Below, piece by piece: positions 1 to 64,000 of a stretch of DNA of 64,000 nucleotides. The translations under genes were made by a program, and so were the position numbers. The number at the start of each line of letters is the position of its first letter. The stretch's first letter is position 1. The DNA is from Clostridium sp. Marseille-P299 (GTDB lineage: Bacteria > Bacillota > Clostridia > Lachnospirales > Lachnospiraceae), in contig NZ_FJVE01000007.1 of assembly GCF_900078195.1 (NCBI RefSeq), forward strand, positions 1,240,001 through 1,304,000, given 5' to 3'. The notes beneath the pieces were generated by a model that saw only the letters and a list, made by a program, of their open reading frames with translations, was not told the origin of the DNA and ran no database searches.

Positions 1-2
1 TA

Positions 3-305
3 GAAAAGGCAGAAGAGTTGCTAGAAGATTATTTGCTTGATAAAGGGGGTTTTGAGTTATTAAAAATTAGCCATCATGGGTCAAAATATTCTTCTAATAT
101 AGAGTTTTTATCTTATCTTGTACCAGTGCATTCAATTATTTCTAGTGGTAAGTATAATACATATGGACATCCACACAAGGAAGCGATTGATTCCTTGAAT
201 GAGGTTTCAACTAGTATTCATCAAACGAGTTTAGATGGGGCAATCACAATTTATAGTGATGGAGCTTATATGAGAATTAGACACTATTTTAAAAGAGAGG
301 AATGA
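3..305 (+). CDS. comEC: ComEC/Rec2-type DNA uptake protein, C-terminal end (partial)
   Basis: The reading frame is open to the left edge, so only about the last 100 residues are present. They carry the K-I-S-H-H-G-S motif of the metallo-beta-lactamase-like domain that ends ComEC/Rec2, followed by SSGKYNTYGHP, also typical of that domain. ComEC forms the membrane channel for single-stranded DNA in natural transformation, and its C-terminal domain is a candidate nuclease. The channel domain lies outside the window. A stand-alone MBL-fold hydrolase cannot be excluded, but holA follows about 4.5 kb downstream, and comEC and holA are often near each other in Firmicutes. Confidence 0.85.
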   Translation, partial: EKAEELLEDYLLDKGGFELLKISHHGSKYSSNIEFLSYLVPVHSIISSGKYNTYGHPHKEAIDSLNEVSTSIHQTSLDGAITIYSDGAYMRIRHYFKREE

Positions 306-457
306 GTTTAGTTAAATAGAATTAAATAAAAAATAATGATATAATAGGTAGACTTGTAAAGGAATAGATATAAAACTTAATGAATGGAACGTAAGTGTTA
401 AATTATCAATAAAATCAATACAAAACTTGATGATATTAATTAAGGTGGTGGAGTAAA

Positions 458-1396
458 ATGAAAGATACACTTATAAGTTACTTTATGGATCAATTTCACT
501 TAAGTAAAATTGATCCTATAAATAAAGGCTGGTCAAATGATAAAAAGTATAGTGCAACAAAGGCTGATGAAACCAAGGTATTGCTACGTATTTCATCAGT
601 AGATAAGTACGAAATGAAAAAAAACGAATTCGAGTTAATGAAAGAGCTTGCAGCGATTAAAATACCTATGTGTATCCCTATCGAATTTGGTAGGTATGGA
701 GAATATGTGTTTTCATTTCAAAGCTGGATTGATGGCAAAGATGCAGAAGAGATAGTACCATTACTTTCAGATTCAGAGCAATACGTGTATGGCCTTCGTG
801 CAGGAGAATATCTGCGTAAAATACACTCAATCCCTGCTCCAGACACCTATCCGAAATGGGAAGAACGATTTGGTAGAAAGATTGACCGAAAGCTTGCCGC
901 TTATCAGGACTGTGAAATAAAGTTTGACGGTGGGGAGAGAATGATTCGTTACATAAATGAAAATCGTCACTTACTTATTGGCAGACCCCAATGTTTCCAA
1001 CATGGAGATTACCATATTGGAAATATGATGATTGATAACCAAGGGAAACTGCAAATCATAGATTTTAATCGATATGACTTTGGTGATCCGTGGGAAGAAT
1101 TTAATCGTATTGTTTGGTGTGCGCAGAAAAGTCCGATTTTTGCTAGTGGAATGGTTAACGGATATTTTGAGGGTAAGCCACCAATAGAATTTTGGCAACT
1201 GCTTGCCCTTTATATCGCATGTAATACCCTTTCGTCTGTCTGTTGGGCGATTCCATTTGGGCAAGAGGAAGTTAATACGATGCTTAATCAAGCAAAGGAT
1301 GTGCTTAATTGGTATGAAAATATGACGTGTGTAATTCCTAAATGGTACTTTGAACAACTCTGGAAAGAGTGGGAAGATGCTAGAATTTCTGATTAA
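458..1396 (+). CDS. APH-family phosphotransferase (small-molecule kinase)
   Basis: This 312-residue protein has the aminoglycoside/choline kinase fold signature: the catalytic-loop motif HGDYHIGN near residue 182 and the metal-binding IDFNRYDFGDP about 20 residues later. Such enzymes transfer ATP phosphate to a hydroxyl of a small molecule. The substrate could be an aminoglycoside, choline, a sugar or something else and cannot be told from sequence. The ATG follows a good AAGGTGGTGG ribosome binding site. The gene stands alone and ends at a hairpin terminator. A resistance role is possible but not shown, because chromosomal homologues of this type are common in clostridia. Confidence 0.85.
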   Translation: MKDTLISYFMDQFHLSKIDPINKGWSNDKKYSATKADETKVLLRISSVDKYEMKKNEFELMKELAAIKIPMCIPIEFGRYGEYVFSFQSWIDGKDAEEIVPLLSDSEQYVYGLRAGEYLRKIHSIPAPDTYPKWEERFGRKIDRKLAAYQDCEIKFDGGERMIRYINENRHLLIGRPQCFQHGDYHIGNMMIDNQGKLQIIDFNRYDFGDPWEEFNRIVWCAQKSPIFASGMVNGYFEGKPPIEFWQLLALYIACNTLSSVCWAIPFGQEEVNTMLNQAKDVLNWYENMTCVIPKWYFEQLWKEWEDARISD

Positions 1397-1474
1397 GATA
1401 AACACAAAATAAGATAAATATAAAATAAGATTAACACAAAATAAGAATACAAGATACATATATATAACCATATC

Positions 1475-1520
1475 TCCGCCGCTTATAGCACATGTTATAG
1501 CGGTGGATTTTTATAATTTT
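1475..1520 (+). terminator. Intrinsic terminator after the APH-like gene
   Basis: A CCGCCGCTTATA arm pairs with TATAGCGGTGG and is followed by a T-rich run. Confidence 0.75.
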
Positions 1521-1678
1521 TTTATAAAGGTATCTAAAATAGTTCAACAGAATAAAATAAAATTAAACATTAGAAATAAATTCTAAAAAATATAAACGAA
1601 CAATTTGAAGTATATTAAAGAATAATTTAAGAAATATAAAAAGAATTATTAGAAATAGCTTAGAAAATACCGAAATCA

Positions 1679-1708
1679 TTGACAAGGACAATATGGAAAG
1701 AGTATACT
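1679..1708 (+). promoter_or_regulatory. Sigma-A-type promoter for the phospholipid gene group
   Basis: TTGACA and TATACT are separated by 18 bp, about 100 bp before the TTG start at 1809. The rest of the 1521-1808 gap is A+T-rich with nothing else recognisable. Confidence 0.55.
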
Positions 1709-1808
1709 TTTAGATATGTTAAGTAATGTGTATATAGGGATAAGATGCAATACATTATGAATGGAAGCAGATCAAGAGCCGTTAAAGTATTGCATGGAGG
1801 AATGAACT

Positions 1809-2852
1809 TTGTCAAAAAAATATGGGAAATATATTGCAAATATATTTATTTTATTTGCATTAATAGGAATAACGTATTATTTACTTTTTAGGGGGCAAGA
1901 GTTTTCTGAAATATTAGATTCTCTTATCCTAGCGAAGAATAGCTATTTAATTCTAGGCATTGTGTTTGTCATTGGATTTGTATGTAGTGAATCGTATATT
2001 ATTTACTATTTGATGAAGGCTGTAAAAAGAAGAATCCCAATGATTTATTGCATAAAATACTCATTTATCGGGTTCTTTTTTAGTGCGATAACACCATCAG
2101 CATCGGGTGGGCAGCCAATGCAAATTTACTATATGAATAAAGATAACATTGAAGTTGCTATATCATCTGTAGTTCTGATTATAGTAACTGCAATGTATAA
2201 GCTCGTACTTATTTTCCTATGCCTAATTCTAGGAATTGCAAATTGGACCTTTGTTAGCGCTCGTATTGATAGTATTTGGTTTTTAGTTTTATTTGGAGTG
2301 GTAGCAAATGGCGTATTTATTGGATTTTTATTTGTTGCTATTTATAAGCAATCCTTTGCACGAAAATTGATTGGGAAAACAATCTTATGGCTTGGAAAAA
2401 AACGGATGATAAAGAATCATAATAAAATACTTAAAAAAGCATTTCATGCATTAAAAAGGTATGAACTTAGTGCAGGCTATATTAAAGAGAACAAAAGAGT
2501 ATTAGTGAATTGCTTTTTTATTACTTTGATACAGAGAATTTTATTATTCGCTGTAACATTTTTAGTATATAAGGCATTTTCTTTGAGAGGTTATAGCGTA
2601 TTTCAGATTATCTCATTACAAGCATTTATTGCATTAGCAGCAGATTCATTACCATTGCCAGGTGGAATTGGTGCAACTGAGAGTAGCTTTTTGATTTTAT
2701 TTGCAGGTGTGTTTACGGAAGAGTTTGTACTTCCAGGAATGCTATTAAGTAGAGGAATTACATATTATGCACTAATAATTATGAGTGCAGCCGTGATGTT
2801 AGTGAGCCAATTAATGAGTGGCCGTAAGAAAATTATAGGGAGTGGTAGGTAG
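1809..2852 (+). CDS. MprF/YbhN-type flippase-like integral membrane protein
   Basis: This 347-residue protein has about eight hydrophobic segments and the pattern of the lysylphosphatidylglycerol synthase transmembrane family (UPF0104, YbhN/AglD-like), including SAITPSASGGQP and the late PLPGGIGATESS motif. In MprF this membrane part flips aminoacylated lipid; here the soluble synthase domain is absent. The start is TTG, supported by a GGAGG eight bases upstream; the nearby ATG is out of frame. The pssA-like gene follows directly, and psd lies 1 kb on, so a role in phospholipid movement is a reasonable inference. Confidence 0.85.
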   Translation: MSKKYGKYIANIFILFALIGITYYLLFRGQEFSEILDSLILAKNSYLILGIVFVIGFVCSESYIIYYLMKAVKRRIPMIYCIKYSFIGFFFSAITPSASGGQPMQIYYMNKDNIEVAISSVVLIIVTAMYKLVLIFLCLILGIANWTFVSARIDSIWFLVLFGVVANGVFIGFLFVAIYKQSFARKLIGKTILWLGKKRMIKNHNKILKKAFHALKRYELSAGYIKENKRVLVNCFFITLIQRILLFAVTFLVYKAFSLRGYSVFQIISLQAFIALAADSLPLPGGIGATESSFLILFAGVFTEEFVLPGMLLSRGITYYALIIMSAAVMLVSQLMSGRKKIIGSGR

Positions 2853-2856
2853 TAAT

Positions 2857-3480
2857 ATGATAGGTTTTTATAATTACTCAGTAATTTTAACGTATATTGG
2901 ATTAGGTGCGTCAATTTTTGGGATGACGCAAGTGTTTGCAGGGAATTTTACTTGGGCGTTTTTCTGTTTAATGATTTCTGGAACATGTGATATGTTTGAT
3001 GGTAAAATAGCAAGGGCTATGAAAAATCGTACAGACCAAGAAAAAGTATTTGGTATACAAATTGATTCCTTATGTGATTTGATTTGTTTTGGTATGTTAC
3101 CTGCAATGATTGGGTATGCGATGAGCGAGAATAAAAAACTTGGTGGAGTAGCATCTGTCTTATTTGTACTAGGTGCCGTGATACGATTAGGTTACTTTAA
3201 TGTTATGGAGCAGGAACGTCAACAGATAACAACAGAACATAGAGAGTACTATCAAGGACTTCCTGTTACGACGGTTGCAATTATTTTACCTGCTGTTTAT
3301 ATTGTAGGAAGTTTACTAAATAGACCAAATTTTCCAACTGCATTTTCAATCATTATGATTATTGTTTCATTTTTATTTGTACTTGACTTTAAAGTGAAAA
3401 AGCCAGGGAATCTAGGAGTCTGTCTTATGACAGCGTTTGGAATTTTGGTTGTAGTGGCATTGTTATCGGTTACTATGTAA
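2857..3480 (+). CDS. pssA: CDP-diacylglycerol-serine O-phosphatidyltransferase
   Basis: This roughly 207-residue membrane enzyme of the CDP-alcohol phosphatidyltransferase family would make phosphatidylserine from CDP-diacylglycerol and serine. The CDP-alcohol motif is visible as D-M-F-D-G-K-I-A-R, then G and D-S-L-C-D further on, followed by several membrane helices. I chose ATG 2857 because it matches the short N-terminus of PssA homologues. A GTG at 2842 in the same frame overlaps the upstream gene and is possible. With psd downstream this gives phosphatidylethanolamine synthesis. Confidence 0.88.
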   Translation: MIGFYNYSVILTYIGLGASIFGMTQVFAGNFTWAFFCLMISGTCDMFDGKIARAMKNRTDQEKVFGIQIDSLCDLICFGMLPAMIGYAMSENKKLGGVASVLFVLGAVIRLGYFNVMEQERQQITTEHREYYQGLPVTTVAIILPAVYIVGSLLNRPNFPTAFSIIMIIVSFLFVLDFKVKKPGNLGVCLMTAFGILVVVALLSVTM

Positions 3481-3690
3481 TATTGAGAGATAAGATGTTG
3501 GATTAAATCAATCTTATACATAAGAAGATTTAGTGACTCATTAGAGACTGGATGAAATTTATAGGATTGATATGATAAATTGCAAATTCATATAAGAATT
3601 AGAATCACATAAAAATAAAAAGGTTCTTGATAGAATGTAGAATTCTTGTTAAGATTAATAAGAATCAAAAATAATAAAACATATAGTATA

Positions 3691-3745
3691 AGGTTGAAAG
3701 AAAAGGTTTAGAATGTTTTTTAAATTGATTCTTTCAATCTTTTTT
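3691..3745 (+). terminator. Intrinsic terminator between pssA and psd
   Basis: AGGTTGAAAGAA pairs with TTCTTTCAATCT across a loop of about 26 bases, followed by six T. It suggests that psd has its own promoter. The other part of the 3481-3843 gap is A+T-rich without a gene. Confidence 0.75.
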
Positions 3746-3843
3746 ACTTTATATAAATACAAGCGCATATGCTTTGGCTGCTAAAGTAAAAATACTTTGC
3801 GATAATAATGCAATAGGATAGGATTGAAAGGTATAGGTGTCAT

Positions 3844-4710
3844 ATGAAATATAGGGATAGAGAGGGAAACGAATTTAATAAGTCAACTAAGCAGGATGAC
3901 TTATTAAAGATGTTGTATTCAAATGTAATTGGTAGATTAGGGTTAAAAATATTATCAGCTCCAAGTATTTCAAGAATGGCTGGTTCTATTCTTAATACTT
4001 GGCCATCTACTTTTTTAATAGATCCTTTTGTTAAGAAAAATAATATTAAAATGAATGAGTACGTCCCTCGGAGATATCGTTCTTATAATGAATTTTTTAC
4101 AAGAAAGATAAGGAATGGAAAAAGGCCAATTGACCATGTCGATGCTAATTTAATTTCTCCATCGGATGGAAAAGTAAGTGCTTATAAAATAGGTTTAAAT
4201 TCAAAGTTTCGCATTAAAAATTCCTATTATACAGTAGAATCTTTATTAAGGAATAAAGAACTTGCAAAAGAATTTGTAGGTGGTACGATTGTAGTCATAC
4301 GTTTAACGGTTGATAATTATCATAGATACTGTTATGTGGATGATGCAAGTAAGGAAAGAAATCATTTCATAAAGGGAAAACTTTATACTGTAAATCCTGT
4401 GGCTCTTGACCACATAAATATATACAAAGAGAATAGCCGTTCTTACTGCGTTTTAAATACGAAAAACTTTGGGAAAGTTGTTCAAATGGAAGTGGGAGCT
4501 TTAATGGTTGGTAAGATAAATAATTATCATCGTGCAGCTATTGTAAAACGAGGACAAGAAAAAGGAAAGTTTGAGTTTGGCGGTTCTACCATTGTCTTAC
4601 TCCTTCAAAGAGATGAGGTTGCAGTTCATCAAGATATTTTAAAGAATACAAGAGACGGTTATGAAACAATCGTTAAAATGGGAGAGAGTATCGGCGAGGC
4701 AATCTATTAG
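3844..4710 (+). CDS. psd: Phosphatidylserine decarboxylase proenzyme
   Basis: This 288-residue protein decarboxylates phosphatidylserine to phosphatidylethanolamine at the membrane. The self-cleavage site is visible as FGGST, with Ser248 predicted to become the N-terminal pyruvoyl group of the alpha chain; the surrounding FEFGGSTIVLLL is typical of the bacterial enzyme. YHRYCYVDDA carries the conserved histidine region. The ATG at 3844 has a weak GGTGT site. pssA, 360 bp upstream, supplies the substrate, so the pathway pair is complete. Confidence 0.93.
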   Translation: MKYRDREGNEFNKSTKQDDLLKMLYSNVIGRLGLKILSAPSISRMAGSILNTWPSTFLIDPFVKKNNIKMNEYVPRRYRSYNEFFTRKIRNGKRPIDHVDANLISPSDGKVSAYKIGLNSKFRIKNSYYTVESLLRNKELAKEFVGGTIVVIRLTVDNYHRYCYVDDASKERNHFIKGKLYTVNPVALDHINIYKENSRSYCVLNTKNFGKVVQMEVGALMVGKINNYHRAAIVKRGQEKGKFEFGGSTIVLLLQRDEVAVHQDILKNTRDGYETIVKMGESIGEAIY

Positions 4711-4843
4711 TATATTAAATTATATTCCAATATTTAATTCGCAAATGTGATAACGAGGCCAGGCGTAATGTGTGGTGAGAGTGTGCTTTTCACATTCTTT
4801 GAACTCTGTAGAATGAATAAGTTAAGGAAGGGCACGAGATTTC

Positions 4844-5821
4844 ATGAAAGCAATAAAAGAACACATAAAGAATAACACTTATAAACCTGTTTATCTACTT
4901 TATGGTAGTGAAGATTATTTGAAAAAATTATATAAAGATAAGCTGAAAGAAGGAATCATGGGAGATGGTGATTCCATGAATTTTTCTTATTTTGAAGGAA
5001 AAACGGCGGATGTAAATGAAATTATTCGTATCGCTGAAACAATGCCATTTTTTAGTGATCGAAGACTTATCTTAATTGAAAATTGTGGTTGGTTTAAGTC
5101 TCAAAGTGATTTCGCTGATTATATTAAAGAAATGCCAGATACTACTCACGTTATATTTGTGGAACAAGAAGTAGACAAACGAAATCGTTTATTTAAAGCG
5201 GTAAAAGATATTGGGCACATCAGTGAAATGAACGGACTAGATGAAGGGCAGATTAAACTTTGGGCAGCTGGTATTCTTAACAAGGATAAGAAAAAGATTA
5301 CCGACGCAACAATGACTTATTTGGTTGGTAAAGTTGGTTTTGATATGGAGAATCTTAGAACTGAGCTAGAGAAACTGATCTGTTATGCCTATGACCGAGA
5401 TGTAATTACGATTGAAGATGTAGATGCTGTGTGCACCGAGCAATTAACTGGTAAAATCTTCGTAATGATTGATGCAATAGCAGCTGGAAATCAAAAAAAG
5501 GCGCTGGAATTATATTATGATTTGCTTAGTTTAAAAGAAAAGCCAATGTCAATTTTGTATCTGATCATAAGACATTTTAATATAATGCTTCAGGTGAAAG
5601 ATTTAAATAGTCGTTCTGTTACGAATCAAGTAATAGCAAGTAAAGTGGGGGTACCTCCATTTGCAGTAACGAAATATGTAGGGCAGGCAAAGAATTTTAA
5701 ATCAGATGTGATTAAAAGTAATATTGCTTATGGCATTGAAATAGAAGAAGCAGTCAAAAGCGGAAGACTAAATGATCAAATTGGTGTCGAATTAGTTATT
5801 GTCAAATCTTCCACTTTGTAG
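4844..5821 (+). CDS. holA: DNA polymerase III, delta subunit
   Basis: This 325-residue protein matches HolA: an N-terminal YLLYGSEDYLKK (the degenerate nucleotide-binding start of the clamp-loader wrench subunit), a central stretch with LVGKVGFDMENLRTELEKL, and the C-terminal collar domain with ILYLIIRHFN. Delta opens the beta sliding clamp within the clamp loader. The length is close to the usual 330-345 residues. The ATG is preceded by AAGGAAGGG at a somewhat long distance. The stop codon overlaps the tRNA-Ser promoter. Confidence 0.93.
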   Translation: MKAIKEHIKNNTYKPVYLLYGSEDYLKKLYKDKLKEGIMGDGDSMNFSYFEGKTADVNEIIRIAETMPFFSDRRLILIENCGWFKSQSDFADYIKEMPDTTHVIFVEQEVDKRNRLFKAVKDIGHISEMNGLDEGQIKLWAAGILNKDKKKITDATMTYLVGKVGFDMENLRTELEKLICYAYDRDVITIEDVDAVCTEQLTGKIFVMIDAIAAGNQKKALELYYDLLSLKEKPMSILYLIIRHFNIMLQVKDLNSRSVTNQVIASKVGVPPFAVTKYVGQAKNFKSDVIKSNIAYGIEIEEAVKSGRLNDQIGVELVIVKSSTL

Positions 5822-5827
5822 TATAAT
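5799..5827 (+). promoter_or_regulatory. Promoter of tRNA-Ser, overlapping the holA stop
   Basis: TTGTCA and a perfect TATAAT lie 17 bp apart. The holA stop (5819-5821) sits in the spacer. Transcription should begin near 5834, just before a perfect 6-bp hairpin (5835-5851, CGTGTG/CACACG) that would form the 5' leader of the tRNA precursor. Confidence 0.8.
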
Positions 5828-5854
5828 ATATTCTCGTGTGGCAGTCACACGTTT

Positions 5855-5942
5855 GGAGATGTACCCAAGAGGCTGAAGGGTTCGGATTCGAAATCCGATA
5901 GGTCGGTTTTCCGGCGCAGGGGTTCAAATCCCTTCATCTCCG
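5855..5942 (+). tRNA. tRNA-Ser (anticodon CGA)
   Basis: The 88-nt class II tRNA has acceptor arms GGAGATG/CATCTCC with discriminator G, an anticodon stem TCGGA/TCCGA around loop TTCGAAA (anticodon CGA, reading UCG), a long variable arm, and a T-loop GGTTCAAATC. The CCA end is not encoded. Confidence 0.96.
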
Positions 5943-5954
5943 TTTTGAATATAT

Positions 5955-5984
5955 GGCTCAAGTCTTATGACTTGGGCCTTTTTT
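5955..5984 (+). terminator. Intrinsic terminator of tRNA-Ser
   Basis: GGCTCAAGTC pairs with GACTTGGGCC around a TTAT loop and is followed by six T. The stem core is nearly the same as that of the terminator at 21424. Confidence 0.9.
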
Positions 5985-6013
5985 GTCTAGGGGATGGTTG
6001 CTAAGAGACATAG

Positions 6014-6109
6014 AATTGAGAGTGTTGACAATAAAACATATTATTATATAAATATGCACACAATTGAGAGTGCTGACAATAAATCATATTACCATATAAA
6101 TATGCACAC
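6014..6109 (+). repeat. Tandem 48-bp direct repeat (two copies) with promoter-like content
   Basis: Copies at 6014-6061 and 6062-6109 differ at only a few positions. The first holds TTGACA and TATAAA 16 bp apart; in the second the hexamer is CTGACA. A short in-frame reading frame crosses the repeat but has no ribosome binding site and I do not call it a gene. Confidence 0.75.
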
Positions 6110-6161
6110 GTTTCGTATAAAAAAGGGAAATATAGTCTTTATTTATATTAAGGACATTTCA

Positions 6162-6191
6162 TTGACTTTTATGACGATATTGTAGTAATAT
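6162..6191 (+). promoter_or_regulatory. Likely promoter of the lysO genes
   Basis: TTGACT and TAATAT are 18 bp apart, about 45 bp before the leader hairpin at 6237. Confidence 0.5.
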
Positions 6192-6236
6192 ATTAATAAT
6201 TTAAATACTAATATTTCTCAAATAGGCAGAAAGATT

Positions 6237-6282
6237 AAACATTTGAACAATGTCCATATGGATTGTGTTCAAATGTTTTTTT
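6237..6282 (+). terminator. Leader terminator/attenuator in front of lysO
   Basis: A perfect 13-bp stem (AAACATTTGAACA with TGTTCAAATGTTT) is followed by a T run and lies between the likely promoter and the ribosome binding site at 6291. It should stop transcription before the gene unless it is countered. It may instead be the terminator of a short upstream transcript. Confidence 0.7.
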
Positions 6283-6304
6283 GTGAGAACAAGGAGGATA
6301 AAAG

Positions 6305-6586
6305 ATGGACATTATATTAGTTATGTGTCTAGGGATATTTGTAGGTCACAAATTTTTTCCTAAAAAGTTAAAAAAGAGGAATGAACAATTACAAGTAGTT
6401 TGTACTGTGGTTCTAATTTTCTCTATGGGAGTTGTGCTGGGAAAACGAGATAATTTTTTGCATGAATTATCGACATTAGGTTTTCAGAGTTTTATTTTCT
6501 TCCTTTTCCCTACTGTATTTTCAACGATATTTGTGTATATATTGACTAAAATTTTTATGGAGAATAAAGGGAAAAAAGGGGTTTAA
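6305..6586 (+). CDS. LysO-type lysine exporter, N-terminal half protein
   Basis: This 93-residue membrane protein with three hydrophobic segments matches the first part of the LysO (YbjE, DUF340) family, which exports lysine or related cationic amino acids in E. coli. Residues such as LGIFVGHKFFPKKLKK and FSMGVVLGKRDNF are typical. A strong AAGGAGG precedes the ATG. The second half is encoded six bases downstream as a separate gene, so a two-polypeptide exporter is predicted. This split is known in some Firmicutes. Confidence 0.8.
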   Translation: MDIILVMCLGIFVGHKFFPKKLKKRNEQLQVVCTVVLIFSMGVVLGKRDNFLHELSTLGFQSFIFFLFPTVFSTIFVYILTKIFMENKGKKGV

Positions 6587-6592
6587 TTTATT

Positions 6593-7189
6593 ATGGTAAT
6601 TTTAGCATTAGTTGCATTAATTTCCGGTATCTTATGTGGTTTAATAATAGATAATACTTTTATAACGTTTATTACTAGTAATACAGATGTTGTGTTATAC
6701 ATATTGATGTTTTTAGTAGGAATAAGCATCGGACTACATGAGGGAATCTTAAAGAAAATAAAAGAATATCATTTTAAGATATTCATTATTCCAGCGGGTA
6801 TTATAGTAGGTTCTCTTGTAGGAGGAGTTATTTGCAGTTTTATCACAGAGTATTCAATGAATGAAAGTACGGCTGTGGCAAGTGGCCTAGGTTGGTATAG
6901 TCTTGCAGGAGTTACGATCGGTAATTTGGTTAGTGCTCAATTAGGGAGTATCGCATTTTTGAGTAGCTTAATGAGAGAAATATTTTCATTTTTTAGCATT
7001 CCAATTATCTCGAAAAAACTAAATTACTTTAGTTGTATTGCGCCTGCAGGGGCTACAAGTGAAGATACTACTTTGCCGATGATGATAAAGTATACCAATG
7101 AAGAAACGGTTGTCTTATCAGTGTTAAATGGAATAATATGTTCAAGTGCAGTACCAATATTAATTTCATTATGTTTTAGATTGTTTTAA
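6593..7189 (+). CDS. LysO-type lysine exporter, C-terminal half protein
   Basis: This 198-residue integral membrane protein matches the core of LysO/DUF340: FLVGISIGLHEG, then GLGWYSLAGVTIG and the APAGATSEDTTLPM region, with about six helices. In E. coli one 299-residue protein covers both halves; here the two genes together give 291 residues. The ATG follows the stop of the first half by only six bases, so coupled translation is likely. The export substrate is inferred from the family. Confidence 0.85.
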   Translation: MVILALVALISGILCGLIIDNTFITFITSNTDVVLYILMFLVGISIGLHEGILKKIKEYHFKIFIIPAGIIVGSLVGGVICSFITEYSMNESTAVASGLGWYSLAGVTIGNLVSAQLGSIAFLSSLMREIFSFFSIPIISKKLNYFSCIAPAGATSEDTTLPMMIKYTNEETVVLSVLNGIICSSAVPILISLCFRLF

Positions 7190-7267
7190 TTGAAAATACA
7201 TTAAAGATTATAAAAGGGGTAGGCGTAAGCACTTTTTTATGGTAAATTAGAAAAGGAATATTAAGTA

Positions 7268-7300
7268 GCAAAAGTTCACACAGAATGTGTGAGCTTTTTG
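7268..7300 (+). terminator. Intrinsic terminator of the lysO pair
   Basis: AAAGTTCACAC pairs with GTGTGAGCTTT and is followed by T residues. Confidence 0.8.
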
Positions 7301-7469
7301 CATGTGAAAAGTGAATAAATCAAAGAGAGGTGTTGAATATAGAAAAAAGTTTAAACAATAGGAGGGGAATGGAGTAGCTTCTAAAGAAAATTCTAGGTTC
7401 AAACAAGCATGAAAGAAAAAATTTACCGAAAGATAAATTTATAAAATCACAGACAGGAAGGTAATAGTT

Positions 7470-8801
7470 TTGACAGAAGGAAGAATATCTAAAAAAATAG
7501 TTTTATTTGCAATGCCAATATTTTTAGGCAATTTATTTCAACAACTTTATAATGTAGTCGATTCCTTGGTTGTAGGGAATGTTCTTGGTAAAAATGCACT
7601 TGCTGCGGTTAGTTCATCAGGAAGTTTAATATTTTTAATAGTAGGCTTTATTAATGGTATTTTTGTTGGAGCAGGTGTAGTTATTGCCCGTTATTTTGGT
7701 GAGAAAAATATTAAAGACTTAAAAATAGCAGTACATACTACGATTGCTTTTGGACTATTGGCGGGTATAGTCGTAACCGTCGCTGGAATGGGTTTAACGC
7801 CATATATGCTTAAAATGATGGGGACGCCAGCGGACGTATTGCCAGATTCCATTATGTATTTTCGATTATATTTTGCTGGCGGTATCGGTATTGTAATGTA
7901 CAATACGTGTATGGGAATCTTTCAAGCAATCGGAGATAGTAAACATCCACTATATTATCTTATTATATCGGCTATTACCAATGTTGTATTAGATTTATTA
8001 TTTGTAGCTGTTTTTGATTTTGGAATCGCTGGTGCAGCGGTGGCTACTGTAATTTCACAGTTTGTTAGTGCTATTCTATCATTTATTAAACTTATGAAGG
8101 TAGATGGAGTACATAAAGTAGAAATAGATAAAATTCGTATTCATAAAAAAATGCTTGTTAAAATATTGAAAATGGGGATTCCAACGGGAGTTCAAAACTC
8201 CGTGATTGGTTTTGCCAATGTTATCGTTCAATCCAATATTAATGCCTTTGGTTCAATTGCTATGGCAGGAAGTGGAAGCTACTCAAAACTAGAAGGTTTT
8301 GCATTTTTACCGATTACAAGCTTTAGTGTTGCCTTAACTACTTTTATTGGGCAAAATCTTGGAGCTAAAAATTATGAACGTGCAAAAAAAGGTGCTCGCT
8401 TTGGAATTTGGACAGGTGTATTGTTAGCGGAATCGGTTGGTGCACTATTATGGATATTTGCACCGGTATTGATTCGATTATTTAATAATCAACCAGAAGT
8501 TATTGAAATTGGAGTAATGCAATCAAGAACAGAAGGTCTATTTTACTGTTTATTGGCATTATCCCACTGCTTATCTGGTATTTTACGAGGTGCTGGAAAA
8601 TCAACAATACCGATGTTTGTAATGCTTATTTGTTGGTGTGGAATACGTATTACTTACATCGTTACTATGGTAAATTTAATACCAGATATTAGAGTGATAT
8701 TCTGGGCATATCCACTTACTTGGTTTTTAAGTTCTGTTATTTTTATTATTTATTATAAAAAAGCAGATTGGATGTGTGGGTATAAGGAAAAGTTGGTTTA
8801 A
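7470..8801 (+). CDS. MATE-family multidrug/cation antiporter
   Basis: This 443-residue protein has about twelve membrane segments and the MATE opening TEGRISKKIVLFAMPIFLGNLFQQLYNVVDSLVVG, with the second-half repeat starting near GIPTGVQNSVIGFANVIVQ. MATE pumps exchange Na+ or H+ for drugs or metabolites. The start is TTG with AGGAAGG eight bases upstream. It is monocistronic, between two hairpin terminators. The substrate is unknown. Confidence 0.92.
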   Translation: MTEGRISKKIVLFAMPIFLGNLFQQLYNVVDSLVVGNVLGKNALAAVSSSGSLIFLIVGFINGIFVGAGVVIARYFGEKNIKDLKIAVHTTIAFGLLAGIVVTVAGMGLTPYMLKMMGTPADVLPDSIMYFRLYFAGGIGIVMYNTCMGIFQAIGDSKHPLYYLIISAITNVVLDLLFVAVFDFGIAGAAVATVISQFVSAILSFIKLMKVDGVHKVEIDKIRIHKKMLVKILKMGIPTGVQNSVIGFANVIVQSNINAFGSIAMAGSGSYSKLEGFAFLPITSFSVALTTFIGQNLGAKNYERAKKGARFGIWTGVLLAESVGALLWIFAPVLIRLFNNQPEVIEIGVMQSRTEGLFYCLLALSHCLSGILRGAGKSTIPMFVMLICWCGIRITYIVTMVNLIPDIRVIFWAYPLTWFLSSVIFIIYYKKADWMCGYKEKLV

Positions 8802-8904
8802 TTTTGTCTGATTATTTCGGCATATCGCTATGACAGGGTGATTGGCGCAATGACGAAAAAGAGATGGATGAAATTAAAAGTTTAAATCTAATAAAAATAT
8901 TTAG

Positions 8905-8932
8905 AAAGGAATGCTAATTAGCATTCCTTTTA
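8905..8932 (+). terminator. Intrinsic terminator of the MATE gene (perfect palindrome)
   Basis: Positions 8905-8930 form a perfect 26-bp palindrome ending in T residues. Its symmetry means it could act on either strand. Confidence 0.8.
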
Positions 8933-8950
8933 TTATGCTTAAAATATATA

Positions 8951-8981
8951 TTGACCATTACGTAAGGGAATGGTTTAAAAT
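8951..8981 (+). promoter_or_regulatory. MerR-type promoter/operator with 19-bp spacer
   Basis: TTGACC (8951-8956) and TAAAAT (8976-8981) are 19 bp apart, longer than the usual 17. The spacer holds the inverted repeat ACCATT (8954-8959) and AATGGT (8969-8974). This is the classical layout of promoters untwisted by MerR-family activators, and the next gene encodes a MerR protein, so autoregulation is likely. Confidence 0.7.
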
Positions 8982-9034
8982 GAAGATAACAAAAAAAGGT
9001 TATAAACAATATATATGAAAGGGGTTATACATTC

Positions 9035-10237
9035 ATGGAAAAAAAACTATATAAAACGGGAGAATTAGCGCAGTTAGCAGGAGTATCTGTTAGGACAATC
9101 CGCTATTATGATAGTAAGGGGATTCTAAAGCCAGTTGAGTATTCAGAAGCTAAGTATAGACTTTATGATAATAAATCTGTAGAAAACTTACAAAAGATAT
9201 TAATGTTAAAGTATGTAGGATTTTCATTAGAACAGATTGAACAACTAATGAAGAGTGAATTCGCCAATAATGACTCTAACTTAAAAGATTCTTTAGCTAT
9301 TCAGAAAGAACTTCTGGTAAAGAAAATAAAGCATATGGAACGTATGATAGAAGCAATAGAAAATACTGAAAAAGCAGAAAATGATGCGGTATGGGAAATG
9401 TTGATTAAAGTTATTAACCTAACAACTGAAAAAGAGATTATGGATAGACAATATCAAAATGACGAGAACTTGCAAAAACGAATTAACATTCATAATTATA
9501 GCACCGCATCTGAGCATTGGATGAGATGGATTTACAAGAAATTAAATTTTAAATCTAACATGAAGATATTAGAAATTGGATGTGGGAATGGACTCTTGTG
9601 GAAAGAAAATATTGAATATCTTCCAGAAAATATAACGATTATGCTAACCGACAACTCAGAAGGAATGCTGGAGAAAGTAAAACAAGTTTTTTCGCAGAAT
9701 AAAGAAAGTCTTGAAAGAAGAAATATCAAATATGAGTTTTTGCAAATAGATGCAGATCAAATCGATATTAAAGAAAAGACTTATGATGTAGTAATTGCAA
9801 ATCACATGCTTTTTCATGTAAATAATAGAGATCGTTTGTTTGAAAAAATAAGAAATGGATTAAAAGAAAAAGGTACATTTTATTGTTCCACCATTGGCTG
9901 TAAACATATGAAAGAATTAAATGATTTTGTTACAAAATTTGATCCTAATATTTATATTCCATCTGAAAATGCTCTCAAGGGTTTTCAATTAGAAAACGGC
10001 AGAGAACAATTATTAAAACATTTTGTGAATGTACAAATGGAAGTTCAAGAAAATGATTTAATGGTTGATAATGTAGACGATATCTATGAGTATGTAATTT
10101 CATACCCTGGTAATGCAGAGGAGTTATTAAGTAAAAAAGAAAAGGTATTTAAAAAGGCAATCGATAAAATAATTAATGAAAAAGGATACTTTTATATACA
10201 TAAATCACAAGGAATATTTATTGCAAAAATGCAGTAA
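9035..10237 (+). CDS. MerR-family regulator fused to a SAM-dependent methyltransferase
   Basis: This 400-residue protein has a MerR winged helix at residues 1-70 (YKTGELAQLAGVSVRTIRYY), a dimerising coiled coil around 75-115, and a class I methyltransferase from about 145, with the SAM-binding motif ILEIGCGNG near residues 178-186, motif II TDNSEGML, and DVVIANHMLFHV. The effector-binding part usual in MerR proteins is replaced by the enzyme. A promoter with a MerR-type long spacer lies 54 bp upstream. The protein may regulate itself and modify an incoming compound. The ATG has an AAAGGGG site. Confidence 0.88.
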   Translation: MEKKLYKTGELAQLAGVSVRTIRYYDSKGILKPVEYSEAKYRLYDNKSVENLQKILMLKYVGFSLEQIEQLMKSEFANNDSNLKDSLAIQKELLVKKIKHMERMIEAIENTEKAENDAVWEMLIKVINLTTEKEIMDRQYQNDENLQKRINIHNYSTASEHWMRWIYKKLNFKSNMKILEIGCGNGLLWKENIEYLPENITIMLTDNSEGMLEKVKQVFSQNKESLERRNIKYEFLQIDADQIDIKEKTYDVVIANHMLFHVNNRDRLFEKIRNGLKEKGTFYCSTIGCKHMKELNDFVTKFDPNIYIPSENALKGFQLENGREQLLKHFVNVQMEVQENDLMVDNVDDIYEYVISYPGNAEELLSKKEKVFKKAIDKIINEKGYFYIHKSQGIFIAKMQ

Positions 10238-10253
10238 TGATTGGAGGAAAATT

Positions 10254-11042
10254 ATGAAATTATCAATCTCTACAGGAATGTACTATAGGAAAGATCATAA
10301 TGAAATATTAGAAATAATTAAAAAATCGGGATTTGAAAATATTGAGTTGTTTATGAATCAATCATTTGTAGATTTAGAAGAGAATATCATTGTGGATTCT
10401 ATTTTAAATCATAGTTTAAATGCAGTGAGTATTCATACACCACTAGAATTTATTGTATTTGAGAGAAAGCAAAATGAAGAATATTGGATTAATAAAAGTT
10501 GTAAACTTGCTATAAGATTAAATTCAGAATTGATAAATACGCATATGGTATTAGGAAAAAATTTTGAATCAACAGATTTAACGATGGATGAAATTCATAA
10601 AAAGAATCTTTTATCACGATCATTAGGCAGTGGCATTATTTTGACTACAGAAAATATGCCTGCGTACTGTAAAGAAACTTTTCTTGGAAGGTATGAAGAA
10701 TTTAGTGACTTTTGTTTGAAAGAAAATATACCGATCACATTTGATATTACACATTATGCCACGGGTACTGGTAGTATCATAGAGGCCTTTGATAAAGTTA
10801 AGCACTTAGTTAAAAATATTCATTTGAGTAATTATAGCGATGGAAATGAACATAAACTTTTAGAGGAGGGCGATATTAATATAATTGAGTTTTTGAAATA
10901 TTTAACTCAAATTCAATATAAGGGGTTATTAACCTTAGAGTTTGATTTTGAAAATAAGCTTAGAAACAAAATTGTAGATGATGAAGATGCTGTGAATAGG
11001 CTACAGAAAAGTAGAGAATTTGTTTTAAATATAATAAAATAG
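10254..11042 (+). CDS. Xylose-isomerase-like TIM-barrel protein (sugar phosphate isomerase/epimerase family)
   Basis: This 262-residue protein has features of the AP-endonuclease-2/xylose isomerase-like barrel: SGFENIELF near the start, VSIHTP, TTENMP, ITFDITHYA and LTLEFDF, which would place acidic and histidine metal ligands at strand ends. The reaction cannot be named. ATG 10254 is chosen because a GGAGG lies eight bases upstream; an in-frame upstream ATG at 10176 falls inside the preceding gene. It is probably co-transcribed with the MerR-methyltransferase 16 bp before it. Confidence 0.8.
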   Translation: MKLSISTGMYYRKDHNEILEIIKKSGFENIELFMNQSFVDLEENIIVDSILNHSLNAVSIHTPLEFIVFERKQNEEYWINKSCKLAIRLNSELINTHMVLGKNFESTDLTMDEIHKKNLLSRSLGSGIILTTENMPAYCKETFLGRYEEFSDFCLKENIPITFDITHYATGTGSIIEAFDKVKHLVKNIHLSNYSDGNEHKLLEEGDINIIEFLKYLTQIQYKGLLTLEFDFENKLRNKIVDDEDAVNRLQKSREFVLNIIK

Positions 11043-11158
11043 AAGTGTAGAGAATTAGTTTTAAAGATAATTAAAAAAGTAGAGCATATGAAACTAGTAA
11101 TTGAGTAGAATGGAAAATGTGAGATATTCAATACAATTAAATACTTAATTGTATATAT

Positions 11159-11226
11159 AAAACTCTTTGTTATATTAGATAGGATTCCTTTGAATCATTT
11201 TTAAAAAATAGGACAAAGAGTTTTTT
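11159..11226 (+). terminator. Intrinsic terminator of the MerR-methyltransferase/TIM-barrel operon
   Basis: AAAACTCTTTGT pairs with ACAAAGAGTTTT across a loop that itself contains a GATTC/GAATC hairpin; six T follow. A second hairpin, ATACAATTAA/TTAATTGTAT (11131-11154), lies just upstream. Confidence 0.75.
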
Positions 11227-11271
11227 ATGTCATGATTATGAATAATAAAAGGGAATGAGGCACCTGATAAC

Positions 11272-11349
11272 TTGTATGCAGCCGATTGAAGTTAACAAGA
11301 TTATGAACCGTCTTTGTTCATGAATATATGATTCAGCTGCTTGATACAA
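11272..11349 (+). other. Structured intergenic element upstream of the PadR operon
   Basis: Outer arms TTGTAT-GCAGC (11272-11282) and GCTGC-TTG-ATACAA (11336-11349) pair with a three-base bulge and enclose an ATGAAC/GTTCAT hairpin (11303-11321). It may be a leader RNA or regulator site. The rest of 11227-11619 shows no gene. Confidence 0.35.
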
Positions 11350-11619
11350 ATGATATGGAAGTTGTATGTAAAAAGTTATAGCAAAGGTTATTCTAATAAT
11401 TTTTTAATATATTTCTTAACTTACTATATTGTATTGTAGAATAGCAAGTGTTAATATATAGGAAACAAAGCAAGATAGCAATGATAATTTTAGAGTAATT
11501 ATAGTTATATACAGTCGCCTAACCATATGGAATAAGTTCTCTTGGCGATATACGTAGCAGTAATCAATTGACACATGAAGTTTAACAATAACAATAAAGC
11601 AAAGGGGGGAAGGATAAGT

Positions 11620-11925
11620 TTGAATACACAATTAAAAAAAGGAGCTTTAGAATTATGTGTATTGGCTCAACTAATGTCGAAAGACCAATACGGATATGAG
11701 CTGATAGAAGCTATCTCTACAAAGATGTCTATCGCATCTGGGACATTATATTTGATTTTAAAACGATTTAAAGTTGAAGATTACGTAGAGACATATTTGG
11801 TAGAATCAGCGGAAGGTCCAGCAAGAAAATACTACCACATAACAGAAAAGGGAATTGAGTACTTTCATAAACTCAAGTCAGAATGGGACGAATTTGTAAT
11901 AGCTGTTAGTGAATTAGTAAATTGA
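11620..11925 (+). CDS. PadR-family transcriptional regulator
   Basis: This 101-residue winged-helix repressor matches PadR: NTQLKKGALELCVLAQL, DQYGYELIEAIS, SGTLYLILKRF and the wing GPARKYYHITEKG. The TTG at 11620 is chosen because it follows a strong GGGGGAAGG by eight bases and matches the family N-terminus; an upstream in-frame ATG at 11575 would add 15 unusual residues. It heads an operon with the HExxH protein and the HAAS-DUF4097 protein. PadR genes beside HAAS-domain genes are a recurrent Firmicute arrangement. Confidence 0.9.
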   Translation: MNTQLKKGALELCVLAQLMSKDQYGYELIEAISTKMSIASGTLYLILKRFKVEDYVETYLVESAEGPARKYYHITEKGIEYFHKLKSEWDEFVIAVSELVN

Positions 11926-11941
11926 TACTTGGAGGTGTCTT

Positions 11942-12928
11942 ATGGAATATAAAAAACAATATTTTAATTCTTTATTAATTCAAGGAAAATTAAGAGAAGC
12001 GGTTAAGTATTTATCAGAATTTGAAGAAAACAAGGCTTTAGTTGAAAAGTATCAAGAGGTTTTCCAGCAAAAGAAGGATATCATACGATCTGACAATGAA
12101 GTACTACAAAAAATTGATGCTATTTATCAAGAGTATTATCGATTCGTATTTTGGAAAGAGAAGTCTGAAGATTTTACTCTACGATATTTATATGAAACTT
12201 TCTCTAATATGCTTGGCGATCCGATACAAACGTTAAAAACCAGAGAAGAAATGATTCAAGCTATAAATCAAATCGAGTGTAAAATAAAAAACATCGTAGA
12301 AAGAGAAGGCTATCAATATTTAGGTGATACAACTGGAGCTTGGTATGGTCCATATATATGGAAAGAAACTATTCCAACCCTTTATCATGTTGAATTACCA
12401 GATCAAACCTATGAAATGACTGTAAACATGATGGAGGGGTTTGTATCAAGAAGTTGGCTTGATTATTTATCCTTTGGTAAGGTTGGCACTGGTGGCTGGG
12501 CAAAAGAAGAGGGACAATTATATTGTGTTAAAAAATGTTACATAGATGAGATAGATACACCTTCCTTTCAGATTTCTTATCTAAAGCACGAGGCACAACA
12601 TGCGGTAGATAAGATGAACTACGTAACCTTAGATTCGGTAGTATTGGAATATAGAGCAAAATTAGTGGAACTTATTTACTATCCAGATATCAGCAAGTTT
12701 TTTGATTTTTTATTAGAGGCAAATAAAGAAAATCCAATGAATTCACATAGTTATGCTTCTTATCTTATCATAAATAAACTATCGAAAAAGATATTAAAAA
12801 AGGAATATGAGGAAAATGAGTCCGTATGGATTCCATATGAAAATGAAATACGAGATGTAGCAAAAGAGTTATTAAGGGAACATCCAAATTCAGTGTATGA
12901 GGTAGATAAACGTTTCGTGGACCATTAG
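11942..12928 (+). CDS. Uncharacterised protein with HExxH metalloprotease-like motif
   Basis: I do not recognise this 328-residue protein as a named family. It is soluble, with no signal peptide or membrane segment. It contains HEAQH at residues 216-220 and an acidic helix (Glu236, in LEYRAKLVEL) sixteen residues later, a spacing compatible with a gluzincin zinc site. The first 130 residues look helical and charged. It starts 16 bp after the PadR stop with GGAGGTG at the junction and precedes the HAAS-DUF4097 gene. Proteolysis controlled by the PadR system is possible but unproven. Confidence 0.7.
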   Translation: MEYKKQYFNSLLIQGKLREAVKYLSEFEENKALVEKYQEVFQQKKDIIRSDNEVLQKIDAIYQEYYRFVFWKEKSEDFTLRYLYETFSNMLGDPIQTLKTREEMIQAINQIECKIKNIVEREGYQYLGDTTGAWYGPYIWKETIPTLYHVELPDQTYEMTVNMMEGFVSRSWLDYLSFGKVGTGGWAKEEGQLYCVKKCYIDEIDTPSFQISYLKHEAQHAVDKMNYVTLDSVVLEYRAKLVELIYYPDISKFFDFLLEANKENPMNSHSYASYLIINKLSKKILKKEYEENESVWIPYENEIRDVAKELLREHPNSVYEVDKRFVDH

Positions 12929-12995
12929 ATCGTATATAAAATTGTACGGGGATTTGCAATCTATAAAATTAAAAATTTGAAGAGGAGATTTTAAC

Positions 12996-14390
12996 ATGAC
13001 AAAGAATGAATATTTGGAAAAGTTAAAAGAAATCTTAACTGGTATTGAAACTGATCTTGCAAGAGAAATAGTAGAAGATTATGAAGAACATTTTGAAATG
13101 GGGCTAAAAAAGGGAAAAACAGAAGAGCAAGTCTGTGAAGAACTGGGGGATATTAATGAAATTGCTAAGGAATTAGAGGGATTAGAGAAACAAATCAAAT
13201 CATCAAATGCCACTCATGAAATAAAAACAGCTCAAAATACAGAATTAATCACATCTCCAGATACGGAATGGAAGCAAGAGAGGACAGAAGAAGTTAAATT
13301 AAAGGATATAATTGTAGATGCATTATCTGCAGATGTTATTGTTTTGCCTTCAGGAAATAATAAGATAACTATCAATTTTGAGAATTATGGGAATTTAAAA
13401 CAAAAGATGATGTATGAATTGAAGTCTTGGCAAGAGGGAGATAAAATTTATGCAAAGATTATAAGTAAAGAATCAATTTCTGGATTCTTCACTTATTTTA
13501 AGACACCACAAATGAAAATAGAAATTAAAATACCAGATTATTTTCCTAATTTACATTTAACTTCAACAAGTGGTGATATGAGGTTGAATGGAGCAAAAAG
13601 TAATGAGGTAGCTGTGAATACAATGAGTGGTGATATAGAAGTACTAAACTTCCATACGAAAACAATGCAGTTACAATCCCAAAGTGGTGATGTAAATATG
13701 CAAAACAGCAATGGTGATTCACTAAGTTGCAATAGTACAAGTGGTGACTTACGATTCATGGAAGTAAACTTTAAAAACTTTAATTTAGAGTCCAGTAGCG
13801 GAGAGATTCAAGTTCATAGAGCAGAAGGAGATAATATTACCAGTAGAAGTAAATCGGGTGGGATTTCATTTCGAGATTGTAAAATGAATCGTATGGATTT
13901 AAAGACTTCAAGCGGTGATGTTACTATTTTAAATGTATTAGCAGATTATTCTTATATGCAAAGTACCAGCGGTGATGTAAAAGCGGAAGGATCAACGATA
14001 TCTCAAATCTTGCTCCAAAGTACCAGTGGAGATGTGATGACGTCAAGGATTAAGAGTGATGTTATAAATCTCTCCAGTAAAAGTGGAGATGTACGTGCAA
14101 CGGCTGAATCAAAGGAGTGGAAAGCATCCTCTATTAGTGGAGGAGTATCTATAACAGCGGAAAACGACGCAACAATAAAAGTTAATTCTGTTAGTGGTGA
14201 TGTAAGTTTGCAGTTACAAAATCAAGGGAATGGGTATGAGGCTAATATTCGAACCGTAAGTGGTATGCGTAGCCTTACTTTTGAAGGAAGTAGTAGCAAA
14301 CTATATCGCAATGGAAGTTATGTTTTTGGAAATGGTGGATGTAAGATTGAAGCTAGCACAACTTCTGGTGATATTAAAATTCGTGGATAA
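12996..14390 (+). CDS. HAAS (DUF1700) domain plus DUF4097 beta-repeat protein
   Basis: This 464-residue protein starts with the PadR-associated HAAS domain (MTKNEYLEKLKEIL, then DYEEHFEMGLKKGKTEEQ). From about residue 105 it continues into a DUF4097 region with about fourteen copies of an S-G-D or S-G-x turn spaced 18-25 residues apart, which suggests a parallel beta-solenoid. There is no membrane helix between the two parts, unlike many relatives. AGAGGAG precedes the ATG. A role in envelope stress sensing is known for related systems only in outline. Confidence 0.85.
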   Translation: MTKNEYLEKLKEILTGIETDLAREIVEDYEEHFEMGLKKGKTEEQVCEELGDINEIAKELEGLEKQIKSSNATHEIKTAQNTELITSPDTEWKQERTEEVKLKDIIVDALSADVIVLPSGNNKITINFENYGNLKQKMMYELKSWQEGDKIYAKIISKESISGFFTYFKTPQMKIEIKIPDYFPNLHLTSTSGDMRLNGAKSNEVAVNTMSGDIEVLNFHTKTMQLQSQSGDVNMQNSNGDSLSCNSTSGDLRFMEVNFKNFNLESSSGEIQVHRAEGDNITSRSKSGGISFRDCKMNRMDLKTSSGDVTILNVLADYSYMQSTSGDVKAEGSTISQILLQSTSGDVMTSRIKSDVINLSSKSGDVRATAESKEWKASSISGGVSITAENDATIKVNSVSGDVSLQLQNQGNGYEANIRTVSGMRSLTFEGSSSKLYRNGSYVFGNGGCKIEASTTSGDIKIRG

Positions 14391-14401
14391 AGGAATTAAA
14401 T

Positions 14402-14458
14402 AAATGCACTTTAGTACGTGGTTGATTTTAACTAATATACGTGCTAGAGTGCATTTTT
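14402..14458 (+). terminator. Intrinsic terminator of the first PadR operon
   Basis: AAATGCACT-TAG-ACGT pairs with ACGT-CTA-AGTGCATTT and is followed by T residues. Confidence 0.8.
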
Positions 14459-14620
14459 AATATATTTTTTAAATTTATACATAAAGCTGGAGTGGATTAT
14501 ACGTGAGTGATAAAATGGAAGGAACTTACTTTTAAATTGAAATAATTTACAATAGGTAATATAATTGCATTAACATTATAAACGATAAGATTTGTTCCAT
14601 ATATCCGTTTGGAGGTGTTT

Positions 14621-17107
14621 ATGAAAGTACTGAATCAAAGAATCTATTTTGCAGTAGGTTTTATTTTATTAATTTTATTACTACAACCAGTGGTAAGTAT
14701 TCATGCAGCGGAAGAAAGCACGTATTATTTAACAAGAAAAGCAAATAAAGTAATCTATTGCGGAGAAGAAGTAGTAGTAATAAGTGAGAATATTACAGAA
14801 GAAGACTATACATATTCAGACCCCTTGCTATCGGAAGGGCTGATAAAATTTGATCAAGCTAAGAAACTGATATTAGCGAAGGGAGTTACAAAGGTAGATA
14901 CGAATTTTATTGCAAATTGTTTTCCAAACCTTGAGGAAATTTATTTTTCTGAAACGGTAAAGAATTTGGATCAAACAGTTTCGCCTTGGATTATCAATCC
15001 TACAATCATTAAATTTGAAGTAGCAAAAAGCAATTCATATTTTACATCAGAAAATGGGGTCTTATATAACAAAGAAAAAACGATATTGTATGCTTATCCA
15101 CCATCTGCAACTAACACCATATATACGGTACCTAATTCCGTAAAAACAATCAATGAGAATGCTTTTAGTAATGCATTGAAGCTAAAAAAAGTTAGCTTTG
15201 GTGAAAAGATTACTACGAATAATTTAGGGAGAATTTGCTTAAATTTACGAAATGTTACCAAATATAGTGTTGCAGTGAAAAATCCTTATATCTGTGTAAA
15301 ACAGGGAGTCATATTTAATAAAACAGGAGATAGCCTTTTAGTGTTTCCATTAGGAAAGGGTGGGAAATATGTGATTCCCAAAGGTACTAAAACAATTGGA
15401 GATTTTGCTTTTTATCAATCCAAAGTAAAGAATTTAATTATTTTAGAAGGCGTAATAAAGTTGGGCAGCGCAGTATTTGGAGAGGCATCGATTGTTAAAA
15501 TCAGTATTCCAAGTACTTTAACTAGTTTAGAAGATTCGCTTTCGGAGTTATATTACTTACAGGAAATTACAGTTGCAGCAAAGAATAAAAATTATGCCTC
15601 TTATGATGGTATTTTATACGATAAGAAACTTACTATGATTTTACATTATCCTTTGGCTTGTAAGAACAAAGTATTACGATATCCGGATTCTGTTCAAAGC
15701 ATTGATTTAACTCTTCGTAATGCAAATATAAACCAGCTAGTTCTTTCTAATAATATAAAACAAATCACTGGTTATAAAGATTATAATTTGGGAAATGTGT
15801 TTGAGAAAATCACTCTTTCCTCGAAAAATACATATTTTAGCATGTATGAGGGTTCACTTTATAATAAGTCAAAAACAGAACTTATCATCTATGGGGGTGG
15901 AGAGATTGCCACATTTCCAAAGGAATTAAAGAAGCTTAGCTTATATGGAATTTATTCTGGGAAAATAAAAGAAATACATATTTCAAGCAATGTAAGTGAG
16001 ATTGAATTAGGATATCTTAATGGACTATTTGATATCCCTACGTTAGAAAAGCTTATAGTGGAAGATGGAAATCAAAAGTATTGCTTTGAAAATGGACTAC
16101 TTATGAATAAGGAACGTACTTATGTATATGATGCTGACCGAACTTTGAAAGATTTAAATCTTCCTGAGGGAATTCAGACAATCAACACGAATCTTGTACT
16201 TAATAATAAAAAAATAGAACGAATTGTGTTGCCATCATCATTTATCCAGAAAGAGTCTGAGATTAACTGGAATATGGATTTGCCAAATCTTAAAGAAATC
16301 GTAGTAAATGCGGGAAATTCCATGTATGAGAGCAAAGAGGGTGTGCTATATACAAAGGAGCTAAAAAAGTTACTTCATTATCCGAGCAAAAAGACAGATG
16401 AGACATTTATGATGCCAAAGGATGTTGTTGAAGGAAATGTGTCATCCTTATTGCGTAATCCATATGTAAGAAGTATAACCTTATCGGATGGTTTTAAAGA
16501 GTTTAATTATGCACAGTATCGTTCGTATTATTCAGATGTTAAAAAAGAATATGCTCTAAAAGAGATTTTAGTAGGTGAAAACAGCCAATATTATACGTCT
16601 ATCCAAGGGATTTTATATAATAAGGATAAAACAGAGCTTATCTGTTATCCAGCGGGAGCAGATTTGGAGGAATATATTGTGCCGGATACTGTGACAGAAC
16701 TTTCTGGCCTCGTGGTGAATACTCATATGAAAAAGCTAGTACTTGGAAAGGCTGTTAAAGATATCAGTTTACAATGGAATGATGATTATACCCAAAGTTC
16801 TTTGTTGTTGCCATCCTTACAAGAAGTGGTAGTGGATGCATCGAATGCAAAATATACAACATTAGATGGAATCTTGTATGATAAGGAACTTACTACGATG
16901 ATTTTTTATCCTGGAAATTCGATGAAGGAAACAATCACTATTCCAAAGACGGTGAAATATTTATTTGCCGTTTCAGGAGGAAGATACACTCCTAAGGTTC
17001 CAGTGAATGCGTACTTGAAGACTGTTATAATAGAAGAAGGCAGTAGATATCTGAAGGCGAAGGGGAGAGAGGTGTATAGTAAATTTGGGCGTGAAGAAGC
17101 GTTTTAA
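14621..17107 (+). CDS. Secreted BspA-like leucine-rich repeat protein (LRR_5)
   Basis: This 828-residue exported protein has a signal peptide (about residues 1-29, ending near SIHAAEES) followed by BspA/LRR_5 repeats. Eight copies of a G-x-L-Y-x-K-x-x-T-x-L-x-x-Y-P motif can be counted (for example GVLYNKEKT, GILYDKKLT, GILYNKDKT), each following an L-x-x-I/V-x-V segment. Such proteins usually mediate surface binding. No LPxTG, SLH or other anchor is seen. ATG 14621 is preferred because GGAGGTG lies directly upstream; a TTG at 14609 is less likely. Confidence 0.85.
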   Translation: MKVLNQRIYFAVGFILLILLLQPVVSIHAAEESTYYLTRKANKVIYCGEEVVVISENITEEDYTYSDPLLSEGLIKFDQAKKLILAKGVTKVDTNFIANCFPNLEEIYFSETVKNLDQTVSPWIINPTIIKFEVAKSNSYFTSENGVLYNKEKTILYAYPPSATNTIYTVPNSVKTINENAFSNALKLKKVSFGEKITTNNLGRICLNLRNVTKYSVAVKNPYICVKQGVIFNKTGDSLLVFPLGKGGKYVIPKGTKTIGDFAFYQSKVKNLIILEGVIKLGSAVFGEASIVKISIPSTLTSLEDSLSELYYLQEITVAAKNKNYASYDGILYDKKLTMILHYPLACKNKVLRYPDSVQSIDLTLRNANINQLVLSNNIKQITGYKDYNLGNVFEKITLSSKNTYFSMYEGSLYNKSKTELIIYGGGEIATFPKELKKLSLYGIYSGKIKEIHISSNVSEIELGYLNGLFDIPTLEKLIVEDGNQKYCFENGLLMNKERTYVYDADRTLKDLNLPEGIQTINTNLVLNNKKIERIVLPSSFIQKESEINWNMDLPNLKEIVVNAGNSMYESKEGVLYTKELKKLLHYPSKKTDETFMMPKDVVEGNVSSLLRNPYVRSITLSDGFKEFNYAQYRSYYSDVKKEYALKEILVGENSQYYTSIQGILYNKDKTELICYPAGADLEEYIVPDTVTELSGLVVNTHMKKLVLGKAVKDISLQWNDDYTQSSLLLPSLQEVVVDASNAKYTTLDGILYDKELTTMIFYPGNSMKETITIPKTVKYLFAVSGGRYTPKVPVNAYLKTVIIEEGSRYLKAKGREVYSKFGREEAF

Positions 17108-17161
17108 TCAGTAGAAAAAATAAAAAAGCTGTAAAGAAATAATTGAAAAGATAATTTATAA

Positions 17162-17204
17162 AAAACTGAGATTAGAGATTCTTCACTTTAACCTCAGTTT
17201 TTTT
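17162..17204 (+). terminator. Intrinsic terminator of the LRR gene
   Basis: AAACTGAG pairs with CTCAGTTT, followed by T residues. Confidence 0.75.
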
Positions 17205-17389
17205 ATTGTACTTAATTTATGAAAGAATTTTGGAATACGCCAATATATAATTAATTTTATAAATAAATAGCTAAATTATAAAACTGTGTGTTATACTAGA
17301 GCCTGACAAAAAAATAAAAGAGAAAATATAATAAAAAATAGAATCTGCCAGCGGATGAAAAAAGTGTTATATTTAGAATTGGAAGTAGA

Positions 17390-19129
17390 ATGAAATTTAA
17401 AGAAATGAATTTAATAATGCCATTGTTGCAAGCCATTAAGGAGGAAGGTTTTGTGGAGCCGTCTCCCATTCAAGAAAAGACGATTCCACTAGTACTTGAA
17501 GGTAAAGATATCCTTGGATGTGCCCAGACAGGAACAGGAAAGACGGCAGCCTTTGCCTTACCTATTTTACAGAGATTATCAACAGTTAAGGAGAGTGGAG
17601 TAAGAGCACTTATTATTACACCAACGAGGGAATTGGCAATTCAAGTATATGAAAGTTTTGAATGTTTTGGCAAGTATACGAAGCTAAAGCAAAGTGTAAT
17701 TTACGGTGGAGTAGGGCAAAGTGCGCAAGTTAATTCCTTAAAATCGGGAGTGGATATATTAATCGCAACGCCTGGACGCCTTAATGATTTGATTGGACAA
17801 GGCTATATTACGTTAGATTCAATTGAGATGTTTGTACTGGATGAAGCGGATCAAATGCTTGATATGGGATTTTTAAATGATATAAAAAAAGTAATCAAAT
17901 TATTACCGAAGAAACGTCAGACCTTATTGTTTAGTGCGACAATGCCAAAGGAAATTGAAGCACTAGCAACTGGGTTATTACACAATCCTGAAATCGTTAA
18001 AATAAGTGCAGTAACAAGTACTGTTGATTCCATTGAACAAAGTGTTTATTTTGTTGACCGTTTAAATAAACTTCCATTATTGACCTCCTTAATCAAAGAG
18101 CAAAAGATGTCAAGCGTTCTTGTATTTACTAAAACAAAACATGGAGCAGATCGTGTGGCAGACAAGCTTAATAAAGCAAAAGTAAAGGCACTAGCAATAC
18201 ATGGCGATAAGGGTCAGAATGCAAGGCAGAGTGCTCTTAGTGATTTTAAAGAAGGAAGAATAAGAGTTTTAGTAGCAACTGATATTGCAGCAAGGGGAAT
18301 CGATATTTCGGAATTATCTTTTGTGGTAAATTATGATATTCCAAATCAAGCGGAAACTTATATACATCGTATCGGAAGAACTGGCCGTGCCGGATTAGGT
18401 GGAAATGCAATTAATTTATGTAATATTGATGATTTGGATTATTTAAGAGAAATAGAAAAACATATTGGTAAGATTATTCCAGAAGTTACTTCCAAGTGGC
18501 CAATGTTAATACTTGAAAAGACGGAAAAACCAGTCAGAGGTCAAAAAACAGGTAATTCTACTAAGAATATAACTAAAGATTCGGTTAAGGCTGATGTTAA
18601 CGATTCGTCTAAGGCTGATAGCAAAGAAATTAAGTGTGATGCAAAAGATTGGACAGGTAGAGGAACAAAAAAATCAGATGCTCATAAGAAGACGATATCT
18701 AAAAAGGAAGAGAAAAGTGAAAAGGGCTTATCTATAGAGAAGAAAAATGAAGTGAAAAGTATAAAAAGCCCATATATAGATACGAAAAAAGAAGAGAATA
18801 GTAAAAAGTACTCATCTATAGAGAAGAAAAAAGATGAGAAAAGTAAAAAGAACTTAACGATAGAGAAGAAAAAAGATGAGAAAAGTAAAAAGTACTCATC
18901 TATAGAGAAGAAAAAAGATGAGAAAAGTAAAAAGAACTTAACGATAGAGAAGAAAAAAGATGAGAAAAGTAAAAAGTACTCATCTATAGAGAAGAAAAAA
19001 GAAGAGAAGAGTAAAAATAACTCATTTATAGAGAAGAAAAGAGAAGAGAAAAATAAAAAATTCTCATCTATTAAAAAGATAAAATCTGACCAAGCTAGAA
19101 AACAATCGGTATTGGGTAAGAAGCAGTAA
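17390..19129 (+). CDS. DEAD-box ATP-dependent RNA helicase with lysine-rich repeat tail
   Basis: This 579-residue protein has the full DEAD-box core: Q motif (PSPIQEKTIP), motif I AQTGTGKT, PTRELA, TPGR, DEAD at residues 151-154, SAT, and HRIGRTGR (ends near residue 390). It unwinds RNA duplexes, probably in ribosome assembly or cold growth. The core ends near residue 380. From 464 to 561 there are seven 14-residue units of the type EKKKDEKSKKxxxI, all highly basic, which should bind RNA. The ATG has a weak GGAAG site. A paralogue without the repeats lies at 45474. Confidence 0.93.
   Translation: MKFKEMNLIMPLLQAIKEEGFVEPSPIQEKTIPLVLEGKDILGCAQTGTGKTAAFALPILQRLSTVKESGVRALIITPTRELAIQVYESFECFGKYTKLKQSVIYGGVGQSAQVNSLKSGVDILIATPGRLNDLIGQGYITLDSIEMFVLDEADQMLDMGFLNDIKKVIKLLPKKRQTLLFSATMPKEIEALATGLLHNPEIVKISAVTSTVDSIEQSVYFVDRLNKLPLLTSLIKEQKMSSVLVFTKTKHGADRVADKLNKAKVKALAIHGDKGQNARQSALSDFKEGRIRVLVATDIAARGIDISELSFVVNYDIPNQAETYIHRIGRTGRAGLGGNAINLCNIDDLDYLREIEKHIGKIIPEVTSKWPMLILEKTEKPVRGQKTGNSTKNITKDSVKADVNDSSKADSKEIKCDAKDWTGRGTKKSDAHKKTISKKEEKSEKGLSIEKKNEVKSIKSPYIDTKKEENSKKYSSIEKKKDEKSKKNLTIEKKKDEKSKKYSSIEKKKDEKSKKNLTIEKKKDEKSKKYSSIEKKKEEKSKNNSFIEKKREEKNKKFSSIKKIKSDQARKQSVLGKKQ
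18779..19072 (+). repeat. 42-bp in-frame tandem repeat, seven units
   Basis: The repeat lies within the helicase tail. Units begin every 42 bp from 18779. Units 2-5 alternate between two versions (ending NLTI and YSSI), giving an 84-bp higher-order repeat that points to recent duplication. Outer units are more divergent. Confidence 0.9.
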
Positions 19130-19182
19130 TTACAGGATAAGAAGCAAATAACCTTTGAAAAAAGAAAGTAAGGACATATATA

Positions 19183-19228
19183 GAAATGCCCTAAATTGGT
19201 TCAGTAGTGACCAATGAAGGGCATTTTT
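19183..19228 (+). terminator. Intrinsic terminator of the helicase gene
   Basis: AAATGCCCT pairs with AAGGGCATTT around an inner GGT/ACC pairing, followed by T residues. Confidence 0.8.
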
Positions 19229-19231
19229 AGC

Positions 19232-19271
19232 TAGTCAATGTATTGACTAAACTATGAAAAGATAATATATT
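19232..19271 (+). promoter_or_regulatory. Promoter with overlapping 18-bp inverted repeat for the hydrogenase-rubrerythrin gene
   Basis: TTGACT (19243-19248) and TATATT (19266-19271) are 17 bp apart. A perfect inverted repeat, TAGTCAAT-GT-ATTGACTA (19232-19249), covers the -35 box and looks like a repressor operator. It does not match the Rex, PerR or FNR consensus as I know them. Confidence 0.6.
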
Positions 19272-19307
19272 AGTAATGATAATCAATGTTGGAATATAGG
19301 AGGGATT

Positions 19308-21359
19308 ATGAGTAAACACTTATCAAAAGAAATTCGAGTTCCAATAGAACTAGATAATCCATCAATAGAGCGTAATGAAGCTCTATGCATTAAATGTGGA
19401 CAATGTAAGCAAGTCTGTACAGATTACATTGGTGTACATAATACTTATACATTAGAACAAACCAATGATATTGCAGTTTGCATCCATTGTGGACAATGTG
19501 CTAATGTCTGTCCGGTTGCTAGTATAACTGAGAAAATGGAATATCAGCAAGTAAAAGCTGCCATCCATGATCCAGAAAAGATTGTCATCTTTAACACATC
19601 TCCATCGGTACGTGTAGCATTAGGTGAAGAATTCGGATTAGAAAAAGGAAGTTTTGTTCAAGGAAAGATGGTAGCATTACTTCGTAAATTAGGTGCAGAT
19701 TATGTACTAGATACGAATTTTTCCGCTGACCTTACCATTATGGAAGAAGCAAGTGAATTAATTGAGAGAGTAACCAAAGGGACAAAACCATTGCCACAAT
19801 TTACAAGTTGTTGTCCATCCTGGGTAAAATACGCTGAAATGTATCACCCAGATATGTTAGACCACATATCAACAGCAAAAAGTCCAATTGGAATGCAAGG
19901 CCCAACGGTTAAAACTTATTTTGCTAAAAAAATGAATCTTAATCCAGAAAAAATCGTCAATGTGGCAGTAACCCCTTGTACAGCTAAGAAGTATGAAATT
20001 CGAAGAGAAGAGATGCATGGGGCAGCTGATTATCTTGGTATTGAAGATCTTAAGGATATGGATTATGTCATTACCACAAGAGAATTAGCAAAATGGGCAA
20101 AAGAAGAAAATATCGATTTCCTTGGGCTAGCAGAATCCGAATATGATCCACTTATGGGAGCTGCATCTGGTGCAGGAGTTATCTTTGGAAACACAGGTGG
20201 TGTAATGGAAGCTGCATTACGAACTGCCTATGAATTTATTCTTGGAAAAGAAGCACCAGCTAGTTTGTTTGAACTAAAGCCAGTCAGAGGTATGGAAGAT
20301 ATTCGTGAAGCAACTGTAGATATTGGAGACTTACACCTTAATGTAGCAGTTGTATTTGGAACAGCGAATGCATCAAAATTAATTGAAAAATTAAAAAATA
20401 GTGAAAAACAATATCATTTCATCGAAGTAATGACCTGTCCAGGTGGTTGTATCGGTGGTGGTGGTCAACCAAAGCCAGCATTTGGCGAGGAACAAAGTGC
20501 TAGAGAGGAACGTGTGAAAGGATTGTACCAAAAAGATCAATCAATGCAAGTTCGTTCTAGTCATAAAAATGAAGAAATAAAACAATTATATAAAGAGTTT
20601 TATAAAAAACCGCTATCAGAATTAGCGGAGCAAATGTTACATACATATTATCAAGATAAAAGTGAATTATTAGGAGGAAAAAATAAAATGAGTGAAGCAG
20701 TAAAATACCGTTGTACAATTTGTGGATATATTCATGAAGGAGAGTTACCAGAAGGTTTTACATGTCCTATATGTAAGCAACCAGCTTCTATGTTTGAGAA
20801 AGTAGAAGAAAAGCAATCCAATGGCAATATCTATGCTGGAACAAAAACTGAGAAGAACTTAATGGAAGCATTTGCTGGAGAAAGCCAGGCAAGAAATAAA
20901 TATACATACTTTGCAAAGATTGCAGCACAAGAAGGATATGACCAATTATCTGAAATTTTCTTAAAGACAGCAAGAAATGAGCAAGAACATGCAAGAGTTT
21001 GGTATCAAGAACTTGGAAATCTTGGAAGTACTGCAGAAAATCTATTACATGCAGCTGAAGGTGAAAACTATGAATGGACAGATATGTATGATAGATTTGC
21101 AAAAGACGCAGAAGAAGAAGGATTCACTGAATTAGCAGAACGTTTCCGTAGAGTAGCTGCAATTGAAAAATCTCATGAAGAAAGATATCGTAAGTTATTA
21201 AATAACGTTGAAATGCAAAAAGTATTCGAAAAAGGTGAAGAGACTATGTGGGAATGCCGCGTTTGTGGACATCTTGTAATGGGTAAAAAAGCACCTGAAG
21301 TATGTCCAGTATGTAAATATTCTCAAAGCTACTTCGAAGTAAGAAAAGAGAACTATTAA
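19308..21359 (+). CDS. [FeFe]-hydrogenase fused to rubredoxin-rubrerythrin-rubredoxin
   Basis: This single 683-residue frame has two [4Fe-4S] clusters (C27/30/33/37 and C58/61/64/68). An H-cluster domain follows, with L1 TSCCPSW (C168, C169), L2 TPCTAKKYE (C224; canonical MPC is TPC) and L3 [12 protein letters not shown] (C377, C381). After a linker come an N-terminal-type rubredoxin (C469/C472/C486/C489), a rubrerythrin four-helix diiron domain ([16 protein letters not shown]), and a C-terminal rubredoxin. It could couple H2 oxidation to peroxide reduction. AGGAGG and ATG at 20688 (Met461) would also allow the rubrerythrin half to be made alone. GGAGGG precedes the ATG at 19308. Confidence 0.93.
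20672..20690 (+). promoter_or_regulatory. Internal ribosome binding site and start codon inside the fusion gene
   Basis: AGGAGG at 20672-20677 is followed after ten bases by an in-frame ATG (20688) that begins the rubredoxin-rubrerythrin part. It is the best ribosome binding site in the gene, and its position exactly at the domain border suggests either a second product or a relic of two fused genes. Confidence 0.65.
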
Positions 21360-21423
21360 TCCATAGTTTTTGCATTTTGTATTAATAGTTGGTGTTCAAT
21401 TCGCCATCGACTTTATAAAATCA

Positions 21424-21451
21424 GACTCAAGTCTTAGGACTTGAGTCTTTT
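21424..21451 (+). terminator. Intrinsic terminator of the hydrogenase-rubrerythrin gene
   Basis: A perfect 10-bp stem, GACTCAAGTC/GACTTGAGTC with loop TTAG, is followed by T residues. Confidence 0.9.
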
Positions 21452-21464
21452 ATATTTTGCAGAA

Positions 21465-21488
21465 AGTCAAAGCATATATGCTTTGACT
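21465..21488. repeat. Perfect 24-bp palindrome
   Basis: Positions 21465-21488 read the same on both strands, centred on CATATG-like sequence, 14 bp after the terminator. A similar string, GCATATGCTTTGGCT, occurs at 3767. The function is unknown. Confidence 0.6.
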
Positions 21489-21597
21489 ATAAATCAATAA
21501 ACTTTGCTTGGATACCGCCACACATTCTTTTTTAGTATTTACAAGAAAATATTGAAATATATGGTTTGTTAAATAAAAAAATATATAGTTTATTAAA

Positions 21598-21642
21598 TAA
21601 AAACAGCATTTAAAAACATATACAGTCTCCAAATGCTGTTTT
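21598..21642 (-). terminator. Terminator of the NlpC/P60 gene (possibly bidirectional)
   Basis: AACAGCATTT pairs with AAATGCTGTT. T-rich flanks are present on both strands, so it could also stop transcription from the left. Confidence 0.75.
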
Positions 21643-21757
21643 AGTAGAAATCCTATAATTGATTAGCGTATTAATTGAATTGCTTGGTCATTCGTAATTT
21701 TCTTCCTATTGAAAACAAATCCGACTATCGACAACGTTTTATCCTTCTTTCATCAAT

Positions 21758-22756
21758 TTAGTTCAACCCAGGAACACGTCCATAAAATTTTTCTCTTGAA
21801 TCGTAATCGAGGGATTGAATTTTTACCTTTGCATCCTTTTTCTTTGCAATATCGATTGTAGTTACACTAGAATCTCCACCGTTCGCTCCAATAACTTGGT
21901 CATTACCAATATAGATTGCAACGTGTACAACTTTACCACTAGATTTGGATTTATAAAATACAAGATCTCCTGGTTGTAACTCGCTTCGTGAAATTCTTGT
22001 AACATAATTCGCTTGGTCAGCAGAGACCATATAAGAATTCATCAATCCAAATTTCTTGAATACTTGGTAGGTAAAATGAGAACAGTCTAAACCGTAACTG
22101 CTACCTTCTGGATAATTACCTCCCCATTGATAGTAAACACCAAGGAATGTTTTGGCATAATCTACAATCTGACTTCTTGTAGCAGAAGTTACACTAGAAC
22201 TACCTAAACTTCCCGAATTAGAGTTTCCTGAACTTGAACTTCCAGAAGAAGTAGATTTAAAATAGGAACCACTTACATAACCAACGGTTTTACCCCATAC
22301 AACTTTGTACCAACCATCTTGTGCGCTGATAATTGGTAGAACTGTTTTATTTGGAATTGAACCAATAACCTTAGATGAAGTGGATGCGGAGGAACGGAAA
22401 TTTAGATTTCCTCCATTGGTAGTTACAGTACCATATTTTGTAGATGAAATCTTAATGTAAGATTTGTGTGCATAGCCAACACTTCCACTCGTATTGTAGA
22501 TTACTTGATAAAAGTCGCCAGAACTTCCAATTACCTGTATTGGAGCATTTGGCTTTAAAGAGGACACTACTTTAGATGATGTGCTTGCTGACGCACGGAT
22601 ATTTAGTGCTGTCTCTTTCGTAGTACTGACTCCTACGTTTGGTTTTGACTTACTTGCTGCCATTGTAAATATTTCTGATTTAAGACAAACAAGTAAAAAT
22701 GCAAGACCAAACATTATAATCATTCGTTTCATCAGTTGCTTCTTTTCTTTTGTCAT
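21758..22756 (-). CDS. Secreted SH3b-SH3b-NlpC/P60 cell-wall endopeptidase
   Basis: This 332-residue exported protein has a hydrophobic segment at residues 10-33, two bacterial SH3 domains (about 46-104 and 110-167; each with LNIRASAS- or LNFRSSAS-type motifs), a Ser/Gly/Asn linker and a C-terminal NlpC/P60 domain with Cys225 (YGLDCSHF) and His278 (VVHVAIYIG). Such enzymes cut gamma-D-Glu-diamino-acid bonds in peptidoglycan. AAAGAGG precedes the ATG on the minus strand. A strongly folded element lies 38-105 bp upstream, in what should be the 5' leader. Confidence 0.92.
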   Translation of the reverse strand: MTKEKKQLMKRMIIMFGLAFLLVCLKSEIFTMAASKSKPNVGVSTTKETALNIRASASTSSKVVSSLKPNAPIQVIGSSGDFYQVIYNTSGSVGYAHKSYIKISSTKYGTVTTNGGNLNFRSSASTSSKVIGSIPNKTVLPIISAQDGWYKVVWGKTVGYVSGSYFKSTSSGSSSSGNSNSGSLGSSSVTSATRSQIVDYAKTFLGVYYQWGGNYPEGSSYGLDCSHFTYQVFKKFGLMNSYMVSADQANYVTRISRSELQPGDLVFYKSKSSGKVVHVAIYIGNDQVIGANGGDSSVTTIDIAKKKDAKVKIQSLDYDSREKFYGRVPGLN

Positions 22757-22793
22757 AAATACCTCTTTTCATACTAACTTTGTTCATGTTACA

Positions 22794-22861
22794 ACTACAG
22801 AGTAGCTTTCTGTAGTCACGGTCATCGCTTTGTAAAGGGGGAACCCCTTTGATGTACCGTG
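22794..22861 (-). ncRNA. Candidate structured leader RNA of the NlpC/P60 gene
   Basis: Two adjacent stems are present: ACTACAGA/TCTGTAGT (22794-22816), and CACGGTCATC (22817-22826) paired with GATG-T-ACCGTG (22851-22861), which encloses AAAGGGG/CCCCTTT with a GAA loop on the plus strand (22834-22850). Pairing is complete apart from one bulged base. The position suits a minus-strand 5' UTR, but the symmetry leaves the strand open. No U tract follows. I do not recognise a known riboswitch class. Confidence 0.45.
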
Positions 22862-23117
22862 TAACAATATTGTAATAAATGTGTAATATTCAAGCAATAG
22901 TAAATAAGTGGAATAACTATGTAGCACATTTTATTGCAATAGGACTGAGCTTAATTTGTTTGAACATAAAAAGAAGGAATACGATTGCAATCCAAAATAT
23001 AATATAAAAATCCAGTTTTATCAATCCTTTTTTTATCAAAACAGGAAAAAGTTATAAAAGTTATATCTGTTTTAATGAAATAAGTATAATACAACGAGCC
23101 CTAAAGATAGGAAATGA

Positions 23118-23145
23118 TTGTATTATTAGTAAAATAATGTATAAT
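23118..23145 (+). promoter_or_regulatory. Candidate promoter of the GGDEF gene
   Basis: TTGTAT and TATAAT are 16 bp apart, about 110 bp before the ATG. Confidence 0.45.
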
Positions 23146-23255
23146 ATTTTTGAGTTAATGGAATATCATAATAAAGTTATCCCTAGAAGATAGCCTCACA
23201 TTTTTGACTTATTTATTTTAATAGGTCGCCATTAACGGAAAGGTATGGTGAAGAA

Positions 23256-24158
23256 ATGAAGGAACACATCACGCTGAACCAACTTGGGGAACAGTTAGAT
23301 TTTTTTCATAGAATGTACGATGTAGTTCGGTTGGTTGATCCGATACATAAAAGGGTAATTGATTATAGAGGAAGCGCGATAAAATCAACGAACGAGATTT
23401 GTTATAACTATTGGTCCAATGGTGTGATTTGCGATAATTGTATCTCTGTACGTGCTTATATGGAAAATAAGGTATTTGTTAAATTAGAAAGAACTGAAAA
23501 AGAAATTTTAATGATCACAGCTATTCCACTAGAAAATACAACTAGTCCAGTTACGTTGGAATTGATGCGCGATGGTACTAGCAGTATATTTATGGGATCT
23601 GGAGATTATAAAACTGGAGAGTCACTTCACAGTTTCGTAAATAACTTAAACGATATGGTGATTAAGGATAGTTTATCCAATCTTTATAACAGGCGATTTC
23701 TTAAAGATCGTCTACCAGTAGATATAATTCATGCTACAATCAATCGACAACCTTTATCTTTATGTTTTATTGACTTAGATAATTTTAAAAGATTAAATGA
23801 TACATATGGTCATGAAGTTGGTGATAAGTTTATAAAAGCTGTTAGCGCTGTTTTTAGAAAATGTATACGTCCCGAACTTGACTGGGCATCCAGGTTTGGA
23901 GGAGATGAATTTGTTCTGTGTTTTAATAATGCAAGTGAGGAAGAGGCAACTAATATTATGGAACATATAAGAAGCGAGATAGATAAAATTCCTAGTTTAC
24001 TTGGTATAGAAAACTTACATTTTTCAATTTCATATGGTATACAAATGATGAAAGATACTTTATTTACGGCTGATGAACTCATTCAATTAGCAGATGAAAA
24101 GATGTATATAGATAAGAAACGAAAATATGATAGAAGATTAAATTACAAAGAACGTTAA
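23256..24158 (+). CDS. GGDEF-domain protein (probable diguanylate cyclase) with cysteine-containing sensor
   Basis: This 300-residue soluble protein has an N-terminal PAS-like region (about 1-125) with Cys49, Cys59 and Cys62 in a C-x9-C-x2-C pattern, which could bind metal or sense redox state. The C-terminal GGDEF domain has the intact catalytic signature RFGGDEF (GGDEF at 215-219) and DLDNFKRLNDTYGH. It should make c-di-GMP. The inhibitory I-site, normally RxxD five residues before GGDEF, reads PELD, so product inhibition may be lost. There is no membrane segment. GGAAAGG lies before the ATG at a long spacing. Confidence 0.9.
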   Translation: MKEHITLNQLGEQLDFFHRMYDVVRLVDPIHKRVIDYRGSAIKSTNEICYNYWSNGVICDNCISVRAYMENKVFVKLERTEKEILMITAIPLENTTSPVTLELMRDGTSSIFMGSGDYKTGESLHSFVNNLNDMVIKDSLSNLYNRRFLKDRLPVDIIHATINRQPLSLCFIDLDNFKRLNDTYGHEVGDKFIKAVSAVFRKCIRPELDWASRFGGDEFVLCFNNASEEEATNIMEHIRSEIDKIPSLLGIENLHFSISYGIQMMKDTLFTADELIQLADEKMYIDKKRKYDRRLNYKER

Positions 24159-24298
24159 AACTAAAGAAGATGCTATTGGGGTGTTTAAGGAAAAAGATAA
24201 GAAAGAGCGGACGAAGGAAGCAAGTTTTATTTAGATAGTTACTATTGATAAACAGCTTAGATTTAAAGTTCTTTTCGTATATATGGGTTTAAATAATT

Positions 24299-24334
24299 AG
24301 CAGAGATACTTTTAAGAAGTGTTTCTGCTTTTTA
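24299..24334 (+). terminator. Intrinsic terminator of the GGDEF gene
   Basis: AGCAGA-ACTT pairs with AAGT-TCTGCT, followed by five T. The remainder of the 24159-24541 gap shows no gene. Confidence 0.75.
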
Positions 24335-24541
24335 AATTTATACGATATGTAGATGATTGAAAGAAATAATGGAATGTAATATAATGGAAAAAAGTAAAAG
24401 TTTAAAATTCACATTTCATCGAAACTTTAGTTTTATTTTTCATACCGCTTTTTAGATGATAGTAGATTTTTAATAAGTTTTTGTTGCTAGAACGTAGATA
24501 AGTATAGGATATCATGAGTTTTTAGAGAGAAAGGTTTTGTT

Positions 24542-25228
24542 ATGAAAAAGGCTTTCATTATGAGAGGAAAATTAATTGTGAGAAAGAAATTAATGTTGAG
24601 AATGAAATTTTTGACTTACTTAATTATACAGAGTGTTAGTCTTACTGCCTGCAGTATGAAACAAACGGAAGAAAAAACGGTCATAAACCATAATATAACA
24701 CCAACCATAAATACTGAAGTGACTATGATTCCAGTAATTCCTAAAGAAGAGATAACACCAACTACTGCCACATTACCAACAGAAATTATCTCGCCAACAA
24801 TCATTCCCACGCAGGAAGTTGCTATTATAAAAATGGATGTGATTGAAAAACTATATCAAACTTACGGTGAAATGGATGAAGAAAGAGATGTTTATCTCAT
24901 AGATTATAGTGAAGAAGATAATACAATTAAAACTCAAAGTTTAGAATGGCTTACACCCTGGTCTAAGGAGGATGAGTCACGAATACGAGAACTTCTTGAT
25001 TTAAATAAGGTACCTGAAGGTATATGGGATTATGAATACTATATTTACACGGAATCTGAAGATACAACAACTTACAAGTTAGCTGATGATGTTAGAATAA
25101 TACTACGACATAGTAGAACGGATTACACAGAATATTCTAAGTTTCCTAAAATAGATGAAAAATTATTGGTATCAATATTTGTTAAAGATAATTTGGTTTA
25201 TCTAATTTACGAAGTGTATACTCCTTAA
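24542..25228 (+). CDS. Putative lipoprotein, uncharacterised
   Basis: This 228-residue protein has a long basic N-terminus, a hydrophobic stretch and a lipobox LTAC (Cys37 from the chosen start). A Thr/Pro/Ile-rich spacer follows to about residue 95, then a folded acidic domain of about 130 residues with many Tyr and Glu that I do not recognise. It should be anchored to the outer face of the membrane. ATG 24542 has an AGAAAGG site; ATG codons at 24560-24602 in the same frame would give a more normal signal peptide. It is a single gene. Confidence 0.65.
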   Translation: MKKAFIMRGKLIVRKKLMLRMKFLTYLIIQSVSLTACSMKQTEEKTVINHNITPTINTEVTMIPVIPKEEITPTTATLPTEIISPTIIPTQEVAIIKMDVIEKLYQTYGEMDEERDVYLIDYSEEDNTIKTQSLEWLTPWSKEDESRIRELLDLNKVPEGIWDYEYYIYTESEDTTTYKLADDVRIILRHSRTDYTEYSKFPKIDEKLLVSIFVKDNLVYLIYEVYTP

Positions 25229-25357
25229 GATCGAGAGTATTTTAGTTGTTTCGTTAATTTCAGAGTCATTAACTGTGGGGTTAAATAAAGTTTTCAATCA
25301 GAAATGGTATAATGAATAGAAATTCTTGTGAATCCCCATATTAGATTTAGTAACTAT

Positions 25358-25386
25358 TTGATAATTTCTAAGTGAAATTGTATAAT
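25358..25386 (+). promoter_or_regulatory. Promoter of the 81-residue protein gene
   Basis: TTGATA and TATAAT are 17 bp apart, 38 bp before the start codon at 25424. Confidence 0.7.
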
Positions 25387-25423
25387 ATAACCATTACAAG
25401 TATTATTAGAGAGAAGGGAAACT

Positions 25424-25669
25424 ATGTTTTTTAAGTCGAAATATTTGAAAGAATTGGATGCATTATTACAGCAATTGAAAATGAACCAAGAAAATAATTA
25501 TAAAGATGCGGCTCAGGAAGATTTTCAAAAGTTTTCAAAACGTCTAGAAGAGCTTAAAAGCCAAGGTTCATTGAAAGAAAAAGATTATATGTATTACTGC
25601 AATCTAAAGAATCAGTACGCATCGACACTTAAAAATTATACACATAAGGATCAAAAATGTAGTTGGTAG
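25424..25669 (+). CDS. Small uncharacterised helical protein
   Basis: This 81-residue protein is rich in Lys, Gln and Leu, probably two or three long helices with coiled-coil character. I recognise no family. It has a clear promoter and an AGAAGGGAA site before the ATG, and the DUF503 gene follows closely, so it is likely real and co-transcribed. Confidence 0.6.
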   Translation: MFFKSKYLKELDALLQQLKMNQENNYKDAAQEDFQKFSKRLEELKSQGSLKEKDYMYYCNLKNQYASTLKNYTHKDQKCSW

Positions 25670-25716
25670 TTACTCTTTTCTTAAATAAAATTCAACCTTG
25701 TATGTTAAAAGGTGCT

Positions 25717-26013
25717 ATGTTAGTAAATACAATTATTATTACATTTTATGCCCCGTGGGTGCAATCTTTAAAAGAGAAGAGAATGATTTTAAAAAGTTTG
25801 ATGAGTAAAGCAAAGAATAAATTTAATATTTCAATTGCCGAAGTCAAACATCAGGATAACCATAAGATAATAGTGCTTGGAATTGCATACATTGCAGCAG
25901 ATAATGCACAAGCAGATAGTATATACGAAAATATAATATCATTTTTAGAAACCGCATCAGATGCAGAAATAACGGATATTAGCCATGATTGGTATCGAAG
26001 TGGTGAGTTATAA
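25717..26013 (+). CDS. DUF503 (YlxP-like) protein
   Basis: This 98-residue protein aligns with the YlxP/DUF503 family: SLKEKRMILKSLMSKAKNKF, then ISIAEVKHQDNHK and a C-terminal ISHDW. In many Firmicutes ylxP lies near rbfA, but not here, and its function is not settled. ATG 25717 is chosen by alignment with family N-termini; its AAAGGTG is unusually close, and in-frame TTG 25663 or ATG 25702 are alternatives. Confidence 0.8.
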   Translation: MLVNTIIITFYAPWVQSLKEKRMILKSLMSKAKNKFNISIAEVKHQDNHKIIVLGIAYIAADNAQADSIYENIISFLETASDAEITDISHDWYRSGEL

Positions 26014-26049
26014 AGAAATGATAGTTATATTAGGACGATAAAATGAAAT

Positions 26050-26099
26050 GGAACAGTATAATTGATAATTTTCATATCAAGTATACTGTTCCGTTTTTC
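26050..26099 (+). terminator. Intrinsic terminator after the DUF503 gene
   Basis: GGAACAGTATA pairs with TATACTGTTCC around an inner TTGATA/TATCAA stem, followed by five T. Confidence 0.85.
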
Positions 26100-26109
26100 A
26101 GTTATAGTC

Positions 26110-26165
26110 AAAGTACAAGATGCAAAGTACAAGATGTAAAGTGAAAGATGTAAAGTGAAAGATGT
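26110..26165. repeat. 14-bp tandem repeat, four units
   Basis: AAAGTACAAGATG-type units are repeated four times (26110, 26124, 26138, 26152); the last two read AAAGTGAAAGATGT. It lies between convergent genes. Confidence 0.85.
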
Positions 26166-26250
26166 TCCGCTAAGGATTCCCATGATACACTAAGGAAGTG
26201 AGTCACTTTATGACAATACAGCTGCATGTGATTATATTATTTATATAACA

Positions 26251-28050
26251 TTAATTTGACTTTACTTTAACGATAATGCCTAAATCGGAAATACTGCTGT
26301 TAGCTTGAATTGTTTGATTATAATCCACTGGTGTAATAGTGATTTTGTTTTGTTTCATTTTTGCTGTGCAATTCCAGTTATCCTTAATCTCAGCATTACT
26401 TTGAAATTCTAATTTAAGGGTCCAATTCTCAATCGGTATTGAGGTAATATTTTTAAGCGTAATTCGGTACAAATAACACTTGCTTCCTGATTCTTCCCAG
26501 GATGTATCAAGTAAGATCGAAGGTTGAATAGAATCACTAACAGTTATTTTTTTAATGAAATCATCTATATCCGCTGATTCAGTTGTAGAAGTAGATGAAT
26601 TATTTTTAGGAATATCGGTAGGAGTTGGCGTTACTTTAATGGAAGATGTATTTTTATTTGCGGTTGTATTATCAGAAGAATTATTATCTTGATTTGCATT
26701 AGAACCAAGATTATCCGTTCCGCTAAGCATAGATTTTAACCATTTTCCACTATCAGAAAGATCTTCATCCAAAAAGCCTGATGTTTTTTTACAAGAACTT
26801 TTTATAATTGCAGAGCTTTCACTTTTGTTCGAAAGGTTCCACGCAATGTAACTTACCTTATGTTGATCCATCAAAGCGACCCATTTATTTGCTTCCTCTG
26901 TATTAATTAATCCGTTTCCCGAGGCATCGCATATACCGTACTCGCTAACAAAGACAGGAAGACCACTTTCAATTGCCGAAACCATTTTGTTTCTCAAATT
27001 ATCACGATGTGTATCTGCGTAAAAATGTAAGGCATACATTATATTATCATACTCCGTTATTGGTGATTGTGCAGCTATGTCAACATCTTGTGACCATGTT
27101 GGGGTACCAACTATTATAATGGCATCAGGAGCATTTTTACGGATGGCAGGAATGACTTGTTTTGCATAAGATTTAATGTCCGCCCAAGTAGTGCTACCAT
27201 TTGGTTCATTACATATTTCATATAAAATATGCGGATCATTTTTATATTTCGATGAGATTTCATCAAAAAACTCAATCGCATCCTTTACGTGGGTTAATGG
27301 ATTTCCATCACTTAAAATATGCCAGTCAACTATTACATAAAGGTCTAAATCTTGTGCGATTTCAATCCCTTTATTAACAATTGATTTTAGATTCTTTTTC
27401 TGTGCTTCATTGCTTGAACAGTATCCATTATATTCTTCTGTATACATGGCTAGACGAAGAACATTCATATTCCAGTCATTTTTAAAGGATTTAAATGCAT
27501 CCATGTTGATGTATTCTGGAAACCAACCAAGTCCGTGAGAGCTTAGACCTTTTAATTGTATCGGATTATTATTTTCGTCACATAGATTAGTTCCGTTTAC
27601 ATGCAATTGTCCGTAATAATCTAGAGTGGAAGTCTTAGTTTTATTTTTTGAAGCTGAATTATTTTTAGATTCTGTATTATTCATTGAAGTTCCACTATCC
27701 TTTGAAGTTTCAGTAGTATTTGAACTCGTGTTGTTTTTATTATCAGTATTATTATGTACATTAGAAGTAGTATTTTCGTCCGTGCTTGTAATGATATCAG
27801 AGCTTATTTCATTTTCTTCATTCTGATTGGCACTAGAATTTGAATCAGTATTAGAATTCAAATTATTGTTCGAATTTTTATCATTACTCGGCTCAGTTAA
27901 TTCATTTGATTCGGGTGTTTGTAATGAACTCTTCTCTTCGGTAACTATAGTAGGCTCTATTTTAGAATCAGTCATTTTAGATTGGCATCCCGTTAAAATA
28001 AATAAAGATAGTATGATAAAGTATTTAGTTAAATTCCATTTTCCTTTCAT
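26251..28050 (-). CDS. GH5 family cellulase lipoprotein with C-terminal CBM2-like domain
   Basis: This 599-residue exported enzyme has a lipobox LTGC at Cys22, then an Asn/Ser/Thr-rich linker of about 120 residues. The GH5 (subfamily 2-like) barrel starts near YYGQLHVNG, with acid/base Glu282 (CNEPNG) and nucleophile Glu370 (VSEYGI). After a second low-complexity linker, a C-terminal domain with NWTLKLEF and DNWNCTA resembles CBM2. It should cut beta-1,4-glucan while attached to the membrane. ATG at 28050 has GAGG seven bases upstream; the in-frame GTG at 28062 is less likely. It is divergent from the pectate lyase gene. Confidence 0.92.
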   Translation of the reverse strand: MKGKWNLTKYFIILSLFILTGCQSKMTDSKIEPTIVTEEKSSLQTPESNELTEPSNDKNSNNNLNSNTDSNSSANQNEENEISSDIITSTDENTTSNVHNNTDNKNNTSSNTTETSKDSGTSMNNTESKNNSASKNKTKTSTLDYYGQLHVNGTNLCDENNNPIQLKGLSSHGLGWFPEYINMDAFKSFKNDWNMNVLRLAMYTEEYNGYCSSNEAQKKNLKSIVNKGIEIAQDLDLYVIVDWHILSDGNPLTHVKDAIEFFDEISSKYKNDPHILYEICNEPNGSTTWADIKSYAKQVIPAIRKNAPDAIIIVGTPTWSQDVDIAAQSPITEYDNIMYALHFYADTHRDNLRNKMVSAIESGLPVFVSEYGICDASGNGLINTEEANKWVALMDQHKVSYIAWNLSNKSESSAIIKSSCKKTSGFLDEDLSDSGKWLKSMLSGTDNLGSNANQDNNSSDNTTANKNTSSIKVTPTPTDIPKNNSSTSTTESADIDDFIKKITVSDSIQPSILLDTSWEESGSKCYLYRITLKNITSIPIENWTLKLEFQSNAEIKDNWNCTAKMKQNKITITPVDYNQTIQANSSISDLGIIVKVKSN

Positions 28051-28272
28051 TGATAACCTCACATTAAAATTGATTTACACTTTTAGTATAAACAATGACT
28101 GTAAAAATGCAATACTAACTAAAATTGTAAATGCTTACAAAGTATTAACATATATACCCTGGGATAAATTGAAAGGAAAATCAAAATGCACAAAATAGAT
28201 AGTCTTTTAATTAGTTCAGAATATATACAAATATACATTTTTAACAAAAAATATGTTTTTGATAAAGAATTA

Positions 28273-28301
28273 TTGTATTAGATTTTCGTCAATGTTATAA
28301 T
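28273..28301 (+). promoter_or_regulatory. Promoter of the pectate lyase gene
   Basis: TTGTAT and TATAAT are 17 bp apart, 57 bp before the start. The divergent 28051-28357 gap contains no other gene. Confidence 0.7.
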
Positions 28302-28357
28302 TTTTAATGTAGTTACATTGAAAATGAACAAAAGAAGACAACAAGGAGGAGACTAAT

Positions 28358-31300
28358 ATGAAAGCGATTTCAAAAAAGCGAATCATTTCCATATTAATGA
28401 TTGTATTTCTATTATTTAGTTCAGTTTCTGTCAGCAATGTACGGTTTGTGCAGGCAGCATCCGACGAATCATTAATTATGGTAGATGATTTACTAGAGAG
28501 TGAAAATGAAACACAATCTACAAATGAAGATGCAACAGAAGAAGATGTTGTAACGAACGAAGATGTAGAAGAGGTTGTAACGGAAGAAGATGTTGCAACA
28601 GAAGAAACAACAACTGAGAATACAGGAGATATTCAAAGCGTTGAAGTGGAAGAAGTGGAAGTAAAGGTTGCATCTGGGGGTGCTATCATTAATGGAAACC
28701 TTACTACTTGGGATGCTAGCGCTATTGTAGCTGCAAGTGAAAAAGACAATGGATTAACACTTCATGGTTCAGGTTGGACTGTAAATGAAGCTAAGGATGA
28801 TCTATTTTTTACGGATAATTATCCAGTAAAAGGACCAAATGCTAAGGCAGGTAGTGATAAAGCAAAAACTGATGGAATAAATGCAGATAAAACTATTCCA
28901 GATTCAGGTTGCTATATTTCCTATGAAGCTACAGAAGATGGAAAGTTATCATTTTATGAAAAAACTGGTAGTGGTAAAACTTTTTATATCGTTGGTAGCG
29001 ATGGTACAGTAGAAGTATTAAAAAACGAAACAAAAGTAAGTACATATGATATAGTGACTGTTGATGTAAAAGCAGGTGTGACCTATTATGCTTATCTTGG
29101 GGCTGGAACAGCTCAAGTTTGGCAAGTAATATTTGAAAAAGCTCAAAAAACAGAATGGTCAGCACAAGATTTAATCAACAATGGTGGTCAGGATGATAAT
29201 GGATTAATTATCCGTGGAGAAGGCTGGTCACAAAACGATGCTTCAGACGCTTTAAGTTTTGCGGATGGATTTCCTGTAGCAGGACCTAATGCAAAAGCTG
29301 GTAGTAAAAAGGCTCAAACAGATGGTTCAAATGCAAAAGGAAGCATTCCAAATGGAGGATGCTATTTAGAATATACTGCAAGCAAAGATGGTACATTTGC
29401 TGTATATACTAAAATAAACAAAGATAAAACATTTTGGGCTGTTGGAAACGATGGTTCTAGTAAAGATATTCCAAATAATACAGGTGCAAGTGCATATGAA
29501 ATCGTTGAGATTCCTGTTACAGCAGGAGTGACATATTATTTCTATCAAGCAGAGTCTACAGCGCAATTTTGGAAAGCAATTTTTAAAGATGTGCAACCAG
29601 TAACTCCTTGGGATGAAGTAGCTACACCAGTAATCAATGACGTTACTGTAAATGATGAAGGAAACTTTGTGGTAGATTTTACAGCTGTAATTGATAGTGC
29701 AAAAGGTGCTGAAAATCTTAAGATCACAATGCTTTGTAATGGACTTGAAGTAACAACAGTTGATTTAACTTTCCAAAATGACGAAGTTGTTATGACTCCA
29801 TTAAGTAATGGTGACTATACATTCTATGCAACAGCGCAAAGAGCAGGTTACCCAGACAAGAAGAGTGAAAGTTTTAATTATCCAGGTTACGTACTAGCAG
29901 TTCGTAAACCAGTAATCGAATTAGTACAAGGAAATGAAGATGGATCAATCTATGTTGATTGGATGAACATTCCTGATGCTAATAAGTATAAAGTAGAATA
30001 TAAGAAAACTACAGATGCTGATTATACAGTAGCTGTAGAAGAAACAACAGATGGACATGCAACAATTGCAGGAAATCATGAATCAGGTTCCTATGATATT
30101 AAGGTTTCTGCAATAAGAGAAGCAGACAATTTTGTAGCAGTTTATGAGAATACTTATGAAGTATCAAAAGAGTATCAATGGCATTTTGCAACGATTGGTT
30201 CTGCACAAGAAACAAATGCGGAAATCAAAGATGGCGATACTGTATTAGAGACAGTGGAATTATCTTCAAAGGATACTGCTGCTGAAAAGAAAAATGTAGT
30301 TGATGCAACTGATGTAACGAATACAGACATGACAATTGTAATGAATGGATCTACAAGTGGTAAGATTTCAGATGGTGAAGAAGGTTTTTCATATTATTAT
30401 ACAATGATTGACCCTAACACAACAAACTTTGAACTTACTGCAACTTATAAAATTACAGATACTAGTTTAACTCCAGACAACCAAACTGGTTTTGGTCTAA
30501 TTGCAACTGACATGTTAGGTATTAACTATTATGGAAGTCCTGACTACGGTCACAAATATTTCAACTCTATATCAAATCAGTTATATAGTGCAAAAGGTAA
30601 AATGTTAGGCCTTCGCGTGATTACAGGGTATAATTCCTTTGATACTTCAAGTAATGAAGATGTAACAAGAACAACTCATGAAGTAAGATTCAAGGAGACA
30701 ACAGGAAACTTTGACCTTGGAACTACATATACATTCACATTAAGAAAAACAGATGATGGATTTTATGCACTTTTAAATGGAGAAGAGATCAAATATGATG
30801 ATTTATCCGTTCTTTCTGTACAAGAAGACGGTTCTATCTGTGTAGGTTTAATGGTATCTAGAAAAGTAACTTGTGAGATATCAGATGTTAAGTTCACTAC
30901 ATCCGAAAGCCAAGGTGTTGGCAGTGGTGCAGATAAGGATGAAACAATTAAACCTTCATTAAGAGTATATTCAACAGGTACTACAGGTGCAAAAGAATAT
31001 GAATATATCGTAGAAACATCAGCTGCTGGTGATTTAATCATTCTTGGAGCAGATGGTAGCGAAGCATACAATAAATATGTAGAAGAAAATGAAGTAGTTA
31101 AAATCATGATTCCTGTTTCAGTTGGAAAAAATGAAATTAAAACTACACTTACACCAGATAAATCTAAGACTTATACAAATTACGATGTAATTTCATCTAA
31201 AACAACTGTTGAAGTTAAGAGATATTTTGAAGAAGGAGAAGTAATTTACGTATCTCCAAATGGAAGTTCTGAAAATTTAGGAACAAAAGAAAGTCCACTT

Positions 31301-33451
31301 GATATTAATACAGCAGTAAAATATGCTCAACCAGGACAGTATATTTACTTATTAAATGGTACATATACAGGTAATGGAGTAACAATTGCACGTAGTGTAT
31401 CTGGTACAAAAGAAAATCCTATTACTATGGTTGCCGAAACTCCAGGAAAAGTAATTTTTGAAGGACAAGGAATTCGATTAGTAGGTAGCTACTGGCATAT
31501 TTATGGTATCTATGTGCATTACCCATCTGCAGTAGGTATTCAAATCAGTGGTAATTACAATACAATTGAAATGTGTACCGTAGAAGGTTCACAAAATACA
31601 GGTGTTCAGATTAGCCGTGATGGTGGTGCTGAACGTGAGAATGGTTTAAAATATTTATTATGGCCATCTTACAACTTAGTTAAGAACGTAGAATCTTTTG
31701 ACAACTGTGATCCAGGTAGAAATGACGCCGATGGTTTCGCTGCTAAATTAACAAGTGGTGAAGGAAACGTATTCTACGGATGTATCGGACATAACAATAT
31801 TGATGATGGTTGGGATTTATTTGCGAAAGCAATTTCAGGAAACATTGGTAAAGTAACAATCATTAACTGTGTTGCATATGACAATGGTTGGTTAACAACA
31901 GAAGATACAAGTGCACCTGGATATAGCTATGGTGAAGGTAACGGATTTAAATTAGGTGGAAATGACTTAAAAGGCGGTCACACTTTAATTAATTCTATTT
32001 CATTTAATAATGCTGCAAAAGGTATCACAAGTAATAGCTGCCCTGATAATGTTATTATAAATTCTACATCTTTTAATAATAACATTGCGGAAGGAATTGG
32101 CTACAATGTTGGATTAAATAAGAAACCATCCAATTTAATGGAATGGAAAGTAGATGGTTTAATTTCTTATAGTACTACAACAAGTACAGCAGATTTAATT
32201 CCATTCTCATTATCAAGCCCAACAAACTATATTTATAATGGAACAGCATCTTATAATAGCCTTGGTGAAATGGCAGTAGAAGATTGGTTTGTAAGCACTG
32301 ACGTTACAGTTAAACCAACGAGAAATGAAGATGGTACAATTAACATGCATGGTTTATTAGAACTTAATGAATCTGCACCACAAACATCTGGTGGTAGACT
32401 TGATGTAACTAGTGATGATGCAAAATCTGTATATCCAGAAGTTAACTTTGTACAAAATGGAGAACCTACAGAACCATCAACTACACCAGAACCAACAAGT
32501 ACACCAAGACCAACAAGTACACCAAGTACAGGATCCGATTCAGATAATGAATCTACAGTTTCTCCTACACCACAACCAGAAAAGGTTGAAATAGTTTCTG
32601 TTGATAAGAATGAAACAGTACAATCTATTTTAAAGAAGGATAAAAATAATTCTACAGCTATCATTGCAGTAGTAACTGGTGGAGAAAAAGGTAAAATATC
32701 CGTTTCTGTTGATGTAAGCTCTAATAAAGAATTAAAGAGCGGAGAACGTGTTTATGTATTCCGTGTTGACAGTAAGACTGGTAAACTTTTAAGCATCCCA
32801 GGTGGATATGGATATAAGGTTTCTGCGAATGGTAAGGTAGACTTAACACTAGCAACAGAAGGTGAATATGTAATCCTTGAAAATGCTCCAAGCAATTCAG
32901 TAATTCGAAGTATACCTGCACAAGTTTGGTCAAGCATGGATTATAGTGTATTATATTTAGATGGTGAAATTGGTGCTACTAGAGAATTAAAATTACATCT
33001 TCCAGAAACAGTAGAGATTGTTAATTCTTTAAATGCAAAACCATCCTCAAAAGCAATGACTGTTGCAAAAGTAGATTATTTTTCATCCAATACAGCAGTA
33101 GCTACGGTATCAAAAGATGGAGTAATTACAGCAAAATCAAATGGAAAAGCTGTAATTGTTACTAAAGTAACCTTTGCTTCAGGAAAAGTAAAGACAATGA
33201 AACGTACAATCGTTGTAAAAGAACCAAGCGTTCGTTTCAATATAGCAAAAACTACATTGAAAACAAATGAAACGATTGATTATAGTGTAAAAGGTTTAGG
33301 TTACCCAACAGATAAGGTTGAGGTTTCTGTTCAAAATAATGGGGTATTAGAGTTAGTTGATGGTAAGATTAAAGCAGTGAAGGCTGGCAGCGCAGTAGTA
33401 ACAGCAAAATACGGTGATGTTACTGTAAAGACTGAAATTACTGTTAAATAA
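28358..33451 (+). CDS. Modular secreted PL9-type pectate lyase
   Basis: This 1697-residue protein has, in order: a signal peptide (1-34); a Glu/Thr-rich stretch (about 45-105); two homologous modules of about 155 residues (108-265, 266-420) sharing GPNAKAGS; two fibronectin-like modules (to about 605); a lectin-like module (to about 860); an Ig-like module; a parallel beta-helix PL9 domain (about 962-1347) with YVSPNGS and CDPGRNDADGFAAKL near 1117-1132; a Pro/Thr linker (1368-1408); and Big2-like modules to the end. PL9 enzymes cleave polygalacturonate by calcium-assisted beta-elimination. AAGGAGG precedes the ATG. No wall anchor was seen. Confidence 0.9.
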   Translation: MKAISKKRIISILMIVFLLFSSVSVSNVRFVQAASDESLIMVDDLLESENETQSTNEDATEEDVVTNEDVEEVVTEEDVATEETTTENTGDIQSVEVEEVEVKVASGGAIINGNLTTWDASAIVAASEKDNGLTLHGSGWTVNEAKDDLFFTDNYPVKGPNAKAGSDKAKTDGINADKTIPDSGCYISYEATEDGKLSFYEKTGSGKTFYIVGSDGTVEVLKNETKVSTYDIVTVDVKAGVTYYAYLGAGTAQVWQVIFEKAQKTEWSAQDLINNGGQDDNGLIIRGEGWSQNDASDALSFADGFPVAGPNAKAGSKKAQTDGSNAKGSIPNGGCYLEYTASKDGTFAVYTKINKDKTFWAVGNDGSSKDIPNNTGASAYEIVEIPVTAGVTYYFYQAESTAQFWKAIFKDVQPVTPWDEVATPVINDVTVNDEGNFVVDFTAVIDSAKGAENLKITMLCNGLEVTTVDLTFQNDEVVMTPLSNGDYTFYATAQRAGYPDKKSESFNYPGYVLAVRKPVIELVQGNEDGSIYVDWMNIPDANKYKVEYKKTTDADYTVAVEETTDGHATIAGNHESGSYDIKVSAIREADNFVAVYENTYEVSKEYQWHFATIGSAQETNAEIKDGDTVLETVELSSKDTAAEKKNVVDATDVTNTDMTIVMNGSTSGKISDGEEGFSYYYTMIDPNTTNFELTATYKITDTSLTPDNQTGFGLIATDMLGINYYGSPDYGHKYFNSISNQLYSAKGKMLGLRVITGYNSFDTSSNEDVTRTTHEVRFKETTGNFDLGTTYTFTLRKTDDGFYALLNGEEIKYDDLSVLSVQEDGSICVGLMVSRKVTCEISDVKFTTSESQGVGSGADKDETIKPSLRVYSTGTTGAKEYEYIVETSAAGDLIILGADGSEAYNKYVEENEVVKIMIPVSVGKNEIKTTLTPDKSKTYTNYDVISSKTTVEVKRYFEEGEVIYVSPNGSSENLGTKESPLDINTAVKYAQPGQYIYLLNGTYTGNGVTIARSVSGTKENPITMVAETPGKVIFEGQGIRLVGSYWHIYGIYVHYPSAVGIQISGNYNTIEMCTVEGSQNTGVQISRDGGAERENGLKYLLWPSYNLVKNVESFDNCDPGRNDADGFAAKLTSGEGNVFYGCIGHNNIDDGWDLFAKAISGNIGKVTIINCVAYDNGWLTTEDTSAPGYSYGEGNGFKLGGNDLKGGHTLINSISFNNAAKGITSNSCPDNVIINSTSFNNNIAEGIGYNVGLNKKPSNLMEWKVDGLISYSTTTSTADLIPFSLSSPTNYIYNGTASYNSLGEMAVEDWFVSTDVTVKPTRNEDGTINMHGLLELNESAPQTSGGRLDVTSDDAKSVYPEVNFVQNGEPTEPSTTPEPTSTPRPTSTPSTGSDSDNESTVSPTPQPEKVEIVSVDKNETVQSILKKDKNNSTAIIAVVTGGEKGKISVSVDVSSNKELKSGERVYVFRVDSKTGKLLSIPGGYGYKVSANGKVDLTLATEGEYVILENAPSNSVIRSIPAQVWSSMDYSVLYLDGEIGATRELKLHLPETVEIVNSLNAKPSSKAMTVAKVDYFSSNTAVATVSKDGVITAKSNGKAVIVTKVTFASGKVKTMKRTIVVKEPSVRFNIAKTTLKTNETIDYSVKGLGYPTDKVEVSVQNNGVLELVDGKIKAVKAGSAVVTAKYGDVTVKTEITVK

Positions 33452-33477
33452 TTCAAAGCAAAAACAATAATATAAAT

Positions 33478-33511
33478 AAAAGGAGATCACTATCTGGTGG
33501 TCTCCTTTTTC
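33478..33511 (+). terminator. Intrinsic terminator of the pectate lyase gene
   Basis: AAAGGAGA-CAC pairs with GTG-TCTCCTTT, followed by T residues. The 33512-33805 gap is A+T-rich with no gene seen. Confidence 0.85.
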
Positions 33512-33805
33512 AACTTTCAATGAATAAAGTGCGAAATATTATTTAAATTCTCATTTTTAACTATAAGATTTTAATTTATGTGTACTTTATGGATAAATTA
33601 TTCTTTCTTATTTATATATTTACATAAATATCCAATAGTATTAATATAGAAGAGTAATACAAATTATACATTTAGAATAACACATCTAAAATAATACATT
33701 TAGTTATTACATTTAGCATATTAGATTTCAGTTTATAATAACCCAAAGTTTAGATATCGTCTTGTATTAAAGAAATAATCATATTCATAAATAAAGGAGT
33801 GATGC

Positions 33806-34948
33806 ATGAAAAATTTATTTGCTATAATTATTATAATTCTAATATTATTATTCCTTATATATAGCATCTTTAAAGTTAAGAAAAAAGCGAAAGCTGCTTT
33901 TGTAATTAGTTCTGTTATTTTACTTGTAATAGTAATATATACATGGTTTCATCCATCTTGGGAATATCCAAAAACCTCAGGGAAGTTTAATGTAGCTTCC
34001 GTATCTAGTACATATATGGATAATAACCGTATTGAGACATATGAGGAGAATGGTTCTAATCGATGGCTTAATGTTAAGTTTTGGTACCCTGAAAATTATA
34101 CTGGTGAGAATCACACATGTCCACTTATTCTTTTTTCTCATGGAGCCTTTGGCATAAAAGAAAGTAATGAAACGCTGTACCGAGAGCTGGCGAGCAATGG
34201 TTATGTTGTGTGTGCAATTGATCACACTTATCAATGCCTAAGTACTAAGAATACTGATGGCAAGGAAGTTAGAATGAGCTCGGTATATAGAAAACAGGTA
34301 ATTATGGCAAGTGATTCTGATGCTAATAAGCGGGAGGAGCTTTATCAATTTTTCAGCGAATGGATGGAAATACGTATGGGGGATATAAACTTTGTTCTTG
34401 ATACAATTATTTCTTATGCTAATTCTAATGACAATAGCACCAATGGCGTATATATGCTAACAGATACCACTAAGATTGGTGTCATGGGGCATTCTCTTGG
34501 CGGATCAGCAGCGCTTGGAATCGGGCGTATACGAAGTGATGTTAAAGCAATCATTGCGCTTGAGGCGCCATTTATGTTTGATGTAAAAGGAATTAAAGAT
34601 GGAAATTTTATATGGGATAATACGGAGTACCCAATTCCATTGTTAAACGTGTATACAGACTCATCTTGGAATAACCTTAAAAATTCTACACAATATGAAA
34701 AAAACTATCAGATACTGAATGATAACAAAAGTACAACTTATGATTTATATGTTAAAAATGCTGGACACATGACACTTACCGATCTTGCATTTTCAATGCC
34801 ACCTCTTTGTCTAATGTTTGGGCAAAATATGTTTCTTGATGTAGAGAAATGCATGCAAATACTCAATCAAAACTATCTGGATTTCTTTAATTATTATCTT
34901 AAGGAATTCAACTACAACAATGAGGATGGTTTAGTTTCGATGAGATAA
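33806..34948 (+). CDS. Membrane-anchored alpha/beta hydrolase (PAF-acetylhydrolase/dienelactone-hydrolase-like)
   Basis: This 380-residue protein has two N-terminal hydrophobic helices (about 3-22 and 30-48) that place the catalytic domain outside. It has the hydrolase features PLILFSHGAFG (oxyanion loop), GHSLGG with nucleophile Ser230, and a late AGHMTL holding the probable catalytic His. WHPSWEYPKTSGKF near residue 50 and VKFWYP resemble secreted esterases of the PAF-acetylhydrolase group. The substrate is unknown; an ester on plant polymer or lipid is possible. AAAGGAGTG precedes the ATG. Confidence 0.82.
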   Translation: MKNLFAIIIIILILLFLIYSIFKVKKKAKAAFVISSVILLVIVIYTWFHPSWEYPKTSGKFNVASVSSTYMDNNRIETYEENGSNRWLNVKFWYPENYTGENHTCPLILFSHGAFGIKESNETLYRELASNGYVVCAIDHTYQCLSTKNTDGKEVRMSSVYRKQVIMASDSDANKREELYQFFSEWMEIRMGDINFVLDTIISYANSNDNSTNGVYMLTDTTKIGVMGHSLGGSAALGIGRIRSDVKAIIALEAPFMFDVKGIKDGNFIWDNTEYPIPLLNVYTDSSWNNLKNSTQYEKNYQILNDNKSTTYDLYVKNAGHMTLTDLAFSMPPLCLMFGQNMFLDVEKCMQILNQNYLDFFNYYLKEFNYNNEDGLVSMR

Positions 34949-35153
34949 ATCGTGGTGATCAAACAAAAATTAAAGATAAGAGTGTAAAATTAAGCAGTAT
35001 GGAGCAGTATTAAAATGTTTCATGCTGTTATTTTTTATTGTTTTGTATTTTGATATTTAAATATATTTAAATATCTGTAGAATTCAATAGGAAAGCAAAA
35101 AGGATACAAATGTTAAAGTGTATGTAATAATGAGAATAATTTCCAAAAATTTC

Positions 35154-35201
35154 TTGACATATATAGATAGTCGATATAATATGATGTATAGATAATCTAT
35201 A
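35154..35201 (+). promoter_or_regulatory. Promoter and candidate PadR operator
   Basis: TTGACA and TAATAT are 17 bp apart (35154-35182). A perfect dyad, TATAGAT-A-ATCTATA (35187-35201), sits on the expected start site, and a weaker TATAGATA copy lies 24 bp upstream. This suggests negative autoregulation by the PadR protein. Confidence 0.65.
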
Positions 35202-35320
35202 TATAATTAAATATTAAATCATATTAGAAATTTTTCACGAGGATAATATCTAAGGGGAATTAATCAATAAATTAATTATGCTTTGTACGTAGCATCGATT
35301 ATGCAATGGAGGTGTTTATA

Positions 35321-35659
35321 ATGATTGAAAAAAGTTTACTTTCCGGAAGTACTACTATGTTACTTCTTAGGTTATTGGAAGAAAAGAATATGTACGGATA
35401 CGAGATGATTGATATCTTACGAAAGCGTTCCAATAATGTATTTGAACTAAAAGCTGGAACCCTATACCCCTTGCTTCATTCTTTAGAAGAGAAGAATCTC
35501 TTATCTTCCTATGAAGAAGAGGTGAACGGTAAGGTACGTAAGTATTATCAGATTTCAAAAGAAGGTAAGAAATACTTAAAGCAAAAGAAAGAGGAGTGGA
35601 AAGAATATTCAGATGCTGTGAGTAGTGTACTAGGAGGTAATTGCTATGGCATGGTCTGA
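35321..35659 (+). CDS. PadR-family transcriptional regulator (second)
   Basis: This 112-residue winged-helix protein has TTMLLLRLLEEKNMYGYEMI, AGTLYPLLHSLEEK and the wing NGKVRKYYQISKEGK, all typical PadR. ATG 35321 is chosen because GGAGGTG lies nine bases upstream; an in-frame ATG at 35306 overlaps that site. The stop overlaps the start of the HAAS-SEDS gene by 14 bases, so the two are translationally linked and the PadR protein most likely controls that membrane protein. Confidence 0.92.
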   Translation: MIEKSLLSGSTTMLLLRLLEEKNMYGYEMIDILRKRSNNVFELKAGTLYPLLHSLEEKNLLSSYEEEVNGKVRKYYQISKEGKKYLKQKKEEWKEYSDAVSSVLGGNCYGMV

Positions 35660-36995
35660 CTACATTACAACGGTGAAAGAACAGATACGTAATAAAAAGG
35701 CAAAATTACTGATTGAAGATGAACTAAAAGATCATATTGAAGAGCAGATAAAGGCATATCAAGAGGATGGAGTTAGTTATGAAGAAGCTGAGAAAATGGC
35801 AGTACTTGATATGGGTGACCCAATTGAAGTGGGAACAGAGTTAAATCGTATCCATCGTCCGAAGCTCGAAAAAAAGCTACTTATGATGGTTATAATTTTT
35901 AGTGTTTTTAGTCTTATCCTACAGTATTTTGTAGGGCGTATATGTGTAGGGTTAAACAATCCGAATTATTTTATTGACCAACTAGGATTTACTATTATAG
36001 GAATTATAATTATGGTTCTGATTTATTTTTTTGACTATACCATTATTGGAAAATATCCATTTCTGATTTGGAGTATTTTTTATCTATTTGGTATTTATAG
36101 AGTGTTATATGGACATCGTTATTTTGGTAAAGTGGGCGGGATATTTACTTTGCTGTATTTATTTATCCCCTTATTTGCAGGTGTATTGTTTCGTTTACGT
36201 AATATGAAAATTAAAGGATTAATTATATCTGGGATTATTGGCGGAATGCCTATATTGCTCGCAATGAAAGGAAGTAGCTTTTCAGCAATGGTTCATTATT
36301 GCATTATTTTATTTATTATTATGAATATTGCAGTAGGAAAGCGTTGGTTTGGTATTAAAAAAAGACTTGGATATTTAATTGTATGGACTGGAATGATTGG
36401 AATACCTCTTGTATTCTTCGTTGCATGTTATGTATCGGGAATGCCTTTAATAAATGAATATCAAAAAATACGCTGGCAAGAAATTTTTCTAACATTAAGC
36501 AATAATAATATTTTTTATAGATCAAATTTTGCAAGACAAGCAATGACTAATACAAAAATCATTGGTAGCAATACAGAACTTTTAAAGAACAATTCTTGGA
36601 TTGGTAGCGATTATATTCTGGTATTTATTTTTAATATGTTTGGTCTGATTATGGGATTAATTACGGTTGGATTAGTATTATTTTTATTGTATAAAGCTTT
36701 TGGGATTGCAAGAAAGCAAAGAAGTGTTTTAGGCTATATGGTTGGAATGTTTTGTGCGTTATCTTTCCTTGTGCAAACAATGTTTTATTTTATATCAAAT
36801 TTAGGATTCTTTCAAATCAATGATGTGGTAAGTCAACAAGTACTTCCTTTCCTATCAAGTGGGGGGAGTAATATCGTTTATTCATACGCGGTAGCAGGAT
36901 TGTTATTATCGGTTTATCGAAACTCAGATGTTGTCTCAGATAGAATAGTTTTAAATAAAACTTCCTTACTAGGTAAAATTAGGTTAAGGTCATAG
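35646..36995 (+). CDS. HAAS/permease-prefix domain fused to a SEDS (FtsW/RodA/SpoVE) membrane protein
   Basis: This 449-residue protein starts with a soluble helical domain (about 1-75: LIEDELKDHIEEQIKAYQEDG, AVLDMGDP) of the type found beside PadR genes, then about ten membrane helices. The SEDS hallmark PFLSSGGSNIV is near the end. SEDS proteins polymerise glycan strands from lipid II. The catalytic aspartate region, normally HTDFIFA, reads GSDYILV, so the Asp is kept, but the following acidic pair is absent, and activity is uncertain. There is no partner class B PBP nearby. AGGAGG precedes the ATG. Confidence 0.85.
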   Translation: MAWSDYITTVKEQIRNKKAKLLIEDELKDHIEEQIKAYQEDGVSYEEAEKMAVLDMGDPIEVGTELNRIHRPKLEKKLLMMVIIFSVFSLILQYFVGRICVGLNNPNYFIDQLGFTIIGIIIMVLIYFFDYTIIGKYPFLIWSIFYLFGIYRVLYGHRYFGKVGGIFTLLYLFIPLFAGVLFRLRNMKIKGLIISGIIGGMPILLAMKGSSFSAMVHYCIILFIIMNIAVGKRWFGIKKRLGYLIVWTGMIGIPLVFFVACYVSGMPLINEYQKIRWQEIFLTLSNNNIFYRSNFARQAMTNTKIIGSNTELLKNNSWIGSDYILVFIFNMFGLIMGLITVGLVLFLLYKAFGIARKQRSVLGYMVGMFCALSFLVQTMFYFISNLGFFQINDVVSQQVLPFLSSGGSNIVYSYAVAGLLLSVYRNSDVVSDRIVLNKTSLLGKIRLRS

Positions 36996-37006
36996 ATTAA
37001 AATAAA

Positions 37007-37036
37007 GATTGCCGCCCTAAAAGGTCGGCAATTTTG
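37007..37036 (+). terminator. Intrinsic terminator of the HAAS-SEDS operon
   Basis: ATTGCCG-CCT pairs with AGG-CGGCAAT, followed by T residues. Confidence 0.85.
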
Positions 37037-37251
37037 TCAATTTACTTAACTGTTACATTTATTTTACAACAAAACAAATAACACCATGACTAGAATATCT
37101 AAGCAATTTGTGCTAAACTATAAGTATATTAATGTAGTATGTAGTTAATATAATGGTTATGAAAAAATGATATTTATATAAAAAAATATAGTGAGGATTG
37201 TGATTCAAGGAACTACTTATACGAATTCTACAATCATAGAAAGGAGCACAT

Positions 37252-37716
37252 ATGTTAGAAGTTGGAATGAAAGCACCGGATTTTACATTAAAAAATCAAG
37301 AAGGTAGCGATATATCATTAGTAGATTATAGAGGGAAAAAGGTAGTATTATATTTTTATCCGAAGGATAATACACCAGGCTGTACAGCGCAGGCTTGTGG
37401 TTTTGCAGAGCATTATCCTGATTTTATGGAGCAAGGAGCAGTTGTCATCGGAATTAGTAAGGACTCTGTGGAATCTCACAGAAAATTTGCTGATAAATAT
37501 AATTTACCATTTATTTTACTTTCAGACCCAGAGCTAGAAGCAATTCAAGCATATGATGTTTGGAAAGAGAAAAACATGTATGGAAAGAAGACCATGGGGG
37601 TTGTACGTACTACTTATCTGATTGATGAAGAAGGAATTATTATAAATGCCGCAACAAAAGTCAAGGCGAAAGAGAATCCTATGGATATGTTAAAGCTATT
37701 AGATGGAGAGAAATAG
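37252..37716 (+). CDS. bcp: Thiol peroxidase of the Bcp/PrxQ family
   Basis: This 154-residue peroxiredoxin has the PrxQ signature NTPGCTAQACGF, with peroxidatic Cys44 and resolving Cys49 five residues apart, so it is of the atypical two-cysteine type. It reduces hydrogen and organic peroxides using thioredoxin. The length is as expected. GAAAGGAG precedes the ATG. It is monocistronic. Together with the rubrerythrin fusion at 19308, it is part of the oxygen defence of an anaerobe. Confidence 0.94.
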   Translation: MLEVGMKAPDFTLKNQEGSDISLVDYRGKKVVLYFYPKDNTPGCTAQACGFAEHYPDFMEQGAVVIGISKDSVESHRKFADKYNLPFILLSDPELEAIQAYDVWKEKNMYGKKTMGVVRTTYLIDEEGIIINAATKVKAKENPMDMLKLLDGEK

Positions 37717-37744
37717 GAAGATTTATAAAATAAGTTAATACAAG

Positions 37745-37782
37745 AAGGGATATCGAATGTTGGTTTTCGATATCCCTTTTAT
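37745..37782 (+). terminator. Intrinsic terminator of bcp
   Basis: AAGGGATATCGA pairs with TCGATATCCCTT, followed by T residues. Confidence 0.9.
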
Positions 37783-37924
37783 TATAAAGTTTTAAAAACT
37801 TCATTTCTGACTAAAATTCTTAATAAATTGTGTTAAAAAATGCCATAAAATTGACAAGTGAAAAAACTAGACTGAAAGAAAGTTCTGATATCTTTTTTTT
37901 ATAAAAAGAGAAACAAGTAATAGT

Positions 37925-38034
37925 TGAAGAACAAAAGAAAGGTAAAGAACAAAAGAAGTGTAAAGTGCAAAAGACATGTACAGAACAAAAGAAAAGTAAA
38001 GAACAAAAAGAAAAGGTAAAGAGTTAAGAGAAAG
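37925..38034. repeat. Degenerate 18-bp tandem repeat, about six units
   Basis: TAAAGAACAAAAGAAAGG-like units start at 37925, 37943, 37961, 37979, 37997 and 38017. They run up to the ribosome binding site of the next gene. No other feature is seen in 37783-38048. Confidence 0.75.
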
Positions 38035-38048
38035 AGGAAGGGATTGTC

Positions 38049-40238
38049 ATGAAACTTAAAAAAGGTTTAAAAATAATTTCTTATTTTGTTGTTATGCTTT
38101 TATTATGCGTGTTAATGCCAATGAACATTGCAAACGCTGCGACAAGTATTTCAAAGGATGTCAGCAAAGGCAATATCGTGATAAGTAAATCTGGAAATTA
38201 TGTTATTAGTGGAGTCACAAATAAATACACGATTTTAGTGAAAAAAGGCGTAACGGCAAATATTACTTTTCAGAGTGTTGAGATAACGACTTCAGAAGAT
38301 AATATATATCCGCTAAAAATAGAAGATGGTGCAAACGCTAATATTATTTTAAAAGGTGATAATAAATTAAAAAATAATAATAACCATGCTATCAATGTAT
38401 TAAGTGGTGGTAAATTAACGATAGCTAGTTCAAGTACAGGCACCTTAACAGCTACCGGTGGTATTGAAGGAGCAGGTATTGGTGGAAGCGGCAGCATCAA
38501 TATTAAAGGCGGAACAATAAAAGCCATAGGCGGTTTGTATGGAAACGGCATTGGTTTTGGAATTTCATCAAAATCATTGTGGGAAAATAGTGATAAGAAA
38601 GCTGGTTCAATAACGATTAGCGGTGGTGATGTTACTGCAATTGGTGGTAAAAATGCCTCGGCAGGGATTGGATACTCAAGTACGAAAACGAAGGGTAAAA
38701 TAACAATCACCGGGGGTACTGTTTATGCAACCTCAGGAAGTGCCGGAATCGGAGGTTATGCTTTGGATGCGGGCAATGATATTATTATTAGTGGTGGTAA
38801 TGTGACTGCGATTGGTAATGCATATAGTGCTGGGATTGGAAATACAATAAGTGCTAAAAATACCACAGTTAAAATTAGTGGTGGAACGATAACTGCAATT
38901 TCTGATCGTGGCAAGGTATTGTATGATAGCAATTACTATCCAAGTCTTAATGATAGTTATGATGTTGCAGCAGATAACATAATAATTACTGGAGGTATGA
39001 CCTTTTTTGATTCATGTTCTTCAGAGCCAAAGAATGCCTCTGGTGAAAGCCTTCGTCATAAAATATATCAAAGCAAATCAGGTAAGATTAAAAGAATATT
39101 AGTAAACGAAACGACATATGGAATAAAAGACATGGAGTCCGAAGGCATTTTAAGTTTATGGTTACCAACTGTAAAAACGAATACCTTTTTAGACGTAGAG
39201 TTTGTTTCTGGTAGTAAAACGAAAATAAGCAAAGCGGATTATAACAAATATACCGAGTTGCCAAAAAATATGAACTTTGATTTAAGTGTTAGTGATATAG
39301 ATCTATATAGTAATTTATGCATATACAAAAATAAAATTTATGATATTATGGATAAAAATACAACGATCGAAGTCACAGGAACAACTTCAAATCATCAGAT
39401 TATTGTACATAGTGGAAATCATCGTATAGAATTTAATAATCTTAACGTTGATTATACAAAGCAAAGTGATAAAGATTTCTTTGTCATAAGTCCAAGGGCA
39501 AAAGTGCTTGTTCATTTGAAAAATAAAAACATGATTAAAACAGGGAATGATTCCATCGCGTTTTATGTAGGCCAAAATGCAGAACTATCCTTTACAGCAT
39601 CTTCGATAGAAGATAGTCTTATGTTAGAAAGTAAGGAAAATTCCAATAGTATTTATACTAGTAATGGCCGTATTAATCAATATGGAGGTACGATTTCTAT
39701 AAAAGCAGAACAGAATAGTTTTGGTATTTACCTTGGAAATCGTGGCGTGTTTACGTTGTATAATGGTATTTGTAATGGTAATAGTGAAAATAGCGTACTT
39801 GCTGGTTCAAATTATACAAATGTGATTGTACATGGTGGAACTCTAAACGCGGATACAATTGGTTGTCTGGAAGAAGTGACTGATTTAAGCAATCAAAATT
39901 TCACGATTACAAATGGTCAAGTAAATGTAAGTAATCGTATGATATTTACTAAGTTTTTTATCACTGGTGGAATCATTAATACGCATTTATTAGGTAGTGG
40001 AATTGGCACAGATATTACAATGTATGGTGGAAAAGTGTTAATGGATCAGTTCATTACCGATTATAGTAGTGTTTATGATAAAGAGAAGGGCAAGTATGTC
40101 TCCTTTCAATATGAAACACCAAATGGAGTATCAAAAGAATCTATGTTAGATGATACGAATATTTATGGTGGAGAAATAAAAGAGACTCATAACGTTACTG
40201 TAGATGAATTAAAAAAGATACAATATGGTCATCAATAA
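38049..40238 (+). CDS. Secreted repetitive beta-helix-like protein
   Basis: This 729-residue protein has a signal peptide (about 1-31, ending NIANAA). The first half contains repeats of the form I-T-I-S-G-G-x-V-T-A-I-G-G followed by S-A-G-I-G, typical of clostridial proteins annotated as carbohydrate-binding-domain containing. A parallel beta-helix is likely. The second half has similar but more diverged turns (ITGGIINTH, MYGGKVLM). No catalytic motif or cell-wall anchor is recognised. Binding of polysaccharide is a guess from the fold. Confidence 0.75.
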   Translation: MKLKKGLKIISYFVVMLLLCVLMPMNIANAATSISKDVSKGNIVISKSGNYVISGVTNKYTILVKKGVTANITFQSVEITTSEDNIYPLKIEDGANANIILKGDNKLKNNNNHAINVLSGGKLTIASSSTGTLTATGGIEGAGIGGSGSINIKGGTIKAIGGLYGNGIGFGISSKSLWENSDKKAGSITISGGDVTAIGGKNASAGIGYSSTKTKGKITITGGTVYATSGSAGIGGYALDAGNDIIISGGNVTAIGNAYSAGIGNTISAKNTTVKISGGTITAISDRGKVLYDSNYYPSLNDSYDVAADNIIITGGMTFFDSCSSEPKNASGESLRHKIYQSKSGKIKRILVNETTYGIKDMESEGILSLWLPTVKTNTFLDVEFVSGSKTKISKADYNKYTELPKNMNFDLSVSDIDLYSNLCIYKNKIYDIMDKNTTIEVTGTTSNHQIIVHSGNHRIEFNNLNVDYTKQSDKDFFVISPRAKVLVHLKNKNMIKTGNDSIAFYVGQNAELSFTASSIEDSLMLESKENSNSIYTSNGRINQYGGTISIKAEQNSFGIYLGNRGVFTLYNGICNGNSENSVLAGSNYTNVIVHGGTLNADTIGCLEEVTDLSNQNFTITNGQVNVSNRMIFTKFFITGGIINTHLLGSGIGTDITMYGGKVLMDQFITDYSSVYDKEKGKYVSFQYETPNGVSKESMLDDTNIYGGEIKETHNVTVDELKKIQYGHQ

Positions 40239-40255
40239 TTGATAATGTATAAAAT

Positions 40256-40311
40256 AAGAGGCTATTGCAAAATAGAGTTTTAAACAAACCTATTATGCAA
40301 TAGCCTCTTTA
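40256..40311 (+). terminator. Intrinsic terminator of the repetitive secreted protein gene
   Basis: AAGAGGCTATTGCA pairs with TGCAATAGCCTCTT, followed by T. Confidence 0.9.
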
Positions 40312-40325
40312 TTCTGATTATACGT

Positions 40326-40376
40326 CTATTTTTTCTTTACAGGATAACAAACTTCTGTAACAAATTCCTCTGGGTT
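40326..40376 (-). pseudogene. Possible 3' relic of a GyrI-like/AraC effector-binding gene
   Basis: The minus strand encodes sixteen residues, N-P-E-E-F-V-T-E-V-C-Y-P-V-K-K-K, then a stop. This matches the usual end of GyrI-like small-molecule-binding domains. A stop codon lies directly upstream in frame and no gene continues, so it is at most a remnant. The rest of the 40312-40692 gap has no gene. Confidence 0.3.
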
Positions 40377-40692
40377 TTATTAAATATGATTTTAACGATT
40401 GTTATTATGAAAGTTGTATTGCCTTAAGATACCGCACAAGCATAAAGGAGTTGAAATAGGTAATATCCTAAATTGATATGGACAAAAATGTAAAATTAAG
40501 ATATGATAAAAAGACATATTTATCCATATTTAACCAGAAGTATGTAAATACAAAATATTTAAGATTCTCTAAAGCTTATAGGAGAAGTAAAAATCGTGAC
40601 GTACAAGCAATTACTTAGGCACAAAGTTACGAAATAGAAACAGAACTCTTGTATATACAAAAATCATAAGAGAGGAAGCATAGGGTACAAGC

Positions 40693-41730
40693 ATGGGAAG
40701 CGAAAATATAATGATTGACGTTCAAAATTTATGCAAAGAATTTAAATCCTCAAAGAAATATCCTGGATTAAGAGGTGCCGTGAAATCATTATTCACGACA
40801 GAAACTGTTATAAAAAAGGCGGTTCAAGATGTAAGCTTTCATATCAACGAGGGTGAAATTGTTGGTTATATTGGAAGTAACGGGGCAGGAAAATCAACCA
40901 CGATAAAGATGATGACTGGTATTTTGGTACCAACCTCTGGTAAATGTCTAGTAGGTGGAATCGAACCTTATAAAAATAGAACGGAAAATGCAAAGCACAT
41001 AGGTGCAGTATTTGGTCAGCGAACACAATTGTGGTGGGATTTACCGCTTACCGAAACCTTTTCTGTTTTAAAAGAAATCTATCAAGTAAATGACGCTGAT
41101 TTTAAAATGCGTATGAGTTTTATTAATGATGTGCTAGGAATCAAAGAGTTTGAAAACAATACGGTTAGGACTTTGTCACTTGGTCAGCGTATGCGTGCTG
41201 ATCTTGGAGCAGCATTAATACATAATCCCAAGGTGTTATACCTTGATGAACCAACAATTGGTTTGGATGTTGTTGTTAAAGATAAAATTAGAAGAGCTAT
41301 TTTAGAAATGAATAAAGAATATAAAACGACAGTTTTATTAACAACTCATGATATGCAGGATATTGAAACACTTTGCCAGCATATTATTATCATTGACGAT
41401 GGAAGAAAGATTTATGATGGGACCCAAGAGGATTTAAAAGAGGCGTATGAGGCCGCCACTAAGTTAACTTTAAAAGTCGATTCCCCTGAAATGATATCGG
41501 CAACAGATTTATTATCCAATTTTAAGCTGGGAAAAGAACGTATGAAGTTAGATATCAACGGAAATAAAATTGAAGTTATATTTTATAAAAATGATATATC
41601 CGTAACTGACATTATGGCATATATCATGAAGTTTACAAATATCTCAGATCTGACAACAGCGGATGTAGATTTAGCTAGTATTATTAAGAAAATATATGAA
41701 AAAAATAGCTCTATACATCGAAGTATGTGA
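40693..41730 (+). CDS. ABC-2 type exporter, ATP-binding subunit (COG4586-like)
   Basis: This 345-residue ATPase has Walker A GSNGAGKST, an unusual signature LSLGQRMRADLG, and Walker B VLYLDEPTIGLD, followed by a C-terminal extension of about 100 residues. The LSLGQRMRA form and the HIGAVFGQRTQLWWDLP segment fit the COG4586 group, which pairs with two six-helix permeases as here. ATG 40693 is given; in-frame ATG 40711 (MIDVQNL) with GGGAAG upstream is a good alternative. Substrate unknown. Confidence 0.9.
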   Translation: MGSENIMIDVQNLCKEFKSSKKYPGLRGAVKSLFTTETVIKKAVQDVSFHINEGEIVGYIGSNGAGKSTTIKMMTGILVPTSGKCLVGGIEPYKNRTENAKHIGAVFGQRTQLWWDLPLTETFSVLKEIYQVNDADFKMRMSFINDVLGIKEFENNTVRTLSLGQRMRADLGAALIHNPKVLYLDEPTIGLDVVVKDKIRRAILEMNKEYKTTVLLTTHDMQDIETLCQHIIIIDDGRKIYDGTQEDLKEAYEAATKLTLKVDSPEMISATDLLSNFKLGKERMKLDINGNKIEVIFYKNDISVTDIMAYIMKFTNISDLTTADVDLASIIKKIYEKNSSIHRSM

Positions 41731-41767
41731 TAATGCGCTAGTTTAAAATAGGCGTAATGGGGGTACT

Positions 41768-42580
41768 ATGAAATATTTAACGAAATTAAAGGTTTACATT
41801 CCATTTATAGAGAATTCAATAAAAATAAATTTAGCTTATCGGTTATCATTCTTTATAACAATACTAAGTAGGTTTTTTACGATTATCGTTACATATTATT
41901 TATGGAAAGCAATCTATTCCTCAAGCACCGATACGGTCTTAGGAGGGTTTTCATTTTATGAGATGATTACCTATATTATAATTAGTTTCTTCACTTCAGT
42001 CATTGTAAATAGTGAGTCGAGCAATTCCATTGCTTATGATGTAATGGATGGAAGTATCGCTGCAAATTTAATAAAACCAATCAATTATCAATTGACGATA
42101 CTTGCGATAGGGATTGGAAGATTGCTTCTTAATTTTTTAACACTAGTATTACCATTTGCAATTATCTTTTGTGCTACAGGGTGGATTGATGCACCAACGG
42201 TCTCAAACAGTATTCTTTATATCATTAGTCTTTTCGTTAGCTTCCTTAATAATTTTTTATTTGGAAGTTGCTTTGCGGTGGTAGCATTTCATACAACGTA
42301 TTATTTTGGATTAGATATGGCAAAAACGGTGGTAACGAGATTTTTTTCTGGCAGTATCATTCCGTTAACATTTTTTTCACCAATGCTAGAACGTATTTTT
42401 ACGTTTCTACCATTTGCAACAATGAACTACACTCCAACGATGATTTATCTGGGTAAAATAACAGGGAGTGCATTAATAGAAGCAATTGTCTTACAGCTTA
42501 TTTGGTTAATCTTATTTTATTTCATAAATAAATTGTTATGGAAGCATGCGATTAAAAGGCTAACAATTCTTGGAGGTTAG
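41768..42580 (+). CDS. ABC-2 family permease, first (COG4587-like)
   Basis: This 270-residue protein has six hydrophobic segments and resembles the COG4587 permease group: YRLSFFITILSRFFTIIVTYYLWKAIY near the start and the conserved M-D-G-S-I-A-A-N-L-I-K-P-I-N segment around residue 97. It starts 37 bp after the ATPase gene and ends ten bases before the next permease start, so the three form one operon for a heteromeric exporter. Confidence 0.88.
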   Translation: MKYLTKLKVYIPFIENSIKINLAYRLSFFITILSRFFTIIVTYYLWKAIYSSSTDTVLGGFSFYEMITYIIISFFTSVIVNSESSNSIAYDVMDGSIAANLIKPINYQLTILAIGIGRLLLNFLTLVLPFAIIFCATGWIDAPTVSNSILYIISLFVSFLNNFLFGSCFAVVAFHTTYYFGLDMAKTVVTRFFSGSIIPLTFFSPMLERIFTFLPFATMNYTPTMIYLGKITGSALIEAIVLQLIWLILFYFINKLLWKHAIKRLTILGG

Positions 42581-42590
42581 AGAGGGGAAA

Positions 42591-43382
42591 ATGAAGCGAT
42601 ATCTTAAATTATATATTATATTTTTAAAACAATATATGAAAGCACAAATGCAGTCAAAACTTGATTTTATAATGGGATTCTTTTCATTCTTCTTAAATCA
42701 GATTTTAGGAATTGTGTTCATTTATTTAGTATTTGAAAAAATCCCGAATTTGCGGGGATGGAGCTTTGACCAAATGATTTTTATTTACGGTTATGCTCAA
42801 ATCCCACGTGGAATCGATCATTTTATCGCAGATTATTTATGGGTTTTTACAAGAAAGACAGTGCGTGATGGAAGTTTTGACCGCTATTTATTACGACCAA
42901 TTAATCCAGTGTATCAAATCATAATTGAACGGTGTCAGCCAGATGGTATCGGTGAAATATTAGTGGGGATATTGCTTGTCATATACTCCGCAAAGAATTT
43001 GAGCCTACAGTTTTCAATAATTAATATTTTATTATTTATTATATCAGTAGTTGTAGGAGCAGTTATTTTTACTTCAATTAAGCTATTTTTTGCAACCAAT
43101 GCTTTTTTTATGAAAGATGCATATAGTTTATTGTATCTAGCGTATAATACCTCTGATTTTGTGAAGTATCCTCTAGAAATTTATGCGAAACCTGCTAGAG
43201 TCATTTTAAATTACATTATACCATTTGGGTTTACAGCATTTATACCAGCGAGCTACTTTTTAAAAGCAAGTTCGGTATATGCAACCATAGGAGCAGAAAT
43301 TGTTATTGCAATATTAGCCTTTTTAATCGCATATAAGTATTTTTGTTTTGGATGCAAAAAGTATGAGAGTGCAGGGAATTAA
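42591..43382 (+). CDS. ABC-2 family permease, second (COG3694-like)
   Basis: This 263-residue six-helix protein is paralogous in layout to the first permease, with R-D-G-S-F-D-R-Y-L-L-R-P-I-N-P matching the segment of its partner. ATG 42591 follows GAGAGGGG; an in-frame start at 42570 would overlap the preceding gene. It completes the ATPase-permease-permease set. Confidence 0.88.
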   Translation: MKRYLKLYIIFLKQYMKAQMQSKLDFIMGFFSFFLNQILGIVFIYLVFEKIPNLRGWSFDQMIFIYGYAQIPRGIDHFIADYLWVFTRKTVRDGSFDRYLLRPINPVYQIIIERCQPDGIGEILVGILLVIYSAKNLSLQFSIINILLFIISVVVGAVIFTSIKLFFATNAFFMKDAYSLLYLAYNTSDFVKYPLEIYAKPARVILNYIIPFGFTAFIPASYFLKASSVYATIGAEIVIAILAFLIAYKYFCFGCKKYESAGN

Positions 43383-43423
43383 ATGAAATTTATAGGGGGC
43401 AGACCTTCTTCTATAAGGATAAT

Positions 43424-43451
43424 TTGACAAAATAATAAAGTAAGATATAAT
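43424..43451 (+). promoter_or_regulatory. Strong promoter in the gap after the ABC operon
   Basis: TTGACA and TATAAT, both perfect, are 16 bp apart. Transcription would begin near 43458 and meet the terminator at 43531. Confidence 0.75.
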
Positions 43452-43456
43452 CAAGG

Positions 43457-43576
43457 TAAGTGATAAGATATATGCAATGCCAAATAGGACTGTAATTGCA
43501 GTATATTGATTCATATATTAATTGGTAAACAAAAAGTGTTGTACTTCCTCTATATAAAACATACAACGCTTTTTTT
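43457..43576 (+). ncRNA. Candidate small RNA or attenuated leader
   Basis: About 120 bases lie between a consensus promoter and an intrinsic terminator and contain no credible reading frame. TGCAAT/ATTGCA can pair inside. It is either a free small RNA or the leader of the genes at 43600. Confidence 0.4.
43531..43576 (+). terminator. Intrinsic terminator upstream of 43600
   Basis: AAAGTGTTGTA pairs with TACAACGCTTT, followed by a run of seven T. Confidence 0.85.
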
Positions 43577-43599
43577 AATAAATGAAAGGGGTTGGTTGA

Positions 43600-43803
43600 T
43601 TGGAAGAAGAAAGTCGGCTAGAAGCCTTTGAAAAGATGCTAAGGGCAATTCAAAATGAATATGCGGATATTATTTTAAAGATGGAACAACTAAAGGCACA
43701 AGATAAAGTAAAGTCTGTGACTTATAAACAATTGATGGCAAGAAAACTTATGTATACACAAATGTTAGGGATTTATGATATATATGGATTAACAAAAAAG
43801 TAG
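43600..43803 (+). CDS. Small uncharacterised helical protein
   Basis: This 67-residue protein is highly charged and helical, with MLRAIQNEYADIILKMEQLK and a Tyr-containing tail. I recognise no family, though small clostridial proteins of this pattern are common. The TTG start follows AAAGGGG at about ten bases. It lies eight bases before the MmcQ/YjbR-like gene and is probably co-transcribed. Confidence 0.6.
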   Translation: MEEESRLEAFEKMLRAIQNEYADIILKMEQLKAQDKVKSVTYKQLMARKLMYTQMLGIYDIYGLTKK

Positions 43804-43811
43804 GTGAAAAG

Positions 43812-44138
43812 GTGCAAAAACGAGCTGAAGTAATCGCATATTGCAATAAATTTGATGAGGTTTATGAAGATTATCCTTTTCATGATTTAAATTGGACTGT
43901 TATGAGACATAAAAAGAATCAAAAAATATTTGCATGGATTTTTGAAAAAAATACTCATATTTGGGTAAATGTAAAATGTGATCCTGAATGGAGAGACTTT
44001 TGGCGCAATGCCTACTCGTCTGTAGTTCCAGCATATCATTTGAATAAGACGCATTGGAATTCAATCATTTTAAATGGTGAAGTCCCTGAAAAAGATATTC
44101 ATAAGATGATAGAGGAAAGTTATTATTTAACTAAATAA
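43812..44138 (+). CDS. MmcQ/YjbR-family protein
   Basis: This 108-residue protein matches the MmcQ/YjbR (DUF419) family: an early EVYEDYPFHDLNWTVMRH, a strand with FAWIFEKNTHIWVNVKCDP and HWNSIILNG. The fold resembles a DNA-binding double wing, but function is unproven. The GTG start has AGGTGAAAAG upstream. Confidence 0.85.
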   Translation: MQKRAEVIAYCNKFDEVYEDYPFHDLNWTVMRHKKNQKIFAWIFEKNTHIWVNVKCDPEWRDFWRNAYSSVVPAYHLNKTHWNSIILNGEVPEKDIHKMIEESYYLTK

Positions 44139-44196
44139 AAAGTAATTGAAGCATTTTCAAAGTAGAATGAATAAGTTTTGGTTTGGAGGTGTTAAG

Positions 44197-44322
44197 ATGC
44201 TTAAAATAATTACAAGGATTTATAAAAACACTGGGAATACAGATGTTTTAACGATTGCAGTGGAAAAAGGATGGATTTCAGAAACACAAAGAAAGCAAAT
44301 CACGAAGGAAAAAGTGGAATAA
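44197..44322 (+). CDS. XkdX-like small protein (41 residues)
   Basis: A short frame has a strong GGAGGTG five bases before the ATG. The pattern I-x-R-I-Y-K, then V-E-K-G-W-I-S-E-T-Q, then Q-I-T resembles XkdX-family proteins, tiny proteins first seen in defective phage PBSX. No other phage gene is near. It lies 58 bp after the MmcQ/YjbR-like gene. Confidence 0.6.
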   Translation: MLKIITRIYKNTGNTDVLTIAVEKGWISETQRKQITKEKVE

Positions 44323-44456
44323 ATGCCTTTGTTTTCTGAATTTATAATATACTTATATTAGATTTTTAAAGGATTTCATAAGATATATTTCTAAAATAGG
44401 AATGACTAACGGCACTATGAAATATAATGCAATAAAGATTATTTTGTGGTGAAGTT

Positions 44457-45266
44457 ATGCATAAACTAAAATATAGTAGGTTTTTTGTCGTCCTTCTTAT
44501 ATTTGTGTGCTCATATTTTATAGGTGGAGGTATATCGCTATTGGTGCAAGCGAATACAAAAGATAAGTCCTTACAAAATGCGGGTGATAATTGGGGACTT
44601 GGATTTTCACAAGAAGGGCAGCCACCTACTGCAAATGCAACCCCTGATGAGCTTAAAAAATTTGGAGCTTATTACATCGGTGATACGAATGAGAAGGTGA
44701 TATATTTAACCTTTGATGCAGGTTATGAAAATGGCTATACGCCTGCGATTCTTGATGCATTAAAGAAACATAATGTACCAGCTACATTTTTTATTGTAGG
44801 AAATTATATGGAAACAAGTCCAGAGCTTGTAAAAAGAATGGTCGATGAGGGTCACAATGTAGCGAATCATACATATCATCATCCAGACATGTCTAAAATA
44901 TCATCCTTAGATTCTTTTAAAAAGGAAATTCAGGATTTGGAAGTTCTTTTTAAAGAGATTACAGGGAAAACTTTAACAAAATTCTATCGACCACCACAAG
45001 GAAAGTATAGCGAAAGTAATTTAAAAATGGCTCAGGAATTAGGATATCATACCTTCTTTTGGAGTCTTGCTTATGTTGATTGGTATGTTGATAAACAACC
45101 AACCAAAGAAGAGGCTTTTAAAAAATTACTTGGTCGTATTCACCCAGGGGCAGTGGTTTTATTACATAGTACTTCAAAAACAAATTCGGAGATACTGGAT
45201 GAATTGCTAACCAAGTGGGAAGAGATGGGATATACATTTGGTCGTTTAGATGATTTAGTAAAATAA
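44457..45266 (+). CDS. pdaA: Polysaccharide deacetylase, PdaA-like
   Basis: This 269-residue protein has an N-terminal membrane helix (about 9-30) and a NodB domain. Features of PdaA are present: WGLGFSQEGQPPT before the domain, TFDAGYENGYT (Asp87; the second Asp of ordinary TFDD enzymes is Ala), zinc ligands His138 and His142 (NHTYHHPDM), FYRPPQGKYS and LLHSTSK. PdaA deacetylates N-acetylmuramic acid on the way to the muramic delta-lactam of the spore cortex, so this supports a spore-forming host. It ends at a hairpin terminator. Confidence 0.88.
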   Translation: MHKLKYSRFFVVLLIFVCSYFIGGGISLLVQANTKDKSLQNAGDNWGLGFSQEGQPPTANATPDELKKFGAYYIGDTNEKVIYLTFDAGYENGYTPAILDALKKHNVPATFFIVGNYMETSPELVKRMVDEGHNVANHTYHHPDMSKISSLDSFKKEIQDLEVLFKEITGKTLTKFYRPPQGKYSESNLKMAQELGYHTFFWSLAYVDWYVDKQPTKEEAFKKLLGRIHPGAVVLLHSTSKTNSEILDELLTKWEEMGYTFGRLDDLVK

Positions 45267-45271
45267 AATTC

Positions 45272-45312
45272 AAGGAGCTACGTACTAAGGAATTGGTACA
45301 TAGCTCCTTTTT
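45272..45312 (+). terminator. Intrinsic terminator of the PdaA-like gene
   Basis: AAGGAGCTA-GTAC pairs with GTAC-TAGCTCCTT, followed by T residues. Confidence 0.88.
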
Positions 45313-45382
45313 GAATTTTATTTATTTCATATATCCTTGGGGTGGTATAATTCAGAAAAATATTTTGATAAAAAAATCTATT

Positions 45383-45411
45383 TTACCAATGTCCAAAATC
45401 TATGGTATACT
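45383..45411 (+). promoter_or_regulatory. Promoter of the second DEAD-box helicase gene
   Basis: TTACCA and TATACT are 17 bp apart, 62 bp before the ATG. Confidence 0.55.
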
Positions 45412-45473
45412 TGTATCCGAATAAAAATAAAAGTTCATTTGCAATACTGCGTGAATTTTGGAATGGATATTAG

Positions 45474-46832
45474 ATGAATTTTAAAGAACTAAATGTAATA
45501 GAACCTATTTTAATTGCACTGGATGGCTTAAATTATGTAACACCTTCACCAATTCAAGAAAAGACGATACCCCTTGCACTTGAAGGAAATGATATATTAG
45601 GATGTGCACAAACTGGAAGTGGAAAAACCGCAGCATATGTTATCCCAGTCTTACAATCGTTGTTAAAACACAAAGAACAATATAACGAAGCCAAACAACA
45701 AAAAGATTCAAAACAATATGCTTGCATAGGAGCGCTGATATTAACACCAACGCGAGAATTAGCACTTCAGATTTGTGAGCAAACAAAGAAAATTGCAAAG
45801 AATACCGATCTTGAAATAGGGGCAATCTATGGTGGTGTTGACCAAAGTACCCAAATTGAAATGCTAGAACAAGGAATTGATATCTTGGTAGCAACACCAG
45901 GACGCTTACTTGATTTGATTCACCAAGAATATATAAAACTTAATCAAGTGAAAATGCTTGTATTAGATGAAGCAGATCGTATGCTTGATATGGGATTTAT
46001 AAAAGAAATTAAAATGATAGAGAGACAAATCCCAGAAAAACAAATACTAATGTTTAGTGCGACGATGCCAAAACCAATTGAGCGATTAGCAGATACAATC
46101 TTAAGTAATCCAAAAACAGTTATGGTGGATGAAGTAAGTAGTACGGTGGATTCCGTGGAAGAGTTTGTTTATTTTGTGGATGCTGAAAATAAACTAGCAT
46201 TATTAACTTCACTACTTCGAGGCAATGATGTTAAAAATGCGATTGTTTTTACGAATACAAGGCAGACCGCGGATCTAGTAATGAAACATTTACTTAAAAA
46301 TGCAGTGCGAACTCTTGCAATCCATGGAGATAAGAGCCAAAATGCAAGACAGGATGCATTGATACAATTTCAAAAGGGAAAAATCAAAGCCCTTGTGGCA
46401 ACGGATGTAGCTGCTCGTGGTATTGATATAACAAAGCTTTCGCATGTTATTAACTATGACATTCCAGAAAATCCGGAGAGTTATATCCATCGTATTGGAC
46501 GAACAGGAAGAGCTGGATTAGATGGAATTGCTATAAATCTTTGTTGTATTGATGAGAAAGAAAATCTTACCTTTATTGAAAATCATATAGGTAAAAAAAT
46601 GACAGAACTTAAATCTGAATGGCCAATGAAAATTTTTCAAAAAACAGTGAAACCACCTAAAAAAGCAAAGATCACTGAGGAAGTTTTTGAATTAACAAAA
46701 GTAAAAGACGTTTCCCTAAGTGGTAAGCCAGTCAATCCTAAAAGTAAAGGAAGATTTCATAAAGAAAAGTTTGGATATCAAAAGGACAAGCCATCCTTTG
46801 GTAGACAGAAGAATAAGAAATTTACGAAATAA
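45474..46832 (+). CDS. DEAD-box ATP-dependent RNA helicase (second)
   Basis: This 452-residue protein has all core motifs: Q motif SPIQEKTIP, AQTGSGKT, PTRELA, TPGR, VLDEADRMLDMGF, SAT and HRIGRTGR, ending in a short basic tail. It is closely related to the helicase at 17390, sharing even the initial MxFKExN and the WPMxIxxKTxKP segment after the core, but it lacks the 42-bp repeats and has an insertion after motif Ia (KHKEQYNEAKQQKDSK). The two look like within-lineage paralogues. The ribosome binding site is weak. Confidence 0.93.
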   Translation: MNFKELNVIEPILIALDGLNYVTPSPIQEKTIPLALEGNDILGCAQTGSGKTAAYVIPVLQSLLKHKEQYNEAKQQKDSKQYACIGALILTPTRELALQICEQTKKIAKNTDLEIGAIYGGVDQSTQIEMLEQGIDILVATPGRLLDLIHQEYIKLNQVKMLVLDEADRMLDMGFIKEIKMIERQIPEKQILMFSATMPKPIERLADTILSNPKTVMVDEVSSTVDSVEEFVYFVDAENKLALLTSLLRGNDVKNAIVFTNTRQTADLVMKHLLKNAVRTLAIHGDKSQNARQDALIQFQKGKIKALVATDVAARGIDITKLSHVINYDIPENPESYIHRIGRTGRAGLDGIAINLCCIDEKENLTFIENHIGKKMTELKSEWPMKIFQKTVKPPKKAKITEEVFELTKVKDVSLSGKPVNPKSKGRFHKEKFGYQKDKPSFGRQKNKKFTK

Positions 46833-46871
46833 TTATAATTCAGTAATGGCTTAGAACTATACTGATATGAA

Positions 46872-46918
46872 TAAAACGAGCAAAGTAAAGTGTGCACATT
46901 TTCTTTGCTCGTTTTTTA
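46872..46918 (+). terminator. Intrinsic terminator of the second helicase gene
   Basis: AAAACGAGCAAAG pairs with CTTTGCTCGTTTT, followed by T residues. Confidence 0.9.
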
Positions 46919-46991
46919 TATTATACGAAAGAAAAGCTGATATGAAGCTGTTTAAAGGTTATTCTTTAGTCCATATTTTGTGAAAAATTTG

Positions 46992-47020
46992 TTGATTTTT
47001 ACGGAACAATAAGGTAGAAT
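46992..47020 (+). promoter_or_regulatory. Promoter of the Big2-protease gene
   Basis: TTGATT and TAGAAT are 17 bp apart, 53 bp before the ATG. Confidence 0.5.
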
Positions 47021-47073
47021 GTGTAAGATTGCCTTTTATTGGCATATAAATTAAGTTGAGGATGGTATTACAA

Positions 47074-48912
47074 ATGAAATCAATTAAGAAGTGGGTATTA
47101 CGCCAGATTATGGTTTTTGCATTTATGCTAACACCAATGATTCTAACTGGTATGAATGCAGAGGTAGCGATTGCAGCTACTACAGTAAAACTAAATAGTA
47201 GTAAAGTTTCTCTTTATGTTGGAGAATCTTATACACTTAAACTTTCTGGAGTCAAGTCTAAGATAACGTGGGTATCGAACAACAAGGGTGTTGCTACTGT
47301 TTCGTCCACGGGTGTAGTGAAGGCGGTTAAAAAAGGTACAGCGAAAGTTACAGCTACAGTAGGAAATAAAAAATATACCTGTACGGTAACGGTCAAAGAT
47401 CCTAAATTGAATCAGACAAAAGCTGAATTAAAAATCGGTGAATCTCAAATATTAAAAATTATTGGTAATAGCAAAAAAGTAACATGGAAAAGTTCTAAGA
47501 ACACTGTGGTTAGTGTAAATAAAGACGGCTTGGTGGAAGCAAAAGGATTAGGTTCAGCAACAATTACTGGAACAGTAGATGGGAAAAAGTATTCTTGTAA
47601 AGTAACGGTTGGTGGAAGCCGTTTTTATACATCTATGAATAAAATTACTTGCTATGATGAAATTATAACAGCAGTATTGCTAGAAAATTGGGGTGATGAT
47701 GAGCTAATCAATTACACTACCAATAATGATAACATCGAGGTTTACGATACGGAAACAGGAAGTGGAGATTACTTTTTCTTGCGTATCGTTCCAAAGAAGG
47801 TTGGAACCTCAGTAATTACGTTCACCACTTCTACAGATAACAGTAAGCTTGAGATTACGGTTACTGTTGTTGATGCTAAAAAGAAGGCGAAAGTTTTAAC
47901 TGCAAAAGAGGTATATAAAAGTTGTTCTAAGGCTACGGTTCAAATTGTAACAGATGTTGGCGTAGGTACGGGATTCTTCTATGATACAGGAAAAGTGGTT
48001 ACGAATTATCATGTTATAAAAGGAGCAAAAAAGATTACGGTTAATTTTACAGACGGGACTTCTTATGAGGTGAAAAATATTCTATCTTTGAATGAGTATG
48101 TTGATTTAGCTGTGCTTAGTGTACCGGTTTCAGTAACACCATTAAAACTGAATCAAAAAGAAGTTAGTTCAGGTGATACTGTATATGCAATCGGTAGTTC
48201 CTTGGGTGTATTAACAGATACCTTTACAAATGGTATTGTAACAAATGCGAATCGTTATGTAGATGATATTCATTATATACAAACGAATGCAGCTATAACC
48301 AATGGAAATAGTGGTGGACCTTTATTAAATGAATATGGTGAAGTTATTGGAATTAATACATGGCAGTATGTTAATGGGCAGAATATTAACTTTGCTATTT
48401 CTATAGAGGAACTTTACTATATGACCATATTCCATGGTTTTAGTATCGATGACATGAATGGCAATACTGTGGAAGAAGATGTGAGTGAAGAAGGAAATGT
48501 AGAAAAAAATCCATCAGAAGATACAGAGCCTACCATTGTTTATGAGGATACTTTGCTTAGTAAGTCCAAAGAAGGATGCCAGGACATAGAAAATAATATT
48601 TTAATGTATGGACATATCGAACCAGATGCTGTGGATTATTATCAATTCACGGTAACAAAGAAGGGGACTGTAGGGATTATTTGTTTAATCGACAAATCAC
48701 AAATTACTGATTTTATGAAATTCTCCTTCGGAGTATATAGTAAAACGGATGACAAATTAATTTGTGTCAATGATTACGGTCAAATGGGTGATTATTATTG
48801 GTATTATACAGAGAAAGAGTTTGAGGCTGGTACCTATTATGTTATTCCTTATTATAGTGCAACAGGTGCATTAAGGAGCGTTCCATATTATTTGCAAGTC
48901 GTTCAAGAGTAA
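47074..48912 (+). CDS. Secreted trypsin-like (HtrA-type) protease with Big2 domains
   Basis: This 612-residue exported protein has a signal peptide (to about residue 36, VAIAA), two Big2 immunoglobulin-like modules (about 38-185), a further beta module, then a trypsin-like domain with His313 (TNYHVI), Asp344 (YVDLAVL) and Ser413 (GNSGGPL), a complete triad. The C-terminal 120 residues resemble a bacterial pre-peptidase C-terminal domain (VDYYQFTV, AGTYYVIP). There is no PDZ domain. ATG 47074 is preferred, with GAGGATGG before it; an in-frame TTG at 47056 is possible. Confidence 0.88.
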   Translation: MKSIKKWVLRQIMVFAFMLTPMILTGMNAEVAIAATTVKLNSSKVSLYVGESYTLKLSGVKSKITWVSNNKGVATVSSTGVVKAVKKGTAKVTATVGNKKYTCTVTVKDPKLNQTKAELKIGESQILKIIGNSKKVTWKSSKNTVVSVNKDGLVEAKGLGSATITGTVDGKKYSCKVTVGGSRFYTSMNKITCYDEIITAVLLENWGDDELINYTTNNDNIEVYDTETGSGDYFFLRIVPKKVGTSVITFTTSTDNSKLEITVTVVDAKKKAKVLTAKEVYKSCSKATVQIVTDVGVGTGFFYDTGKVVTNYHVIKGAKKITVNFTDGTSYEVKNILSLNEYVDLAVLSVPVSVTPLKLNQKEVSSGDTVYAIGSSLGVLTDTFTNGIVTNANRYVDDIHYIQTNAAITNGNSGGPLLNEYGEVIGINTWQYVNGQNINFAISIEELYYMTIFHGFSIDDMNGNTVEEDVSEEGNVEKNPSEDTEPTIVYEDTLLSKSKEGCQDIENNILMYGHIEPDAVDYYQFTVTKKGTVGIICLIDKSQITDFMKFSFGVYSKTDDKLICVNDYGQMGDYYWYYTEKEFEAGTYYVIPYYSATGALRSVPYYLQVVQE

Positions 48913-49111
48913 AATAAGAACGTTGAAGAACAATTTTCTTATTATTAAGGTTTCCTTAAGTTTGTTTAAAACTGTTTAAGATTGTAATTTTCATCTTGTA
49001 CATTAGAATTCTCTCAATTATAATAGATACTGCTATACGTTGACGTCGTAGCAATATAATACCTTTATCATCTGTTTTGATGACAAAAGAGAAAAAATTG
49101 GGAGAGAAGAC

Positions 49112-49948
49112 ATGTTAAGAGAAATGTTTAAAATCGGTATAATCAGTTTCATAATACTAGCATTGACCGGTTGTTCTAGGGGACAAGTAAATAATGGACC
49201 AAATGAAGTAGCTCCAACAAACAGTGTGAGTGAAGAACAAAATTCTGAGGGAAAAAACGAAGATACAAACACCGATGAGAATGATAACTCATCGTTAACA
49301 GGACCAGAAGGTGATTTAGCGGACTCAGTAATTATCGCTTTAGATGCAGGACACGGTGGTGGATTTGGTGGTGCTTCATATGATGGTAGAAATGAAAAAG
49401 ATCTAGCACTACAGATTGCTTTTTATGTGAAGGAATACATTGAAGAAAACTACACAGGTGCAGAAATCTATTTGGTGAGAGAAAAAGACGCTGCATTATC
49501 TGGAGATGTAAAAGAGGATTTAGAATTACGTGCAAAGTTTGCTAGTGATGTAAATGCAGATGCATTAGTAAGCTTACATTTTAACGCATCCGATGCACAC
49601 GACCAAAGCGGTGCTATGGTTTTTATATCGAATCAAGATCATGTAACTGAAGCTTCTAAGAATTTAGGAGAGAAGATTCTAGTTGAACTAGAAGCTCTTG
49701 GACTAACCAATCGTGGAACGCAGAAAAGAAATAGTAATGATATGGTTGATGAGAATGGAAAACCACTGGATTATTATGCCATCAATCGTCATTGCGCGGC
49801 GATAAATATTCCAGGAATTATCGTTGAGCATTGTTTTATGGATCATTCAAATGATCAGCAATTTATTGATAGCGATGAGGATTTACGTGCATTAGCTAAG
49901 GCAGATGCGATTGGAATTGCGAACTATTTTGGGTTGAGTAAGAAGTAG
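49112..49948 (+). CDS. N-acetylmuramoyl-L-alanine amidase lipoprotein
   Basis: This 278-residue protein has a lipobox LTGC (Cys21), an acidic Asn/Glu/Ser-rich linker to about residue 70, and an Amidase_3 domain with zinc ligands His81 (DAGHGG), Glu95 (GRNEKD) and His156 (SLHFNAS) and catalytic Glu239 (VEHCFMD). It cleaves the bond between MurNAc and L-alanine, from the outer face of the membrane. GGGAGAG precedes the ATG. It is a single gene. Confidence 0.92.
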   Translation: MLREMFKIGIISFIILALTGCSRGQVNNGPNEVAPTNSVSEEQNSEGKNEDTNTDENDNSSLTGPEGDLADSVIIALDAGHGGGFGGASYDGRNEKDLALQIAFYVKEYIEENYTGAEIYLVREKDAALSGDVKEDLELRAKFASDVNADALVSLHFNASDAHDQSGAMVFISNQDHVTEASKNLGEKILVELEALGLTNRGTQKRNSNDMVDENGKPLDYYAINRHCAAINIPGIIVEHCFMDHSNDQQFIDSDEDLRALAKADAIGIANYFGLSKK

Positions 49949-50049
49949 AATTTCGACAGATAAGATGTAGTTTTATAAAGAAATATACAGATAGAGAAAC
50001 AAATAGAGAAACATTCAATATATACATAGAAATACAAATGACAATGTTT

Positions 50050-50085
50050 AAAGGATCACTGATAAATTCAGTGGTCCTTATTTTT
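50050..50085 (+). terminator. Intrinsic terminator of the amidase gene
   Basis: AAGGATCACTGA pairs with TCAGTGGTCCTT, followed by T residues. Confidence 0.88.
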
Positions 50086-50171
50086 AATCAAAATTAAGTT
50101 ATTTTGTAATTTATATTGAGTATTGTAATATGGGAAAAATTACTATACTATAGGTTTAAAGAGTAAACTGA

Positions 50172-50345
50172 TCTAGAACATATACATTAGGATTAAAAAG
50201 AGATGGTACCGTTATTGCTACGGGTAAGAATTCGTATGGAGCCTTGGAGGTCTCCGATTGGACAGATATTGTAGCAATTGATGCAGGAGAGTATTTTTCC
50301 ATTTTTATAATAAAATATATTATTTATATCATGAAAGAGAACTAA
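50172..50345 (+). pseudogene. Remnant of an RCC1-repeat protein gene
   Basis: A 57-codon stretch without start or ribosome binding site encodes LGLKRDGTVIATGKNSYGAL followed by VSDWTDIVAIDAGEYFS, a clear RCC1 repeat of the secreted bacterial type, then runs into unrelated sequence and a stop. A TGA lies directly upstream in frame. Only one and a half repeats survive, so this is gene debris. Confidence 0.7.
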
Positions 50346-50385
50346 AAGATGAACGAGAACATATCACAAAGGAGGAATTATAAAA

Positions 50386-50598
50386 TTGAAAGAAAAATTA
50401 ATAGCAGCTATTTATGGTTTGATATCATTATTTATCTTGTTTAAAGTTAGTAAATTTATAAGTAGTGCTTTGTGGGGGAAATCAGATTTCATTAATGCAG
50501 TTTTGGGTATATTTTTAATTATTTTTAGTTTGATTATAAGTGTAGCAATTAGCCAAAAAGTTTATAGTAAGCTTAATTCACACTTAAAAAAACGGTGA
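50386..50598 (+). CDS. Small membrane protein, uncharacterised
   Basis: This 70-residue protein has two hydrophobic helices (about 5-28 and 38-56) and a basic end (KLNSHLKKR). The TTG start follows AAGGAGG at nine bases, which is the main support. No family is recognised. It sits between two gene remnants, so it may belong to a decaying island. Confidence 0.5.
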   Translation: MKEKLIAAIYGLISLFILFKVSKFISSALWGKSDFINAVLGIFLIIFSLIISVAISQKVYSKLNSHLKKR

Positions 50599-50640
50599 AA
50601 CTGACATCTAAACAGGTTAAATGTGAAATGAAGCTGAGAA

Positions 50641-50745
50641 ATGAAACTTTCTGAATTAAACAACTTGACGAAAAGCGATTTAAAAAAGATAAGAAGACAA
50701 ATAATAAAAAATGGAATAATTAAAAGAAAGAGCATTGAGAAGTAG
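50641..50745 (+). CDS. Possible 34-residue basic peptide
   Basis: A short frame, MKLSELNNLTKSDLKK to IEK, is rich in Lys and Ile, with only a poor ribosome binding site. It may be a fragment of a larger lost gene. Confidence 0.2.
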   Translation: MKLSELNNLTKSDLKKIRRQIIKNGIIKRKSIEK

Positions 50746-50893
50746 TTAATTTTCTTATATTTGTTCCATTTACCAACTGTTTGGCTACTGCAACAGGAAT
50801 ATAAAAATAGTCATCATGAGTACAAATAGAACTATAAAATACATGAGCGTCATATGGGGAAATATCTTTTGAATATGTCCAACCACCAAGCAT
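50720..50893 (-). pseudogene. Possible gene fragment on the minus strand
   Basis: A 57-residue frame reads like real protein (GGWTYSKDISPYDAHVFYSS, then DDYFYIPVAVAKQLVNG) but has no ribosome binding site and overlaps the small plus-strand frame. I recognise no family. It is probably the middle of a lost gene. The remaining part of 50894-51110 shows nothing. Confidence 0.3.
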
Positions 50894-51110
50894 AAATGTA
50901 CATCACAGTCTTTTTAAATATTATATGGAGAAGAGAAAATAAAGGAATATAGTTTTAGATAGAGTAAAATTAATGAGATAAAGATTGAAGAAATTGGAAA
51001 AACAAGTTATCATAAAGGATAATATTTCTGTTTATTGGAATAATTTTAAAGCTTACATATTATTTGAATAAGAACTATTTGAATTAGAATACAAATGAAA
51101 GAGGTTAGGA

Positions 51111-51602
51111 ATGAAAAAGATAGATTTTTTATTTATATTTGTTGTAATAGTAATTATCTGTGGAGGGCTATATTTTATACCGTTGCGTCAAAATATCGAT
51201 GTTACATTAAATGGAATCGAAGGTAAAATTGGGGATCCTGAGAATGTTGAAAACAAGTTGATTCATATTAAAGGAAAGTATACAAATTATCTCTTTAAAA
51301 AGGATAGTTTTGTAGGTTATATCAAGATAGATGGATATGATGAGAGTGAAGGTATGGTGAGTTTGACTTTTTTAGATAATTATGCACGATTGACCTACCT
51401 AAAGATAGCTGATGGTGCAAGCTTGGTTCACTTTGGGGCGTTACACTTTGGAAAAGGTTTTAAAGAAGTAGTAATTATTAAATATGACTCTAAGAATCAA
51501 GATTCCCAATCAATGAATGAAGATGACAACACGTTTATTGTCGCACCAGCAAAAAAATATGACGACGCTTTAACCCTTATTAAAAAGTTAAAAAGACACT
51601 AA
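51111..51602 (+). CDS. Membrane-anchored uncharacterised protein
   Basis: This 163-residue protein has one N-terminal membrane helix (about 5-24) and an outside domain with beta character (TLNGIEGKIGDPE, VGYIKIDGYDES, MVSLTFLDNYARLTYLKI). No family is recognised. GAGGTTAGGA precedes the ATG. It lies between remnants but is itself intact. Confidence 0.6.
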   Translation: MKKIDFLFIFVVIVIICGGLYFIPLRQNIDVTLNGIEGKIGDPENVENKLIHIKGKYTNYLFKKDSFVGYIKIDGYDESEGMVSLTFLDNYARLTYLKIADGASLVHFGALHFGKGFKEVVIIKYDSKNQDSQSMNEDDNTFIVAPAKKYDDALTLIKKLKRH

Positions 51603-51620
51603 AAAAGGGGGTAGGTTAAT

Positions 51621-51813
51621 ATCAATGGTACGGATCATGAAATTATGATTCGTGGCTAGGATAAAAACAATCCTGTTATAACCTTTGTTCATGGAGGACC
51701 AGGCTGTTCGGAAATACCTTATATGTGAAATATTAAGACCTACGTCTGCTCATTATCCTCAATTTAAAGAAGAAAAGTTTTATGATTGGATGTGAGAGAA
51801 GCTTATAAAGTAA
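51621..51813 (+). pseudogene. Decayed alpha/beta hydrolase gene (proline-iminopeptidase-like)
   Basis: The plus strand reads NGTDHEIMIRG, an in-frame TAG, then DKNNPVITFVHGGPGCSEIPYM and a TGA. The HGGPG oxyanion motif is that of proline-iminopeptidase-like hydrolases. About 35 bases later another frame gives TSAHYPQFKEEKFYDWM, matching the C-terminal region of the same family, again followed by a stop. The catalytic core has been deleted. Confidence 0.7.
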
Positions 51814-51979
51814 GGAATCTTATGGAGTTTGAACACTTAGCGTTTCAAATAATTTGAACTACTATAACAAATTACCATATATTTACGAAAATTGGTTGAG
51901 TTATTTAGGGAAATATAGTACAATCGATGTGTGATGATACAGTTTTTTTATCTTATGTGTATGGTAGAAGGAGATTGGT

Positions 51980-52444
51980 ATGATAAGAAAGTATCAAGAT
52001 AATGATTTGTTATTATGTTCTTATATTTTAATGACTGTCTACAATAATGAATTATGTAAATGCCATTGGACAGCACAGACTGCTCAAAAATATTTACAGG
52101 AAATCGTGGAGCAGAAGAGATTCGTTGGATTTACGCTATGGGAAAAAGAAAAATTAATAGGTGCAATATTTACACATGAAAAAACTTGGTGGAATAATGA
52201 TGAAATATTTATTGATGAAATGTTCATTCTACCAGAGTATCAAAGAAAAGGTCATGGAACAGAGCTTATAAAAGCAGTTGAGAAACATATTAGAAAGAAA
52301 AATTTAGCAGGAATGACATTAATAACATACCGTACATCACTAGCACCTGAATTTTACATTAAAAATGGATTTAGTAATGCAGAACAAGTACTTTATATGA
52401 GTAAAGCAATTGTAAAAGAGGAACAAAGATCATTGTTGGCATAA
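51980..52444 (+). CDS. GNAT-family N-acetyltransferase
   Basis: This 154-residue protein has the GNAT acetyl-CoA site: IDEMFILPEYQRKGHGTELIKAVE (the R/Q-x-x-G-x-G/A loop reads QRKGHG) and a late FYIKNGF. It transfers acetyl groups to an amine; the substrate is unknown. AAGGAGA precedes the ATG. Single gene. Confidence 0.9.
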   Translation: MIRKYQDNDLLLCSYILMTVYNNELCKCHWTAQTAQKYLQEIVEQKRFVGFTLWEKEKLIGAIFTHEKTWWNNDEIFIDEMFILPEYQRKGHGTELIKAVEKHIRKKNLAGMTLITYRTSLAPEFYIKNGFSNAEQVLYMSKAIVKEEQRSLLA

Positions 52445-52474
52445 GTTATTTAGAAACTTGTATGTAGTATAATG

Positions 52475-52511
52475 AAAGGGCGCTTTGGATTAAATTCAAA
52501 ACGCCTTTTTT
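52475..52511 (+). terminator. Intrinsic terminator of the acetyltransferase gene
   Basis: AAAGGGCG-TTTG pairs imperfectly with CAAA-CGCCTTT, followed by T residues. Confidence 0.7.
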
Positions 52512-52578
52512 AAATGGCTCTATCAAAGCTTTGAGCAGATATTTATTCTTTTTTGTAGAACATTCTTCGTTTACAATA

Positions 52579-53067
52579 TTAAAACCCTTCTAGCTTTCGT
52601 TGCTTTCTTAGGGTATTTCTTTTAACAGCAGCTTCCCATTCTGCTTGTTGTTCAATTGTTTGAACCACAAGTCTTGGAACCTTTTTTGGTCGTTCATTTT
52701 CATCTAAAGCAACCATCACAAAGTAAGCACGGTTGATTGGATGTCTAGAACCATCTCGTTCTTCTACATATGTGTCGATACGTACTTCCATAGAAGAATT
52801 CCCTACATAAGTAATTTTACCAATCAATACAACAATATCATTAATATGTGCACCACGTTTGAATTGTAGGTTATCAATGGAAGCAGTGATTACAGTGCTA
52901 CCCGAGTGGCGCATTGCAACGATTCCTGCAAGTTCATCAATCCATGCAAGTAACTGTCCACCAAACAAGCGGCCAGAACCGTTGATATGTCCTTGCATTA
53001 CAATGTATGTTTGTTCCGTTAAGGAATCATTTACTGTTTTTGATATTAAATTTTCTTCATTATTCAT
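52579..53067 (-). CDS. Acyl-CoA thioesterase, hotdog fold (YkhA/BACH type)
   Basis: This 162-residue protein is a single hotdog domain: HINGSGRLFGGQLLAWIDELAGI, ITASIDNLQFKRGAHIND and VEERDGSRHPINRAYFVMVALDE fit the acyl-CoA thioesterase II-like/YkhA group, with Asn8-Gly-type and Asp residues of the active site in the first helix. It hydrolyses acyl-CoA to free acid and CoA. AAGGTGAG precedes the ATG on the minus strand. It is divergent from the nitroreductase gene. Confidence 0.92.
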   Translation of the reverse strand: MNNEENLISKTVNDSLTEQTYIVMQGHINGSGRLFGGQLLAWIDELAGIVAMRHSGSTVITASIDNLQFKRGAHINDIVVLIGKITYVGNSSMEVRIDTYVEERDGSRHPINRAYFVMVALDENERPKKVPRLVVQTIEQQAEWEAAVKRNTLRKQRKLEGF

Positions 53068-53190
53068 TTGTAAAACTCACCTTTTTCTATCAATTATTGA
53101 TTCTAATAAAATATATTTATCTTAATATTATAGTTTATTATTCCCTCATTGTACAGATATTATAGCAATAAAGATATCCTAATAAGTCTA

Positions 53191-53220
53191 TTGACAATGA
53201 CATAATATTTGAGATATCCT
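53191..53220 (+). promoter_or_regulatory. Candidate promoter of the nitroreductase gene
   Basis: TTGACA and TATCCT are 18 bp apart. AGATATCCTA occurs twice, at 53172 and 53212, on either side of the -35 box. Confidence 0.45.
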
Positions 53221-53293
53221 ATATAACATATAAGAATACAGTGAATTCGTGTAATACATACATGTATTTCATTGTAAAGTAGGAGGTCATCAT

Positions 53294-53815
53294 ATGAATT
53301 CAACAGTAAAAGATATTTTAGAACGTAGAAGTATACGTAAATTTAAACCAGAGCAAATCACAGAAGATGAGTTAAATACAGTACTTAAAGCAGGTATGTA
53401 TGCTCCAACTGCTATGAACCGACAATCACCTATTATGGTTGTACTACAAAATAAAGAGACCATTGAAAAAGTGGCGAAATTGAATGCAAAAGTTATGGGG
53501 AGAGAAGCAAATCCTTTCTATGGAGCACCTACAGTAATCATCGTTTTTGCAGATAGTACAATTGGTACATATATTGAAGATGGCAGTCTTGTTATGGGAA
53601 ATCTAATGAATGCAGCACATGCAATTGGTTTAGGATCTTGTTGGGTACATCGTGCAAAAGAAGTATTTGAAAGCGAAGAAGGTAAAGCCCTATTAAAAGA
53701 ATGGGGAGTGGATGAAAAATACGTTGGTATTGCTAATTGTTTACTAGGATATAAAGCAATGGAACAACCAAAAGCTGCACCAAGAAAAGACGATTATGTC
53801 ATCTATGTAAAATAG
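53294..53815 (+). CDS. Nitroreductase-family flavoprotein
   Basis: This 173-residue protein has the FMN-binding pattern RRSIRKFKPEQIT at the start, APTAMNRQSP, and GLGSCWVHRA, all typical of the short NfsA/FRP-like nitroreductases. It reduces nitro groups, quinones or similar acceptors with NAD(P)H. AGGAGGTCA precedes the ATG. Single gene. Confidence 0.92.
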   Translation: MNSTVKDILERRSIRKFKPEQITEDELNTVLKAGMYAPTAMNRQSPIMVVLQNKETIEKVAKLNAKVMGREANPFYGAPTVIIVFADSTIGTYIEDGSLVMGNLMNAAHAIGLGSCWVHRAKEVFESEEGKALLKEWGVDEKYVGIANCLLGYKAMEQPKAAPRKDDYVIYVK

Positions 53816-54016
53816 TTCATATCTGTTTTTATACCTCAGAACATTTAAATATCACATGCTCCATCGTATTTAAGTACCAGAATTTCAGAGTATCAAACTT
53901 GATGTATCGCTAAGTTCAATCCTTAATTTAAGTTATGTAAAATGCTTAAGAAATTGGACTAGGTTTTTAATCAAATACATAGTATAGAAAAAACAGGGTT
54001 CGTGGAGGATATTAAA

Positions 54017-54697
54017 ATGCAATATAAGATTTTAGGAGATACAATGCCAGCAGTTGAGATTACGTTTGATAGACGAGGTGAGTCAATCTATACACAATCT
54101 GGCGGTATGGCTTGGATGACAGAGGGAATCTTGATGGATACCAATATGAGAGGTGGATTTGGTAAAAGCATAGGTAGAATGTTTGCTGGCGAATCCATGT
54201 TCATGGCTACCTACAAAGCTGAAAAAGAAGGAGCAGTCATCGCTTTTGCATCTACGGTTGCAGGAGAGATTTTTCCTATCCGAATTGAAGAAACTAGAGG
54301 ACTAATATGCCAAAAAGGCGCATTCTTGTGTGCAGAAGAGAGTGTTAATTTATCGGTAACCTTTAGTAAAAAGTTCACTGCTGGATTATTTGGAGGAGAA
54401 GGATTTATCCTGCAAGAAATATCAGGTAGAGGTATGGCATTTATTGAAATTGACGGTGATAAGGTAATAAAACACTTAGCACCTGGTGAAGTTTTAAAGG
54501 TTGACACAGGAAATGTTGTCGCTTTTGAAAAATCAGTTTCTTATGAGATAGAAACTGTAAAAGGAATTAAAAATATATTTCTTGGTGGAGAAGGATTATT
54601 CCTAACTAGGTTAGTTGGACCTGGAAAAGTAATTCTTCAGACTCAGAATTTCAATGAGTTTGCAGGACGTATCAATCGAATGATCCCTGGAAAATAA
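54017..54697 (+). CDS. TIGR00266 (AIM24-like) family protein
   Basis: This 226-residue soluble beta-rich protein matches TIGR00266: ITFDRRGESIYTQSGGMAWM, SMFMATY, GGEGFILQEISGRG and VAFEKSVSYEIETVKG. The family is widespread, with no clear function in bacteria. ATG 54017 is chosen because GTGGAGGAT forms the ribosome binding site; an in-frame GTG at 54002 overlaps it. Confidence 0.9.
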   Translation: MQYKILGDTMPAVEITFDRRGESIYTQSGGMAWMTEGILMDTNMRGGFGKSIGRMFAGESMFMATYKAEKEGAVIAFASTVAGEIFPIRIEETRGLICQKGAFLCAEESVNLSVTFSKKFTAGLFGGEGFILQEISGRGMAFIEIDGDKVIKHLAPGEVLKVDTGNVVAFEKSVSYEIETVKGIKNIFLGGEGLFLTRLVGPGKVILQTQNFNEFAGRINRMIPGK

Positions 54698-54783
54698 TTA
54701 AATGAAATAACAAATTAAAATTTAAAAGAACTAAAAATTGAAACAGTTAAAAGAAGTAATAAAGTGTAACAGTTAAAAGATGA

Positions 54784-54821
54784 AAAAAGTGCAATTTCTA
54801 GTATAGGAGTTGCACTTTTTT
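54784..54821 (+). terminator. Intrinsic terminator of the TIGR00266 gene
   Basis: AAAAGTGCAA pairs with TTGCACTTTT, followed by T residues. The rest of 54698-55017 is A+T-rich with no gene. Confidence 0.85.
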
Positions 54822-55017
54822 ATTTTTCATATTTTTGTTTTAAATTAGTTACATTTCCACATTCATAAGCATTATTTATGAGGAGAATCGAGATTGATTA
54901 GAGTTTATTAATATCATTATGAAATTTTATATCCATTTTACTTCGTCCTGTTGGTAGAATTTACAAATTATTATTATAATGCAAACATCACTAACGAAGC
55001 AAATATGGAGGTAAGTT

Positions 55018-55869
55018 ATGAATAGCAAGACGAGTGTGTCTCAGTCTCAAAAATTAATGGTATTTGTACTTTCAATGTCACTTTACGGATTAGCTACTTT
55101 ATTTACAGAGTTAATTCCAAAATTTCAAGTAGGTATTGTAGAATTTTCGGTGGAATACTTCTTGTTTATTCCACTAACGTTAGCAATGTTATTTCAACCC
55201 ATGGCAGCGGCACTTGGAGCGGCAACTGGAGAAATCGTATTTAGTGAGATCATGCTTGGACAGTTTGGTGGTCTTGGAGAATTAGAAAAATTCATTACTT
55301 TAGTTATTGGAATTTATATTGCTGGTAGGATGGTTAAAAATCCGCTTAATAAGAAGATGGTGGCCATTGCATCGATTTCAGGTGTTGCAATTCAGCAAAT
55401 CCTTGGATGTATTGTAGATATCTTAAAGGTACAGTTTGCAGTCGAAGATTTTGAAGCAGTTGCAGGTCTTCCACAGAGTGTATTCATTACAGAAGGTTTT
55501 GCTTGTTTAAATGATATCGTGTTCTCAGGTATCTTATTTTGTATGATACCAACCATTTTTTTAGTACCAAGGCTTTATGGTAAAATCGAGCCTTTACTTG
55601 GGGCAAAACCAAGAACTGAAGATACTATTTTAAGAGGTGAGGGGATATTATCTTTTAAAGTTGTAGCACTTAGTATTCTGGCATTTTTAATTGCAATTTC
55701 GGGAGAATTTCTATCAGAACAAGGCATTTCTTTGATTGAGTGGGAAGCAGAATGGGCAGAAAGTATGCCAGCACTTATTATTGCAATGGTGGTAGCAGGA
55801 ATTATAGCATTAATTATTGTAGGTATGATACGAAATCGAAAGAGCAGTACTGTAGAAGGATGGAAATAG
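55018..55869 (+). CDS. ECF transporter substrate-specific (S) component, substrate unknown
   Basis: This 283-residue membrane protein with about seven or eight hydrophobic segments is followed by ATPase and EcfT genes, which identifies it as the substrate-binding unit of an energy-coupling factor transporter. EYFLFIPLTLAMLFQPMAAALGAATGEIVF resembles the first helices of other S components. It is longer than most (about 190 residues), with an extra pair of helices at the C-terminus (after residue 210). Having its own dedicated module marks a group I ECF system. GGAGGTAAG precedes the ATG. Confidence 0.8.
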   Translation: MNSKTSVSQSQKLMVFVLSMSLYGLATLFTELIPKFQVGIVEFSVEYFLFIPLTLAMLFQPMAAALGAATGEIVFSEIMLGQFGGLGELEKFITLVIGIYIAGRMVKNPLNKKMVAIASISGVAIQQILGCIVDILKVQFAVEDFEAVAGLPQSVFITEGFACLNDIVFSGILFCMIPTIFLVPRLYGKIEPLLGAKPRTEDTILRGEGILSFKVVALSILAFLIAISGEFLSEQGISLIEWEAEWAESMPALIIAMVVAGIIALIIVGMIRNRKSSTVEGWK

Positions 55870-55987
55870 AAAACTATCATTGAGTTTGATAGAAAAACAT
55901 CTATGATACAAAGGTTTCACAATATTATAGAAAATAAGGTAAAGTCATATATGGTTATTAAAAGTTACGAAATGGAATGGTGAAAAG

Positions 55988-57796
55988 ATGATAGAGATTA
56001 AGGATTTAACATTTACTTATCCAGGTGCAGATAAAGCAAATCTTAATAATATCAATCTTTCAATTGAACGTGGAGACTTCCTTGCTATCATTGGAAACAA
56101 TGGATGTGGGAAGTCCACCTTATGTAAAACATTGAATGGATTGATACCACATTTTATAGCAGGAGATATGTTAGGAAGTGTAGTCATCGATGGTGTGGAT
56201 ACAAAAACAGTAGATGTAGGTCATATAGCGCAAAAGGTTGGCTATGTTTATCAGGATTTTGAAAATCAAATTGTAAGACCTACAGTGCTTGATGATGCAT
56301 CTTTTGCCTGTCTAAACTATGCGTTTGAAGACTATAAAGAAAGAGGGAAAAGAGCTTTAAATCTATGTGGTTTGGAACATAAAGTAAATGATTATATCTG
56401 GCAGTTGTCTGGTGGACAAAAGCATTTGCTTGCTTTAGCGGGCGTTACAGCATTAAGCCCAGAGGTACTAATTTTAGATGAACCAATAGCGCAACTTGAC
56501 CCTGCACATGCAAGGCAAATCTATGATGTTTTAAAGGACTTAAACGAGAAGCATGGAAAAACCATTATAGTCATTGAACATCATACAGAGTTTATTGCGG
56601 ATTATTGTAAAAATGTCGTTCTTATGAAGGAGGGCAGAGTAGTCTGGAAACAAAGAGCCAAAGAAGCACTCCAAAGAGTAGAGGAATTGCAAGAGAGCAA
56701 TATCTTTCCACCACAGATTACAGTGGCAGCGGATTTACTTAAAAAGAAGGGGATTGCAGAAGATAAGGAACTACCTACGACAATAGATGAGGGAGTAGAG
56801 TTCTTTGGAAATCTTAAATTTTATCCATATGATGAAATAGTGGTTACAAAAGAAGAGGTAACGAATGAATGTATCATTAATTTACATGATTATGTAGGTA
56901 TCAATGGATTATATAATCATGCAGGTATTGATGAAACATATAATAATATAGGTATCAATGAATTAATTGATAAAAATACATCCATATCCTTCCAAAATGT
57001 CTCTGTAGAATACCAAGCAGTAAAAGGAGCTGCAGTTTCAGTTATGAAGGATCTTTCACTTAAAATACATCGAGGAGAGAAAATCGCCTTAATCGGTTCC
57101 AATGGAGCAGGTAAATCAACACTGATGAAATTAATCATTGGGCTCTTAAAACCAAGCAGTGGTAAAATTACAGTAGAAGGTAGAGAAACAAGAGCGATTC
57201 CAGCAGAGGAGCTATCCCGTATCGTGTCACTAGTATACCAGAACCCAGAAGAAATGTTTATTAAGGACTCAATTCGTGCAGACATAGAGTATGCTATGAA
57301 GGTTCGTGATGTAGCAGATTATGAGCAAAAGACCAAAGAACTATTAGAGAGGTTCCATTTAACGAATATTAAAGACAGAGATGGACGTCTTTTATCTGGA
57401 GGACAAATGAGGCGTGCATCCTTAGCAATTGGAATTGCACTAAATCCATCGATTCTTTTATTGGATGAGCCAACGGCGAATCTAGATATTGCAACGAGAA
57501 AAGAGATTATTAAAACCTTAAATGATATGCGTGATATTACAGAAACGGTAATGATTGCAACCCATGATATGCAGCTTGTTTGTGACTGGGCAGACCGTAT
57601 TATCGTCTTGTGCCAAGGAAATGTAATTGATGACGGAACAAGAAATCAAGTCTTTAAAAATCCTGTCGTATCACAAAGAGTAGGAATTCGTCCACCAGAA
57701 ATATATTGTATGGGACAAAAGCTTCATAAAGAGGCGCAGTGCTATACCGTTGAAGAATTTTGTAATCATTTTATAGGAGGAGACAATGATAAGTAA
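55988..57796 (+). CDS. ECF transporter ATPase, fused A and A' domains
   Basis: This 602-residue protein has two ABC ATPase domains. The first has Walker A GNNGCGKST (about 34-42), signature LSGGQKHLLALA and Walker B LILDEPIAQLDP. The second has Walker A GSNGAGKST (about 373-381), LSGGQMRRASLA and LLLDEPTANLDI. Between them lies a linker with three short G-I-x-x-x-Y/L-N repeats (DNA 56896-56970). It powers the ECF module by ATP hydrolysis. The stop overlaps the EcfT start by eleven bases. Confidence 0.92.
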   Translation: MIEIKDLTFTYPGADKANLNNINLSIERGDFLAIIGNNGCGKSTLCKTLNGLIPHFIAGDMLGSVVIDGVDTKTVDVGHIAQKVGYVYQDFENQIVRPTVLDDASFACLNYAFEDYKERGKRALNLCGLEHKVNDYIWQLSGGQKHLLALAGVTALSPEVLILDEPIAQLDPAHARQIYDVLKDLNEKHGKTIIVIEHHTEFIADYCKNVVLMKEGRVVWKQRAKEALQRVEELQESNIFPPQITVAADLLKKKGIAEDKELPTTIDEGVEFFGNLKFYPYDEIVVTKEEVTNECIINLHDYVGINGLYNHAGIDETYNNIGINELIDKNTSISFQNVSVEYQAVKGAAVSVMKDLSLKIHRGEKIALIGSNGAGKSTLMKLIIGLLKPSSGKITVEGRETRAIPAEELSRIVSLVYQNPEEMFIKDSIRADIEYAMKVRDVADYEQKTKELLERFHLTNIKDRDGRLLSGGQMRRASLAIGIALNPSILLLDEPTANLDIATRKEIIKTLNDMRDITETVMIATHDMQLVCDWADRIIVLCQGNVIDDGTRNQVFKNPVVSQRVGIRPPEIYCMGQKLHKEAQCYTVEEFCNHFIGGDNDK

Positions 57797-58613
57797 ACTT
57801 TCAGAGAATATCTTAGATAAGGTATCCATTGGTTATCTTAGAAATCAGGTGTTAAAAAATGCATACGGAAATGATGATACGCCAATTGCAAAGTTAGACC
57901 CTAGGGTTTTAATAATCTGGTATTGTTTCTTTGGTATAGTTCCATGGTTTTTAAATGATGTTCCTATGTTACTAGCATTATTTTTATTTGTTGTTGTAAC
58001 AACGAAACTAGCAAAAATTGCACCGTTAGTGTTATTCTTATTTTGTATCGGGGTATTTTCACAAACGGGATACTTGTTTATCGTAGCATTATTTTTTGGA
58101 GGGAACTTATCAACGCTAATCCCCGTATTAATTATGACGTTAAAAGTAGCAATCATTTCATTGGCATCAATTACGGTATTTTCAGGACTTGATCCAGACC
58201 GATTGGCAAATGGTCTTTTATGGTTTGGTTGTCCTGAACAGTTATCTTTTAGTATTTCTTTTGGATATCGAATTCTTCCTATCTTGATGGAGGAATTTCA
58301 AAATATACTTCTTTCTTATAAATTAAGAGGTAAAACACCTGCCCATGATACATTTTTAGGAAAGATAAAGTACCTGATTTATCAGGTTAAAGTAATTATT
58401 CTTTCATTTTATCCGCTTATGTTAAATACAGCAAAGCGTTCAAGAACTACAGTGGAAGCTTTGGAATTAAAGGGATATCGCTATGCTACAAATAACCCAG
58501 CAGTTAGAAGAATCAAGCTTCAGAGTTTAGTCATTAAAAAAGGTGATATTATTTTTGCTAGTATCTCTATTGTTTGGGTGATTGGAAGCATACTTATGAC
58601 AAATATTATATAA
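57786..58613 (+). CDS. ECF transporter transmembrane (T) component
   Basis: This 275-residue EcfT protein has about five or six membrane helices and two cytoplasmic coupling motifs near the C-terminus, YKLRGKTPA and EALELKGYRYA, which replace the usual A-R-G triplets. It starts within the end of the ATPase gene, with AGGAGGAG as its ribosome binding site. It links the S component to the ATPase. Confidence 0.9.
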   Translation: MISKLSENILDKVSIGYLRNQVLKNAYGNDDTPIAKLDPRVLIIWYCFFGIVPWFLNDVPMLLALFLFVVVTTKLAKIAPLVLFLFCIGVFSQTGYLFIVALFFGGNLSTLIPVLIMTLKVAIISLASITVFSGLDPDRLANGLLWFGCPEQLSFSISFGYRILPILMEEFQNILLSYKLRGKTPAHDTFLGKIKYLIYQVKVIILSFYPLMLNTAKRSRTTVEALELKGYRYATNNPAVRRIKLQSLVIKKGDIIFASISIVWVIGSILMTNII

Positions 58614-58649
58614 AGAATGCCGCAACAAGCGGTGGAATGTGAGGTAAAT

Positions 58650-59435
58650 ATGAAGATTGATTTTCATACCCATGGCAAGTTGGCGAAGAAACTGCCATTT
58701 TCTAAAGAATATACGGATTGGTTATTTGGTGAGGCGAAGGTTTCTGGGCTAGATGCCTTATGCCTAACAGAGCATTTTAATACATTGGGTTTTCATGATG
58801 TATATGAATATATTGCAAGTAACTATGAAAGGGATGGGGACACATTTATAGCAAATGGTGTTCGGATATTTCCAGGGATGGAAGTTGATATCAAAGAAAG
58901 AGGACATATTCTTGTCCTTGGTAAAATGGAAGATATCTTGGAATTAAATACAGCCCTAGAGCCTTTTAAGGAAAAGGAGAGCTTTATGGAGTTTAAAGAA
59001 TTGATTGCTCTTCTTAGAACGAAAGAGGTGTTGATTGGAGCGGCACATCCATTTAGGGAAGGAAGTAATATTCCTACGTTATCCATAGAGCAGTTAGAAA
59101 AATTTGATTTTATTGATTGTAATGGGAAGGATATGGCTATAGATGGGGAGATGAATTTAGATAAAATAAAAGAGTTTAGTAAACAACTTGAGAAGCCTTT
59201 TGTTGCGGGAAGTGATACGCATCAGTCATTTCAATATGGTTGTATTTATAATGAGTTCGATAATTCGGTTAATACAATTGAGAAATTAAAGGAAGAGATT
59301 GAGTTGGGCAATTATGAGATGAAAGTTTCTGATCATATTGCATTTCAGGTGAAAACGGCATCTGTGTTGAAGCGAGCATTAAAATCAATTCATCAAAATG
59401 GCGGGGATTATGTTTCAGTTCTTATTAATGAGTAA
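58650..59435 (+). CDS. PHP-domain metal-dependent phosphoesterase
   Basis: This 261-residue protein has PHP motifs: DFHTHGK at residues 3-9, LCLTEHF, PGMEVDI, GAAHPFREG and GSDTHQ, which supply the metal ligands. PHP proteins hydrolyse phosphoesters such as nucleotide 3',5'-bisphosphates or histidinol phosphate. ATG 58650 is chosen because TGTGAGGT precedes it; ATG 58617 is also in frame. It is the last gene of the ECF operon, so it may act on the imported vitamin or a derivative of it. Confidence 0.88.
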   Translation: MKIDFHTHGKLAKKLPFSKEYTDWLFGEAKVSGLDALCLTEHFNTLGFHDVYEYIASNYERDGDTFIANGVRIFPGMEVDIKERGHILVLGKMEDILELNTALEPFKEKESFMEFKELIALLRTKEVLIGAAHPFREGSNIPTLSIEQLEKFDFIDCNGKDMAIDGEMNLDKIKEFSKQLEKPFVAGSDTHQSFQYGCIYNEFDNSVNTIEKLKEEIELGNYEMKVSDHIAFQVKTASVLKRALKSIHQNGGDYVSVLINE

Positions 59436-59439
59436 AATA

Positions 59440-59479
59440 GGACTTTCAATGGATTTATCTATTGAAAGTTCATTTTTTT
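59440..59479 (+). terminator. Intrinsic terminator of the ECF-PHP operon
   Basis: ACTTTCAAT pairs with ATTGAAAGT, followed by a run of T. Confidence 0.85.
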
Positions 59480-59598
59480 ACGCACATTCTTTTACATACT
59501 GAAAATATTGTATTTCATTTCCATATAAAGTTTACTATAATTGACATAAAGGCTAACTATTGACTGATTTTAAATCGTTGCTTTGTGGGGGTGAAATC

Positions 59599-61212
59599 AT
59601 GCTAAAGATTTTTTTAGTGGAAGATGAAAAGATAGTTCGAGAAGGTATTAAAAATGGAATTGCTTGGGAAAAGCATGGATTTGAATTTGTGGGAGAAGCA
59701 TCCGATGGAGAACTTGCATATCCCTTAATTATACAAGCGAGGCCGGACATTTTGATTACAGATATTCGAATGCCTTTCATGGATGGGCTGGAATTAGCAG
59801 AGATGGTAAAGCATGTAATACCAGACATTCGAATCATGTTTTTTAGTGGTTATGATGATTTTGAATATGCAAAACGGGCTATTACGTTAGGAGCTTCGGA
59901 TTATTTATTAAAGCCAGTAAGTAGTACGCAATTATTAGAAGCATTAGAGCGAATGAGTGATAGTATTCAAAAAGAGCGTAGAGAAAATTTATATAAAGAA
60001 GAGTTTCATAAACAGCAAGATGAAAGAAAAATGATTGAAAGAGAGCGGTTGTTTGATGTCATTGTCTCAGGAACAATGAGCTTAACGGATCTAATCACAA
60101 AAGGTAAGGAATTTAATATAGCACTAAGTGCACCAGCATATAATATTATTCTATTTCATGTAAGAGTTTTGAAACATCACGAGCAGTATATGGGGGAAAT
60201 GAATGCTTTTGATATCAAAGTGAAAGATAAGCTAAAAGAGCATAAAGAAATGATTGGATTTCATCGACTTTCAGAAGGATATGGATTTTTAATTACTGGG
60301 ACATGCGAAAAAGACCTAGAAAAGAATGTGAAAGAATGTACCAAACTTTTAATTGATATAGTAAATAATTGCACAGGATTAGAGTACTTTGCTGGTGTAG
60401 GAATACCTGTTTATAGACCAAGCGAGCTAAAGGAATGTTTTACTGCTGCTAGTAAATCCTATGCTTATCGGTATATGATGGAATACAACCAAATTATTAC
60501 CGGGGATACATCGATACAATTACATAAAAAAGAAAAGTTAAGCTTAAGGAGCATGGATGTATCAAAATGGAACAAAGATATGGTGAACAATTTTTTAAAG
60601 AATGGATCAATTGTGGATGCTAATTATTTTATTGAAAAATATTTAAGTTGGTGTGGAGAGAATTTTGAATCTTTTATGTTTCGCCAATATATACTTATGG
60701 ATTTTTATCTAATTGTCATGAATTTTGTAACTCAGCTTGGAATGGAATCAGAGCAAGCGATTGCATTGTTTGGAGATGCTCAAGAGATTCAGTCCAGTAC
60801 CACATCGGAGCAAATGGCCATTCAATATACAGAAAATTTATTAATAAAAGCAATCGAACTTAGAAATACATTTTCACAGAAAAAATACCGTTTGGTTTTA
60901 GATAAAGCGAAAGAATACATAGAAAAGCATTATCAAGATGAAGATATCTCGTTAAATGCTGTAGCAGCAAGTGTAAATATCAGTCCAAATCATTTTAGTA
61001 CAATTTTTAGCCAGGAATTAGGGATAACCTTTATCGAATATCTAACAATGGTAAGGATGGATGCGGCAAAGGAATTTTTATTAGGCTCAGAGAAGAGAAC
61101 CTTTGAAATCGCATATCTTGTGGGATATAAGGATCCACATTATTTTAGCTATTTGTTTAAGAAAACACAGGGAATTACGCCTAAGATGTTTCGTAGCGGA
61201 GATAAGTGTTAG
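59599..61212 (+). CDS. Response regulator, YesN/AraC family
   Basis: This 537-residue protein has a receiver domain (1-120) with phosphoacceptor Asp55 (LITDIRMP) and the conserved Lys in LLKPVSS, a long central region of about 300 residues, and a C-terminal AraC-type double helix-turn-helix (about 435-535; SLNAVAASVNISPNHFSTIF, GYKDPHYFSYLFKKTQGITP). ATG 59599 follows GGGGGTG; an in-frame TTG at 59560 is unlikely. It is paired with the YesM kinase 45 bp downstream and probably controls the sugar transporter beginning at 63184. Confidence 0.92.
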   Translation: MLKIFLVEDEKIVREGIKNGIAWEKHGFEFVGEASDGELAYPLIIQARPDILITDIRMPFMDGLELAEMVKHVIPDIRIMFFSGYDDFEYAKRAITLGASDYLLKPVSSTQLLEALERMSDSIQKERRENLYKEEFHKQQDERKMIERERLFDVIVSGTMSLTDLITKGKEFNIALSAPAYNIILFHVRVLKHHEQYMGEMNAFDIKVKDKLKEHKEMIGFHRLSEGYGFLITGTCEKDLEKNVKECTKLLIDIVNNCTGLEYFAGVGIPVYRPSELKECFTAASKSYAYRYMMEYNQIITGDTSIQLHKKEKLSLRSMDVSKWNKDMVNNFLKNGSIVDANYFIEKYLSWCGENFESFMFRQYILMDFYLIVMNFVTQLGMESEQAIALFGDAQEIQSSTTSEQMAIQYTENLLIKAIELRNTFSQKKYRLVLDKAKEYIEKHYQDEDISLNAVAASVNISPNHFSTIFSQELGITFIEYLTMVRMDAAKEFLLGSEKRTFEIAYLVGYKDPHYFSYLFKKTQGITPKMFRSGDKC

Positions 61213-61257
61213 AGAAAATTCTTAAGGTAACAGGGTTAGATTAAAGGAGATAGTTTC

Positions 61258-62694
61258 ATGGGGCGTAAAAACACATCAATTAAGACAAATATTCATTATA
61301 TGCAGGCTATGGTATTTATCCCAGTCATACTTATGATTGGGATATTACTATATATGATGGGCTGGCAAAGTTCTCAGTATCGTCAAAGCATACATAACTT
61401 AACGATGGCAACGGAGTTTAATTTTGATTTTAAATCCAATATTGATTATAAAATGTACCGGATTGTAATTGGTGCAGCGAAATTTAAAACTCTTGATCCC
61501 TATACGGACATTACGGATTCCAAGGAGTTGTTTTCGCAGCTAAGAAATTCGACACAGCATGAAAGCAGTAAAAAAGGTCTGGATGGGATACTGATTCTAA
61601 TTGATATTTTAGAGGAAAGAATTAAGGATATTGAAAAAAGTAATATATTTGGCGACTATGATGTGAACATGGAACGATTGGACAATGATATTTATATCAT
61701 TACGGATTTAATTGAAGAGGCGATGTCTAATTATATCTATAGTGAGACTAAAATATTAGAATCGGTACGTTTAAAATTGGACGATCAAATAAGAAACCTT
61801 ATTATTATAAGTATTATAGTATCAATGTTCATTATAACATTTTTAATAGTATCATTTTCCTCCTTCGCTAATAAAATAGCAAATCCAATCGAGGAACTAT
61901 ATCAATATACGATGGAGATTGCAAAGGGTGGACTTAAGGTACATGCACCTAAAAGTAACATAGAAGAAATAAGAATGCTTAGTGAGCAATACGATCAAAT
62001 GGTCATTCGCATCGAAGAATTGATCTCTCATATTCGTGATGAACAAGAAAGGCAACGAAAGACAGAATTAAAATTATTACAATCACAGATTAATCCACAT
62101 TTTCTTTACAATACCTTAGATACGATTGTTTGGTTGGCAGAAGGAAAGAGACATAGGGAAGTAGTTGATATGATTACTGCACTATCCTCTTTCTTAAGGA
62201 TTGGTTTAAATAAAGGAAATGATTTTATTAGCATCAAGGAAGAAGCAGATCATGTAAGGAGTTATTTACAGATTCAGCACTTTCGTTATGAAGATATTAT
62301 GGATTATGAGATTGAGTTTGAAGAGGAAATTAAGGAATATACAACTTTGAAATTAACCTTGCAACCTATTGTTGAAAATGCTTTATACCATGGCATTAAA
62401 AATAAGCGTGAAAAAGGATTTCTTAAAATAAAAGGTTGGATGGCAGATCATACAATATTTATGCAAGTAGAGGATAACGGAATCGGTATGAAGCCAGAGG
62501 AATTAAGAAGGATGAAAAAATTGGTTCATATGGGCGGAGATGATATCGATTCAAGAGAAGGTTTTGGAATTGCCAATGTGGCAGAAAGAATTCGCTTAAA
62601 CTATGGTAAGGAATATGGGGTGACGATTGAGAGTGAATATGGAATTGGTACAGTGGTAACTGTTAGAATTCCTGCTTATCAAAAGATAGTATAA
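61258..62694 (+). CDS. Sensor histidine kinase, YesM family
   Basis: This 478-residue membrane kinase has helix 1 at about 13-32, an extracytoplasmic sensor region to about 175, and helix 2 at about 178-200. A HAMP domain follows, then a His_kinase domain with phosphoacceptor His281 (QINPHFLYNTLD) and an HATPase domain (EDNGIGM, GFGIANVAERI). YesM-type kinases sense carbohydrates, often through a sugar-binding lipoprotein such as the one encoded at 63184. AAGGAGAT precedes the ATG. Confidence 0.93.
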   Translation: MGRKNTSIKTNIHYMQAMVFIPVILMIGILLYMMGWQSSQYRQSIHNLTMATEFNFDFKSNIDYKMYRIVIGAAKFKTLDPYTDITDSKELFSQLRNSTQHESSKKGLDGILILIDILEERIKDIEKSNIFGDYDVNMERLDNDIYIITDLIEEAMSNYIYSETKILESVRLKLDDQIRNLIIISIIVSMFIITFLIVSFSSFANKIANPIEELYQYTMEIAKGGLKVHAPKSNIEEIRMLSEQYDQMVIRIEELISHIRDEQERQRKTELKLLQSQINPHFLYNTLDTIVWLAEGKRHREVVDMITALSSFLRIGLNKGNDFISIKEEADHVRSYLQIQHFRYEDIMDYEIEFEEEIKEYTTLKLTLQPIVENALYHGIKNKREKGFLKIKGWMADHTIFMQVEDNGIGMKPEELRRMKKLVHMGGDDIDSREGFGIANVAERIRLNYGKEYGVTIESEYGIGTVVTVRIPAYQKIV

Positions 62695-62709
62695 AAGTGT
62701 ATGTATAAG

Positions 62710-62757
62710 CTATGTAGAACCTATTCTATTATTCTATGTAGAGCCTATGTAGAACCT
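62710..62757. repeat. Short direct repeats of CTATGTAGARCCT
   Basis: Three copies lie at 62710, 62734 and 62745 (the last two overlapping). The rest of the 62695-63183 gap is A+T-rich, with a GCACC/GGGTGC hairpin near 63018 and no gene. It probably holds the promoter of the sugar-binding protein gene, but I cannot point to one. Confidence 0.5.
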
Positions 62758-63183
62758 TTTACGAGGATTAAATATTTTACATAAAATTAAATATGTAGTA
62801 GTTATAAGCTAAAAAGATTTGTTAAAAAAATCCATTTACAATAAAAAATTTTTAAAGATTAAAGTACAAAAATTAAATTCATAAATAAACCAACCATTTT
62901 CATAAAATATCAAACGTTTTATAAGCTTATATTTAAGATACGGAATAAAATCCACATTTTAAAGAAAATAGTGAATTGAGCGAGCATGGAAAAAAATGTA
63001 TGATAAAGTTACAACAAGCACCAAAGGGTGCAAGATTACCAAAGTTATCGTGTGTAGCAGTTAATTAGTGGGGATATGGACGTGAAGGTATTACACATGA
63101 TGTTTATCAAAGAAATATGGTAATCGTGAGGAGGCAATGTGTAGAAATCGTTACACAAACTATATCATATTGGAGGGTAAACA

Positions 63184-64000
63184 ATGAAAAAGAAATTAGT
63201 TGCTATGCTAATGGTTACAACGATGGTGGTATCAATGCTACTAACTGGTTGTGGCAATGACTCAAAAGGAGCATCAAAGACAGGTGGTTCTGGCGATGGG
63301 GGGAAGATTGTTGTAGGTTTTTCACAGGTTGGTGCGGAATCGGATTGGAGAACAGCAAATACGGAATCTATGAAGAATACGTTTACTGAGGCAAATGGCT
63401 ATTCACTTATATTTGATGATGCGCAACAAAAGCAGGAAAATCAGTTAAAGGCAGTACGTAACTTTATACAACAGGATGTAGATTATATAGTAATCGCACC
63501 TATCACAGAAACAGGATGGGATACCGTATTACAGGAAGCAAAAGATGCTGAAATACCAGTTATTATTGTTGATCGTATGCTGGATGTATCCGATGATTCC
63601 TTATACACAGCATGGGTAGGATCAAACTTCCTGAAAGAAGGTTATGACGCAGTTGCTTGGCTAGAAGGTTATTTAAAAGAAAAAGGACGTGAGAGTGAGG
63701 CTATTAATATCGTTACATTACAAGGTACCATTGGATCATCTGCACAGATAGGACGTACCGATGGTGTTACTGAAAAAATGGCAGCACATACAAATTGGAC
63801 GATGCTTGCAAGACAGACTGGTGAATTTACGCAAGCAAAGGGGCAAGAAGTTATGGAATCTTTCCTAAAGACTTATGATGATATTGATGTAGTGATTGCA
63901 GAAAATGACAATATGGCATTTGGTGCAATTGATGCGATTAAAGCTGCAGGAAAAACATGTGGACCGAATGGTGATATTACAATTATATCTTTTGATGCGG
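63184..64000 (+). CDS. YtfQ-like sugar ABC transporter substrate-binding lipoprotein (partial, runs off the right edge)
   Basis: The frame is open to the window end (272 codons seen). It has a signal peptide with lipobox LTGC (Cys23), a Gly/Ser-rich spacer, then a periplasmic-binding-protein-like domain: GFSQVGAESDWRTANTESM is very close to galactofuranose-binding YtfQ, followed by DDAQQKQENQLKAVRNFI, IVDRML, TLQGTIGSSAQIGRTDG and AENDNMAFGAIDAI. It captures a sugar for an ABC importer that should follow, and may feed the YesM kinase upstream. GGAGGG precedes the ATG. Confidence 0.92.
   Translation, partial: MKKKLVAMLMVTTMVVSMLLTGCGNDSKGASKTGGSGDGGKIVVGFSQVGAESDWRTANTESMKNTFTEANGYSLIFDDAQQKQENQLKAVRNFIQQDVDYIVIAPITETGWDTVLQEAKDAEIPVIIVDRMLDVSDDSLYTAWVGSNFLKEGYDAVAWLEGYLKEKGRESEAINIVTLQGTIGSSAQIGRTDGVTEKMAAHTNWTMLARQTGEFTQAKGQEVMESFLKTYDDIDVVIAENDNMAFGAIDAIKAAGKTCGPNGDITIISFDA

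Follow-up and report, generated by a model that had tools for sequence, protein, structure and literature searches.

The window analysed here is a stretch of 64,000 nucleotides of Clostridium sp. Marseille-P299, and all positions are counted from its first letter. At 19308 to 21359 it carries a single open reading frame, hydR, whose product runs from an [FeFe]-hydrogenase through a rubredoxin and a rubrerythrin to a second rubredoxin. The features of the gene and its immediate surroundings are as follows (+ denotes the forward strand).

19243 to 19271, +: promoter-like site TTGACT-17-TATATT, matching the consensus at 10 of 12 positions
19298 to 19303, +: Shine-Dalgarno (SD) sequence of the full-length product, AGGAGG, SD energy -10.7
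19308 to 21359, +: hydR, full-length [FeFe]-hydrogenase-rubredoxin-rubrerythrin-rubredoxin of 683 aa, with an ATG start and no internal stop
19386 to 19418, +: first 4Fe-4S motif CxxCxxCxxxC, residues 27-37, cysteines invariant in the alignment
19479 to 19511, +: second 4Fe-4S motif CxxCxxCxxxC, residues 58-68, cysteines invariant in the alignment
19803 to 19823, +: H-cluster loop L1, TSCCPSW, residues 166-172
19971 to 19997, +: H-cluster loop L2, TPCTAKKYE, residues 222-230, identical to the string quoted for CpII
20424 to 20471, +: H-cluster loop L3, residues 373-388, with its motif read at 377-386
20712 to 20774, +: cysteine span of the N-terminal rubredoxin, residues 469-489 (Cys 469/472/486/489), invariant in the alignment
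20853 to 21200, +: rubrerythrin diiron domain by Pfam, residues 516-631
21249 to 21338, +: C-terminal rubredoxin by Pfam, residues 648-677 (Cys 650/653/666/669)
21423 to 21448, +: terminator-like hairpin with an 11-pair stem and a T-rich tail

Pfam returns Fer4-type matches inside residues 20-85, Fe_hyd_lg_C at residues 91-385 (6e-93), Fe_hyd_SSU at 397-451 (5.7e-20), Rubrerythrin at 516-631 (9.1e-23) and RUBY_RBDX in two stretches (6.6e-21), while NCBIfam scores FeFe_hydrog_A at 478.7 bits (cut-off 405.95) and RuberyRbr at 255.5 (cut-off 200). The hydrogenase is a complete group A enzyme with all three H-cluster loops in the one chain, two N-terminal 4Fe-4S motifs and a small-subunit-type tail, and the same chain holds both rubredoxins and the rubrerythrin diiron domain with its ExxH motifs at residues 558-561 and 620-623. 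When the window protein is aligned with 16 homologues, hand-picked from the homologue list, all rows share the cofactor cysteines as well as the E and H of either ExxH motif. The rubrerythrin is of the short-loop, homodimer type: 170 window residues align with 183 of the D. vulgaris rubrerythrin 1b71. The original prediction of one 683-residue frame that unites a hydrogenase and a rubrerythrin with two 4Fe-4S motifs and two rubredoxins is therefore confirmed by the reading frame, both profile libraries and the motifs. A sequencing or assembly accident as the origin of the fusion is ruled out by the full-length frame in many genomes and in the 120 listed homologues (the best 120 of 7997 scored), each of which aligns over 99-100% of the query. 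A structure predicted from 17 sequences has a mean pLDDT of 60.2 and a pTM of 0.52, with low confidence at residues 445-463, which form the linker between hydrogenase and rubredoxin.

To judge from the sequence, hydR seems to stand alone and to be transcribed on its own. The promoter-like site is weak evidence because such sites are equally frequent in shuffled sequence (10 found, 10.8 expected); terminator-like hairpins number six in the region against 1.4 expected. The upstream open reading frame (17390-19129) reads like a DEAD-box helicase, and its Lys-rich tail contains a 42-base tandem repeat in 8.8 copies (18701-19071). The downstream frame lies on the opposite strand and reads like an NlpC/P60-type peptidase. 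Farther along, a 603-aa frame at 26251-28062 on the reverse strand resembles, by sequence reading, a secreted cellulase of GH5-like type. We also considered hydR as a PerR-regulated oxidative-stress gene and rejected the idea for want of a conserved operator: 99 of 200 shuffles contain a PerR-like match at least as good as the window's best, and no PerR-like box shared with relatives was seen.

What the full-length protein probably does can be gauged from a homologue. CperHydR of Clostridium perfringens, purified, is an H2-dependent H2O2 reductase with a turnover under H2 of 442 +/- 120 per min, and when CO replaces H2 no significant H2O2 reduction is left (PMC11926857, JACS 2025); the introduction of that paper credits the earlier proposal of such a chimera to Calusinska et al. 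CperHydR holds rubredoxin centres and a diiron site besides its H-cluster and two 4Fe-4S clusters (PMC11926857). The window HydR likewise combines an H-cluster and two 4Fe-4S motifs with two rubredoxins and the diiron site of a rubrerythrin in one chain, and it shares both the TPCTAKK-type L2 and the short-loop rubrerythrin; it differs in that L2 reads TPCTAKKYE here and TPCTAKKFE in CperHydR. From these matching domains and motifs we infer that the window HydR is likewise an H2-dependent H2O2 reductase. The original prediction of H2-linked peroxide reduction thus finds support in a homologue that shares this architecture and has been purified, although its further remark that such a peroxidase was not known to have been biochemically described no longer holds: the function was published in 2025 and is not new. 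In the same work the whole enzyme is oxygen-sensitive, and an artificial rubrerythrin-only version of CperHydR reduces H2O2 once pre-reduced and appeared air-stable (PMC11926857).

In that paper CperHydR is treated as one product. Our reading of the window gene departs from this, because of three features at the junction of hydrogenase and rubredoxin that the original prediction did not note:

20672 to 20677, +: internal SD sequence AGGAGG in the hydrogenase-rubredoxin linker, SD energy -10.2, conserved
20688 to 20690, +: internal in-frame ATG, Met461, conserved in relatives
20688 to 21359, +: predicted second product, a free rubredoxin-rubrerythrin-rubredoxin of 223 aa, its translation inferred

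Ten bases separate the internal AGGAGG from the ATG, which stands just before the first rubredoxin. The SD energy of Met461 is the best among the 22 internal Mets and close to the -10.7 of the main start, and the message around it is unusually unstructured (-0.2 kcal/mol against a mean of -6.1). The predicted 223-residue product on its own scores 261.7 with the NCBIfam rubrerythrin profile, again above the cut-off of 200. A separate promoter for the second product is not indicated: no promoter-like site was found on the forward strand within 20413-20688 in a scan of little power, such sites being as common by chance in the window.

The signal recurs in most of the hydrogenase-rubrerythrin fusions collected. 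Fusions were collected from 80 genome loci and from searches of 12, 299, 391, 392 and 206 genomes (partly overlapping), and an SD was called strong at an energy of -6 or below, a cut-off of our own choosing. In a set of 38 ORFs, left after a k-mer redundancy filter and searched for a Met at most 12 residues before the first rubredoxin cysteine, a junction Met is present in 35, and 30 of these 35 have a strong SD. Other internal Mets of the same genes reach that energy in only 97 of 675 cases (Mann-Whitney p = 1.5e-19; the rows are related to one another, so neither this p-value nor any given below is to be taken literally). In a second set of 42 ORFs, for which ATG, GTG and TTG were all accepted, a start codon lies at the junction in 40 and a strong SD in 35; this set includes near-copies (such as L001/L111, L118/L119, L120/L134) and one gene entered twice (L014/L102), and the same L014 had been scored without a Met in the 38-ORF set solely because of the anchor setting. 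The spacing is equally regular, with the SD core ending 8-11 bases upstream of the ATG in all 37 tabulated rows. There are exceptions: AAGGAGG is kept in L141 but the start codon is missing, both are missing from L146, and the SD is weaker in L005, L015, L113, L117 and L138. A weaker SD was also noted in L061. A fusion outside the sets, interrupted elsewhere by an in-frame TAG (L121), also has the internal ATG with an SD energy of -7.7.

The second rubredoxin provides an internal control. Of 40 fusions, 39 have a Met and 34 a strong SD at the junction, whereas the matched site before the C-terminal rubredoxin has a Met in nine and a strong SD in five. The window gene itself has a second SD-like stretch here (21222-21248, energy -8.5) before Met647, a position at which the nine just counted are the only relatives with a Met. 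At the protein level, 119 of the 120 close homologues have a Met no more than 10 residues ahead of the first rubredoxin cysteine, the exception (P0086) having Val. A second protein search, with Clostridium, Paraclostridium and Cetobacterium among its named members, gave 50 new proteins (P0123-P0172), and the same Met is found in all 49 that could be parsed; P0144, a 696-aa protein standing for 1196 member sequences and possibly that of C. perfringens, has the linker DLGGEKM.

Four-fold degenerate sites of the fusion genes are near saturation, with a median identity of 0.32 against a chance value of 0.26 (861 pairs, near-copies included). The Gly codon at the SD position is nevertheless GGA in 31 of 32 fusions, where the codon usage of the individual genes predicts 12.8 (p = 1e-12); among genes with a GC3 above 0.55 and a linker Gly it is GGA in 7 of 7 against 1.85 expected. 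Linkers that place a Glu in this register use GAG in 16 of 17 cases against 6.4 expected (p = 3e-7). Gly linkers keep GGA and Glu linkers keep GAG, so that different peptides encode the same RNA motif. In the nine genes with an LGG linker, most pairs are near chance at four-fold sites, yet all nine keep TT(A/G)GGAGG; a single codon is kept at 26 of 334 invariant degenerate residues and at 3 of 32 invariant glycines, the SD-position Gly among them. L112 even uses TTA within the motif, a codon that makes up 5% of its remaining Leu codons. A stricter test, in which nothing but synonymous codons is shuffled before the SD is scored again, tells less strongly for the signal, with combined p-values of only 0.007 for the hydrogenase fusions and 0.003 for fusions of a ferredoxin domain to rubrerythrin; it errs on the cautious side, since Gly-Gly or Lys-Gly-Asp by itself dictates a large part of the motif. 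In 33 of 40 fusions the junction also ranks among the least structured 10% of its own message, a low structure explained in part by the A-rich Lys codons of Lys-rich linkers. The family to which hydR belongs thus keeps an SD and an in-frame start codon beyond the needs of the peptide, as a dual-product gene would. Searches of open-licence PMC papers, and a term search of the main text of PMC11926857, turned up no reference to internal starts for HydR or for fusions of rubrerythrin.

The same signal appears where rubrerythrin is joined to other partners. Ferredoxin-domain-rubrerythrin fusions have the start in 18 of 19 and a strong SD in 17 of 19; these counts combine a first set (start 16/16, strong SD 15/16) with three ORFs scored separately (L177, L178, L181), two of which carry the signal while L181 is without the start. 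Among flavin-reductase-rubredoxin-rubrerythrin fusions (eight rows less the misfiled L028 and L057), four of six have it (L039, L042, L186, L187) and two do not (L049, L055). In those four the SD and ATG stand directly before the rubrerythrin, unlike their position in the hydrogenase fusions. The excluded L028, a fusion of another kind, also carries the signal, with an SD energy of -8.9. Start and strong SD occur as well in three of seven hydrogenase-rubredoxin fusions that lack rubrerythrin, which means that rubrerythrin is not a strict requirement for the signal.

Several further arrangements were seen along the way. L164 and L165 are hydrogenase-rubrerythrin fusions with an additional rubredoxin ahead of the rubrerythrin, and L123 and L168 are hydrogenases that carry three to four rubredoxins in tandem and lack rubrerythrin. 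In L045 (3953-7207) two consecutive frames, a hydrogenase-rubredoxin-(unassigned)-rubredoxin and a ferredoxin-domain-rubrerythrin fusion, bring hydrogenase and rubrerythrin together as neighbours rather than in one chain. L124 (292-3159, reverse strand) encodes a 955-aa frame of [FeFe]-hydrogenase, a rubredoxin-like region and Glu_synthase (FMN type; Pfam 5.5e-98).

How did the signal come to lie inside these genes? Stand-alone rubrerythrins with an extra N-terminal rubredoxin (L023, L032, L034) consist of the same module as the hydR cassette, and their first Met stands four or five residues before the rubredoxin cysteine, the place of the internal ATG in most fused genes; unlike hydR, they are separate genes without a hydrogenase. 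In a tree of the cassette, with rows of at most 120 residues dropped, the hydrogenase-fusion label needs 19 changes, and in a tree of the hydrogenase (78 of 95 rows) the rubrerythrin label needs 13. Because fused and unfused forms are intermixed in both trees, the modules have repeatedly been joined, split or swapped, and relic SDs are possible in some lineages. One could therefore suppose that hydR makes the single fused product only and that the SD and ATG inside it no longer act, being left over from a rubrerythrin gene that was once separate and was then joined to the hydrogenase gene. Joins that recur would favour this, as would the two of 44 unfused hydrogenases (L016, L021) behind which a rubrerythrin gene, separate and equipped with its own SD, follows within 900 bases, and as would the published account, PMC11926857, which reports only the fused form and in whose main text a term search met no internal start. 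The codons speak against it: those of the SD are kept while the silent sites around them are close to saturated, GGA persists in all seven genes of high GC3, and L112 retains its otherwise rare TTA. Near-saturated silent sites argue against relics as a general explanation, and we regard it as unlikely for hydR.

A conserved signal could still serve something other than initiation. Ribosome pausing at internal SD-like sequences is possible, if disputed, and the SD-like sequence in hydR sits exactly at a domain boundary, so that it might slow elongating ribosomes and let the hydrogenase half fold first with no initiation there. Pausing has no need of a start codon, yet one is kept 8-11 bases after the core (40 of 42 ORFs), and in the four flavin-reductase fusions that carry the signal it shifts to directly before the rubrerythrin; we consider this explanation very improbable. 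Least credible is that the enzyme runs mainly in reverse, as an electron valve that discharges reduced ferredoxin onto protons. Bidirectionality is typical of [FeFe]-hydrogenases (PMC11926857), but CperHydR evolves at most 3 umol H2/min/mg against an uptake of 41 and shows no significant proton-reduction current, and L2 is TPCTAKKYE here, as quoted for the uptake-biased CpII, while 41 of the 42 hydrogenase-rubrerythrin ORFs have an L2 of TPCTAKK type (the remaining row is unmatched by the pattern used), a motif linked to uptake bias (PMC11926857). The original suggestion that the protein vents electrons to protons when peroxide is lacking is unlikely for the same two reasons, the near-zero H2 evolution of CperHydR and the CpII-type L2.

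We therefore favour hydR as a dual-product gene: judged on its conserved signals, it probably yields both a fused H2-dependent H2O2 reductase and a free 223-aa rubredoxin-rubrerythrin-rubredoxin from the internal start. In the fused product the H-cluster would split H2, the electrons would run through the 4Fe-4S clusters and rubredoxins to the diiron site of the rubrerythrin, and there H2O2 would be reduced to water. Ribosomes initiating also at 20688, as the conservation suggests, would supply the free part, which would be capable of pairing through its rubrerythrin domain with itself or with the fused chain. Such pairing is plausible because this rubrerythrin is without the loop insert seen in the monomeric type: it falls about 13 residues short of the D. 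vulgaris protein, and PMC11926857 ties those missing 13 residues to homodimers. More speculatively, the free part might continue to remove peroxide after oxygen has damaged the hydrogenase half, and might draw its electrons from other rubredoxin reductants. The original prediction had set two separate products against its reading of a single enzyme; that may be half true, in that the fused protein stands and a free rubrerythrin part is predicted in addition.

There is precedent for one gene giving a long protein together with its own C-terminal part. Such pairs arise by internal initiation in Spa33-FL/Spa33-C, where two Spa33-C bind one full-length Spa33 (PMC4832279), and from an internal start in Cas8b/Cas11b (PMC11899642). 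The outcome predicted for hydR is of the same form; unlike it, the secretion-system protein Spa33 and the CRISPR proteins Cas8b/Cas11b are experimentally proven in those accounts, whereas for hydR the parts are redox modules and the evidence is comparative.

A wider reading takes rubrerythrin to be a mobile redox cassette that brings its own ribosome-binding site, in three kinds of fusion (hydR, ferredoxin-domain-rubrerythrin and flavin-reductase-rubredoxin-rubrerythrin). Each would then yield the fusion and free rubrerythrin, forming mixed oligomers whose ratio would set the number of peroxide-reducing sites per hydrogenase, and an oxygen-stable peroxidase would be left when the hydrogenase is destroyed. 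To this broader proposal we give even chances.

If hydR does make two products, C-terminally tagged HydR preparations may be mixtures, and the composition of the dimers would need rechecking. For the organism, an oxygen-sensitive hydrogenase would gain a built-in oxygen-stable partner. For the family, internal starts at the rubrerythrin boundary in three kinds of fusion would be an example of how genes can be fused without losing the separate protein.
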